Origin: Phorcus lineatus
Lineage: Eukaryota > Mollusca > Gastropoda > Trochida > Trochidae
Assembly (NCBI GenBank): GCA_921293015.1
Contig: OV121091.1
Span: 41,297,932 to 41,361,931, forward strand
Direction: 5' to 3'
DNA length: 64,000 nt
The position numbers were made by a program, and so were the translations under genes. Of this stretch, positions 1 through 64,000 are shown in pieces. Below the pieces are notes generated by a model, which had not been told where the DNA came from, ran no database searches, and saw only the letters and a list, made by a program, of their open reading frames with translations. Position 1 is the first letter of the stretch, and every line of letters starts with the position of its first letter.

Positions 1-666
1 CACCGAAGCACCATTTCTGACATACGTAAAGTCTTGTTTACCAAGTCTACCGTTTAACATACAGAGATTCCCATTCACAAGGAAATCAATAAAGGTATTA
101 CCGTGTGAATTTGTCCTGTAATCGATCACTTCTCTTTCCGGTATAGAGTCCACACCTTCGATATAGTCACTTTCCTCACCTATCCTGGCGTTAAAGTCAC
201 CACATAAACATAATATTCCTTCATTTTGATATAAATACAGTTTTTCCAACAATGTATTAAAGAACCAATCTGCATCGTTAGCCCTGGTCGAGCATGAAGG
301 AGGGAGGTAGCAGACACACAGTACAATCTTAAAATTAGAATCACAACGAGAAGTCAGTTTTATCCACATCATATCTTCATCTTCCCTGTCAATAATATCA
401 ATTAAAAAGTCGTTAAAAAGTGAGTTCTTTAAAAAGGCACCTACGCCCCCTGATCCGCGTTTGGCACGTTTGTGTTTGTTTTTCCGATTATTTCCAAACC
501 AAGTATATCCATCCAATGATATGGTAGAATTATTTTGTAGAAACGTCTCACATAATCCAAAAACATCATAATCGAGATGAGAAATTACTTCCTGCCGGAA
601 CTTACTGTTTGCAGATTTCCTCTGGGACCAACCACTGGTATTCCAAAAACCACACCGCAGATATTC
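1..666 (-). CDS. LINE ORF2, N-terminal endonuclease domain (partial)
   Basis: About 220 codons are open with no stop from just after the ORF1 stop to the window edge. They translate to an APE-like (exonuclease-endonuclease-phosphatase fold) endonuclease. Visible motifs are FGLCET near 541-561 (the metal-binding Glu of this family), RGSGGVGAF in the middle, and GDFNAR at 184-201. This domain nicks target DNA to prime reverse transcription. No ATG lies between the ORF1 stop and the endonuclease start; the first Met is deep inside the domain. The frame is the same as ORF1, separated only by TAG at 667-669. Translation by stop read-through or reinitiation, or one nonsense mutation in a formerly fused ORF, would each explain this. 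Confidence 0.88.
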
Positions 667-1485
667 CTATTCCTTCCCCTTCGATACAACTAGTCTCTTA
701 CCCTGAAATCGCAGATTGTTAGACTTTCCGACTTCCTTGATGATTGTCTGAATGTTAGACCTTGATATGAGTTCCTCTGGGGTGAGTGCATTATCAACAT
801 ACACTCGTGAATAGTCTTTGCTGTTCCTTAGAGATTTCTTGTTCTGTAGAAGTTTCTTTTTCTGTTCAGTTGTCTCCAATGTGACCATGACAACACCTGG
901 TTTACTATCGCTTCGGGTCTTCCGTGATGCCTTCACCGCTCTCACGTCGTTTAACTTTAGTCCATCACGAATAACCTGATTCACTCTGTTACATATAACG
1001 TTTGCGTCGTCCTTTTCACGATTTGATACAGGTAAATTTCTGATAACAACACACGGATCTAAGTCACATGATTTACCTTTCATATTTGATATCTGCGATT
1101 CCACGTCAGAGACACGTTTCTTTAGGTCATGTTGAGTTTTCTCATTCTTCTCCTGTTCGTGAGTTACTGCTCCTTCCATCCTCTTCATTTTGTCGGTTAA
1201 CATCTGAACTTGTGTTTCGAATTCTTTTCTCATTGCATTTGTTTCTGCTTGAAATGCTGCGGTTAAGTTATTAGTGACTCTAGTTTCTATATCCCTCACC
1301 GAGTTGCTCAACTGTTGTGTGAATCTTTCTTGCATGTCGGTAATGGCCGCCAATATGACTGTGTTCGATATTTGTCCATCAGCACAGTTGATATTTTCTT
1401 CAACTTCGGGCAACTTTTTCTGCTTCTTAGCTGCGCTAGGTTCACATGTTATATCGTCAGTTGTTACTATTTTCTTCTGCGACAT
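667..1485 (-). CDS. LINE ORF1 protein, coiled coil plus RRM-like
   Basis: A 272-residue protein starts at the first ATG (1485). The open frame extends upstream to about 1536, but only with a TTG codon. The N-terminus has a short basic stretch (AAKKQKK). Residues about 45-138 form a heptad-rich coiled coil with many Glu, Lys and Gln. Residues about 145-235 resemble an RNA-recognition fold beginning CVVIRNLP, followed by a basic C-terminal part ending KRLVVSKGKE. ORF1 proteins of this type coat the element RNA and act as trimers or multimers in the ribonucleoprotein. It ends in TAG, and the endonuclease continues in the same frame. The family assignment rests on domain order, not a search. Confidence 0.85.
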   Translation of the reverse strand: MSQKKIVTTDDITCEPSAAKKQKKLPEVEENINCADGQISNTVILAAITDMQERFTQQLSNSVRDIETRVTNNLTAAFQAETNAMRKEFETQVQMLTDKMKRMEGAVTHEQEKNEKTQHDLKKRVSDVESQISNMKGKSCDLDPCVVIRNLPVSNREKDDANVICNRVNQVIRDGLKLNDVRAVKASRKTRSDSKPGVVMVTLETTEQKKKLLQNKKSLRNSKDYSRVYVDNALTPEELISRSNIQTIIKEVGKSNNLRFQGKRLVVSKGKE

Positions 1486-1760
1486 GACAGCGTCTACGTA
1501 GTCAGTGGCGTCAGTGGCTATTTTCAAAAATCTCAATAATGTCTATTTTCTTCCAAATTTCACACAAATTTGCAATATGCAAATGTTATTGTGAAGGAAT
1601 CACATGTCTCTAGGTTGCTACAGCTAGGTCACCGGTTCCTAAAATGGTCAATAAACCAAATCAATAGTTAGAGATCATATCGTTAACAATGAAAACCTTT
1701 CTCTCCTTTTATGGACAATAACCCTGGCTGTGACACGCATCAAGTAGTTTTGCTACGTAA

Positions 1761-2912
1761 TATACTCTACCTCAATTCTTTTATTTGTTTCATATGACCT
1801 CAAAACTATCTAACCATGTAAGCTACATATGTATAATGCATGTCTATAAAAATATCAACTCGCAAAAAATGTCAAGGCGAGTTGTTTACCTATTACTGGT
1901 GGCGGTGTTTGACTCTGAGGGTATTGGTTCGAATCCCGCAAGCGACTCGACCGAAAATAGTTCAAGAATTTGTGCAATTGCAGATGGAGTGATTCCAAAT
2001 AAACAATGTTACATGTGTTTAAAACATAACCTTGTATGAGAATCATATCATAGTATACCGTAGTAAAGAAAGCATACAAATTAAATGCGTCAATAAATAT
2101 AACATATATCACAGCACACGTGTGTTAGCTACCAAATAACACGGTACAGCTCACTCTTGAAACCATTTTTATGGCTGCCACTTCATATTGATTATGTCGT
2201 GTGAATGTCTATCTTAACTGTAAAAGAAATAGTAACACGGTGAGTATTGCCTTTTACCTTTCTTATAATTATTATCCTTGTGGGATAATGGTTGCTTAAA
2301 ACAGGTAATTTATTTTTCGTTATTATCTCATAATGAACATTAAATCAATTCATGGTCTTCTTTATTAAACACTGATAACAGAAATATTCAACCCTCCTTG
2401 ACATTAGTTTGACTGTGGTCAAATTAAACGGTTATAAGAACGTATTCCTTCTTTTCAATGACATTGGTGTTTATAAGCCGTTATCTGGTAAACTAAAATG
2501 GAAACAATATTCCATATTACCTGTAGATCACTCCAAGTTTTCTTAATGATTTAAAGCCGTTAAACTTTAACTGTCAATACTCGTATAAGGCACAAGTAAT
2601 CACTGGCAACATTATCACAGTTTCAATCGTGCACCATTCCGTACAGGGATATTCCGAGTAGCGACCAATTTTGTGGAAACTAAATTAAAGGTAATTGTCG
2701 AAATCTACTGAATAAACCCAATAAATGAGGACACAAAATAAGAAAAAATATAACATATGTGCGTTCCCATTCAACACGAATGAATGCCTCTAAATGTCCC
2801 CTCATTGACTGAAAAAGACACAGTGGATCCATTTGCTTTTGTGTATACAGAGTTTTAGACTTACCTGGAAAACCTTATCTCCCAGCTATATAGCTTAAAT
2901 TGATACCGTTGT
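1761..2912. other. Intergenic, one tRNA-like B box
   Basis: AT-rich DNA with no supported gene. Short open frames here have no recognisable domain. The only point of note is a perfect RNA polymerase III B-box sequence near 1926-1936, annotated separately. Confidence 0.5.
1885..1960 (+). repeat. Possible tRNA-derived SINE remnant
   Basis: GGTTCGAATCC at about 1926-1936 matches the tRNA T-arm / B-box consensus and is followed by CGC, as in a T stem. The upstream part does not fold convincingly as a tRNA D arm, and there is no clear acceptor stem. It could be a decayed SINE head or chance. Confidence 0.25.
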
Positions 2913-3135
2913 ATTAATCTCAACCTGTACATCACTTTAAGATTCATTCAGGAAAAAGTACAGAAAAAACATCAAGTGTAGATAAATAGTTACAACGAGT
3001 CATTGATTACGATGTCCTTTTGGATCTTATATTGGTAAGGTTATATTAATCTCAACCTGTACATCACTTTAAGATTCATTCAGGAAAAAGTACGGAAAGA
3101 AATCAAGTGTTGATAAATAGTAACAACGATTAATT
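2913..3135. repeat. Tandem duplication, 132-bp period
   Basis: A block beginning ATTAATCTCAACCTGTACAT at 2913 recurs at 3045. It is nearly identical for about 90 bases, ending in a stretch rich in AAATAGT. The two copies differ by a few substitutions and small gaps. No coding potential was seen. Confidence 0.8.
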
Positions 3136-3413
3136 GAATATAAACTTTTAGTTCTTTTCTATGCGCTGACTACGCAGACGTCACGTGCATGTCAGACGTC
3201 TAAAGCAGGGGCAGGATATTTGTCTAGTAACAAGAACGGTATTCTCTCAACAGATAGGCACGTTGAGTTCATATTATGATGCAACTGTACGTGCGCGGGA
3301 ATATATTTACAACTAAAGGTTATTTCAGACGTTCTATAAGTGATGAAGTAAGGTGACAAGGCGATGAAGACCCCTTTTAGCGAAATCCTCCTATATCATG
3401 TCTGTTAGTGTTT

Positions 3414-3856
3414 CTTAAAGAGCCACTCCGTGAGTTGTTGAAGTCATATATGCCAAACTTAATCAATGTTGTCATTTGATCGCGAAGTATCGACTGTTAC
3501 CAAAAAGAAACATTTTAAAACTTACCTGTTTTGTACAGTGACAATATGAAGGTATAACGTTGGAATCATGATCGAAAACTGGACAGTGGCGCATATCAAA
3601 TAGTCAAACGTAATAATGGAGACTTATCTAAAACAGCCAGGAGGGCAGTTAGGAGTTGATAGTGTTTGTTAGGTTATATAACTAGTATCCATGTATATTG
3701 AACGTGATATCTACACCTCCGTGCTACACCTACACCTATATATATCTTTTGGACATGAAAAATTTAGATTTTTTATTTTATATCACCACATATGACATTT
3801 AGGTTCGTATCAAAAGTAAATAATATGTTATGTAAATCACGGAGTGGCTCTTTAAG
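3414..3856. mobile_element. MITE, family A copy 1
   Basis: A 443-bp segment is bounded by a perfect 20-bp terminal inverted repeat: CTTAAAGAGCCACTCCGTGA at 3414-3433 and its reverse complement at 3837-3856. The interior has no open frame and is AT-rich. Its left part shares wording such as GTCATATATG-CAAACTT with a second element at 48442-48724 in an intron of the SLC3A1-like gene. This is a typical non-autonomous DNA element. No clear target-site duplication was seen, so the superfamily is open. Confidence 0.8.
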
Positions 3857-4803
3857 GACACACCTTTTTTTTGCTACCTATTAAAAGATTTTCTTTAGAG
3901 TGCCCTGATTATAATCAAGTGTAACTTACACGATGATTACAGCCAATTAACTTGTTAAGTCATAAGTAGCTTTTTAAACGTTTAATACAGTGCATCGAAT
4001 CCACATTTAATCAACCGACAGAGAACGACAACTAACGTTCACAAATCAACAAGAACGTCTTTAGTTATCACAGACTCTCATAGTCAATGAAGATAACAAC
4101 ATTCTCAAACCTTAGTTAATTCATAATTTTTTGACCCGGGTCATCGCCTCGCTTGCATAATAACACTTGCATTGTGCAAAATCAATTCACATCTAATGAA
4201 GGAAACGGCAACAAATCGATATGTAAGGACACGGAGTAAAGGACGGGCAGTCACGTTCAGTAGCGTCTTGTGGCAGTTCAAATCTGATCTCGTCTTTAAG
4301 TGCATGCATCTAAGAAAACAGCTTTTTGACAATCAAATCCCCGCTCATGCATAGGCAAGACATACAGTTGGAGCATATATCTTTCAATAACCAACTCATT
4401 TCTGTCAGATGCAGTTTATTACGGTAACACCGAGCTCTGCAAGTATCGCGGAACGAGAATTGTCTCGAGATTTGCACGCGCAGACTGGAGAAGCAGACGA
4501 TAATGTGTTTTGGTGAAGGAAAGTTTCAAGACCCATTGAATATTTGGAATATTGGAAATGAGTGTTGAGGTCGAGTTGGAAAGACAGACGGTGATATTCA
4601 AGGCTGTTCGTCAAGGCCAACAGTTTCAGCTGCAACTGGAGAACCCATAGCGGGATTGAATATGCATGCCCCGCACAGCGTCATAATCAAGTAGCATTTT
4701 TGATTGATGATATTCCAACGTCTGAATGCCAATTGTAGATTGCCAATTGTGCAACTTGAGTCAGATTTGTGTGGCATGTGGACGGTTAAAGTTTTATACC
4801 GGA

Positions 4804-4945
4804 TATAAAAGCTGTTTCCATTCTGCCCGAGGTTAACGACACCGGCGGGGTTTCTTCAGGGCATGGAGTCAAAGGTACCAGTCAGAATTTGCACTTCTGT
4901 ATTTTGAGACTAAGCAGGAAAGAAAACAAGGAGAACCAAGGGTGA
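4804..4945 (+). promoter_or_regulatory. Candidate TATA promoter and first exon
   Basis: TATAAAAG at 4804-4811 precedes a stretch of raised GC content, followed by a splice-donor-like sequence around 4940-4950. The only ATG (4864) opens just 14 codons, so any exon would be untranslated. There is no transcript evidence. Confidence 0.22.
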
Positions 4946-5495
4946 GGCATTTTTTTCTCTCACAGATTTCGTTGTGATTTAATCAATGGCGACCTTAAGA
5001 GCTCGTATGCTATGCAGACGTCACTTCGACGAATAATTAAATAATGGTGTAAGATGTAATTACTTTTTAGGGATAACAGATATATGTATGTCACGTTAGC
5101 CGGAAATATTCCCTTTTCAAACAATTCAAACCTTTCTTAAATGATTCTAAAAAATTTGTGCTACAGGCGTTTAAAAGCGCATTTCTATATTAAGATGTAT
5201 GCATTGTACAAACAGTTGGACCTGTATGTTATTATATAATAACCTACACTTTGCAAGGTCAGTTAACTGTTAACCTGAGACCGACTGAGATAGCATGAGC
5301 AGCAGCAACTGTCTCGGGCAGACGTGAAGCATGGTTGCTCCTACTCTCCCGCCACAGTAGAAGCCTGTATTGATTTCATTCCTGTATCGCCTGCTTTCCT
5401 TCAAACACATACTCTCGCCATCATGCTATTGTTTAAACCGGCGTCCAAGTGGAAAGGAGAACACTGACATGTGTATTGGAATTTCTTCTCTTCAG

Positions 5496-5583
5496 ATAAG
5501 GGTCAGATCTGCAGCTCCACCATTGATCGTCTGCTTCACTAGTCGCTGTCTGTAGTTGCAACTGTCGTCTGCTAAGTGAAACG
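5496..5583 (+). other. Candidate noncoding exon (88 bp)
   Basis: A pyrimidine tract ending in TTCAG (to 5495) and a donor ACG/GTGAGTT at 5584 bracket 88 bases of mixed composition. All three frames contain stops, so it could only be untranslated or part of a noncoding RNA. Confidence 0.22.
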
Positions 5584-5778
5584 GTGAGTTAAATAATTTA
5601 TCGCTATATCATATACATACATAATATATATGAGTATAACTCATTTCAGTAGCAATGTTCGGGTTGAGGTTGGGCTTGTTATGGAAAGATTGCGAGATGG
5701 TGTTTTGAACATACTTCTAAATACAGTTTATGTCATGGCCATTTACAATGAAGAGTTGATACTTGGTTCGAGGCAATT

Positions 5779-5990
5779 CTTAAAGACACAGACGTACACC
5801 AATATTCGAAAATGCAAATAATGCAAATATATTGCATATCTCTCGATAATACAACCGACTCGCACTTAAATAATCTAACATGTATGTTTTTGTTACGTAT
5901 TCAGGTAATAAAGTTCATTCAAAACGACCGGAAGGAATTTATGCAACGATATTTTGAATCCACCTTTACCATGCTTATGCGATATTGAAT
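5779..5990 (+). mobile_element. MITE family B, fragment (copy 1)
   Basis: Similar over about 200 bases to the left end of the element at 62124-62756. Shared landmarks are ACACCAATATT, GCATATCTCTCGATA, a TACGTATTCAGGTA-TAAAGTT block and ACCGGAAG. The first bases (CTTAAAGAC...) match the terminal repeat of that family in degenerate form. The right half is missing or too diverged to see. Confidence 0.65.
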
Positions 5991-7860
5991 TTCTGCATAA
6001 TTCTCAAGACCAAACTTGACAGCAGCTATGGCAAATGTCACCTGGTATTGAAACAAGAGGCCTTATTGAAGAAACTTATGTCTCCTTCTAATTTGACATT
6101 TATACTAGAAAGTGATGCCCAGACCAGCCAACCTCTTAACCTGACGTTTATACCAGATATTGATGTACAATTGTGACATTTGTTGAATGTTTGAATGATT
6201 CAATATTATGAAACGCACTTTTCGTGCACACTGAATGTCGTCTACAGAACAACCTACACATTGTACGAATACATCACACGTTTGGCAGCATTGTATTATG
6301 AAATACAACGACTGTCAAAATATATTGTTAATTATCCTAACATTCAATATATACTCTATTTTCCCGTAGATTTACAACATCCCTTGTCAACATGAAAGAC
6401 ATTAATGGGATATCTGCTGGACGTCACAAACCATATCTTTCCAATTGATGATGGTCGACAGATAATGCTTATTTGTCATAATTGTGAGATCTGGTACATA
6501 ACAAGACGTCAACCCTTTCTTCGCGTCGAATGTCCTTACGCCTTTGCAAACAACGTAGCCAGGACTTGATCTCGTTATCCGATCAATGTCCTTCTGGTAC
6601 CATTGCCACTGTGAAACGTCCACCTCCCACAAAGAATAGTAAACACACCAGTAGCAGTCTTATAAGAAACTCCATTATTGTGGACATTAGAAAACGTTGT
6701 TTTTTTTATACATATTCATATAACCTCACTTCAATCAAACTTAAATCATCACATTTTCAATTCATGAATTTATATAATATCATATAAGAACCAGAGTCTT
6801 AAAAAAAGAATTGTGAACAGATGACGGTCACTGGATAGGTAAACCTTATTCACAACACATCCTGTGGCATTTCATAGAACATGTATATTCATGCTCATAC
6901 GCTTTATAAATCCAATAGAAATTCATTGACCAATAAACAGACCCGACTCCGATAACATGAAGCATTCTTAGACAAATATTTAGGTAGCCTATTTCATTTT
7001 TTTCCCCAATATCATCAAGGAGCTTTAAATATTTGCAAATAAAATTGAAGTTTCCGTAAAATGGAATTTGAGCTAAGATGTTTTAAAGATCCGTTCTTTA
7101 GGTCAGTCATTGTCTTAACGTAAACTAAGCAACAAAGCTCTGTCGTACTTTAACTATCCATTGATGTTGCGTAAAATTCAGAAATGTCGTATTTCTATGA
7201 AAAAGAAACATGTCCACATTAGTGGACCATGGTATGTCAGTGGCTGTTCTTAAACGACAAGTCGGTGCCAGAGAAGCCTGTTTAATACATCACTGCCAGG
7301 GTAAACGTCTTGTGAGATATTTTCACGCGAAATGGGTTTTCTTTAAAGAGTGCATTTTAATGACGTTAGATAGATACCAGAAGAGATCACGGCATTATAA
7401 TTTAACGTATGTTTTATTCCTGAGTGCAATGAACGTGCGACATTGAAGTCAAATGTGAAATAGGAAAATTTCTTTACAGCTTTTATGTGTAGAATCTAAT
7501 TTCGACATAACGTATGTTTCTAAAATACAGCGAATATGATATCGGTATTTGCAACTTGAAGTGCTTTTCAATTCAGAAATCAATTCTAATTGGTGGAACA
7601 AATGGGGTTCGTAAACCGACTATCCCTGTTATCTAAACGGTATGATTCATACCGCGTGACAGTGGGAAGGAACTGATAGGATGGCATTCTAACAGGAAAT
7701 TAATCAACTAAGTCAATTATTGTGCAACTCCGCTTTACCACTGTTTGTTAATAAGCGCTTCCGTTACTGATTGCAATCTCTGAAATCATGCAACTGTTGC
7801 ATCCAAGAACAATAGGAAAACATTTCATCTGATATGTTTGGTTTGCTGGATGCGACATAA
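5991..7860. other. Intergenic, no supported feature
   Basis: AT-rich DNA with only short open frames lacking recognisable motifs or splice context. I see no RNA gene or clear repeat. Confidence 0.5.
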
Positions 7861-8108
7861 CTCCATCGTGTTGAAATGTGTGCAATGCTGGTATCAATTA
7901 TAGGTTGGTGTAATACTTCACTATCGTGTTGAAATGCGAGCATTGCTTGTATCAGGTTATGGTTGATGTAATATTTCTCTATCGTGTTGAAATGTTTGCA
8001 TTGCTGGTATCAAGTATAGGTTGGTGTAATACTTCACTAACTTGTTGAAATGTGTGCATTGCTGGTATCAAGTAAAGGTTGGTGTAATATTTCTCTATCG
8101 TGTTGAAA
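7861..8108 (+). repeat. Minisatellite, 58-bp unit, about 4.3 copies
   Basis: The unit starts CTATCGTGTTGAAATG and ends near GGTGTAATATTTCT. Four copies follow in tandem with scattered substitutions, and a partial fifth ends at GTGTTGAAACG. There is no open frame through the array. Confidence 0.88.
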
Positions 8109-9226
8109 CGTGATGAATGAAATATACGAAATGAATGCCAAAGAATACGCCTCCTCAGTTACATGCATCATATTGCACGCAATGAAGTATTTTATGTTAG
8201 AATAATAATATGTTCATATTGAATGTGCTATTGCAAACCCCTTTATGTGCGTAGGTTGAATCTTACCTAAAAGTCTTTCTGCGAGCATTGAATTATGAGA
8301 CACATTAGAAAGGTATGCAGTTAAAAATATCGACACATTTAATAATGCTGAAACAGTGTTTTGGAGCTTTTTGCATAAATCTGTAGTTTTGCAACGTTCT
8401 ACTATATCTATGAAAAATATAAAATTCTGAATAATCAGCAGGATATAGGAATTTTTCAGTAGACATATTTAACATGATTACATGGCAAATTTAAATGTAT
8501 TTCGCAATATACCATGGTTTTAGCCTCTCGTACACACTATTACTGCGAAGGAATATGTACAAGACAATCATCACGTGTTTTCCATAGATTAGGGGAATAA
8601 AGTTTTAGAATATAACTCCAGGGTTAAAGAACTACCATTATGCGTTTGAACCGTTGCATTTCTGCTCATATTTCATATTACATTGGTACACTGTTACTAC
8701 TGACGTATTGGAAGCTATAAAACTGGAAACAGCAGAAGAATAGTAACTCTCACCTTGAGTTTTTAAAAATCAATTCATCAAAGGTTAATTTGTGTTGTTT
8801 ACAAAAAGGAGTTATAACCTATTGTTTAATATTTTAATCTTGTTGTTTTAATCACCACTCCTACAACACAGAATTGGTCGTGATGAATCAATCGCTCGTA
8901 ATTCATGTATGCTGTTAATGGGTTGAATCGTTTTACAGAGTGATTGTGTGTTGACATTTAAATATCAATGACCACGGCACAAACCAGAGCGAAGCCTGCA
9001 CTGAAGGACCTGGCCCGAGTTCAGACTGATGTAACTGGCTGCATCCATATGCATCCTATTGTACTCGTCATTATTTATTTGCTTGTTGCAGCAGCCAAAC
9101 ACTCCAGATTCCGTGCATGGCGAGCACCCAATCGATATCATTATATTAGCTGCATCGCTGCAGATATCTCCGGTTACATCCTTTTGAGTTCAGTATTCAG
9201 GGTGCAGTTTCATACATGGCAACAGC
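8109..9226. other. Intergenic, no supported feature
   Basis: Contains an 88-codon open frame (8968-9234, plus) starting MTTAQTRAKPALKDL. It has no recognised domain and no splice context, and I do not call it a gene. Confidence 0.45.
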
Positions 9227-9510
9227 TCCTTTAGTTCTTTTATAATTGCTTATATGGTACCTTCTCAGAGCTTAGATCCTTAACTACTTTACTTCAGTAA
9301 TAACTGCAGCTTTGATAGCAAATCCTTTAGTTCAGTAATAACTGCCATAGGGTACCAATTCCTTTAGTTCTTTAGTAATTACAACACTATGTATTGGTAC
9401 CAATTCTTGTAGTTTATTGGTATTTTTAACATTGAAGATACGGTACCACATATTTTCTTTAGTGGTAATTCTGACAGCAACTCTTTAGTTCATAAGACTA
9501 ACTCCTTTTG
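9227..9510 (+). repeat. Degenerate repeat array with GGTACC cores
   Basis: CTTTAGTTC or close variants recurs about six times, usually followed by a TAATAACTG-like or TAATTAC-like block and then GGTACC or GGTACCA. Spacing is irregular, roughly 55-70 bases. The copies are strongly diverged, so this is an old tandem array. Confidence 0.55.
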
Positions 9511-12500
9511 TTCAGAAACAGTTTCAGATATGATATATGGTATTATAACAAATAGTTTGTAATATAACTTAGCATAGAGTTTATTAAAATGAAAGTAATA
9601 GCGCGTAGAGATTTCCATGTGAGGCCATTACTAATACCATGAAAACCCTAATTCCACAGACTATAAGACAGGCGTATATCTGCTAAAACAAATTCAAGGA
9701 GGATGAACGATATCAGTGGCCAAGAACGTATTTTCCAGACAATCTTTTCTTACCGAACAAATGTGAAGTTAAGAATATCTAATTATCTGACTCACCAAGT
9801 AATGATAACAAAACGATAGAGGTACACTGACAATGGATATTCACTTTGTCGGTAATTTAGGTAGCGGTATGGTTTCTGTAAGCCATTATTGTATTGTTGC
9901 TAACGCCCGTGTGGGTTGAGTAACGCAGTGGGAGTCTGGTATCAACCACTCCAACCCATGAGTCAACATGACATTCTATAACTGACACAGCGCAAACATT
10001 CCCCCCTGTAATTAAACATATCCTTGCACAATTTTATTGGAAGTTTTGTTTGGCATTTTGCTTCTTACCGATCTCGCAAGTCTATGACATTTAATCGGAA
10101 TTTGCACTTTATTTGGAATACGAAATCGATAGTACATTGCCTTTAAGTGAGAACAACACTTCCATGTTTAATACATTATGTTTTCTCATATAAGATGTTT
10201 CCTTTGATGTTGTATGAGTTCCAGTCAGCAGATATTTGCCACTTATTATAAATCAGACGTAATCATACTATACAGAAAATCAATGAAAGGTCACGGCAAA
10301 GCTTGATTGCATAACGGTCTGGGGACAAACCATATCGCCTGAGTTAGAGGTCCTTACTGTATGCATAATCATAAAACAGCTTCCTATATGGTTTATGTAT
10401 CACTGTATATCAGCCGAGCTTCCTGACAGACAAGACAGCGACCAATCAGTGATTATATAGATCCGTCACCTACCAAATGACAAAGCATCACATCTACAAT
10501 AACCCACAGAATAACGAGGTTAATCACCTAGATGATGTCAATGCAGGATTTCATGATGCATTTGAATTTCCGCCTTGGTTGGTGTATAATCTATACTAGC
10601 GGTATTAGTCTTAGCAAACGTGATTAATTTGGTCTTTTACCAGCTTTAACCCGTTCCTTATATAAGAAATAAGAGCTGGCCTGTACCTAATGGGTTTGCC
10701 AAGCGTCTGATCTCTCTCAGATCATCCTCAAGTCTTTATTAGAACCTAATCAATGTTAAAATAATGTCTTTATCAAAGGTATTTACCTTTACAGCAAATT
10801 TCAGAATTGTATTGTGAATTAGTGGAAGCAATTTGATTTCGATGATGTACTTTTCCCCTTCGTAAATAGTAAGAATTAAACATGACCAAGTGGTACAGCA
10901 TTGCATAAACTGAGAAATCTGGTTAAATGTATATATATATATATATATGCAGTTAAAAGCCTTTTAGAAATTGCCGAATACGAGACAATGATTTCTATTT
11001 TGAGAGAACTTGTAAAGTAATGTTGTACAAATAGAGATAAGCTCTCTCGGATTGTGAAACCCCGGGGCTAGTTATATCTATATTTCCATTCATTTTTTCC
11101 CCTCAGAAATGAAGTAATTTCTAATGTTGTAACGTTCCTCTTCCGAAGCCTCAGCTTTTTTTATGTTGTTTTTATTGTTTAATGTATTTAAAGTTTAAAA
11201 AAAGCTTTTTCTTTATGATAGATTCAACTTATGATAGCGCTATTTCATTCTGGAACACAGGTGTTTGTAGGAACGTGTACTCTGACAGCCCATTCATCAA
11301 GAAGTAATACAATAGATGTCACCAAGACAGCATTTCCATTCTATTACGATGGTCTAAGAGCAGATGAAAGCAAACACTGTCAAAATCCCATTAGCCTGCA
11401 GTTTTTGGGAGAAAAAAACTTAAGAAATCTGAACTACGATGTTGAGATTGACAGGACCGTTAAATTAACGGTTTTGTAGTAAAGGAAGGGATGTGATTTT
11501 TATCTCTTTAAACAGTGTTCATTTCCAATTTCTTGGCCAAAATAAGAAAATGTTATGTTGTTTTTGGTTTTGTTTGCACAAACTATTCCAACACTACCAA
11601 TTTTACAAGATGTTTGCGTTAGTGACAAAATTAATAATACCTGCAAATTTGTCAGTTGTATTGAAAAATTTGTCAACGTGAACACCAGTGCATGAAGTAG
11701 ATTGTTTGCTTTATACAGAAATATCTCAATTTATTGTTAATGCAAACCGATTGAATTGACAGGAGTTAAAATATAATTTCGTTTTTTGACAGCTGTGGTA
11801 CCAACCGTTACGTTTTGCTTTGATCGATGTAACTACCTGTATTCATGTTACATCGACCATGTCAGATAAATGAACACCGTCCTCCCTTTACAGTCCAACG
11901 TAGAATGAAAATAGGATCTAATTTGTTCTACTCCCGAGTCGATTGACAGCTCTGTATTACGTATAACGGTTAAAGTTGGGCTATCCTTTCAATGTAGAAA
12001 ATTTACACATTGAAAAACATATGATATTTCAAATTTTGGTATCGTTTATTTTGACCGATTGTTAATAAAATGTACAGGAATTAGTTTAATCTACATCCTT
12101 GGAAGGTTGTAGCGAAAGAGATTTAACCTCTCCATTAGAAGGACAGTTTTGTAGAATGCATGTTGAGAATGAAAGTTCGTTGTCAGAATTTGAAAGGTGT
12201 TTAACAATCAATTATCTATAATTGTGGATTGGCGATCAAAGTACATTGTAAGGCAGCGTTTTTATCAATTATACCGATTCTGTTAATTTACGAGTCGTCA
12301 GCAACATGTTGTTCAATGGCTCCGCCTTGTCCTGGGACAACTACGGGAGGCTTCCTAGTTCCACGTTATACAATTGTGTTTGTTAAAAGAGTGCATCTCA
12401 GCAATCTTGGATTAATGAACTTCATTGAACAGCGTTTTTTTATCGCAGATATTTGTTTTTCGTGATATTGTTTATGTACATCCTTTTCACTCCCTTTAAA

Positions 12501-13355
12501 AACTTTCAAATGATGATGTCAGTTTTCAAATTAATTTTAATTGTTTTAACTTTAGGAACACCCTTAAATTTACTGCCTAAATTCTCAAAAATATGTTTCA
12601 GCTGGTGTGTCCCGTAAAGCTTGTTAATAATTAAGCTGTCTTTTAATCTAAGAAGTCTGTTCATTATTGTATTCCGATGCAACACAACAAGTAGAAATAC
12701 TTTTCTAATGTCCATCGAGTATTCCAGTAGAGACTTACGATGTTTGCACAACAGTTCAATGATAATTACAGTAGAGGGGGACCCCCTGCGGATCCCACTG
12801 TAAAATATTTCCAAGCGTAGGCTCGATGCAGATGCATAATTCAAAGCTTCCTATAGCGGTTCCTTTCCCCTAACACTGCTCCTCCACCTTATGTCAACTA
12901 AACCAGCAAACTGTTATTTATTTACTACACTGAAATCGTTTCCACTTACCACTTTAATAAATAAGATCTTAACAAGTTTGACAATTCCTGACCATAGTCC
13001 TGCAACATAGCTGGTCAGTTTGTAATAATCTTGTGTTGATTGAAATGGTTCTGTTGATTGCTTCCTCTTTTCATGTTCAGTAAAGATGAACATGATTTAT
13101 CATTTCAAATCTGAGCTCCACAGAGGATATCACCTGTTTTAGATTAAGTAATACAGAATGCATGAGTAGGAGTGCCATCTGTTTTCAAATGTATCAGCAA
13201 TTGTTGATGAAAATGAAAATATCATCGGCAGACCTTTGTGTTGATTTATTTCGTATAACTGGTATTTGGTTCAAACAAAATACTTCTATCAAAAGACCTT
13301 TTAAAACGTTATATTTTAAATATAGATTGTGGGTTATCACAATATTAACGTTTCA
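9511..13355. other. Intergenic, microsatellite only
   Basis: No gene is supported. A short (AT)n run lies near 10930-10948. The GC-richer patch at 12300-12360 was examined and not called. The rest is AT-rich sequence with short open frames. Confidence 0.5.
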
Positions 13356-13772
13356 CTGACCTCTTGATCCACTGGAGTTACCCAGAAGGACCATAGATAT
13401 GAACAGACTTACTGACCTCGTGTTTCACTGAAGTAAAGTAAGAAGACCATAGATATGAACAGACTTCACTGAAGTAAAGTAAGAAGACCATAGATATGAA
13501 CAGACTTACTGACCTCTTGTTTCACTGAAGTAAAGTAAGAAGACCATAGATATGAACAGACTTACTGACCTCTTGTTTCACTGAAGTAAAGTAAGAAGAC
13601 CATAGATATGAACAGACTTACTGACCTATTTTTTCACTGAAGTTAAATAGAAGGACCATAGTAATGAATATACTTACTGACCTGTTGGTCCACTGACGTT
13701 AAGTAGAGGACCAAAGTTATGAACAGACTTACTGACCTTTTTGCCTACTGAAGTGAAGTACCCTCTTGGTCC
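13356..13772 (+). repeat. Minisatellite, 56-bp unit, about 7 copies
   Basis: The unit reads roughly GACCTCTTGTTTCACTGAAG, then TAAAGTAAGAAGACCATAG, then ATATGAACAGACTTACT. The middle copies are almost identical, and one copy is 16 bases short (junction near 13463). Copies at both edges are more diverged, as expected from unequal exchange in the centre of the array. Confidence 0.9.
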
Positions 13773-16208
13773 ACTTTGAGAAAGAAAGACGAGCATCCTC
13801 TGATGAAACCTATATGATGGAGATTCCGATGTCATAATATCAATACTTAATGATCGAGTTAACCTTTCGTGACTGCACGATTGTTCAAGAATGTGGTTAT
13901 TAAATGCACAGACTTAGGAAAATGTATAATGTTTAACATCGAATTTTACCCTGACATCTTCTATCAAGTAGAAATTGCTCTGATTGACAATGAGTTTTTT
14001 TTAGATTTCATCAATTCAGTTATGTCACCTGATGATAGTACACCGTGCTTTTTAATATGCAATTAACAAAAGTCTTTACATTTCATGTTATTGCATTTCT
14101 TAAATGTAAAACTATAATAGAAAATTCATGAACTTCAATTGTTGTTATTGAGAAGACGTAAATTAACTTCTGCAGAAGCAGCACCGATAGCTATAGCTGT
14201 TGGCTTCAGGTCGAAGAGACGAAATGATTCTATTCTTAGTTAAGTTTGATTAGACTCGGGGCAATAACGACTAATCATTCTCCTTTTATTTAACCAAAGC
14301 AAGATTACGCATTCAATTACAGTGCTGTTCTTATCAATGGAGTTCTTCCTCACACAGTCACGGAATACATGCACTTCCGCTTGCACAATCGATCCTTGCT
14401 ACTTCCGGTAAGGCTAAGATCACACAATGCTGTGTTTGCGCGAGTAATTATTATTTACCACTCAATTCAGCTCGATCCTGGGACACTGACTCGCAGACAT
14501 TTCATTAAGCTGTGTGACATTGAGGAGGTGCGATATATGGAGAACCATCACACCGCAAACATAATTCTTGTCTAGGTAACCCGATTCAATAGCTCCGGGC
14601 CCCGCCTGCCACTAACACACTGACCCTTCTTGTATCCCGCAATGTTCCTCATCGTTATTGGTGGGACCATTGGTGGGATATTGAACGTATCTCTTGCTAC
14701 ATGCATGGTACAACTCTTTATGCAATCTGAATGTTCCTTTGTTAATTTGGAGTAACGCAAGATACTTTTACAATAGCATTGGGTCTTTGAAAAATGTTTT
14801 CTGTCAATTATAAGTAAGTGTGAAACATTATGACATATGACATTATTTTGTATGCCACCTCCCAAAATAATGCGATATTGATATTTCATTTTGATATTCA
14901 GCTCCTTTATTCGACATTGAGACGTTTCTGTGTGTTCGAGGGATAGTCTGACTTAATTTAAATGAGATTCGACTGATATATCTGCCAATGTGAGACTCGT
15001 GTTGGAGTCAATTCAGCTGTTTTATTGCGATAAAAACATCTTACGATAAAAGTGCTAATTAAGAAAGCAGTGTACAAGAAGATCCATTTACAATCCCCTG
15101 TAAACAAATCTAAATGTTCTCTCTTCCGTAAGTATACAACGTCTTCGCTTATTTTTCTTCAATACTTTGAGATAAGGTAATGCTTGGATATAAGGTACGC
15201 TTACGTTCTCTCTCTAAATGTAAATGAAAAATAAATCAACCTCACCGATGTTTCCAATTTTAACCAAAGGTTGAAACTATCTCTACGTTTATTTAGAAAA
15301 GATTATACTTTGAGGGTATTTTTTAATTAGATATTGTCGCATAGACATATTCTGTTTCACAGGCACTTGAACTGTTGATAAGTTCTGTCATGGCTATATG
15401 ATCCTGACATTTATCAGATTAGTCGTGAAATGAACGTTATGAATGTTAATGGCTTGCAGGAACAAATCGATTTCTGATAGACTCCAACAGTCTGTGGAGC
15501 GACGTGCTCCTATACCTACTTGTGTCATTGTCACACAGTTGACATTTACTAGATCTCGAATTCATATATACAGTTTGAAATATTTCCATAAAACATTTTC
15601 TGCACACTATGTTTCTGTGTAAACATCTGCTTGTACCTGAGAAATTTATTGTCTAAAAAAAAGTATATGGAAAAAGTAGGTAAAACAATTTTTTTATTTA
15701 TATACACTGATATCTTTACAATCAAGACAATTAATTTTTTAGAAATGTTGTAAACTTGTATTTTATTTTGAACTTTATTATAACGGGATATTAATTTTTA
15801 AGTTTATTCAAACAGTTATTTAGAAGTACTATATGCAGCATGTGGTCAGTCCACGTGTCTGTCATTCACCTAATTAGGTTCCAGACAGCTGTGTATACTT
15901 ACTGATGACCTTACGAGTTGACGTGTTTTCCGTGCCATTACACCAAATTAATTATTAACTCCAGGAGATCATCCCCGAGCACATTACATTATACATGAAC
16001 CAAGGGAATACCTGGTATATTGTTAGCAGCGACTGTACTTATTGACCGATAGTTAAAGGTCACAATTTAAACAATAAAGATAACCTTTGTAATTACGACA
16101 CTACCTATACAAATAGAAGAGTTTGTCCGATTAAACTGTATTCAATTCGTCTCGTTTTTCATTAGATATATGAAAATTTTAAACCTGCAGAAATTCTGTT
16201 CCCATTTA
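13773..16208. other. Intergenic, no supported feature
   Basis: AT-rich sequence with short open frames only. No domain, RNA gene or clear repeat was recognised. Confidence 0.5.
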
Positions 16209-16421
16209 GGGGAGACCGGGGCAGTTTAGGACATGGGTTAGATGGGGACACTATAGATATCCATTAATTCCAAAGAAGGTGAAGGAAACTGTCAATATCA
16301 CATACAGTTACATCATACACCATGTGGCAAATTATGCTGGTGGTTGAAAATGTGGTGTAATTCAATCACAGGAAAGTAATATTTGAATTTCTCTGGTTGG
16401 AATACATTTGTTAAAGAGGTG

Positions 16422-16716
16422 TTGCTTCTGCTCGACAACAACCAGAGCCATGTATCCCATTGAAGCCAAAAACTACAGCCGCACAGAATGTGTACAGTCC
16501 ATAGGTGAAATTCTACATTCAGGACAAAGATGCTTTACTTCAGGGGTTACAATGCCAATCTTTTATGTCAAAGAATTACTGGGAACATCATATCCAGGAC
16601 ATTTACGAATCAGGTCATTTCTTTAAATATAATGACATATATACCCACTGGACCGAAATGTGTTCGGTGAAGAGGAACTTCTGCCTCCTTTTCTTGCAGA
16701 TAGACCAGAAACATCT
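16422..16716 (+). pseudogene. Pogo/Tigger-type transposase remnant
   Basis: Three conserved blocks can be read in order. LLLLDNNQSHVSH at 16422-16460 resembles the block around the second catalytic Asp of DDE_1 transposases, and is followed by TGA. A second block at 16540-16596 (TMPIFYVKELLGTSYP) matches the family's NPG-TISIYD-ELLG-AYP region. A third at 16639-16716 (IYPLDRNVFGEEELLPPF, then ADRPE) matches the conserved C-terminus. The second and third share a frame but are split by stops (TAA, TAA, TGA at 16621-16635), and the first is in another frame. The helix-turn-helix and first Asp are gone. Confidence 0.8.
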
Positions 16717-17304
16717 GCAATTTGGACCTCGTCCTGCAACCACCCAAGATGTCCCACACATAGGACCACCAGAAGCCATCAAGATGCTCCCATAGGACCA
16801 CCAGAAGCATGTACCCAAGATGCACACACAGGACCACCAGAAGCATGTACCAAAGATGCACACACAGGGCCACCAGAAGCATGTACCAAAGATGCGCACA
16901 TAGGACCACCAGAAGCATGTACCAAAGATGCGCACACAGGACCACCAGAAGCATGTACCCAAGATGCACACACAGGACCACCAGAAGCATGTACCAAAGA
17001 TGAGCACATAGGACCACCAGAAGCATGTACCAAAGATGCGCACATAGGACCATCAGAAGCATGTACCAAAGATGCGCACATAGGACCACCAGAGGCATGT
17101 ACCAAAGATGCGCACATAGGACCACCAGAGGCATGTACCAAAGATGCGCACATAGGACCACCAGAAGCATGTACCAAAGATGCGCACATAGGACCACAAG
17201 ATACAAGCACCCAAGATGGACACATGAAACCTCCAGCAAAGAACGATGATAAAACTTTCTCGATACTCCAACAAGCAATATTCCACTTTTTATGTCACTG
17301 TTAA
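16660..17304 (+). CDS. Transposase-tail plus repeat open frame, function unknown
   Basis: An open frame of about 214 codons runs from the conserved transposase C-terminus through the twelve GPPEACTKDAHI units to a stop at 17302-17304. It begins with GTG, not ATG, so it is probably the 3' part of an older reading frame and not an independent gene. The end (KPPAKNDDKTFSILQQAIF...) has no PHD finger, unlike the related element at 50.5 kb. Translation is doubtful. Confidence 0.35.
   Translation: MFGEEELLPPFLADRPETSAIWTSSCNHPRCPTHRTTRSHQDAPIGPPEACTQDAHTGPPEACTKDAHTGPPEACTKDAHIGPPEACTKDAHTGPPEACTQDAHTGPPEACTKDEHIGPPEACTKDAHIGPSEACTKDAHIGPPEACTKDAHIGPPEACTKDAHIGPPEACTKDAHIGPQDTSTQDGHMKPPAKNDDKTFSILQQAIFHFLCHC
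16795..17226 (+). repeat. 36-bp coding-type tandem repeat, about 12 copies
   Basis: The unit encodes GPPEACTKDAHI, with T/I at the last position and occasional Q, S or E changes. Twelve copies follow the transposase C-terminus in frame. Because the unit is a multiple of three, other frames on both strands are open too, giving several spurious long frames. Changes between units are mostly single bases, so the array expanded recently relative to the decay of the transposase. Confidence 0.9.
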
Positions 17305-17478
17305 GATAATAATTGAAATTTTTGTATCTTTGATAATTATTTCGACAGATATTTATATCGTCCAAATGTGAGACAGTTTGGGACAGAATGTTTTAGATTA
17401 TTGGTTCTTATCTATACTAAATAGATTAAGAACAAACAAGAAAATAATGTTTTTGTCCCAATGTGCCCCGGTCTCCCC

Positions 17479-20400
17479 TATGAAGGGAGTACTCTATTTG
17501 GGGTTACTGCATCTCACCTTTAATTAAATCAAACATTTCATTCACCTTTTTTAACACTCCACCTTAATAAGGTGACATAAAGAAATCGATGATGTACACT
17601 TCATTTTAAAACTTTTTCTTGCTAGCTCACGTAATTGAAAAACCGCTAATGTAACGATGCCATTTAATTGTGCTGGTTGCATTTCCTTACCCGACAAAGA
17701 TATTTTCTTCCTCTGGTATATTATACTACCATTCAACTTTCAACATTGTTTTGGCACCGAAGGCATGAAACTGATAAAATAACGAAACTGTCTGACATTA
17801 TTTCAACAAGGCCTCGATGCGGAATGCCACTCTAGTGTTGAGCATCAAGGAACTCGATCGATTAGCGTTTGCTGAGCATGCCAGGCAAATGAATGAATGA
17901 ATGAATGTGCTTTTGAGGGAGAAAGCGAAATTGTCACGGGAATTATGATACGCAGGGATGGAGAAGTAACTATAACGGCATTCCCAGAAGTTTTAATGAT
18001 ACTCTTCAATCATTGCAGAGAAGAGGTAAGTGGAGGCAATTCTTGAATCCTCTGTAATGAGTATATAGCGAAAATCGTTGAGTATTCAAATGCTAAATTG
18101 ACTTAATTCAGCAAGTCTGCGATTCTGATTGGCCAAGCTGTACCGACACGAGCTCCTACAAGCACGAGCCGTCTTGAATGGAATGTAGGCCAACTGCTAG
18201 CTGCTCCTGGCATTGTCGGTACATGTCGATACTAGGCTACAGGAAAGAGCGAATTAGCTTTCATTGGCCGTAGAAGTCATGAATTCATTGTATCCGTTTA
18301 ACCTAGACTGTTTATTCATTGCAATAAAATTCCTTTGTATTTCTTAGCTGTTTTGGTATCTTTTCAACGTAATCGTTTATGTTAATTCGACTTACATTGT
18401 AAGTCAAACATGATATTGTAAGGAGTTCTATTTTAGTATCATGACTATTTTATCTTTTAAGGTGAATTTCCGTTGAATTTTACTTAAGTTATTCCAAGAA
18501 TGATAGTTTACATATACCGTAACAATTGCCGCATAACCTTATCAATATTTTATTACTACTGTGCAAGCAGCTATTTAAAGATGTCTTTGCTTTCAATTAT
18601 TCATTGTTTAACATTATTCTCTAGCAGTTCTACCTATATGATGCTTAAAGTTAGCGATGGAATCTATGATCCTTTTTAGATTTTTTGAACAATCATAATC
18701 GGTCTGAAGACTTAATTCGACTGATTTTCCCAAAGCAATTCACCTGATGAACAAGTTTAGAATTGATTGTTGATTTTAATTAACCCTTTATGCCTTAAAT
18801 TCTAATGTGACTTCACGACCATAAAACAATTGTGCAAAAGTTCGCAAAACTGCGTCTTATAGAAGGCCCTGCGGTTACCGAAGGTATAATGAGAGCCTTG
18901 TCTGAAAAGAGACTCTCCTGAGGAACAAGTTCGACATGATTTGACTAGTCTTCGGTACTTTCAGTCATTTATTCCAATACGTATATATACCAGAAATAGG
19001 AGATTCAGCCCACTCAATATGCCTCCTAAAGTCAATTCTTGGAGTCTGGATCCTCTCCATTGCAGTTACCTGGTATCGCCAACTGCATCTATTCAAAGGA
19101 TGCTCGAAGGTCGGACTCTCTGGAGGTTCGACATCATATTATTACCAAGGTTAATAAAGGCAGTAAAACCGTTAACGTTCTCTAAGGACGCTGACTTGCT
19201 GTAAGTTCTTGCATAATCTAGCACAAACAGACGTCCTCATCCAAACACTTGATATCCACCGGCATGTAATTGTCTACCATATTGATTTCATCCAAGACAA
19301 CCTCAAATATATTATTCATATGTGTAGCGGAAAATTGATACTCTGGTTGCAAGCATAGCATATAGCATGAAAGTATATTTCAATGTAATAGTCCTCTAAT
19401 TGTTTTCTCCTTCTTAACGGACAGGGGTATGTCCGGGACACAAGGTTGATGCGGGACTATTCTCTGAAGGTAATATATTGTGCTTGTTCAAAAATTCTGG
19501 CTAGAGCAACACGCCAACAGAAGTATTTAAAAACCGCAGAAATGTTATTTTCTCAATTGATATTTTCTGTCTTATTTAAAAGCAACTTTCAAACTACCTC
19601 TCATAGGTTGGCAGCATGGAGACGAGTCTTTTGTGAATGATGTAAGCATATTTCAACTGTTAAATGTAGACCATTTAGCTTTTCATCCTCGCCTCGCCAG
19701 ATTATACTGCAGTGTATAACTAATGTGGCAATAGCAAATCAAGTAATACCACTACATTCACGACGTTACCATATTTTGCACTTGTGACGTCACAGTGTTG
19801 TACATTGAGGTGTTGTTCTCACATTACCATTTATTGAATTTAAATACGATAAATGATTCGAGGTAATTTATAATTTTACAATATAGTGCATTTCATTATC
19901 ATTTGCTAGGGATGAAATGCACCCCCTGAAAAAGGATCGGGGGTTCATTATGCACTCTAAAAGACGATTGTTCCTGTTGCAAACATAACCTCCAACAACT
20001 AAAAGCTCCTTAGATCCTCCAATATTTATTGTATTTATGGTGACATTGGTAAAATGCAGCTGTAATCCCTGTTGAAAAACTTGCAGTCGGTGACGAAGCT
20101 TACTTTCTGTCGTTCCTTAAAGAGACGAAATGAAGATTGTTTTTTTTATTAAAAACATTTATGTTATCAACAAAAAGCAAACAGATGTCATTCTTTTTAA
20201 AACCCGTTTTTTATTTCCATAATGGTGATCAACTATATTCGCACTTAAAATCGGATTGAGCTGCCCCTTTAACAAGATATTGCTATTCAAACGTTTCTTA
20301 ATAAGATAGATCCAATGAGTAGTATCCTTATTGATATAAATTATATGTGCTTTTGTATACGATCGTTTTCTTCTTCACTATAAGATAACAAAGTTGCCTT

Positions 20401-22907
20401 AGCATCATGATGTGTGTCTTACTATAACATCCCAATGAGAGGGAAATGTTATAATTCCAGTTTGTATATAAACTCTGTGTAACTATAGAAGCTGACTAGA
20501 GAGGGGATAAGAACAGACAATCTCTAGATGAATAATACATCGACATGACGTGAATACTGTACAGGTATCTTACAGTCCTCTCTACCTGGCTGCGTCCTTT
20601 CATCCCACACCTGTACCAGCGTTCCCACCATTCATTATTCACACCTATACTATGTCTTACTACGGCGTGTGTGCTGGAGTAGGCAAGGTGTGCAATCCTC
20701 GGAGAATACCGTCCTCTTTTGCGAAAAGTCTGCTGATTGGTTTCTGCAGGATCTGCCACGATCTGGCGTTCAGGCCTTGTTTCCGTCAATCATCTGATTA
20801 AAAATAGCTACTACAACGATTCTGACCCTTGTCAAGTTTTGGGAAAATATTCCATTAGAAAATCAATTCAGTGAATGAACGGTTGCTACTTGGGGCAGTT
20901 AATGGCAGCTGCGCAGCTTTCTCCATCAGCTCGTTAGCTTCTAGCCTCTTTCTGGCATCTGATCCTACTTCCGGTAGCCATATTGTTGTCGTCTCTTGAT
21001 GGACGCAAGCGGAGTCGATTCTCATTTCCAAGATTTATTTTCTTATATTGATGACAACTTCATTTTTTTTCGTAAAACCCTTTTGATAGCACAACTACAA
21101 AATGTTAGCTGATTCACATTTTAATTCTTTGTCAATTACTGACTCAATCATCGAGGCTTTACAATTTTTTTCACTTTTAAATCTCATTTAATGAAAAGAT
21201 ATTCAGTTCAAATTGCATAACATTTGATTGACATTTCATTAGGTTTGCTGTTTAAAGAAGATGAAGATTGAGGGATGTTAATGATGCTTGGTTCGTTATG
21301 TTTTTAATTATTTTAGATCTGAACAATGAGGGAACACAATTAGAAACACGAGATATTTAAGCCGGCAATCTTTCAGAGAATGTTGGCAAATGTGTTGTAA
21401 AATTCTCTTTTCAATTTAATGAATTTCCCATTAAGAGTATGTCTAGTGTTTTTGGCATTGAATGTTTTCAAAAGGGATACTTTTCAAAAGGAAAACGGAG
21501 ACGTGAATTCAGCCTCGCACGTGCAAAATCTGTCCCCTTTATAAGTCTATGGTATACATGAAACTGTATACGGTATCTGCTCGTTAAAAATGAACAATTC
21601 TAATTCTTTGAGAGCAATCAGTTGTAAAATTAATAACTACAACACAAAAGATAGAAAAATGTTAACACAAATGCCGAGCGATAAAGCAGCATATTGAAAA
21701 AAGCTTAAAAAAAAGATTTATAGAGATTATTATCCTATTTTTGTATTACCCGAACGAGAGCGAGGTTTATAACAAATTCACACGAGTTTCGTAACAGCTA
21801 TATGACACACTTCTTTATTATCGAATATATTCCATTTAAAACGCATGGAAATATTAAGAAAACGGCCTACTTCCAGTCCACCACAGTGACGTCACAAACA
21901 ACGACGAAATACGGTAACTCGCAATGGAGCGACCGTTGCTAGGCAAAAGTGATATGTGCGCATGTGCTCATATTAAAAGTATGTCATCACTTATGATAAA
22001 CCAGATTGGTAATAAAGCTATATATCAGAGATGAGAGGCGTTCACGAAAATATCTTATCCTCCCGTTAGTAGCTTACATTTTCAGCAGCACTCCCATTAA
22101 CGTCTTGCATTTTGGTATTCACACCTCCAACGTTATAATTGCAGGGACACACTCTAACGATTGAACCGAAGTCTTTTATTCTTCAATTAATACTTTTTAG
22201 GTGTCCTGATCCTTCTCAGTAGTAATTTCTTCTAAACTCTTTTTTCTACTTTTTTTTTCACTCTCACCGTTATTGGTTACTCTGTAATTAGCATTGCTGG
22301 TTTTATGAAGCTGATAACCTTAATCCCCCTCCAGTTACAACCACATGAAGCACAGACTTTATAAGCTTGAATTTTTCTTTGATCGACCTCATATCGTCTT
22401 CAGGGCCTCCAGCTAGAAATTCCATGAAATTGCACTAAATATTGCATCGACGTGGAACAAAACTTCAGGGTAATTTCATTCTTTAACTAACTAGGCTTCA
22501 GAAAACAGGAGTTGACGGATTGAAAATGTCAGCAAATGAAAAACTATCATCATTATGCTACTGACATTACTGATTAAACGAACAATGTTTTGGTGAAAGG
22601 GATTATATTTGATATGTTTGATAACATGAGATTAATTGGCAATAAGATAATGTGATAATTTTTCAGTACTTCCTTTAGTGTGAACATAAGACCTAAGAGT
22701 AATAGACTGACCATAAGTTCTGAATATAAAGCGATTTTCACCCAAATGTCTTCTGATATGAAATATAAAAACACAAGTTGATGAAAGTTACAAATATCTG
22801 AAACTTACCGTGGATATTTCTATGTTTAGTGTTGATATATTTGATATCAGAAGACACATTTATCATCCAAAACCATTTCCCACTACATCTAAATGACAAA
22901 TTTACAT
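17479..22907. other. Intergenic, no supported gene
   Basis: About 5.4 kb of AT-rich DNA. Short open frames near 18941 and 20496-20801 have no domain. A donor-like AGAG/GTAAGT at 18026-18036 stands alone. No RNA gene was recognised. Confidence 0.5.
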
Positions 22908-23058
22908 TACTGAACACCGCACTGCCCTAAGACTCCAAGTGCGGTGATGCCATAGCATAGTGACGTTGTTATGTTTACGACGTCATAGCACTCTGATGTC
23001 ATTACTTGATGATGTAAAACAACTGTCATGTACTTGACGTCAGAAGGGCAGTGTTCAA
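22908..23058. repeat. Small foldback repeat
   Basis: The sequence around GAACACCGCACTGCCCT at 22912 is matched in inverted order by AGGGCAGTGTTC at 23046-23057, allowing a short insertion. The middle contains three TGACGT/GACGTC-like words. This may be a small MITE or a chance hairpin. Confidence 0.4.
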
Positions 23059-26000
23059 AATGTATTGTCGAAAAGATATCTCCTACCTTGGAAATGTTGC
23101 TTGATCTCCCACAAACGATATCTCCTAAGGAACACAGTTTTGGATGACTATGGCATTATTACACAAATGCTCCTGTAAATGATTCACAGCAATCCTAGCA
23201 CAGAACTTGCTTTGAAAGTGAACACTCCCAGCTTGTGTCTACAGTGATTTGAATTTCTAATGATGGAATCCAGATGATTTTATACAATAAAAACAATTTA
23301 CATCAATTTGTTGTTCTGTAGAAATCGCGTGATAATCATCTAGGTGATTAATTTCATACGCCACATCTCATTTCACGCAAAAATATTTTTTAAAACCATT
23401 TATCAATGTCACGACGATAGTCGAAATACTCCTTTCACTGAGTGAGTAATCATCATATGATACATTACGTTTGATTTATCTATATAGGACAACGATAGTG
23501 GGCTTCCTTTAGATATTAGAGAGAACACTCACATATTGACTGGTAATATTAGGGATTTAAACAAGACATTGTACTCGCGGTTTGTCCCAATCTTTAGTTC
23601 AGAGCCACCTGTGTTCTAGTGTACGCTTTTCATTATATCTAGGGAACTTACCTTTATAGACTATGTAGTTCATGCTAAAATGAAAACATCGCGGAGTTGT
23701 TTCATATATAGGTCCTGATGGTAATAGCCTTTGATGTGATATCGAACATAAAAAGATAACTTTATAGCTTTGGTTTTACCATATTTTTGTCATAAGGGAC
23801 TACGAGGATAGACTTGATGTTATGTTCTCTTTATTGTTTTGATAAAATAATCACTGTTATATCATTTGTCAAAAATACCTCGATCAGGAATTATATTTTC
23901 TGATTCCGAAAAGTGTATGTAACATATTAAAATGAGAATGGTAATTAGATGAATTGGTTCATCTAATTATGTTCCCCAGGTTCAATAAATTTTAAAGAAC
24001 CTTCAATAGGGAGTGTGCCTGAAAGTGTTGAAGCACAGTTGGGTTATCAACATCAATGGTGGTACATATGGATCCCGGCTATCCTGCCCTTACCGCACCT
24101 GATCTCAAGGTTAGATCATATGTGTCTTATGCTCCTTTTGTAGTTATTCGTTTGTGGAAATGGACGGTTTCATGGATATGTCATAACTATTAGATTTAAG
24201 ATTGGTCATGTCAAAACCAGTTGTAAGACGTTAAACCAAAACAAACAACTTTTCTTGCAAAATTGGAATTTTTTCGAAGAAAAGGAACGGACGTTTTATA
24301 GATAAGGAAAGTGTGTTTCTAACCTATAACTTTTAAGTTGTCAAGTAATACATTTACCACCTGAGTTACCTCATTAACCTCAACTCATGTACTAACTATA
24401 TGTGTCTTATATCCCCTGGGAGGTTATTTAGTATACCACCGGTTTTACTTGATTAACTTCTACTCATGTACTAATGATGTACGTCTTATCCACAGGTCTC
24501 TTCCGGATAAGTACAAATGCGGAATATTTTCTTTATCAAGTATGTTAATGAATATCCCTGTTTTGTAGTATATTTTTTAAATTCATTAACGCATGTCGTT
24601 ATTTTCTCCGGTTGACTTTCATCCGGTTGACTTTCATCGAAACATCCTTTGTCTCCATTTACTCGTTATCATTTACTATATTAACTAGTTAGCCATGATC
24701 ACATCTGGTTGTTGTACATGTACGTTGGGGCCAATTATCTTCATATTCATTGATTTATTTTGTATCGTGGAGATAATTCCTACGCGTTATTAAAACATAT
24801 TAAAAACACATTTTGTCTTGTACATTCCTTAAGAAGTCAATCGTGGTCTTATCGTATTCCTAACCATTGTTCTATTCATGATATGCTTCCTTGCATATCA
24901 AGGTGATCCCCTTTATACTCTTATACTCTTTATCCTGTGGCCTTAGGTGGAAAGTTCATAAACACGTTTCATTATCGTATCATCACGTTCATTCTTGTTT
25001 TTCTGATATTTCAATTAGCGATGACAGTTTATTTCGGTGTTTATTCTAATTTTTCACATCTAAAACATGTTCCTGTGATCATTTTTCGAAAATTGTTTTC
25101 AGTATCATGTCATGGACTCATTTCAATATCTCATCGAGTGTTTTCTTTTGATGTATGAATTCAATGAATAATTCTTTGCTGTTTCTGAACATTCGTCAAA
25201 AAGCTGTCTTTCCCCACAGTGTACAATGATTAATGGAATATTTCAATATTCGTTCATTCAGAAAAGCAAGAGGTTTGCTATACTATTGGCAATTAAATTT
25301 TTTTATTTAATTTTGTCTTAATATATTGAAATTTTTCATGTTTTTATTTGTAAACTTTCAAGGATGTTTTCCTTTTTTACTAGTAACAGAAAATTCTCTG
25401 TTGTTTTTACAAGTATTCGCAAATTTAGTTTTCGGACATAAAATCTGCCATTTCAATGTGCTTGAAATAATCCATGGAAATCTTTAGCGATAGATCGCTA
25501 GTATATGCTACAATGGTAGGCCTTCGATTTACAAACTTGTTTACCTACTTCATGTAATTGTCAATAACTTGATTTTTCCTAAATATCAATGTATTTTACT
25601 TAAATTACAAACATATGCATTATATGTAGATAATCAAATTGTCATGTTTAAAAAAAGTTCAGTGTAGCAAAATTAAACAAAATGCCTACAACAAATCTTA
25701 AAAACCAGAATCGAATCTGTCCAAACGCCGTATTTACGTGTTTATAGGTTTAAGTGTTGGTACTTTATTGGAGGCTGACAAAACAGAAAGCCATCAGTGG
25801 TAAACTATTGAGACAGATTGGCGCTCGTTGGGAAAACATTCATCAAGTGGACAGGAAGAGATCGTGTTGGCGCTTCCTTATGTGAAGTCGTGAACGATCT
25901 GGCAACATCCCACAAACTAGCTTATCTCGGATATTCCTCGCTACAAATAAACCCATGGAGCACTAGGTCAGTCTCAATGTCTTAGAACACCATTTCGTTT

Positions 26001-29000
26001 TTCACTAGCTATGTAATTAATCGCTCTCTAGAAATTCAAATGCCGTAAGTGTAATATCTTGACGGAATGGTCCATCAGCAAACCGATCCTACGGTGACCA
26101 ATTCATTCCTTTATATGAGCAAACTGTTTTGAATTATTGGGCCGGTTTAGCAATGAAAGGACTAGGGGTTGTCATTCAAATTCATGTTTCCACACGCCTG
26201 GTCGCTCCCTACATCGGGGATTTGGTTTCTTCTCTCACTGGAATGTATATATATCATGATCATTTGGAAGCCTCCATCTTTCATGGAATCTTTTAATTTC
26301 ACGGCCTGTCGATAACTCGTTCAACGGTAACATGATCTAGAGAGAAATAACTTCTTTCAATAATACGTATCCAACTCCCTGTAAATTCAAAGAAAATTGA
26401 AACATTTCCACAATTTTGAACCTTTTGATATCAATTTGATACATTTGGCAGAAAGACGCAAAGCTAGCCAGTAAGAAGTAAGAATTAATGCATCTTTTTT
26501 TTGCCTACTCCCAGAGAGAGGATCCATCTGAACAGCGATCCAAGCGGATGATTAAAACACTTAAAGTGACGGGATAATTTCCCTTGCCAGTAGAACCCTC
26601 GAGACATCTTTGATAGGTCTATCTGTACAACATTTAGAGATAAATCCGCCACTTTAGCTGTGTGCATACTGTTAGAGAGCGGCATCTGAAACTGACACCA
26701 ATGTATTTAGTTAGTCAATCAAATCAGATGCTTTCTGTTCAGTAGTTACCTAGTTATTTGCCGTCAGTTTCAATGATGGTTTTCTACAGGCGGGAGTATG
26801 TGAATTGTGCTCAATTTCACTTTTTTGTCTTAAAGAACTAGTTGTTCCTTTACTTCTTTATTGATCGCCTATATATATACCATTATCACTTATAACGTCT
26901 CACCCTCGTCTGTGGTCCACATATCGCTGAAAGTTAGAGAAGACATTAGTAAGTCTCAAGTACCTCCGACACAGACAGAATTGTTCTGTTGATGACTTAT
27001 CGTGGTTTTGCGCCTTTAGTCACCTGATGACTCGCACCAGTTCTGAATTCAGAACAGAATGAGGCATCGCTTTCCCTCAAACTTCTGACAGCAACGTACT
27101 CAGTGCGACGTGGGCATCGATCTCGGACTGAGAGCGCTCGGCGCATCGAAGCAGATCAGTGATATTGGTAGTATGCACTCACTGGTGTAACACTTCGATT
27201 CGTGTGAAGGGAGATACAAACACAGTTATGGATTTTATCTACCGTCCTGCCTTCATAGATTACATGGTATGTACAGCAGCTGCATTTTGATATTAATTAG
27301 ACAGGCTGTTCGTAATGGTTATTATCCTGATAATCATAAGAGGAGGATCATTTAAAGAGGGCACTTGTATAGCTAACGTTATTCTGTAGTAACGAATTTG
27401 CTGAATGCCTGAAGGAAAAGATTGATTACTTATTGAATTTCCTTTTGGCGTTTAATGGCGCAGTACTGAGTATATATTATTATCAGTTAAACTTCTTGAA
27501 GTCATAGACTTTGTTTCATGTGGTGTCATGAAGAGTTAATCCAAAGTGTTTTTCGTTGGTTGCTTATATAACAAGTTGGTTGTTTCAAGTGATGTTTTCG
27601 TTAGGTTTTATTCGGCTAATGAATCGATTAACGAAATCTCTCTGATTACCGGAATGTCGCTGCGTTCGAAGCTGTATCACCGACCAATCTATGAAATCAT
27701 ATCGGCATACGTCATTGTATTGGTGTATTTGTATCAAAAGTTTACATTGTTACATTGTTGTCATATTTTTGTACAACTTAATGTTAAATAACTAACCTGT
27801 TATATGAGTTTGATCTGAGAGCTCTCGACGTTCTGCAACCAGGTTTCTTTATTGTACCTTCTGCCGGTCCATTGACATCTGGCCTTCTTTAACATCATGT
27901 TGTCCTCATAAAGGTAATTAGTTTGCCATCTAATCTGCTTGCGCCTTCCACTATATGAGTGCTGGATAAAAAGTATCTACAACCTTTATGAATCAACCAT
28001 CTAGGTTGACTTTATACTCTATAAGGGCGCGAGAAGCTCCACAATTTGTCTCTGCAACCTTTACCAGCATCTTTACTGCTCAGGGGTAGATATGATAAAA
28101 TTGCGAGACATAAGCTTGTCAATATAACAGAATAGCCGACGAGAACCGATGGAGAGGATAGTATTAACCGTGCCATAAATAGGAACAGTCATACCAGACT
28201 TTATGGATATGAGTCCACAAGACGACCTGGCTGTTCGGTTATTTCAGCTTAGGCTAAGTAAGCAAATGACTTAAATCTAATAACAGTCGCCATGGGATCC
28301 GGCCCTTGTCAGCGCGAACAAGTAAGGTATGACTGCATTAACCTTTTGCTCGATCCGTTCTTTCACCTATAGAGTTCTATTGAGACATAATGTCTTAGCA
28401 AGTGAGATGGCAAAGTCATTTCTCGTAGGCATGACTTAGGTTACTAGCAGTAGGGAAATAATACATTGTAAAGCATGTCACACTACCCGTAGTTCCAATG
28501 ATCCAGTTATTTTGTAAATGCGGTTTAATTTTTAAACAAAATTACAAATGATTGTCAAGAATCATGGTAGGAACTTGTCATGTTATTGTTTTATAAGCAA
28601 AAACAAGGTTTATGCATGTACTGAAAGAAGACAAGTCAAATAATGGCTCTACTGACAAAATCACGGTGTCTTTCAAAGAGCAATTCTTCCTGATCACGTG
28701 ATATTTTACTTACTATAATTATTTATACCTGATCTTCCAGTGACTCATCCTATATCAGATGTTGCTTTCCTGCTAGTAGACATTATCGATTGATGTTGCC
28801 TTTGACTTTGAAGACTGCTATGTTTGCAAACGTTATTAATGAAATTTCTTCTGAGGGGGTGTTTCATTACGCTTAAGAAGACAAAGAAAATTATCTCTCG
28901 GAACACGGATCCGGAAGTTCCATTCTATGACATGCAGATTTCACGTTCGCTACTTTGATAAAAGCATTTTCATCTCAGTATGGACGTATTTTTAAACCTA

Positions 29001-30968
29001 GGTCCTTCCGGAGTGATGGGGTTACTCATATGTACAGCACATTGAGAACACGCTCCTGCATACCTCACTAAAATGATTAACATAATGATGGTGATGTTGT
29101 TAAGAGATAAACGTAACTCATATTGTATTTCTAAATGACATCATATTTCAAGATTAATCTGTTTACATAAAAGATAATTTCAAGTTCATATTCAAAACAA
29201 AGATCAACGTTGTTAGATAATCGACAACTGATAGAGAGAAAATGACCTTTTTTAATTATTCCAGTGCTTCTGTCAAGTTGCAGTCTCTTGTTCTTCACCA
29301 TTTGGCTAAAAGTGTATCATATCATGGAGGAGCCAGTGGTCATCACACTAGTAGGCTTCCAGTAGTAACATGTTCCTTACAGTCATATCATCACACCCTC
29401 CTTTACTTTCCAACATGAACATAAGGAATTTTGACAAACGTATGTTATCAACGTTTCGAGAAGCTGTTATCTTATACATTTGCTTTCAACGTGAAGTGAA
29501 ACTGTTTTGAAAATAAGCTCAGTTTTCAACGTAACAAACAGCTTCATCACTGAATACTCTGCTTTGAAAACGTAACGTGAATCTGTTACAATGCGTAATC
29601 TGAGTTTATCATTCCATTAACTGCGTGATATCCAACCAAATCATCTTCCAATATCAATACCATGTCAGCCTTTTAGCAGATGACTGAATCCTCCCGAACA
29701 ATGACAAATGTAATTGCTCTCCTCCCGTACCGCAAACCATCTCTCTGACTGCTCCAACAGGACGTCCCCACCATAACCTGCTCTAATCGGACATGAATAA
29801 TGACTTGCAATCAATTGGTGACCCAATAAAACACTGATCTGCTTGCAACTAATACGTCTTCACATGAGGCGCCCATTACACGTCGTAGTAACACTCCATC
29901 AAATCCTACTTTAGGCATCGTTCGGAGTCAGAGTAGCATCAAGCCTTTACCAGAACAGTTCTCTCTCCCTTGTGGCTAATTGATTCGGCCCGGGTAAGTT
30001 TCTAGAAAAACACGTTTTGTTGAGATGGTGTTATTCCATCCGGAAAATCCGACTTAAATGGAGCAATTTCTTGTAAAGCTTTGAGAAAGAATATCGAGAT
30101 TTCACCGCTGAATGGGCGCCTGTCTGAAACAGTAATACGTGTCATATTGAACATCAATTTATCTATGAAGGAAATAACTCTAGTCTTTCTGCCGCGACTT
30201 ATTCAGGTTGCCATCATTTATAAGATGAATAGAGATATCTGTGCTCGTTGGTTTTACATTTGTCATCACATAAATGTGGTCTTAAAAGTGTGTCTCATAT
30301 GAGTTTCCCGTTATGAATCATATGCAAATATCGACACATAGACAGTAGGCTATAAATTATGATGAAACATACTTATGTGCGTTTCTTCTTGAACATACCT
30401 TTCAAATTATGGTAAGCAACAATCCATTTAAAATCAGAATTATAACTATAGCATTGATGGATTCAGTACAATGTATAATGATATAAAGAGCAGAAATGTT
30501 TGGTCTTGCCATAGCAAACACCTTTAATGTTTAAAATTATAAGAGAAAGTAAAATGTGATTTAAACTTTATTCATTAAGTAAAACAGAGAATAAACCAGT
30601 CACGTTCACTTATTTGAGCATAACATAGACCTTCTGGAGAGGGATGTCCTATCTGAATAATTGACATTTCTTTAACTGAATGTTTACATATGAGAGATTT
30701 TTAAAAAATGTATCTTCATTTGAAACTCATGCTTCTATCATCCATTCACATTCAAGCCTTCATTGTCACATAGTGGTTCTCAATGGCTTCATTCTGCGTG
30801 CCATATGTAATGTCGATATATTTACTAATCAAACATTGTTCTCACTATGTTATCATGTGACTTTAGCCTTTGATCCATCTGCACTCGTACTCAATAGTCC
30901 GATGAATGTTTTTTCTTTCAATTGTAAAATCTAAATATCATTATTTCAGAGAAAAGTCCGAATACTAT
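23059..30968. other. Intergenic, one weak exon candidate
   Basis: Nearly 8 kb with no convincing gene. A two-copy diverged repeat lies at about 24355-24500 (shared CTCATGTACTAA and GTCTTAT words). A possible first coding exon at 27229-27271 is listed separately. A donor-like CCGG/GTAAGT occurs near 29992. Nothing else is supported. Confidence 0.45.
27229..27271 (+). CDS. Candidate first coding exon (weak)
   Basis: ATG starts the 14-codon frame MDFIYRPAFIDYM, which ends at a good splice donor (ATG/GTATGT). About 150 bases of higher GC lie upstream, as in a 5' untranslated region, and a TATATATA run is at about 26872. No downstream exon could be matched to it, and it does not join in frame to the NHL gene. 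It could be chance. Confidence 0.2.
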
Positions 30969-31440
30969 GAAAGGCGCTAGCGCTTCCAAATAGTTCGTAA
31001 ACACAACGAATGCAAAGATACTGCATATCTCTCGTTAGTACTTACGATGTGCACTCAACTAATCTACCTCCTAAGTTATTTAGCAAATATGTACGAAATC
31101 AATGATGATAGTATGTTATTAAAACAAATAATTTACAATATTGCTTTATAAGATATCGCTAATCCTTTGTTCTCAGTTCCGATTTTAGGTAAATTCAATA
31201 GCTGAACATATTAATAGTTCAATCGTTCTCAACTGTCAACAATTTTCCCGTTATGTGCACAGCTGACCATAGTTTTTTTTTTTATATATCTCTAACCGAC
31301 AAAAGCCGTCTTAACATTTTCATTGTTGGCTGCAGGTCAATTGTCCAGAATGATAAATATTTCATTGCTTCAATTGAAAGCTAAAGAGAATTCTTATGTC
31401 CTCAAAAGCCTTCAAACAGCCAAGCTGAACTAAAAAAATG
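30969..31440 (+). mobile_element. MITE family B, copy 2
   Basis: Aligns along most of its length with 62124-62756. Shared blocks include TTCGTAAACACAACGAATGC, GATACTGCATATCTCTCG, AATCTACCTC-TAAGTTATTTA, GTGCACAGCT and GCAGGTCAATTG. The left tip AAAGGCGCTAGCGC is a self-palindrome, like the tip of the 62-kb copy (GCACTAGTGC). The right terminal repeat is degraded. No coding capacity. Confidence 0.78.
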
Positions 31441-33728
31441 CTAACTAAATGATTATTATTTGTGAATATATGGCTATCCAAACATTTTCTTATAATCAAA
31501 GAAAAAAACATTTTTTAATATTCTGTCCACTGATATCGATTAAATCCATGATATATATCCATATATATAATATGGTATGTCACAGTTGTTTTTCAAAATG
31601 ATATCATCTACTGTTTATAACAGTCCATCGACAATTTCGCGCACTCTGAATATAAAAGGAATGCAAAGTTCCCTGGACTAGAGGACGAACTATGTCGGAA
31701 CGACTTGGTATATATGTTAGACCCTCAGGCTACAGACATTCTAAGGGCCTGTTTCTCGAGCAAATGGTTGCTTCAGATTATTCTTAGGAAACTGTTACAA
31801 ACAACAGACATTGGTAAAATTCATCTTCTGAATATGGGTTGTACAAGTATCTAAGGATAAATCGCTTAAGTTCAAAATAATCAAATCAATTATCCATCTT
31901 CAAATACTATCACACTCTTTCTCTAAAACCATCTTTAACATTTAAGGATCATTTAAAGGACATTTAAGTTTACTAAAACTATCGCAAGAACGACCTTGGT
32001 TAAAAATGCACTAACCCCGCTTCAGTTGCAACTACATTTATAAGTGCATCCACCAAAAGATATTCAACAATTATTATTATCATTCATTCCTTTAAATTTG
32101 CCCAATAGTAAGAAATTTATAAAATCTCATTAAAAGGTTTTCAAAAGGAACATAATCAAGCTGTAAGTTTCTATTGACACTGAAAGAGTTTCTCATGTAA
32201 TGGAGTGTGGGTTATAACCAATATAAGACGCATATTAAAGGCGATCTTGTGACTTGTGATATTAGCTCCTTACCATCAAAACTACAATTAACTAATTTTA
32301 CAATTGAAGCTTCTGAAGGTTTGGTCAGAACGGCTCTGTTCGGTAAAGATCTTTTCTATTTGATCCAGGAGATCCAGGAACTGACTCTATTAAATTACAA
32401 ATGTTAGTTTTCCCAAGTGTGGTGTGAATTAGTTATTTCTTGTATCCCAAATGGATGCCAGCCTATCTTGAATTATATTTACTTCTGAGTTCTGATGTAT
32501 CAGTGTGCGAAGTGAATCATTTGGGAAGATCCAAATTCGATTTTTTTTCTCTGATTTTTTTGCGATTGAATTCGACACTTTTGGAAAAAAGAAACTTTCG
32601 TCTTTATTCATTTTTATTTCTGTGGAGAAATTGCTGAAGAAATTCGTTTTTTGTTTCAATAAACATGTAAGCTAATTCATGCTTTATGGCCAACTCTACG
32701 TCTGATGTGGAAGAAGTATAACAAATCTGTTGTATACAAGAGAAAGGTTCTGCGTTCCATTGAAATAATTTTAACGTAGTGCAGATGCGGGTTCCCACCT
32801 TTTCCGGCCTCTATCCCTAATTCTAAGATGCCTAGCGGTTAGAACAATCGAAAAAAAAGTACCTTTATGAGACAATAAAGGTATAGTTTTTTCATGACGT
32901 AACAATTGAATGACGTTATATCCGCTCTTCCCAGCTGCCCCCTCGTGATCGCGCGTCCATGGTAACCTTTCATGTCGATTCTTCGAACAACATGGCTTAT
33001 CCCCCTATCAAGGTCTAACGACATAATCGTATTAATGTTTCTATTAATAGAGACAAGTTTCGAATCATCTATTTCTATTTACCGTAAAGAAGAATGGACA
33101 GAAAATGCTTGTCTACCATCGAGTGACCGCGTTGTTTCACGTCAGGTCACGGCGCCCCGTGGGACTGTGACGTTGGTTCACGTCAACCGTCTCTACCAGG
33201 TTCAATGTGATATGGACAACCTAATAATTAGTAATTCTAGGTGTACAGCCCCAACAGTCTGCTTATATAAGAGACTAAAGCATCACCTTCAACGTTTATG
33301 ACAGCAGCAAAAAAATAGATGTCCGGATCCAGTCCGCCATCACGCTTCCAAAACAAACAATACTCATAATTCTTTGTGGAATGTTAACCACGTGATAAGC
33401 CCTGCATAATCGCACGACACGAGTTTGTAAAAGTAAAGGTTTTTTTTAAAAAACAAGAGGTGTTAATTTGTTTGTTTAAGTTTTTAAAGAAAAAAATAAG
33501 AAGAAAATATAATTCAAAATTGAATAAATTAAAAAGTTTAAGTGCAAACTGCAGTAATCAAAGCTTTAACCAACTAAATGTCGTCTTAAACTAGGGGTTG
33601 AGTTCCATACTTGGAATAGCGAACAGTTAGCCTTGTTCATGGAATGTGAGCAATGTAAACACTATTTTTTATTTCGAGATGATTAAAATCAGAGTGTTCC
33701 CCGTATAGATTATTTTAGCATCTTAGAA
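31441..33728. other. Intergenic, no supported feature
   Basis: AT-rich. A TATATAAG motif lies near 33264, at the end of a GC-richer patch (33120-33260) of unknown nature, with no open frame of interest. Confidence 0.45.
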
Positions 33729-34253
33729 AAGAAATAAAGTTCGCTCTACCGCAATGTGTTTTGTAATAAAGTATAGTTTTCCCTGAACTATTATAACGTT
33801 AAAGCACTCGGACTACCGTCCTCGTGCTTTAACTATAATAGTTCAGGGCAAAACTATACTTTATTGTTTTGTGGAGCACAGTGGTGTAGTGGTGTAGTGG
33901 TTAGCTTGCTTGCCTCTCACGCCAGAGACCCGGGTTCGAATCCCGGTGGAGACACCAAACATTTGTGTCTTGGGTCTTATCCTGTGTTGTGTCCCTGGGC
34001 AAGACACTTCATCCACTTTGCACTCAGTTCACCCAGCTGTAGAAATGGGTACCTGAACAAGGGGGAAGTACGGACCTATGTGGTCGCGCGGAGCGCTTGT
34101 TAATCGGCAGCACCGAAAGTACTATCCCTCCAGGGTAATAATACTCATGGCGCTTTGAGCATGCTTTGACATGGATATATGCGCGGTATAAGAAAGTTAT
34201 TATTATAAGTTATTATTACAAAACACATTGGGGTAGAGCGAACTTTATTTCTT
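33729..34253. mobile_element. Foldback MITE interrupted by a SINE
   Basis: The outer arms 33729-33769 and 34213-34253 are inverted copies with about one mismatch in 41 bases (AAGAAATAAAGTTCGCTCTA at the tips). Inside the left part, 33765-33865 forms a nearly continuous hairpin centred on about 33815. If the segment 33866-34214 is removed, the arms join into one foldback element of roughly 175 bases with stems of about 80. The removed segment is the SINE annotated separately. A TTATT word at both junctions fits a short target duplication. Confidence 0.82.
33866..34214 (+). mobile_element. tRNA-headed SINE
   Basis: The head has an A-box-like GGTGTAGTGGTTA at 33891-33903 and a perfect B box GGTTCGAATCC at 33933-33943 within a T-arm-like CCGGGTTCGAATCCCGG. 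The anticodon-loop region reads CTCTCAC, suggesting a tRNA-Glu-like ancestor (inference). The body contains CCCTGGGCAAGACACTTCAT and CACCCAGCTGTA-AAATGGGTACC, wording typical of conserved SINE central domains in invertebrates. The tail is a TTATTATTATAAG-type run. The GGTGTAGT word of the A box is duplicated (33883-33898). Transcription would be by RNA polymerase III from the internal promoter. The open frame crossing it is not a gene. Confidence 0.85.
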
Positions 34254-37200
34254 AAATCTGTTCAGTATTATTCAATGGGACTTGGTTTCAGGTTAGACTT
34301 GGTGGAGAAATGCCTTTTGCTACTAGAAGTATGCTGATTTTTTATCTGGTTTCCATTGAAACAATTTGAACTAAGGTGTATGAGGCGCAGGTGCTTTTTT
34401 TCGCCCTCTATCTCAAAATATTTTCAGTACTATTTTATGAAGTGGGTATGTGATTGATTGCAGTGGTGGAATGGTGCCTTCTGCTGCTTGAATTATGCTG
34501 AAGAAAGACATTTATGTTAGTGCATATTTGGGTAGGATGATTGTCAAATAAGACAAAGATGTTTAGGTTTGATTGAAAGTTAGGGCGGATGACGTCACAG
34601 TGCATCAAATGTACATATCCAAGTTTAAAATGAGGTCATTTTTTGAGGAAATCCAATCTATAGAAAGTTCCAAGAGACAGCGTTTAAAGGAATTATTTTT
34701 ACATATCGGGTATGTCCAACTTTTAACCTTTTCAGTTTTAGTGATCTTAATTAAACAATGTTAAATCTGATATAAATTTGATAGAAAGATTATGCCGAGG
34801 TCATGTGCATAATAAGGAGCCAATTTGAACCTTTTCAACAAAGTAGAATATTTAACAGTACCATATAGCTAGTAAAATCTTAACACAATCCCTTGAAGAT
34901 ATTATAGATCCTTGTTACTTTGTACACTCACTATTATCTTTATTCAAAAATATTATGATTCTCACTGAATCCATGTAATCGCCTGGAAACATTGCTCTGG
35001 AGTCGTTTCCACAATGTACAATCAATGGTAACTGAATGCAGATAAGCCTGTCCTGCCGTATGCTCCCGATATAAATCTGAATCCTTTCCTCTCCCGCCGA
35101 CAGCGCTAACCTTCTCTCTCTTCATATACATATCAAAGCATCTCGCTGTTCCTACATTTTGCTTAATGTTATCACTAGCTTTCTTTGGGGAGACTGAAAT
35201 TAACGAGGGGAATATTTGTGGCGGTAAGGCACGAACTGCGTGAGCAAAACTGCAATGCAGATTTAATGAAGATGAAGCCGTGTTTCATGTTCTTCCATCC
35301 TCTTTTTTTATTTTAAAGAACATTTTTTTGTTATTTTGCTTTAACGCTTGTTACTGCAATAATTTCTGGGCATCATTGTAAATGTTATGTATAAGTGTAC
35401 TGTATTTTCCTTTAAGTTCGCAGGAACAGATGATGCATTTATTATATGATCATCGCTACAACAGTGATGTTCTGCTATTTATAAATTTTAGCCACTGCAG
35501 TTGTATGTCTAAACGAGTCCAGTTGTAAGAAGCAAGGAACATGAACAAGTTTAAAGGTACTCTTTGGCCTTGAAGTACATTTGATAAGTACATTTACTCC
35601 TCCACGACCCGTGTCACTGTCGACTGTGTCAGAAGCAGCTGCGGCTCTCACCACACGCCCACGTGCTGTCTTAACTTTGGCCCATCACTGTTGTAGGCTT
35701 GCGCCAAGTACTTCCACTTTCGCTTATGGTAGTAATCTGATACATAATGGATTTCCAAGCGTTTTCCATATTTTATTTATCTTTATGCTCTCGGCATTAG
35801 AACTTTTAAAAGGCTTTTTGTAATCGGGACTTTTTAGAAATACGAACCTTTCGATTGAATTTTACGACTTGTCCTTATGGTAATTTCTGTTAGTTTTCTG
35901 ATTACAGTCTCTTCATAAGTTGCAATTTATTCTGTCGAATGAAGACATTTCGTTAAGAAAATTTGTATAGAAACGTCTAAACGACAAGGATTTATCTGGG
36001 CATCAATTTAACCAGTTTGAGAATCGATATGAGATCACACGACCCTCTCTTTGTGGTATCGGTCGATACAGATTGACGACTGATTGAGTCGCAAATGAAG
36101 GAAATTACTTCTTCAATATCCCCAAACTACATCCCATCTCCCTCCTTGTGTTAGATAACTGTCATCAGTTGATGTTGTATCATGATAATGATAGCATATA
36201 AACATGGAAGCGATCGCACTGATAACAGCTTGCCAGCATTTTCGAAGCAAACCTTTTCTACACGAACTGCAATGAATAGGTCCATGGCAGAAAACCGTTG
36301 ATTTAGCATTTGTCATCATATGGTAACTGTAATGAGCAAGCATTTCCAATACAATATTACAAAGGTATAAATTATGGTTGAAAGAACCTTCCATGATGCC
36401 AAAGCGTTGAATCAGCGTTTTCCGTCCTGTACGCCTCTCCTCTCCCGGTGCATTTGTTGTCGTTAAGAATAAACGATAAACGATAACCGTGTGTACGATA
36501 TGAATCCGTTTACACTTTTATCGACATTTTTACAATGCAATTTCAACCGCTTTCAAACTGATCCTTCCTTTTATTAAAACATCCTTTTTAAAAAAATCTA
36601 TGTTATATTCAGCATACATCTGTAACAAGAAGTATAATAATTTCGAATACAAAATCGTTGATACAGCATTTTCAATTTACCACAACATATCAGAAAAGAT
36701 ACAACAATGTTACACCAAACTGCCTTGTCCACGATACGGAACCATTAAATCATCATCGTCCGCCCATTACTCTACTCTCAGTTCTGTAAGAGCATTAAAG
36801 GTCATTATGGCGACAGCAACGTCCAGGACTTTGACATTCTGGCCATCACGCGAGAAAACGTCAGATTGACCGCGGCTATACCAGCAGTCTGGAGTAATTA
36901 AGGACCCATAAGTCCCGAAACAAGATAAGTATTCGGAATTACAAGATTATCTGGCATATGCAAAATGCAAAATCAGTGTGGGAGAGATTAAATGATACTT
37001 TAAAAGATATATTTATCAAGAAAAGTGATGACGTTACTTCTTAAACTTAAGGATCGTTTTGACATATGAAGACCCCTACCCCTCCCCAGCAGAAAAGTAT
37101 GAACGAACTCGGCATTAGACTCCGAAGATGATTTGGTTTTGAGGTCATACACACACACGTTGCAGACAAACGGGTCACGCTTCACGTTAGGTCATGATTC

Positions 37201-39388
37201 GTGACAATGCTGTTGTCAAACTTTGTAGGGCACTAGAGCAAACTCTAGACCAATTCTAATCAACGTAATGTGTACACTTCGACGGAACTCATTTAGAGAA
37301 ACTGGACAGCTAATAAACTCTGACCACCAACCTACAGATTGTCAAACAACGAAACAGTTCTGTCCTAAAACCATTTGTTTCCAGTTACAGTTAAAACTCA
37401 TTATCTCGCTCTCACGACCGCGATATCTAGGATTGGAGCCACAATTTTGCGAATAGGCTTGTCCACTTGTATTTGGTAGTCCTTCCCCTGGGATCTGTGT
37501 GGGAGTGTAGCTTTAAGTATGCATGAGCAAGAATAATGACCTTGCTTTTGCTAATTCCCCATCATCGATCTTTGATCATACGTTTCTCGATGCACAACTA
37601 AGATTGAGATTATGATAGATCGAAACTAGCTCTACTGATCACATGGACTGACTGAGATAGATATGATAAATGGAGGTTTGTATTAGTGACTAAGCGGGGT
37701 GAGTGAGATAGCTAAGATAGATTGGGGATTGTACTTGTGACCACGCGGGCTGATAGAGATCACGTGACCATCAGTAAGTCTTGTAAACCATCATCTCAAT
37801 ACAAATGAACACTGACCCTCCCTCTTCTCACAACTGGCGATCTGTCTTTATCGACAGAGCGCATCTAATGCGGTATTGATTTGACATTTGTATTCTTCTC
37901 GTGCACGAGCTATTTACATTACCGCTATTCATTGAATAATTGCCGACAATCAACAGTTAAAGAAGCAATAACGTAAATATAGGTCAAGGGAAACGTCACG
38001 AAGTTGTTCTCAAAGAATATGATTTAAGAAGTTACCTTGAGACTTTTTGAAAATGATTATTAGAAGTTGTTTCATATACAGTCATGTGAGTGTCCCATCC
38101 TGAAATAATGAAATCATTATCATATTCAACATAATGACATGTTATGTGCTTTGAAGAGTGTATGCGCACGTCTTCGGGTCTACTTCTTCAGGAAATTTCG
38201 CGCTGCTGAACACGGGTTGACATACATCCGATATATATCGTTTAACTTTTGCACATGAACTTCGATTTCAACCCTAATAGGCTGACACACATATCGTTTC
38301 CATCGTGTAGTATTCGATAGATATATAGATTCGATTTGATATTACGGCAGTAGGTTTGCATACAAATTCTGTTTAATGTTGAGTTTTGACACTATTGCTT
38401 CAGCGTTAGGCAGTTTATCGATATATCCATTCACATGTGGGCGCCCGACTTCCCGTCATGAAGCGCTGTACATCAGTTAACTAGAACGGGGGAGCCTTTT
38501 AGAACTGCACAAGTGCTCGTGTCTCTGTATTGACCGAGTTATTCAGACAGGTTGGATTTTAATCGATTCCTAAGCTCTTGTCCTGTTGTTTCTGCCAGCT
38601 TGACAGAGTTTGTGATTTTCGTGTGATTTAGGGATTCATTTGGTCCACAGGGCTTCACGTTTCCTTGACAACCCCGTATTTCGTCTAACGTGAGACGCCG
38701 TATTTCCGTTAGGTACATATGATTGAATGTTTGGCTCGGCGCTACCGTCACCTTTTCCTAATGGCGAATTCAAACTTCAACTGTCGGCAACAGTCTAACA
38801 TGATAAGGTCTGTTATAGTTCCCATTTGGATTTTGGCAATTTCAAATATATTTAGTGTGGGATATAGACACCACGATACGGTGCTGTCACTTCCAGAGTT
38901 ATTACTTCCCTAGCAAGTGGTGCTCTCCTCTGAATACCAACTTGTAAGGTATATCAAAGCTTGTCAGTCTGAAAACTACAGCTATTTGGGACCCCCAGAG
39001 CAAATAACCTTTTGGTTTAGCAACATATAACACCACATCCTTCACGATTACGGAGAGAAAGCGTCGATTGCCAAGCGAAAGCCATATTTCAGTATTGCGA
39101 ACAAGTCAACCTTTTCATTCACAACCTCTGTCACTCTTGAAGACAGAGAGGCATGTATTATGTACACAATTAACTGTGTGATGAATAGGTGGGTCCAGGC
39201 GACCCAAGCTGCCCCAATCAACAATTATCATCATTTAATATTAGTATGCACCGTTAACAATTAAGCCGATCTTTTCCTACTCCAGCAATTACCGTTTAGT
39301 TGAAGAAGCGATAACGTTCATGGTATGAAATTGAGCATTACAACTACTATGAAGAATATTTATGTTTTTTTCATTCTTTGTATTACAG
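34254..39388. other. Intergenic upstream of the NHL gene
   Basis: About 5 kb without a supported coding exon. A weak tandem repeat with a roughly 50-bp unit, about 2.3 copies, lies at 37640-37765 (shared GAGATAG and GTGAC-A-GCGGG words). The promoter and any untranslated first exon of the NHL gene could lie here, but I cannot place them. Confidence 0.45.
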
Positions 39389-39669
39389 GAATGTGAGGCC
39401 CGGACAGAGCCTAAGAATACCCAAGTAAGAGCACGTGAAAGAAGCACCGAGCCCAGGCGCGAGGAAAGACGGGTCCCAGTATGCCATGTCGTGTGTGAGT
39501 GACATCATCGTTAGGGCCATGTACGTTCTCAAGCGCCTGTTCAGGTCCGGGGGACAGACTGAGACCAAGGCCGAACTGGATCAGAGCAAGCTAGTTAGAC
39601 GGGTGGGGCGGAAGGGCAAGACCAAGGGAAACTTCAACATGCCCTGTGGAGTCGCCATTACTAAGGCTG
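39389..39669 (+). CDS. NHL gene exon 1 (5'UTR plus codons 1-61)
   Basis: The acceptor TATTACAG ends at 39388, so an untranslated exon probably lies further upstream. The first 97 bases are 5' untranslated and include the in-frame TAA at 39426. Coding starts at 39486 and leaves the exon in phase 1 at the donor GTGAGT (39670). Confidence 0.8.
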
Positions 39670-40906
39670 GTGAGTTGGGCATACATTATCCTTTACGTTG
39701 TGCACAACAAAGATGCGTTTGCCTTTCCGCAGAATCATTCTGTCTCTATTGGTGTTCGTAGTATACGTTCATTTTCTAAAGAATATAAAGTAAATGTACT
39801 TGCAACCGTTGTAGAAACCTTATACATTCCTCTATTGGCTTAAGCTTAGTGTAGTTTTATTATTTTCACTAACGTTACCTCGCTGCTAAGGTTATAAGTG
39901 CAAGGTCAGCATATCATGAAACACCAATTTCTTTTCTCATTTTGCGATTGAACTACTTTAAATGTAAAATGGTTAAACATTAGTTTAGAGACCGAATCTA
40001 ATGGTCAGTAACCCATAGTGACAATAGCCTTTTCGGTTTTAAGATTTTAAGATTCATGGTTTTTGTAAGGTTTCTCAGTTCATGAAATGTTCTTGTGATC
40101 CAGGCGACATAGTTGTAGCGGATACGGAGAACCATAGGATCCAGATCTTCTCACCAGAGGGCGTCTTCAAGTTCAAGTTCGGGGTCAAGGGCAGCAAACC
40201 TGACCAGGTCAACTATCCCATGTGTGTTGCAATCACAAACGATGAGTGCGTAGCGTTGACCGACAGTGTGAACGCCTGTGTTAAAATATTTTCAGTCACT
40301 GGAGTATTTAAGGAGAAGCATGGTGGTAACGATATGTTCGAGTTTCCCTATGGGATTGCCGTCAGTCCGGATAATTACATCGTCGTTACCGACATTAGCA
40401 AACACTCAGTGATCGTTCTCTACCCTAGCGGCGGTGTAAGTCACACATTCGGTTGCTATGGAGACGCGCCGAAGGAATTCGACCATCCTTATTTTGTTGC
40501 TGTCAATAAAAACAAACAAATCGTCGTCTCCGACGCCGGAAACAGTGCCATTAAAATCTTCCATTTTGAAGGCAAACTGCTCCGCTCCTTTTCAATGAAC
40601 GACTTCCGACTTCCGGCGGAAGAGACGTTTGTTTCTCTGCAGGGATTGTGCACGGATACTGACGGCAATACAATTGTTATATGCAACAGCACCCTCTACA
40701 TCCTCACCAAGAACGGACGGCTGTGGGAGATTCTTGTACCCAAAGACGGACTCCACTCCCCCAAGTGCGTGACTTTCTCCCCCCTTGGGCGTATCGTGGT
40801 CACCCAGTCGGACTATAACGACCGCCATGAAATGTGTATTTATAAGTACAATGTTGACGATTACAAACCGTTGAATACGTTAGTGTTTTACGCCATTTCT
40901 ATTTAA
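39486..40906 (+). CDS. NHL-repeat beta-propeller protein
   Basis: Two coding exons, 39486-39669 and 40104-40906, give 328 residues. The junction splits a Gly codon (GCTG/GTGAGT donor, TGATCCAG/GCGAC acceptor). NHL blades start near residue 36 and run to about 310. The clearest signatures are FNMPCGVAI with DIVVADTENHRIQIF (about 50-77), FEFPYGIAV with YIVVTD (140-158), and FDHPYFVAV with QIVVSDAGNSAIKIF (187-214). Six blades fit this length. The fold resembles the C-terminal propeller of TRIM2/3/71 and Brat, which binds RNA or proteins, but no RING, B-box or coiled coil is present here. The start is ATG 39486, because a TAA at 39426 closes the frame upstream in the same exon. Residues 10-20 are hydrophobic and basic, of unclear meaning. 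The ligand is unknown. Confidence 0.9.
40104..40906 (+). CDS. NHL gene exon 2 (codons 62-328)
   Basis: Begins after the acceptor CAG at 40101-40103 and ends with TAA at 40904-40906. It encodes nearly the whole propeller in one exon. Codon use is less AT-rich than the flanks, which supports a real coding exon. Confidence 0.9.
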
Positions 40907-43382
40907 CGTTAGTAGACGTAGTGTAGTGTTGTGCTAGAATACAGGTACTGTAGATGAGACCTTGTTACTACTATGTGCCATAAGGGACGAACGGACAGTC
41001 AGACGGACAGAGAGTTGGTCAGTCCCTACACAAACCATCGTTATAGTTTTATCTATCCATCAAGTAATGTATTGGTACAGTTCTGTATGGGGTGTGACTG
41101 CTTATCAATACTGCTGGATTCAGCCATGTTTCACACTCATATTTCAGCCATTAACAGATACATTGGAGCAGCAACCGTATACTGTAATGGCTAAGATCCT
41201 AAGAACTGGAATTGTTTTGTTAAGATATGCCTTTGAGCTAATTTTGCTTGTATTTGACTCCATTAATAATGCATGGTATACGATGTCAAATACTCATGCA
41301 ACCTTGTTATGATTGAAGTGAACTATTTGTGGTTATGTCCTATCTGGAAGAGTCGCTGTCGTGTTATGGGTGCTAAATGAAAATTTATCAACGCACAGGA
41401 TAATCTTCTCATGTTATATGCCGGCTTTGTCGTCAGTACAAAACATCGTCATAGTGCAATGAGACAAAGGGTCGTCCCTATTACGCGCTTATGTGATTAC
41501 CCGATAGTTTTAGTCTTAAATCGAAACAAAACAGAATCATTATTTGAAAGTGAGATGAGTGCCGGTTGACAAAACGTTGCAAGGTGTTCAAAGATAATTT
41601 TACATTGATCTTTAAGAGAAGTTTTTTATATCAGCTACCCAAAAACTATTTCAAAAACGCATCATTTGCTGTTTAAAAGAGGCTGATATGTGTGTACTAT
41701 ACTGTTTAATTGCTGTTCTTCAGAAACTCAAGGTATCTAGATCTTCATCCTCACTGTCCCTTTAAATAGCGAACTATTTCCATCGAATATAACTAAGAGT
41801 AACTATTAGTTTTTTATTGATTGAAATATAAGTTAACATCTTACCATTAGATTAAAATTGCTCTAACGGAACAATCCAATAGAGTTCTTTAAGTTGTCGA
41901 TAGAGCATATATCAACTGCTGTTCTTATAGATATGATAGATACTTAAAATGCACACACTTATGAATATCAGAGGAATCGTTTACTCACTGTGTGGCCGTT
42001 TTCTTTCCATTCTATATTGAACTATCGTGGGATTAGTCAACCTTTTGTTGATCTATCATAGTTAAGTGAAGTAATATTATAGATTCTTTCAGTGAATTGG
42101 TAACAGGACGTAGCAAACGTGAATGCAAATTAATGAAATTACATTATGCTGACAAACTTAACAGCTTTGCATATTTTACTAGAAAACAATATGCCGAGAA
42201 GTGTACAATCTGCAATATTTTATGAAAAGAAAGGTTGAGTTACAATATATTTTCGTTCATTTATGAGCGTTTACTACAAACTCGTTCACAAATCAAATGA
42301 ATTTCTTTTATCGATTTAATCTTTTAATGTTATTTTACCAAGACGATTTCTTTTAAGTTAAAATCGGTATAACTATGAGAGAATATTATGACTTAAGAAG
42401 ATAAATAGTGATATAAAGATGTATTCCTCAAAACTTATAACTTTGACACATATTTTGATCCTGTTACATGCATGTCCAAATGGAGCATTCATTCAATACC
42501 TCTTCGATGTGAATAAATGTGTACATATTGTTATAATTTATATGCATAAGTTACTTCATATACTGTAGATAGAAGAAAGCGTTGTAACTTTACTTATTTT
42601 CCCAAGCTGAGCATGGGTGTCATATTTCCCACATTGTTAAAGGTTAAAGACCGACAATTATTGTGATTCACTGTTTAACTTATACCAACCATTTCGTGTT
42701 TATTTTTGTAGTCGTTTTGGCAATTTTCACATTTTACAGGCGCTTCATTCAATCTCCGTTTTTTAATAGACATATCAGATTTGCTCACTGGTATTTACTC
42801 TTTAAATACTGGTACTTGTCACATCCTACGTAATTAGCAGGAAAGTGAACGACAATGTTACACTAGGAATTGCTTAAACTCCTGTAACTTTTATTCACCA
42901 TTCATCAAGTGCTTCTTGCAAAGTTATAAAAGTTAACGAGTTGAATGTTTTTATTAAAAACTTGTTCATGGATATGAATTGTCTCTCAATTGAAGCCCAT
43001 CCTATGTTACAAAAACCTGTATAGCACCTCAGTTGAACAGCTCTCCGTGAATGTAGTGAGTTGTATAACAATTGTAATTACAAGACCGTACCTTTAGAAT
43101 AGTACCTAAGATAGTTCATAATACTACAGGTAATACGAAAGCATTTCTGCCAGACGTTGTCAATCCAGAAATATGATATTGCTCATAACGTTAACAGTCC
43201 GTCACTTTGAAAGTATTTAATCGCTGGTTTAAACCAGTTCATTTCACAATGCACTCACTTTATGGCCTTGTCCCTTGTCATTCTCCTTGAGTTAGAATTA
43301 GAGCACGCTGGCTCATATTTACAGCATTCCCTCACATCCAGAAAGGAGGGTCCAGTTTTATTTTCTGCTGTGTAAATTATAT

Positions 43383-43513
43383 ATTTCTCATCTTTAATCC
43401 ATCTGTGTGAAATTTCACATTTCTCATCTTTAATCCCCCTGTGTGAAATTTCATATTTCTCATCTTTAATCTCCCTGTGTAAAATTTCATATTTCTCATC
43501 TTTAATCCCCCTG
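43383..43513 (-). repeat. Minisatellite, 36-bp unit, 3.6 copies
   Basis: Units start at 43383, 43419, 43455 and 43491 (ATTTCTCATCTTTAATCC...). On the minus strand an 88-codon frame crosses it with the period IKDEKYEISHRG. That frame has no other support, so I treat the array as a simple repeat. Confidence 0.8.
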
Positions 43514-44600
43514 TTAGCCATATGATCGGTTAAATCAAAGCTCTGAAGTACAAGCTTGGAACAAAAGGCCCGGTAGAGTTATAAATTGCTAAAATGCTCG
43601 ACTTCACTATCTACTCTTCTTGAAAACTTCTGTCATTTTGTGTGTTTTAAATTCTCGACTAACGTATGGGTCCATGCTATCTTTCCGGGTGAGATTGAAT
43701 ATAAAACATTAATTTAACGTTAACCTTGAGACCCCCTCTTAAGGATTTGTACAACGGGGTCATTTTAAGATTCCATTGCGAATTAGTCGGCTCCTTAAAT
43801 GTGTACTATGACTATTCTGTGGTTACCTATAACAAAACCAGTGCTTTTCTTTACCAATTAATGTTACCAATTTAGCTTTACGAAATTGACGTCAAATTCA
43901 CATTAAATGGCGACACCTTTTAAAATAACCTGGTCAAATGAATCCAAACAATATCATTTCATGCAAGAATATCTTTTGGCAACACCTTTTAAATAGAAGA
44001 TTGAAATGCAAGATCGAACATTTGAGTATTACAGTTTGCTTTTCATGTCTATGTATCGCATCTGCTTGTAGACTGATTTAGGTGTTTACGTATAAAAGCT
44101 GACGTGACTGAGTTGAAGTTTGATCATCATTTCATTTACAGGACCTTTGACAATGGAAACTTTTTTGTCATTATTCTCTGATAAAGGTTTCATTAATAAA
44201 ATATTTGTTTGTTCTTTCTTTTTCTTTCATTGAAAAACGCATCATTTGATTATTTTCAAATGGGACTGAAAATAGAATTATTTCTCGTGAATGAGGGGAT
44301 GGGGATACGGGTTTATATTTAAAGATAAGACTATTTTATATTACAATAAGTTTATCATCCTTTGCGGTTAAGCGGAAAGTGAAAAACGTCATTTACAAAC
44401 TTTGGTCGTAGTTGGAACAATTAAAATTCATCGTCGGAAACCAAGCATATTTCATCTTTTGAACTTGGTTCCTCTTTGTTGAGATCGATATCTATGGTAA
44501 CAGATCATGTATCCTTTACAGAGGTCATCCATTTAGATGGCATTGTTCCCATGGAAACCTCATCATAATAAACAAATACAAAGATGCACAAAATATAAAA

Positions 44601-44606
44601 TTTATT
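44601..44606 (-). terminator. Possible poly(A) signal of SLC3A1-like gene
   Basis: TTTATT on the plus strand is AATAAA on the minus strand, about 575 bases after the stop codon. It is the best candidate I found, but the 3' end is not otherwise marked. Confidence 0.35.
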
Positions 44607-45179
44607 CTCAGGTGTAAATGGGATAGAAAACTCTTTCAATACATGTATTTCCAAGATTAGACAGTCAAGTTGAGACAAACAGGGTAAATTTTATAGAAGT
44701 ACGAAACAGATTCGTTTGTGAGGTTAAGCTTGATAGCATTGGCAAATGATTGGACAGTGTTTATATATGATATTGGAAGTTATTCATCGGTGGCCCATTT
44801 CTTCAAACTGATGCCATTTGTTACGATTCTCCCAGCTCAAAGTTTTCAATATCGGGACATTGAACATCATCAATATCTATATAGCTTTATGGATGCAAGT
44901 TCTTTCACAATACGAATCATAATATGAAATTGTAATACTCGTGTTATTTAACATTTTCTTCTTTTGGTAAAGATTGATATTAAAATACTACAAATTATTC
45001 TTCCGCTACGTTAAAAATATTCTTTTAAAAGAGACCCTAAAATAACTCGATATCCTCTTTCGAAATTGACGAAAAAGATAGCAGTTCCAATACTATGAAC
45101 GAAGAAAGCATGACAATTCTCATATTGCTGATACTAATAGTTCATCTGGTTATTATGCTAGACGGGACAGAGCTAAGTG

Positions 45180-45390
45180 CTAAAGCTCCTTAGCAACATA
45201 GTCCCACGACAGTACGACTCCTTGATAGGGACCAAGGGTTATGCTTGAACATTCTACCATGTCCCCTTCAGAGAGGCCCACTTTGTTTCCGGTAGTAAGA
45301 ACGACATCGGCACTTTCCGGAATGGTATCGTGGGTTCCCGTATACTTTCGGTTTTCATTATTGGAACCGAAGTTAATTGCAACGAGAAAC
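45180..45390 (-). CDS. SLC3A1: SLC3A1-like exon 10, C-terminus and stop
   Basis: Begins [16 protein letters not shown] and closes the C-terminal beta sandwich, ending [10 protein letters not shown] with TAG at 45180-45182. It lacks the Cys-rich tail found at the end of mammalian rBAT. Confidence 0.92.
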
Positions 45391-48300
45391 CTGAAAAGAA
45401 ATATCGAACATTTGACTATTTGGAAGTTTATATAGTTGCTTCGAGATGAATACGCATTTTTAAACGGGTAATCGAAAACAATCGAAAAGGATTACCATAC
45501 TTTAAGGAAAAATAAACATTCCGTAAGTAATTGAACAACGTCAAAATGATATTAAGTCTACGAATAAAGTCAAAATGCAATCGGAATCGTAGGATGTATT
45601 AAAAGAAGGGGTAAGGTTTCTATGTTCGAAACTTTTGTTTTCTTTTTATGTATAATTACGAAAAAAGTTTTATATGTTAGTTCTGCGATGACATTGAAAA
45701 TAAAACAATAACATACCCTTTCTCTCCATCGAATTCTCTGACAAAGGAGACGACACTGTCGTCCATTACTGATTTGTAAAAGTCGCCATATTGGAAAGAG
45801 GACTGCGCGCGCAGCTCGGTCAGGTTCTTGAAGAGGTACATCAAGGAGTTACCAGTCATATTCTGGTACTGCAAGACAAACAAGATGTTTTATAACTATC
45901 GAAAGACTGTCATTTTAACTGTAAGAAATTCAAATCAGAAGATATACGAAGATCAATAAGTATATAGTCTAACCATGAAAATAAAAGAAATTTATCCGGG
46001 ATTTCGCTGTTTTTAGTTGAAAAGGGTCTCCGAGCTTGGTTGAAAGCATGATCGTAATGTAAATAAAGCAATCTTATAACCGTTGAAATATGGTAATCTA
46101 AAACACTTCAAATGTACTCTCACTTCAGAAAGGTATGGAAGTATTAATCAGACCATCAGCGAAACCCTGGCGTTCCCACCAGTTTGGCACGGCATACTTC
46201 ATTGAAACCTTATACTTATTGACACCTGAATACACCTACCTCAACTGAGTTCTGACCCTCGAACGGCACAGTTGGCATCCAAGGCGTGCACGTGCCGGAA
46301 CAGAAGCCTCCATTACTGCTGTTGTCCCATCTCATCGGCGCGCGCATCTCTTGCTGCATGCTCCATGCGTTAGGGGGAGACTGGGTTCCGTCTGGCATAC
46401 CAATCTCGTCTCCATAGTAAAAGAAGGGCGTCCCCGGCAACAGCATGGATAACATCAGGTAAGCCCGAGTCATGTTGCCCATCCGTCCAGCCATGCGGGG
46501 GCTGTTCTCGTCTCCACCCTGCGATAGGTGATATTGAGAACAAGAGTAAAATTTTATGTTCCAATTGAATGCTGTCATGAAATACCTTCATTCACACTCC
46601 CTCTGGCCAATGCCAGTAGGAATGCTTTTATTTTACCCTACTACATTTAGACAAATTATAAATTATGAAGTGGTTAAAGACTTACTAGGGTCGTTCAGAA
46701 TATGTTACAGAAACTTCATATGTACAGAATGCATCGTTTGGGAAAACATTTAAGTTAATATAACAAACTTTTGTGTATGTAAAGAAAAGTATCAATTAGT
46801 AAAAGATAAAACCTCTCAGTCGTATGAGAAGTATAAGCCCTCGACAAAAGAAATTGTCAATTGGCCCGACCAACGTTCTTGAAGAAAGTGACTTGCTATT
46901 TTGTACAACATGAGGAGTGCTTATATATAAAATGAAATGTACGGATGATGCTACAATAATACAACAACATCAACGCTACAACTATTTCAAGACTCGGAAC
47001 GCACCATCCAGTTAGCCCATCGACCGGAAGGAAGGTTGTCCAGCCACTTAGTGACCACACCGGAAACCCGGGAGCCGCTGTCACCCTCCTTTAGGTCCAG
47101 ACAGAACCGGTTAAGTGGGAAATCAACCCCATCTCGATTAAAGTATCCATAGTAACTCATTGTCGTGGAAACGTCACCATGGATATCAGCGAACAACATT
47201 CTGGAATGCAGGGAGGAAAATAACAAAACGTGCATGATATTCATTTATCTAGAAACACACCATCAGAAGGACTGTATCTGGAGCCCTGTATTTATGATGA
47301 TGATTAAATGATTGAATGATTGAATGTTGCGTGTTTAATAGAGCATAAGAACCGAAGATTTTCTGGATAATAACTTCTTTGTTGTGAAATTTATCCAGGA
47401 TATCTTGATTTTCTTATCAATGAACTTGCTAAATGCCCTTCAAAATCAAAGTCGAGGAAGACATTTTCGTGAATAAAGGGAAATGTAATTAAAACAGAGC
47501 TGTTAGAAGTAAATTTGGTATTTTGAAAAGATTCCAAGATTTCAATCCAGGAGTTTTCTTCGAAGTGTGCTCAGTTTGCATTAGCAGAAATTCTGCAATT
47601 TTACCTGTATTTCTTGGTGCTGTTTCCGACCTCGTCCAGGAAGTAGCGCCACCTAGCGAGCATATCGCTGATCTCGGGGAGCCCGTATGTGTAGGTGTGG
47701 TTCAAGTAGTTGTAGTCGTTCTGTAATGTATATAGAGCTTCTAAGTTTTGTTAAAGTTTATATTAATTAAAAGAATTCACCATTTTAATCAACGATAATT
47801 TGGACTTCACAGTTTAACATGATACAAGGATTTCGTCTTTTACAGGGTTGTTCATGTGGTAACAGGCTATTAATGAATTAGATTAAATGGGGATCTGCCG
47901 TACAGGTTTTGTGCTAATATACAATGTACAGTCACGCATTACAACAGTATGTTTTAAGGATTGTTATATTTGATTTTTTATGCTCCTATTTCAAAAGAAA
48001 AAAAACTTTAGCAAACAAGTACATCGAACTTTTAAACGTGTTTAAGTTTTAATTTGTAGAATTCGAAGATGCTATCCATAGTGCGTGGTGACAAGAGCTA
48101 GTGCCACTTCTTCTGTTTCGTTATTAAACAAAACTTCTATAAAAAGCGAGTGAACTCACTGGGTCCATGCTGGAGTTTGTGCCGAGCTCATTCCGTAGGT
48201 CGTAGTCCTCGAACATGTAACCGCTATTCCTGATGTAGAATCCATCAACTCCTTCATCCAGCCAGAATTTCAGGATTGACTGAAAACCAAAAACCAAAAT

Positions 48301-51300
48301 CTTTCTCAAAGTTCATTTTCCCATATCTTTGCACCAATCTAATATATAGATATATGAAGTAAATGACAAGTGTCGGTTAATCTGGCGTAACAATCCTTGG
48401 GTGAATAACAGATATTAGATGTTTAAACAGTACGTTAGTCAATTAAAGGGGCACAGAGTATGTTGTTGGAGTCATATATGTCAAACTTCATAAATGGTGT
48501 TATTTTATCGAGTAGTACTGGTTGTTTAAAAAACGGACAGTGAATCAAACGTAATTTCGGAAATGTACTTACAGCATACATAGAGACAAACATTGATTGA
48601 TAGTGTGAAGTAGGTCAATTTACTAATATACACGATAATTGGACACTTAACTCAATCCTTAGTTATTTTGGCTATTACTAAAGCCACATTAAAAATCATG
48701 AAACATACTATGTGTCACTTTAAGAAAGATCTGAACATTACGAAAAATACAAGTTCATATGTATTTATATTTTAAGAGATTTTGTTGGATTGTTGACCTT
48801 CAATTCGTCCTTGACCTCTTCGCTCCTGAGGTTAAGGTCTGGTTGAGTAGACCTGAAGGTGTGAAGATAATATTCTCGGCGTGTCTCGTCCCATTTCCAT
48901 GCTGAACCATTGTACACGGAGAGCTGAAACCAAAACAGACATATTTTATGAAAGCTTCATTTAACTACAACTTCAGGAGAAATCGGGGCTCATCAACACC
49001 AACCAACGGAATCAAAATAATATCTGATATATTAACTACAACATCAGGATAAATCAGGAGAAGTCAAAACCAGTCATAGAATAAAAATCTTATCGGATAT
49101 CAAAATATCAAAACATGAAACACATTTCAAATAAGCGCTTCTTTGTGAATCAAATTTGAAAAAAATATTTAAAATGTCAACAACAAAAACAAGTTCAGAC
49201 CTTTTAATCACATGAGATGTATAAATGGTTTCATTGCACACGTTCCATTTTTAAAAATCAACATAAAAGTGATTTACATTCCACATAAAGATCCAGTTAA
49301 GGCAGAACGTTAATGAATCTTAAAAAGAGAACAATTCAAGGATTATGTGACTTTCCTACCCAGTTATTAGGAGGATTCCGACCGCTAGTTCCCTCGTTCC
49401 ACACGTAATAGTTCTTTTTGGAACTGTTCCCCTTGCTGTCGCCGAACCATTTGTGCTGGTCACTAGTCAGATTCGGGACAAAGTCAAGGATTAACTTCAT
49501 ACCTAGGATAAAAAAATTACACGTAATGTGATTCATGTCAAAAACTATTATAAAAACAAATATGTCAAAAAACATTTACGAAATAACTGAATAATACAAT
49601 ACAGGTATTGATCCACTGCTAAAAAAAACAAACTATTTTGTCGTTTATTCCCCAAAATGAGACGAGGTTAATACAAATTTGCAGGTCTATGATACCAGTG
49701 TGAATTTATCTGTAAACCGATGCAAGTCGTAGTAGCAGCTGCAGTTACATTTTTAAACTGTCTAATCCTAAATGGTCCTCCTTGCTCTAGAGGGTTCCCG
49801 ATGCAGTGACAAGACAGTTAAGGGGAGATAACTCTAATGTCCCTGTGTTCTTGAGAGTATCTGAGCCTCAATGAACCCTATCTATTGTCGTCCATATTAC
49901 CACACTGTGGCAGAGCGTTCAATCACAAATTTGATATTACTATTTACACTATCATGTGCCCAAAGGCACCTGACTCTGTATATACATGTAATTTAAGTAT
50001 TCACTACTAGCTAAATAACGTAAACATATATAGCTACATGTATATATACTTACATGACATTTTACATTCAGAGTCTGGCGCCTGTGCATGTACCACTATT
50101 TCACGAGATTATTGGGTGGTATTGCTCAAACGATTACAGACTTGAAAACCCTTTAAATTATCAGGATGCCTAGTTCTTTGTTTTAAGTAACACGTTGGGT
50201 GTTCATGTACCAAAAGAATAAATCCTACCACACACGACAGTGTACGAAATTATAAATAAGTGCTGTTTACAAACCCAGCGCATGCGTGCTGTTGACAAGC
50301 CGGCGGAAGTCATCCATTATGCCGTACACGGAGTCGACAGCCTTATGGTCGATGATGTCGAAGTCGTTCTCGGGGTTGGACTTGGTCTGGTAGATGGGTG
50401 AGAGGGAGATGGTCTCCACCCCGAGAGTAGACAGGTAGTCCAGCCGATCAGATATACCTGCAATTAAACGCCACAGGTTATGATCAGTCTCACCTTCGCT
50501 TTGCTCTGTTTGATGTTTTTATAAGGTAGGGAGACCGGGGCAGGTTCGGCCCCGGGGCACGTTCATCCTTCCCCCATAACTTTTTTTAGGTGGTCTGCTT
50601 AACTTGAATTGGTGATTTCAAAGAAACCACGTGACCTAACTCTCATACAGATAACAAAATGGCGGCTGTAACACATGCCTTTTACATTCTGTGAAAGAAA
50701 AACCGTATTTCACCAAGGTGAGTAAAATTTTCATCTGCAATTCAGTTTCTTTTTGCAAAACAGTACTTGTATTTACGCATTTGTTCCTCATGTTGTGTCA
50801 AGGAACATAACAAGGTCTGTAAGTAATGATTGTGTAATTTGGGTATGGTGGCTCTCGATTATCGCAAACCTAACATAATGAGGAAATATTGGTCTGGGGC
50901 ACGTTTGGCTATTAATGACGGGGCACGTTTGGCCAGGGGGGATGAACCTACCCCGAATGCGGGGTAGGTTCATCCCCCCTGGATGAATGTGCCCCACACA
51001 CTTTGCTAGACAGTAATTGTTTTGTGATATATTAACTGGAGTGCAATAGTTACTGTTCAATGACAGAAAATATAAACTAACATTGTATACTTTCAGAGCA
51101 CACCAAAATGGTCCGCACATATGTCCGAAAAACTGACCGATTTGGGAATATGCACCCTGATCTTTCTGTGTTTGGTCCTTTGAAGAAGAAGATTTCTCAA
51201 TCTCAAGCCAACTGGCTACGCAACCATCCTGGAAGGCCAATCTCAATCTATGATACCGCTTCCATCTTACATGAACCATGGCAGGCTGCCCTGACGATGA

Positions 51301-54300
51301 GAAATATCTGTAGTGGCTTTGCAAAAGCTGGAATATTCCCCTTTCAGAATGAAATCTTCTCAGACGACGATTTTATCGCATCCAGTGTTACGGATCGTCC
51401 CCTTCCCGACTCCACTGAATCAGCAAGTACAATTCGTCAAATGGATACCCCTGAAGCTACTGGGGACAAAGATCATCGAAGTACTAGCAATGATGTTCTA
51501 GTTCGCTACATGAACGATCGACAGATGTCAGTCATACCAGTCCGAGGTGACGGACATTGCTTACTCTATTCAGTAAGCACAGCACTTCAAGTTTCCGGAT
51601 GTGGAATCTTTACACCTGAAGACATTGGCAAGCGTCTGGTACAAGAAGTTGAAGATCACAGTGACTTCTATGCAGAATTTTCTTTGACCGAGGACCCGGA
51701 TGTATCATCAGCTGTTCGAAGATTTTTAGCAGACAGTGATTATGACAACAACATGGGAGATATGATTCTAAACGCATTGTGCAATGCATTGCAAATGAAG
51801 GCAATTGTAGTGCACTGTTTGAATGGAGTTGTCTACGAGGTGTTTCAAGTCCCAGGAAGACCAGGCATTGGCATTGAGCATACCATCTACCTAACGCTGA
51901 ATGGCACAGGCGTGGCAGCCCATTACAGTGCTGTCTTCTGTCAATCAACTAACGTAGCCAGTGATTCAACCACTACAACATCCACCACGTTTGACAAGTC
52001 ATCAGACAATGGATTTTCACCAGAAAGTGTAAGTCCTCACCCTAAAGCTCCCCAACGCAAGGTGGCTGGTGGCAGGAAACGCAGGAAGACGTGCATCCTT
52101 ACCGATACACCAGAGAAGGAAGCTCTAAGGGTTGAACAGGAGAATAGACAAGCACGCCAGAATGCCAAAGCGAGAAAGAGCCTAGGATCTACACTGCCGA
52201 AGAAGACAAGCAAGCCTGTGGAAAAAAAGAAACGTTGCACTTCAAAACGAAACCAATCGACCGAATCAGAGATATGCTTAGTTTGTCAGGGAACGTGGTC
52301 CAATAGCAGGCCCCGTGAGACGTGGATCCAGTGCAGTATCTGCAAATATTGGGCTCATGAGGATTGTGCTTATTTACTTGAAATGTTGCATTATACTTGT
52401 GGCAATTGTTGCAAATCATCTAAAACTTCTACAACATCAAATACCTGCCCGTCTATGGCATCAGCTGAACCAAAAATGCCACCTCAAGATGTTCCTGATG
52501 TTCCTACATGTACACCAGCACGAAGTGCTCCTGATGCTTCCCCTACTCCACCACGAAAGGCTTCTGGTGCTTCTACTCCACCACGAAATGCTCCTGATGC
52601 TTCTACTCAACCACGGAAGGCTCCTGATGCTTCCGCTACTCCACCGCGAAGTGCTCCTGATGCTTCCACTACTCCACCACGAAATGCTCCTGATGCTTCT
52701 ACTCCATCACGGAGTGCTCCTGATGCTTCCCCTACTCAACCACGAAAGGCTCCTGATGCTTCTACTCCACCACGGAAGGCTCCTGATGCTTCCTCTACTC
52801 CACCACGGAAGGCTCCTGATGCTTCCCCTACTCCACCACGAAAGGCTCCTGATGCTTCTACTCAACCACGAAAGGCTCCTGATGCTTCTACTCCACCACG
52901 GAAGACTCCTGATGCTTCCTCTACTCCACCACGAAAGGTTCCTGATGCTTCTACTCCACCACGAAGTGCTCCTGATGCTTCTACTCCACCACGGAAGACT
53001 CCTGATGCTTCCGCTACTCCACCGCGAAGTGCTCCTGATGCTTCCACTACTCCACCACGAAATGCTCCTGATGCTTCTACTCCATCACGGAGTGCTCCTG
53101 ATGCTTCCCCTACTCAACCACGAAAGGCTCCTGATGCTTCTACTCCACCACGGAAGGCTCCTGATTCTTCCTCTACTCCACCACGGAAGGCTCCTGATGC
53201 TTCCCCTACTCCACCACGAAAGGCTCCTGATGCTTCTACTCAACCACGAAAGGCTCCTGATGCTTCTACTCCACCACGGAAGACTCCTGATGCTTCCTCT
53301 ACTCCACCACGAAAGGCTCCTGATGCTTCTACTCCACCACGAAGTGCTCCTGATGCTTCTACTCCACCACGGAAGACTCCTGATGCTTCCTCTACTCCAC
53401 CACGAAAGGCTCCTGATGCTTCTACTCCACCACGAAGTGCTCCTGATGCTTCCCCTACTCCACCACGGAAGGTTCATCGTGCCTCTACCTCATCACGGCA
53501 AAGGAGTAGACGAAGGAAGTCAACCAAGAAAACCAGAATAACACAGGTGATCAATTCTGGAGATGAGACCAACTGTTTAGTTTGCGGAGAATCTTGGTGT
53601 GATAGCAGACCTAACGAAACCTGGGTTCAATGCAGCATGTGTGCCTTGTGGTCCCATGAAGAATGTGCTGGGACACAAGGCATGTTAGGATACACTTGTG
53701 ACAACTGTGATTGACGTTAATTGTGAACATTATTCACATCCCTCTTGATTGTTGGCTGATGTTTCTGCCATTTTGGTTTGACGTGTTTGTACTTCAAAGG
53801 ATATAATTTCCGCTATTTCGTTTTCCATGAAATAGATTGTTTAATGGCCAAAATGTTTAATTATCTTGTTAAAAGTATGTTGCATTCAATTATCATACTT
53901 GTTACAGTTTGAATAAAACACAAAATATCCAACACTTTTTCCTAAATCTCTTTTTCATTCCAGGGGCACGTTCGGCCATGCACTTCGATTTTTTTAGAAC
54001 AATGTCACCAGATAAATACTGAATCTACATCATCATAAAATATATCTTTGTAAAGCAATGTTATGTCGCCTTTTTCGCAAACATGTAACTTTTAATATAT
54101 TTATTGAGAATATATTTCTTGTCCCTTCCTTCAATTGGGGTTGGCCGAACGTGCCCCGATTGGTCCCAAGCATGGCCGAACCTGCCCCAGGGGGTAGCCG
54201 AACCTGCCCCGAGGCGGGGTTAGTTCGGCTTTCCAACTCGTTCTATTAAAAACACAGTTGTGGGAAAAGATATCATATTAGGCACTCTGGACAATTACTA

Positions 54301-55673
54301 CAAGAAAGCCAAGTTGTCGTTCTATATCTGTACAAACACGCGCAAGGATATGTCATTAAACGAACTCTCTAGCTTAATTTTAGTGAAAAGGGGACGAACC
54401 TGCCCCGGTCTCCCCGTTGAGTTGGTCGTTGCAATGGTAATCCTGCTCAGTACGAGAGGCGTCCCGAACCCTTCACTTGTATATAATTTATTCATATGCT
54501 CTTCTTTGGTAAAACGTATTCATGTAAATATTTTCCCGAAATCTTCAGCAACTTCCTATGCTTTTTCAATGTATTAAATTGCGGAATGATAAAAAGTCTG
54601 TAGTCTGTACACCCCATATCATATTGAAATGAATGCATATCATCGAAAGATTATTTTAAGCCTCGAGTCGAATTTCCTGAAAGAGTTTTACTTATTGAAG
54701 CTATGAGTTCAACATTTTTCGATATTGTTGTTAATTAAGTCCACTGCGAGTCATAAGATCAAGAATATTACATAACAATAACACGATAAAGCTATAAACA
54801 CAAACAAAATATTTTCAATTCACAATTGTGTTCGAGTTCCTTCTTCGGTGTGGTTCAGCATAAGAATTGAACTCAAGTTGGTTGCAAGATTGACCTAGTC
54901 TAAAACCTCAGATAACAGTGTTAACAAGATTTAACAAGTGTTAACTTTAGATAACAGCGTTTGGTTTTAAGATTCACCTAGTCTATAACCTCATATAACA
55001 GTGTTAACAAGTGTTAACTTTAGATAACTGCGTTTGGTTGCAAGGTTCACCTAGTCTATAACCTCAGATAACAGTGTTAACGAGTGTTAACTTTAGATAA
55101 CAGCGTTTGGTTTCAAGGTTCACCTAGTCAAGAACTTTTGATAACAGCGTTTAGTTGCGAAATTTACCTAGTTAACTTTAGATAACAGTGGGTCTTTTTA
55201 ACAAACTTTACACAAAGACGTCTTTAGTTACAAGGCTCACCTTTAAGGTCCCCTTTTCCATCGGAATCGCTGTCCTGGAAGCTGGGCACGTATATCCTGT
55301 AGACGACAGTCTTCTGCCACCACTCCTGTTTGCGAGGGTCCCGACACCGCGGGTAGATGAGGACCAGCGCAACCACGGTGATGATGAGAGCCAGCCAACC
55401 CAGCAGGATAATAGACATACACACGTAACGGAGACGTCGCCATAACGGCTTGGAAGAATGGCGGAGAAGGTCTTCTTTGCCCATACCCCGGTAGGGGGCG
55501 TCTGAGTACGGTCTGTCATACAGGCCGCCATCTTGAGTCTTGAGCTTCACCCCACCGTCTCCGTCGTTGTTGTAACCTGCGTTGGTATATCCTTGCGCCT
55601 CGTCACGTTTGCGCATGCCCGTATCGCCGTCAAGCGGCTTGTGGGATACGATGTATACCCCACTTCGATCCAT
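45180..55673 (-). CDS. SLC3A1: SLC3A1 (rBAT)-like amino-acid transporter heavy chain
   Basis: Ten coding exons (55241-55673, 50275-50457, 49360-49502, 48798-48923, 48160-48279, 47605-47720, 47005-47200, 46240-46518, 45717-45868, 45180-45390) join in frame to 652 residues; human SLC3A1 has 685. All junctions are GT-AG. Residues 1-83 are cytoplasmic, about 84-107 form one transmembrane helix (type II), and Cys110 lies just outside it, where rBAT bonds its light subunit by disulfide. A GH13-like ectodomain follows. The B-domain part, including [14 protein letters not shown], favours SLC3A1 over SLC3A2, which lacks that domain. The GH13 nucleophile position in GF-x-x-D reads GFYIR, so Arg312 replaces Asp: a pseudoenzyme. 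Several NXS/T sites fit a glycoprotein. By family knowledge it carries a b0,+-type transporter to the plasma membrane. Introns hold a pogo-OTU element (intron 1) and a MITE (intron 4). Confidence 0.93.
45717..45868 (-). CDS. SLC3A1: SLC3A1-like exon 9
   Basis: [20 protein letters not shown], then [13 protein letters not shown], the helix leading into the C-terminal beta domain. Ends in a split Gly codon (GG/G) with donor GTATGT. Confidence 0.9.
46240..46518 (-). CDS. SLC3A1: SLC3A1-like exon 8
   Basis: Ninety-three codons. [14 protein letters not shown] replaces the usual HD-containing motif. [18 protein letters not shown] and [13 protein letters not shown] are family hallmarks. Phase 0 at both ends; acceptor TATCGCAG, donor GAG/GTAGGT. 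Confidence 0.93.
47005..47200 (-). CDS. SLC3A1: SLC3A1-like exon 7
   Basis: Encodes [19 protein letters not shown] through to SGRWANWM, which matches the strongly conserved W-NWM end of this block in rBAT. The position of the GH13 acid/base Glu lacks an obvious Glu (ADIHGD). Phase 2 in, phase 0 out, donor ATG/GTGCGT. Confidence 0.92.
47605..47720 (-). CDS. SLC3A1: SLC3A1-like exon 6
   Basis: Starts [20 protein letters not shown] and ends in a split Arg codon (AG/A). It covers the helical part between the nucleophile and acid/base regions. Acceptor ATTACAG, donor ACAG/GTAAAA. Confidence 0.9.
48160..48279 (-). CDS. SLC3A1: SLC3A1-like exon 5, altered catalytic motif
   Basis: Forty codons, [20 protein letters not shown] and on. 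The segment aligns with the GH13 nucleophile motif G-F-R-x-D, here G-F-Y-I-R, so the acid is replaced by Arg312. Acceptor TTTTCAG, donor CCA/GTGAGT. Confidence 0.92.
48442..48724. mobile_element. MITE family A, copy 2 (in SLC3A1-like intron 4)
   Basis: The ends TTAAAGGGGCACAGAGTATG and CTATGTGTCACTTTAAG are imperfect inverted repeats. The left part (GTCATATATGTCAAACTT) matches the element at 3414-3856. It lies wholly inside the intron between exons 4 and 5. Confidence 0.65.
48798..48923 (-). CDS. SLC3A1: SLC3A1-like exon 4
   Basis: Forty-two codons, phase 0 at both ends. They read [20 protein letters not shown], then [17 protein letters not shown], the QPDLN signature of this family. Too split from other open frames to be found as a long ORF. 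Confidence 0.92.
49360..49502 (-). CDS. SLC3A1: SLC3A1-like exon 3
   Basis: Starts [11 protein letters not shown], the conserved region I (with Asn in place of the usual NH pair's context), and runs through [20 protein letters not shown] into PPNNW. Forty-eight codons with a phase-0 end at donor TGG/GTAGGA. Confidence 0.92.
50275..50457 (-). CDS. SLC3A1: SLC3A1-like exon 2
   Basis: Encodes [20 protein letters not shown], then [15 protein letters not shown] and on to [14 protein letters not shown], the first part of the GH13-type barrel. The acceptor is TTAATTGCAG. The pogo-OTU transposon starts only 71 bases from it. The donor G/GTTTGT is weak. Phases are 1 in and 1 out. Confidence 0.92.
50600..50717 (+). 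other. Likely 5' untranslated exon of the OTU-PHD gene
   Basis: The segment ends in a consensus donor CCAAG/GTGAGT at 50718. The matching acceptor ACTTTCAG ends at 51096, 11 bases before the ATG, with a branch-like CTAAC at 51077-51081. A tiny frame from the ATG near 50659 has 11 codons. The transcription start is not marked and the left limit is a guess. Confidence 0.55.
50933..50982. repeat. Perfect 23-bp-arm palindrome in the transposon
   Basis: Arms 50933-50955 and 50960-50982 are exact inverted copies with a 4-base loop. Imperfect pairing extends outward to GGGGCAC/GTGCCCC. The arms contain the subterminal motif of the element in head-to-head form. It lies in the intron before the OTU-PHD coding exon. 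Confidence 0.9.
51108..53714 (+). CDS. Chimeric transposase-tail / OTU protease / twin PHD-finger protein
   Basis: An 868-residue open frame begins at ATG 51108. Residues 1-14 ([14 protein letters not shown]) match the usual N-terminus of pogo-like transposases. Residues 17-100 match the C-terminal end of the DDE_1 transposase ([34 protein letters not shown]). The helix-turn-helix and DDE core between them are absent. Residues about 140-277 are an OTU cysteine protease (deubiquitinase family): GDGHCLLYS gives Asp148 and Cys151, and AHYSAVF gives His272. A basic stretch GGRKRRKT may be a nuclear signal. PHD fingers lie at about 387-435 and 820-868. Between them about 320 residues are repeats of the [10 protein letters not shown] type. 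Nuclear deubiquitinase or chromatin-reader activity is inference. Confidence 0.9.
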   Translation: MVRTYVRKTDRFGNMHPDLSVFGPLKKKISQSQANWLRNHPGRPISIYDTASILHEPWQAALTMRNICSGFAKAGIFPFQNEIFSDDDFIASSVTDRPLPDSTESASTIRQMDTPEATGDKDHRSTSNDVLVRYMNDRQMSVIPVRGDGHCLLYSVSTALQVSGCGIFTPEDIGKRLVQEVEDHSDFYAEFSLTEDPDVSSAVRRFLADSDYDNNMGDMILNALCNALQMKAIVVHCLNGVVYEVFQVPGRPGIGIEHTIYLTLNGTGVAAHYSAVFCQSTNVASDSTTTTSTTFDKSSDNGFSPESVSPHPKAPQRKVAGGRKRRKTCILTDTPEKEALRVEQENRQARQNAKARKSLGSTLPKKTSKPVEKKKRCTSKRNQSTESEICLVCQGTWSNSRPRETWIQCSICKYWAHEDCAYLLEMLHYTCGNCCKSSKTSTTSNTCPSMASAEPKMPPQDVPDVPTCTPARSAPDASPTPPRKASGASTPPRNAPDASTQPRKAPDASATPPRSAPDASTTPPRNAPDASTPSRSAPDASPTQPRKAPDASTPPRKAPDASSTPPRKAPDASPTPPRKAPDASTQPRKAPDASTPPRKTPDASSTPPRKVPDASTPPRSAPDASTPPRKTPDASATPPRSAPDASTTPPRNAPDASTPSRSAPDASPTQPRKAPDASTPPRKAPDSSSTPPRKAPDASPTPPRKAPDASTQPRKAPDASTPPRKTPDASSTPPRKAPDASTPPRSAPDASTPPRKTPDASSTPPRKAPDASTPPRSAPDASPTPPRKVHRASTSSRQRSRRRKSTKKTRITQVINSGDETNCLVCGESWCDSRPNETWVQCSMCALWSHEECAGTQGMLGYTCDNCD
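52515..53475 (+). repeat. 30/33-bp coding repeats with 378-bp higher-order unit
   Basis: About 30 units encode variants of [11 protein letters not shown] block of 126 residues starting at 52631 recurs at 53009 with very few changes, showing a recent 378-bp duplication. A shorter third expansion follows (53290-53460). The array is in frame with the OTU-PHD protein. The long frames in other registers here are only by-products of the repeat. Confidence 0.92.
53912..53917 (+). terminator. Poly(A) signal of the OTU-PHD gene
   Basis: AATAAA lies 198 bases after the stop codon of the OTU-PHD frame and inside the transposon, so the transcript could end within the element. Confidence 0.55.
54886..55200. 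repeat. 73-bp minisatellite next to SLC3A1-like exon 1
   Basis: About four units with period 73 (TTCACCTAGTCTATAACC..., GTGTTAACTTTAGATAAC..., GCGTTTGGTT). On the minus strand each unit carries CTAG/GTGAAC-CTTG or a variant. This resembles the true exon 1 donor AAAG/GTGAGCCTTG and its downstream bases, so the array may have grown from that splice-site flank. Confidence 0.82.
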
Positions 55674-55679
55674 CTCGTC
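55241..55679 (-). CDS. SLC3A1: SLC3A1-like exon 1: cytoplasmic tail, TM helix, GH13 start
   Basis: The exon starts after the acceptor ATTGTAG (ending 55680), so an untranslated exon lies upstream. ATG is at 55673. It encodes a polar, Asp/Gly-rich tail, the membrane helix ([20 protein letters not shown]), Cys110, and the conserved [20 protein letters not shown] start of the ectodomain. The donor is AAAG/GTGAGC, leaving phase 1. Confidence 0.92.
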
Positions 55680-58600
55680 CTACAATAATAGATAATTGAA
55701 TTCAATTTAAAAGTGAATGAATATTTGTAATGTGGGAAATGTTTTGATAAAGCCATTGCATTTAGATTAATATATTATAAATAATAAACTTGATATATCG
55801 TCTTTTAGAATGATTTGATATTTTTATTTATACATATGTAAAACTATAATGTGTTTTCCGTAGTGACCAGTGATACACTTTGATCACAACGTTCGCGAGA
55901 GAGACATAGAAACAATAACATCTAGAAATCTAGAAGAATATTGACATGACTTTTGTCCGTGTTCTGTGTTGCTTTTATACCTGAAATTTTACACATCTAC
56001 ACGTCTTTCTTTCAATGAAAATATTTCCTTCCTAAGATGGGCAATTATGCAGTGGGCTTTAATTCATCAATTAATAAATTTTAACATTTAATTACATTAC
56101 AAACGACGCATTAATTAAAAATTTGAAGTTGAAATTGATTATATATAAAAATACATCAGAGAGGATAATAATAGAAATTGATAAAAGACCAAGAAAAAGG
56201 TTACACAATAATAGTAAATTATTCCACTTTAAACATTAAAAAAACCAAATATCATTAATTTCCTTTGAGACATTCTTTGAAATGATATTAAACATTAAAA
56301 TCAAATGAAAAAAGCATATATTTTACTCTTAACATTAATGACAATTTAGCGTTGTAGCGCATTTCATTCAGAAGTGTTTTTTTTAGTTCTTTCAACTTCA
56401 AAAGTTTCAAGTAATAAAAACTTTATATCAACCGCAAATAAGAAAACGTTATATCCCTTAGTTTCGTCGTTACAACAACAATGAAAGAGCAAATTCGTTC
56501 CATAAACATAATTTTTAAACTGTATTAAAAATGATATCCTAGATAAGAATATACACCATATCAATTAACATGACATAGCTGTTCCTGGTGTTAAATTGCT
56601 GGGCGTTATGAAGCAGCAAGAACGTATCGAACATAACCAACGCGGTACGCTGAAAGACCTTTAATGCTCATTCCTGCTTTGAGTGTGCAGCAAGTTCATC
56701 AACTTGTATAGATAACCTTGTGGAAGCGCAAGCAGTAGAAGCCTAGCGGTGACACTGACTAAATTTGTCACGGGGCGTTGACAACAACCCCTGCGGAGCG
56801 CAGTAAGAGCTTAAAATTAACTTGACCATCGGTTGACCAAAGTTATTTATCAAATCTTTAATACAAATATGTTGACAGTTTTTTAAAATGAATTTTGTGT
56901 TCTACATTTCACATAGAAATGATGTCAAAATGTGCTACAATATTGAATATAAATCGTAGTGGCAAAGCTTACTCCTGACATTACTAATGTGGAATTATTT
57001 ATTCGCAAAACGTCGGACGTGCAGTTAAAGAATCCAAAAAGCAAGGAACTTAGGATTAATTATGCTCTTTACAAAGATCAAAACCTGTGACATACGAATG
57101 ATACGAAACGAAATTGACACGTATTAACACTCAAGACAGTGGTATGATATTCAACTATTGTATGAGAAGACCGTCAGACTATCTTCTCAATTCAGATGAT
57201 ACTAAAGACAGTGATATGATATTCAAAGTTGAAAGAGTAAATTTTCAGACACTCTACGAACCTCAGCTGCAGTCTGAAGACTGGACATGACTGTAGAAAG
57301 TGCTGAAGGTCTAGTGAAGTATATGAACAGCGAGAGACACCGGTTTCACTGATGGCGACTAGATATCTGGGTCTTGCGTACCTCAATATTCTAGACAGGC
57401 ACTTGTCCCAGTTCACAAGTGTCTATACATCTACTGAAGGGGTGTTCTTGTTTGTAAAGCTCTATGTGTCTAAGCTTGTTTGCAGATATCTATGTTCACA
57501 CTATTCATCCTGAGGTCAGATGTATGTAGGTGTGTGACTGTGTATCCATGGACGGCGTTCATAATAGATTTTGATTTAATAAAGTGTGCAAATATGTTTT
57601 GTGACCAGCCATAATATTTGTGGTTTTTGTTATAGTGTTAGCCTTTGTGAGATTTACCTCTGATATAAGGGTTCAACAATATGAAATTTCCAATTTGATC
57701 TCTACTAGAAGATAGTGTTTACACACTTGTTGTATGACAGCTATGTGAAGAACTTCATGCAACCCGGGCATACATAATTAATTCCTTTCGATGGACAGCA
57801 AACTAAGAACATGGCCGAGACTTGTTATACAGTTTTATGGAATAAATAGGTTTTCGTAAAGAAAGGGGCGAACTTTCACCAATTTGCTACAGGAGGGGTT
57901 ACATAATTTTCATGATGCCTCAACAAACTGTGTAAATCAGGTGATACCGAAGCCCGGGACATTTCGATACATGGTGCTGTATTAAAATCATAAACAAACG
58001 TTTGATTTCGTGTTTGAATACTAAAATACATTAAGGTATTTTAAATACAATAACCGATTCTGAGTATCGCGTTTAGGTACAAATTCTGAAATGTTTTTGC
58101 CTTTTGCCTAACTGAATAAAAGATTATGTCAAAAATGTTTTTATGGCATATATAAAACATAACTCTACCTCATTGTCCGGCGATGTCATAGTTAATCCGA
58201 TACTGGTCACAATGATTTTTATCCCATGATCAATCAATAACATGAACTGATTATTCCAATATTTAAGGTGATTATTGCGTTTTCATTTCAGATCCTAAAC
58301 GTGACTTTGTACACATCAATGTGACATCAATGGATTCTGACATCAGTCCCAGGGCAAACTCAACAGGTTGTAACGGACATGCAGAGTGATGAAAGGGTCC
58401 AGCTGTTCACCTACCACTAACCAGGAAACAAATATACCCCCTCGTTGAACGTGATCTAGCTAGATCTTGATGATAGATGGAGAAATTAACAGCTTAGCTT
58501 GACCACAAAGAGATGTGAAAAAGCAACATCACTCTACATGCTGAGATAATCGACATCGCTGTCAAATTATGTTCCCTTGACATCGATGAGAAGATGACGT

Positions 58601-61232
58601 AATCCTACAATGGGGACACATAGAGTGGTTTCTTTACATCCTTTGAAAGACTTAGCCTACCTCTCTCTATCATACCAAAGTTAAAGCAAACGATATTTCT
58701 ATTGCTTTAATTTCTACACAAAATTGCACATAGACAATATTTTGACCAGTCTTCACTATTGAAATATTTAAGATTATACATGGGAAGATTTCGGTGCAGT
58801 GATATTGAAAAACATTGTCCTTGACGTCTTTGTTATCATCTTGCATGTAGTGGTAAAATGTGAAAATCTCATGTTATAATAGTTTTTGTAAACTATTATG
58901 TATATAAAAGGTAAATCGATTCGCATCTAAATGGTCGAGGTGTTTGTCAATCCTTATCTTGAGCTTTTCAAATACATTTAACTAATATATATATGACAAG
59001 TCACCAATGATAAGTCATTCACTACTGGATGGTTTACAACATATTGATGATGAAAATAAGTTGTATAAGATAGAGGACAACCAAATCATTCAAGCGCATA
59101 CAACCACAGCTTGCAAAAATTGAATGTCTCGGCAGTGTCTTGCATGGGGTGTACCGAGTATATCAACACATTCAAGCAGGGTAGTCTTCATGTAACACCT
59201 CTATTGTATATCAACTTGCAATAGATATATACATTCGCACATGTCAGCACTATGTAAATGTTTTGTTACTTATTGCACGATTGTCTACTACTCTGCGACG
59301 TCGCTTCTTGTTATCTTGGTTACATAGGGGGTAGATACACACCTGACCGCCTTAAGTAGGTCAACTTTGTTAGAAACAGTTTCAACAGGTAGTAGCAGGT
59401 TACCTCAAATAGACGCTGAAGTGTGTCAGCAGGAAAGAAAAAGTGTAGTTATAAACATACATACCTATGTTATCAGGTCCTGGCTGGATACGACTTATCT
59501 CGCCTTGATTAAACCTACAACAGCCTCAAACTGTCTTATCAATGTAGGTCAAATGTAATCAACAATTAAAGGGGTGACCGGATTTATACCAACAACCGAG
59601 TGCCTTTTTTCATTCATTTTATTCTCTTTTTTTTTTGAAAGAATGTTTCAAGTTGAATATATTCTTCCTGAAATTAGATTTGTTTACAGTTGAGTTAACG
59701 TTAATCAACATCATTAAACTTTCATAAGCAACCTGTCTCCCCTCTGAGTAAAGTGGACTCGTAGAGGTATAGAGGATAGACCAGTTTGTTAGGAATGCGA
59801 CTCTGCCGCGCCTTTGATTGTTGTGTGTATGTCGGGGTCACAGGTCACGGCAGAAAAGGTCATTGTTAAGAATATACAATTTGCCTGAAGTCGTGATAAC
59901 AGTGGAAATGAAATGGTAATTTTGATGTAATAGGCTTGGATTTGCGAAGGATATTAAGTCAACCCATGTGTCCGAATTTCTCGGTTCAAATAAATGTCAC
60001 ATGATACATTTTAAATCTCACTGAATGAAATCGAAACACTTTTGCTTTACACATGAAAAGCTGTTAAAATATATTTGTCTAAAAGGGATTTACATTATTA
60101 GTTATATCCGATAATGAATCTCGTGGTTTAGACTAACACCAAAATCATCAATCGAACACTTTCTCAATAATTTGAGACTTAATTGTAATCGTTTGGAGAA
60201 CATCCACATGGAAATAAACCATAGAAATGTATGTTTATTGACCCACGTGTCCAAATGATTTTAGATTTTAAAATGTCAATACCAAGAAAAGTGTAGTTGC
60301 TTATTCGTAACAAAGCTTAACTAGGAATCGTCATTTTATAAAATTGTTATTCTTATAACTTTTGAATTGTATATTGTATTCTATTTTTGAAAGGCATTTA
60401 AAAGGAAATAATCTTGTAAAACACATGAAATGAAGTATTCAAACTGGCATTCGTTCTCATATCCTATGTGGCAAAAAATTTCTTTTTGATCATCTGTTTA
60501 TTCATTCACGGATACGTGCTATGTGAAATGGTAATATATAGAGAGTTAGCGTTGTGCCTTGAGAGTACATCACATGTGGGATGTTAGGATCTTTCAATAA
60601 TAAAAGAAAATAGGTAAATATCGTTAGGTAAAAGTGCTAATTATTTTCAATATTATCATTAGAACGGCTTTAGATGAGAAAATTCTAAATATTCAAACAG
60701 TGATTTACCCTTATTTGTGGTCAACATGTAAACAAATTACCACATTGGGTCACATAAATCTGTATATTTAGTTTATAAGTAGTATAATTAATATTGAAAG
60801 TCTTCACTTGTTCCATAGTGATGTTAGAATGTTCAAGAAAACAAGGAAAAAATGTGGAAATATTAAGAATATGAAAAAAGCAATTATTTCCTCGAAATTT
60901 CCTCGTCTTAGTGTGTAAGCAGTATCATTCCGTTACTTTTGATCAACTAAGCAAAATAATGTCAACATTTGGTCAAATAAATCTGTAAATTTCCTGTTAT
61001 TAATGAGAAAATGATATCAGACTTCACACATTGTAAAATCCATATAGGATCGAGCCCCGGGCATAATGCACCCCTAGCTGCCACGATAACTGTACTTTGT
61101 TCAAATATATATTCGTTTCTGGCATTCATGAGGTTAACACACGATATGATTGATTGGCGCTATGTGGTGCTAAAACACACATTGATTTCAGATTAATTTG
61201 TGGAGGGTCTCCGCACTTCTCTCATTCTTCAG
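55680..61232. other. Upstream of SLC3A1-like gene, no coding exon found
   Basis: At least one untranslated exon and the promoter of the SLC3A1-like gene should lie here, since exon 1 begins at a splice acceptor. I could not place either. The stretch is very AT-rich, especially 55740-56600. Short open frames have no recognised domain. Confidence 0.45.
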
Positions 61233-61550
61233 TGATGAATGTCTAGCCGAGGGAGCTGTTGGATGTGATTGGAGTCAATCGGTCCCAGTGGAGGAGAAAC
61301 CCGGGGGGAACATGATCCGCCGCCCCTCCCTGGTGTTCCTCACACCATTCCCTCATCAAAATGACGACGGGGGAAACTTACAGCGGAAATAGATTGGATG
61401 TATCCATGCAGTTGTTGACGCTGCAGAAGCAGTGCTGGAAACAGTCACTGAGGACTGCTTCACTTGGGGTTCCGTACCAAGAGAAGATGTCATTTTGCTG
61501 GGATGCTGCAGACATTTGGGCCAATCTCTTCTCTTTCTAAAAATTCTCTG
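61233..61550 (+). pseudogene. Exon-like block with one in-frame stop, function unknown
   Basis: A GC-richer 318-bp segment lies between an acceptor (CTCATTCTTCAG, ending 61232) and a donor (CTCTG/GTAAGT at 61551). One frame starting at 61234 reads DECLAEGAVGCDWSQSVPVE, then on to GNLQRK, a TAG at 61390-61392, then IGCIHAVVDAAEAVLETVTE and on to the donor. It could be a terminal coding exon, a broken gene or an untranslated exon. No domain was recognised. Confidence 0.35.
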
Positions 61551-62123
61551 GTAAGTGTGTTGTTAAAGATACATCAAATTTATCATTACTTATTATGTGT
61601 ACTTATTAGCTTATTAAATGATAAAGCTTAATGAAGAACCTTCGCGAGGTTAATGAATGGTCCATTTGTCACATCCTTTTTCATGTTTTATGTTCCCTTT
61701 TTACTTTGTACAAAGAATATCCATACCTCAGTTGCATAGTAATTTGAACGATACAGATATTTATCGATACTTTGCGCATCACGATATTTAAGCACGATTC
61801 GATTTGTTACATGTCAGGAATTCCTATATTCAGAGGGTATTTTTAGAAAAAAATCGACTTTTGATAAAAACCTTGATTTTCAGGGGAAATTAACAATCTT
61901 AAAGTTAGTGATACGTGGTACGTATATTTTCAGATTGAGTATCACGATTATGATGCTACGACATATCGTAACAATTGAACATGCTATTAAGTATGCATAT
62001 GTGTAAGAACTAAACAAATAGATCACCAAACACTTATATATACTTTATTAAGATGTACCCTCTTTTAAATATGTAACGAAACAGCGGGGTTTTTTATCAT
62101 TCAAGTATTTGATTCCAGATGAG
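61551..62123. other. Intergenic or intronic, no feature
   Basis: AT-rich sequence following the exon-like block. Nothing was recognised. Confidence 0.4.
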
Positions 62124-62756
62124 CTTTAAACGCACTAGTGCACACCAATATTTCGTAAACACAACGAATGCACAGATACTGCATATCTCTCGATATTATT
62201 CAAGAACCTCACTCAAATAATCTACCTCGTAAGTTATTTAACGAATATTTACGTATTCAGGTAGTAAAGTTGATTTTTAAAGACCGGAAGTATTTAATGT
62301 TACGTTACAATAAATCCGCATGAACTACGATATCGGAAATATTAAGATTTTGCTTATAACCAAAAAAGCGGAAACGGCAGCCGCTTTGGTCAATCTAATA
62401 GCAATGCTAATGCTGTGTTATTAAGTCGGTTTATTTACAGCATTGCTTTCATAAAACATAATTCATTATTTGTTCTCAGTTCAGAGTTTAGGTAAATTTA
62501 ACAGCTGCACATAATAAGTGTTCAGCCGATTTCAACTGTCTATAATTTATCCGTTTTGTGCACAGCTAACCTTAGATTTGTTGTAAGTCCAAGCCGTCAG
62601 CGGCTGTCTAAATTTTTTCATTGTTGATTGCAGGTCAATTGTAAAGAATTTTAAGTATTTCATTGCATCGATAGAAAGCTTAAGTGATTGCATAAGTCCT
62701 CTTAAACCTTAAAATAGCCAATTTAAACCGTAAAAGCGTGCACTAGTGCCTTTAAG
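62124..62756. mobile_element. MITE family B, full copy (633 bp)
   Basis: The left end CTTTAAACGCACTAGTGCAC is matched in inverted order at the right end (GTGCACTAGTGCCTTTAAG at 62738-62756, minor changes). The tip GCACTAGTGC is itself palindromic. Copies or fragments lie at 30969-31440 and 5779-5990. No coding capacity. Confidence 0.82.
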
Positions 62757-62963
62757 ATTACCACTGACAGTAGCAATACTATACCAAAGAATGTATCCAC
62801 GATTGTGAAATAAGTAGATTTGATGTGTCCATATAACATCAGATATTCGATAGATATACTTTCCTGACATACATCCTGCTTTTTCTTGCTAGATTTGAAG
62901 AAGTTGAAATTGACTATGTATAATTGGTTGCATATATCAATATTCTGTATATTGAAGTTTAAA
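62696..62963 (+). repeat. 268-bp direct repeat, copy 1
   Basis: Identical, base for base as far as I can read, to 63733-64000. The unit contains the right end of the 62-kb MITE. The distance is 1037 bases and the region between is dominated by microsatellites. Confidence 0.93.
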
Positions 62964-62985
62964 ACTGGACCTCGTGTTAACCAAA

Positions 62986-63107
<122 letters not shown>

Positions 63108-63129
63108 GTCTCTATGTTTGTCTAGATGT

Positions 63130-63450
63130 ATCTCTGTCATTGTCTGTCTGTCTTTCTCTCTTTCCCTGTCTTTCTGTCTCTATGTGCTTCTCTTGGCATC
63201 TGTACGTCCTTTAATCTATCTATCTATCTATCTATTTGTATGTTTGTATGTATGTATATCTGTCTGTCTTTCTGCTTTTCTGTCTGTCTTTGTATGTATG
63301 TATGTATCTACATGTATGTATGTATGTATGTATGTATGTATGTATGTATGTATCTATCTATCTATCTATATCTCTGCCTGTTTGTCTGTCTGCCTGCCTG
63401 TCTATCTATCTATCTTTCTATCTATCTATTATCTTTATATCAATCTATCT
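63130..63450 (+). repeat. Compound tetranucleotide microsatellites
   Basis: CTGT, CTAT and TGTA runs alternate: (CTAT)n near 63214 and 63352, (TGTA)n from about 63291 to 63350, and (CTAT)n again near 63402-63428. Open frames rich in Cys, Tyr, Val and Leu across it are artefacts. Confidence 0.95.
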
Positions 63451-63732
63451 TCTTTCAGATAAGGCTGATAGAAAACCTCATTGAAAACACATTCTCTTTC
63501 TTAATCAATTACTAATCAATCAGCCGAGCATGCCTGCATGCTTCTCTTTACCTCTATATCCATTGATTATGACTCCCTCAATACACTTGTGAAGAATGCC
63601 TGGTGTTCCTTCTTTGTCCACCAGTGTTACATAAAAGGATTCAGTGTCCTTGTCACAATATCTCTTGCTGTCATTCATTTGATCGGCTCCAGACTGATTG
63701 ACAAGTGATGGTCTTATTAATTGATAAGGATT

Positions 63733-64000
63733 GTCCTCTTAAACCTTAAAATAGCCAATTTAAACCGTAAAAGCGTGCACTAGTGCCTTTAAGATTACCA
63801 CTGACAGTAGCAATACTATACCAAAGAATGTATCCACGATTGTGAAATAAGTAGATTTGATGTGTCCATATAACATCAGATATTCGATAGATATACTTTC
63901 CTGACATACATCCTGCTTTTTCTTGCTAGATTTGAAGAAGTTGAAATTGACTATGTATAATTGGTTGCATATATCAATATTCTGTATATTGAAGTTTAAA
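63733..64000 (+). repeat. 268-bp direct repeat, copy 2 (reaches window edge)
   Basis: Perfect second copy of 62696-62963. It reaches the last base of the window, so its true length is unknown. The bases just before it differ from those before copy 1. Confidence 0.93.

Follow-up and report, generated by a model that had tools for sequence, protein, structure and literature searches.

A probable internal-deletion copy of a pogo-superfamily transposon in Phorcus lineatus encodes a predicted OTU cysteine protease domain and two putative PHD fingers

For the pogo superfamily (IS630-Tc1-mariner), the available text of Gao et al. (2020, PMC7386202) names a DNA-binding domain and a DDE domain. The available part of the account of Ginger1 by Bao, Kapitonov and Jurka (2010, PMC2836005) contains the proposal that ubiquitin control aids transposition. 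Helitrons and Helentrons carry OTU or VTD domains, and according to the portion of PMC9741609 at hand the transposon VTD domains are active as deubiquitinases whereas transposon OTU domains have so far not been assayed. Among the published papers searched, OTU domains turned up in Ginger1 elements and in Helitrons, and none in pogo. The whole words OTU, PHD, protease and ubiquitin are absent from the retrieved portions of PMC8472432, PMC9976928 and PMC9219625, and "OTU" in that of PMC6875170 stands for operational taxonomic unit.

The window analysed here is a stretch of 64,000 nucleotides of the Phorcus lineatus genome; positions are those of the window, and features lie on the forward strand unless stated otherwise. 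An open reading frame of 868 amino acids begins at an ATG at 51108 (51108-53714) and was read in the initial annotation as an OTU cysteine protease fused to a pogo transposase tail and two PHD fingers. We consider it highly probable, chiefly as regards identity, that this frame belongs to a copy of a young DNA transposon of the pogo superfamily that was shortened internally without loss of frame, the intact form encoding an HTH/DDE_1/OTU/PHD protein. That a single open frame exists is borne out: 877 codons lie between stops, and when the element was resampled 500 times (Markov-1), stop-free frames reached 224 codons at most, well short of this. A tandem array accounts for part of the excess in length, yet the 476 codons before the array alone still beat every resample.

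A search of the same genome for other OTU copies, as had been proposed, was successful and included an intact copy (L031:2754-7376) of 4,623 bp with TA on both sides. Its 1,113-amino-acid product has the order putative N-terminal helix-turn-helix (HTH), pogo DDE_1 transposase, OTU, conserved linker, PHD, repeat array, PHD; the DDE_1 part matches Pfam at 2.9e-17 and offers the candidate triad D191, D300 and D336, which we take to be the catalytic Asp residues. The HTH_psq score of this protein is 17.4 bits against a cut-off of 20.4, which the relatives P0001 and P0012 exceed. The window copy is an L031-type element without 954 bp, the frame being kept. At the deletion junction (51159-51161), where GAT is common to both breakpoints, the first 17 residues of the transposase (51108-51158, cut after ...GNMHP) meet the end of its DDE_1 region (residues 18-105, 51159-51422), such that D18 of the window protein is residue 336 of the intact protein, presumably the third catalytic Asp. 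The deleted stretch included the HTH and the first two of the catalytic Asp residues, so that the window copy, deprived of the parts for binding and cutting DNA, is unable to transpose on its own. The Pfam DDE_1 model gives no match to the remnant in the window protein, but residues 18-105 align to the end of the pogo DDE_1 region at 34-58% identity (56 tblastn rows limited to that part). A pogo tail is therefore present, as proposed, but as the remnant of a complete transposase rather than as a fusion partner. A transposase core elsewhere in the window was rejected: a tblastn search at E up to 1e-3 with 78 relatives as queries gave 197 rows, of which 192 fell within the frame and five were transposase-tail matches at 16543-16761.

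The whole element (50529-54415; 3,887 bp) was delimited by its inverted repeats and by alignment to L031. The left terminal inverted repeat occupies 50529-50553 and the right one 54390-54415 on the reverse strand, with 96% complementarity between 50529-50553 and 54390-54414; the left end is short of one terminal G that the remaining two-ended copies possess. TA lies on both flanks of L031 and of the two-ended copies apart from the window copy (4/4), which has TA on the left (50527-50528) and GT on the right (54416-54417), so its target duplication is broken there. The right flank may resemble a stretch of 28S rRNA, though an Rfam search of 54300-54900 (E up to 0.1) returned no RNA family. Subterminal repeats resembling GGGGCASGTTYGGCC form a left cluster (50537-50995, with repeats at 50537, 50554, 50896 and 50920, plus a palindrome of 36 bp at 50920-50995) and a right cluster assigned to the reverse strand (53963-54406, with repeats at 53963 on the forward strand and at 54143, 54174, 54196 and 54392 on the reverse). 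At two mismatches or fewer the whole window holds nine such sites, every one within the element, against a mean expectation of 0.05, and these are probably transposase-binding sites. An intron is predicted in the 5'-UTR (50718-51096; AAG/GTGAGT ... TTTCAG/AGCACACC), and a putative AATAAA polyadenylation-type signal lies at 53912-53917.

The OTU domain (residues 123-283, 51474-51956) does lie in a PHD-bearing mobile element of pogo type, and the residues that had been singled out in it are as claimed: the D148-G-H-C151 block and H272 (D148, C151 and H272 codons at 51549, 51558 and 51921) are invariant in 17 of 17 aligned rows. Recognition by profile was divided. A family profile and the model agree on an OTU, whereas Pfam OTU scores the window protein at 20.6 bits (E 6.7e-4), below the gathering score of 23.3, as it does the intact copy (18.1 bits); among seven OTU-bearing relatives two pass (P0001, 25.9; P0006, 24.7), four fall below and P0002 has no OTU row. 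An AlphaFold model of the domain matches yeast Otu2, OTUD1 and OTUD3 in fold comparison, and the best match in a PDB sequence search was VCPIP1, at an E of only 0.45. Homologues, model and fold comparison together support the OTU assignment despite the sub-threshold Pfam score.

The OTU is the faster-evolving part of the protein, with a mean identity of 33% against 61% for the DDE part; the correlation between the two was taken over the 18 of 23 rows with a DDE span of 300 or more. This divergence, and the absence of OTU from three proteins that the tree places inside the OTU group (P0059, P0060 and P0069), would fit an inactive passenger retained by chance. We regard that as improbable, because none of 23 rows departs from the active-site Cys and His, although OTU identity averages only about 33%. 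Of the 78 relatives retrieved, the OTU profile picked out 22, all but one of which (21) have DDE_1, and OTU-bearing pogo relatives exist in other genomes; further relatives have pogo and PHD parts without OTU. The intact genomic copy and the 22 OTU-bearing relatives rule out a one-off chimera or gene-prediction artefact. A viral source was likewise rejected, none of seven pattern matches in viral contigs being confirmed as a relative. The tree, which took in nine frames from the same genome (L031 among them) and left out P0052 and the relatives whose DDE span was absent or shorter than 200 profile positions (P0005, P0013, P0058 and P0063), is weakly supported and favours one gain and one loss of OTU. 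As the intact copy encodes the OTU and the protein sequence of that domain is identical in the window copy, the OTU is native to the transposase clade; judged by sequence, it is a standing domain of this pogo clade and not one fused onto a tail.

Downstream of the OTU, a linker (FSPE...PHPKAP..., 52014-52142) also occurs in pogo transposases without OTU. The two PHD fingers of the initial annotation (residues 390-434, 52275-52409, and residues 823-867, 53574-53708) both have C4HC3 spacing, which we take to be the zinc motif of such fingers, and Pfam PHD recovers them at E 3.3e-4 and 1.8e-3, both under the gathering score. Between them lies a coding tandem array (52511-53467) with 63/126/378-bp periods; measured between fixed landmarks, this stretch is 972 bp in the window copy, 753 in L031 and 372 in L035. 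The latter, a second full-length copy, has nine non-synonymous and three synonymous changes across 2,331 bp, a ratio in which no constraint is visible.

The arrangement of one long multi-domain frame, with poorly modelled linkers on each side of the OTU (pLDDT <50 at residues 91-124 and 282-309), might suggest that the OTU is a self-processing protease, freeing OTU-PHD from the DDE part rather than acting on ubiquitin, and polyprotein cleavage is frequent among viral cysteine deubiquitinases in the available text of PMC9741609. We give this little credence, as in fold the domain comes nearest to the deubiquitinases Otu2, OTUD1 and OTUD3, and the pogo and PHD relatives without OTU do without such cleavage.

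Deletion products may also act on their parent elements: the KP products of the P element repress or titrate full transposase. The window copy keeps its upstream region, frame and polyA-type signal, and of the three copies with internal deletions two (window and L033, but not L048) have preserved the frame, as would suit a regulator of this kind. We nevertheless find a regulatory function unlikely. Without an HTH the window product should not compete for element ends, a role better suited to L033, which retains the HTH; a preserved frame in two of three copies says little, and very recent copies stay open without selection. Domestication as a host OTU-PHD gene, for which the long open frame, intact active-site residues and full transcription unit predicted from sequence might speak, is very improbable, because both inverted repeats are still there and a divergence from the mobile copy of about 0.2%, measured over compared parts that exclude the array, leaves no time for selection to show.

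The most likely explanation for the OTU in this in-frame deletion copy and its intact relative is that the transposase carries its own putative deubiquitinase, for self-protection or for action on chromatin. Binding of the subterminal GGGGCASGTT sites would fall to the HTH, and cutting and pasting at TA to the DDE domain. The OTU would strip ubiquitin, in the simplest case off the transposase, which would thereby escape proteasomal turnover; alternative substrates are repair proteins and chromatin where the element leaves or inserts, and there the complex may be tethered by the PHD fingers. To the protective step we give slightly less than even credence; a protective role of K48 type is proposed by analogy with the transposon VTD enzymes in the available text of PMC9741609. 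The window copy could be mobilised in trans and, if transcribed, would yield a free OTU-PHD protein. A broader scheme is possible but rather unlikely: pogo transposons may have gained ubiquitin proteases more than once (OTU here and, in Littorina, a herpesvirus-tegument-like domain (VTD) that follows a pogo transposase, P0049), and core loss would then leave mobile transposase-less genes making free chromatin-directed deubiquitinases with effects in trans, either on the host or on the intact element. The intact and the near-identical deleted copy allow a direct test of whether transposition needs the OTU cysteine.

Compared with described systems, the intact element resembles the pogo superfamily of PMC7386202 in its DDE_1 with a DDD-type triad, its putative HTH, its inverted repeats and its TA target duplication, but the whole words OTU, PHD and cysteine protease do not occur in the available text of that paper. 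It shares with Ginger1 a C-terminal protease domain on a DDE transposase, OTU here and OTU or Ulp1 in Ginger1, and the proposal that ubiquitin control aids transposition; however, as far as the available part of PMC2836005 goes, the Ginger1 transposase is of Gypsy-integrase type and the single PHD-bearing Ginger1 listed has Ulp1 instead of OTU. The intact protein here is recognised by DDE_1 and DDE_3; integrase models give no match at E up to 0.1. Helitrons and Helentrons are likewise mobile elements with a cysteine deubiquitinase domain, but use a rolling-circle RepHel without a DDE transposase (PMC9741609, portion at hand). OTUD1, OTUD3 and yeast Otu2 are only 12-18% identical and are host enzymes outside any transposase. 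The intact copy and the relatives in other genomes suggest that such mobile DNA manipulates the host ubiquitin system. The pogo clade is thus a third distinct kind of transposase with a putative deubiquitinase, after Ginger1 and Helitrons, which argues that animal DNA transposons in general need to evade or exploit ubiquitin control by the host.

The element at window positions 50529–54415 (3,887 bp) carries a single open frame, as the initial annotation had described, which runs from 51108 to 53714 and encodes 868 aa; the stop-free run spans 877 codons, compared with a maximum of 224 codons among 500 resamples of the element. It is bounded by inverted repeats (50529–50553 and 54390–54414) that are 96% complementary, and copies of GGGGCASGTTYGGCC are placed near both ends. 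When up to two mismatches are allowed, the whole window contains nine GGGGCASGTTYGGCC sites against an expected 0.05, and all nine lie within the element. Predicted signals comprise a consensus-like splice donor and acceptor upstream of the ORF and AATAAA downstream. The left flank is TA and the right flank GT. The right flanking stretch (54416–54500), which may resemble part of 28S rRNA, gave no match in Rfam, and a second event at this flank may explain the lost TA. On the minus strand, an open stretch at 55224–55679 may resemble the first part of the heavy chain of an amino-acid transporter of SLC3A1/rBAT type.

The initial annotation had called for a search for further OTU-bearing copies, and the 958-Mb genome (74 contigs) contains them, including L031 and L035. 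L031 (C25:16859753–16864375; 4,623 bp) shares its ends with the window copy, is flanked by TA on each side and has a frame of 1,113 aa whose product matches Pfam DDE_1 (E 2.9e-17), with Pfam OTU, PHD and HTH_psq all scoring under their cut-offs; we take its D191, D300 and D336 to be the positions of the DDD triad. Relative to L031, the window copy lacks 954 bp, lying between residues 17 and 336, a length divisible by three with GAT present at both breakpoints; the third Asp is the only one that it retains. Outside the array of coding tandem repeats between the PHD fingers (52511–53467), the two copies differ by ~0.2%: one change in 51 bp of coding sequence ahead of the deletion junction, two in 1,338 bp past it, and one in 579 bp and two in 701 bp of upstream and downstream sequence, respectively. 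The array stretch between landmarks varies by copy (972 bp in the window, 753 in L031, 372 in L035). We regard the window copy as very probably a deleted pogo-OTU transposon, a degree of confidence that applies mainly to its identity. Because its product lacks the HTH region and the catalytic core, any movement of this copy would have to be in trans, and an OTU-PHD product, should it be made, would not be attached to the transposase.

Copy counts are lower bounds, because common words were passed over in the search and scoring was limited to the best candidates. TA is found on both sides of all four two-ended copies besides that of the window (L031, L033, L035 and L048). In L033 (C19:11478673–11481806; 3,134 bp) an in-frame deletion that removes the DDE core, together with most of the OTU, joins the HTH region to the last OTU part and leaves both PHD fingers in place, a layout that by analogy we assume to be that of a KP-like repressor. 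The deletion in L048 (C9:30153246–30155816; 2,571 bp) runs into the array out of frame. L035 (C25:7756801–7763313, minus strand; 6,513 bp) is composite: the pogo start codon opens a piggyBac-type transposase frame of 550 aa (Pfam DDE_Tnp_1_7, E 1.2e-64), after which comes a full pogo-OTU frame without a start codon, both within one pair of pogo ends flanked by TA. A further copy (C19:45916033 on) comprises just 91 bp of left-end sequence. OTU-bearing relatives that are degraded and contain stops occur on C7 (L034) and C9 (L016); their aligned C-terminal stretches contain one PHD, and the array is absent from their aligned parts. L015 (C1) contains an OTU fragment.

Other elements have similar ends. 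One, at window 16209–17478 with TA on both sides, contains a frame-broken pogo transposase tail and, by eye, a repeat array with units of ~36 bp, and is related to L065 (C7) at 70–90% over pieces. A ~1.3-kb family (L060–L064 on C5, C16, C32, C41 and C37) is 92–96% alike with TA on both sides and has 35–38 bp at the ends, plus a subterminal stretch of 56 bp, in common with the OTU element; a frame scan of L060 found no long frame (longest 100 aa). The members of this family are probably non-autonomous partners of the OTU element.

Searching with residues 1–440 of the window protein retrieved 52 proteins, and the C-terminal part of one of them, P0011, retrieved 31, of which 26 were new (P0053–P0078). 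A profile built on the window protein and P0001–P0016 over their OTU columns detected OTU in 22 of the 78 relatives, six of which (P0053–P0058) were independent of profile building, the other 16 having gone into it; the protein encoded by the element has a predicted OTU fold. Pfam DDE_1 is present in 21 of the 22, the exception being P0058, and one OTU-bearing relative, P0002, is from Patella caerulea. In an alignment with some partial rows, full-length members have the order N-terminal HTH region, DDE_1, OTU and FSPE... linker, and P0017, P0018, P0020 and P0022 have the identical order minus OTU.

Maximum-likelihood analysis of 82 DDE regions places all 20 OTU rows in one group together with three relatives without OTU (P0059, P0060 and P0069), so that two changes are enough for the OTU history, compared with ~18 in shuffles. 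A quick tree requires four changes, and the group has only 54% bootstrap support, from a bootstrap yet to converge, and 70% SH-aLRT; a subgroup of ten OTU rows that includes the window family is firm (100/99). We favour one gain and one loss, short of proof. In P0059, from the barnacle Amphibalanus, the DDE tail is separated from the linker by a long repeat array, at the position that OTU occupies in the others.

A separate pogo transposase, P0049 of Littorina saxatilis, has a C-terminal Herpes_teg_N-like domain (21.1 bits against a cut-off of 25) with QC and DSH motifs. Its C-terminal part retrieved at least five other proteins; all matches listed carry PF04843, and four of the five listed carry domains associated with Helitrons. 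On the evidence of this single protein cluster, a deubiquitinase of a different class may have been gained independently.

In the working that we propose, the HTH region would bind the subterminal repeats, the DDE domain would carry out cut-and-paste, the OTU would deubiquitinate and the PHD fingers would read histones. The likeliest role for the OTU, which we put forward tentatively, would be to stabilise the transposase or transposition factors; local action on chromatin or repair would come next.

The window locus is an ordinary internal-deletion copy, and the clade itself is the point of interest. Searches of open-licence literature and word searches inside pogo papers yielded no OTU in pogo. 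Mobile elements with OTU domains are already known in Ginger1 and Helitrons. The Ginger1 authors propose a function in the activation of repair factors (PMC2836005), and the authors on VTD enzymes propose that these prevent the degradation of proteins that transposition requires (PMC9741609).
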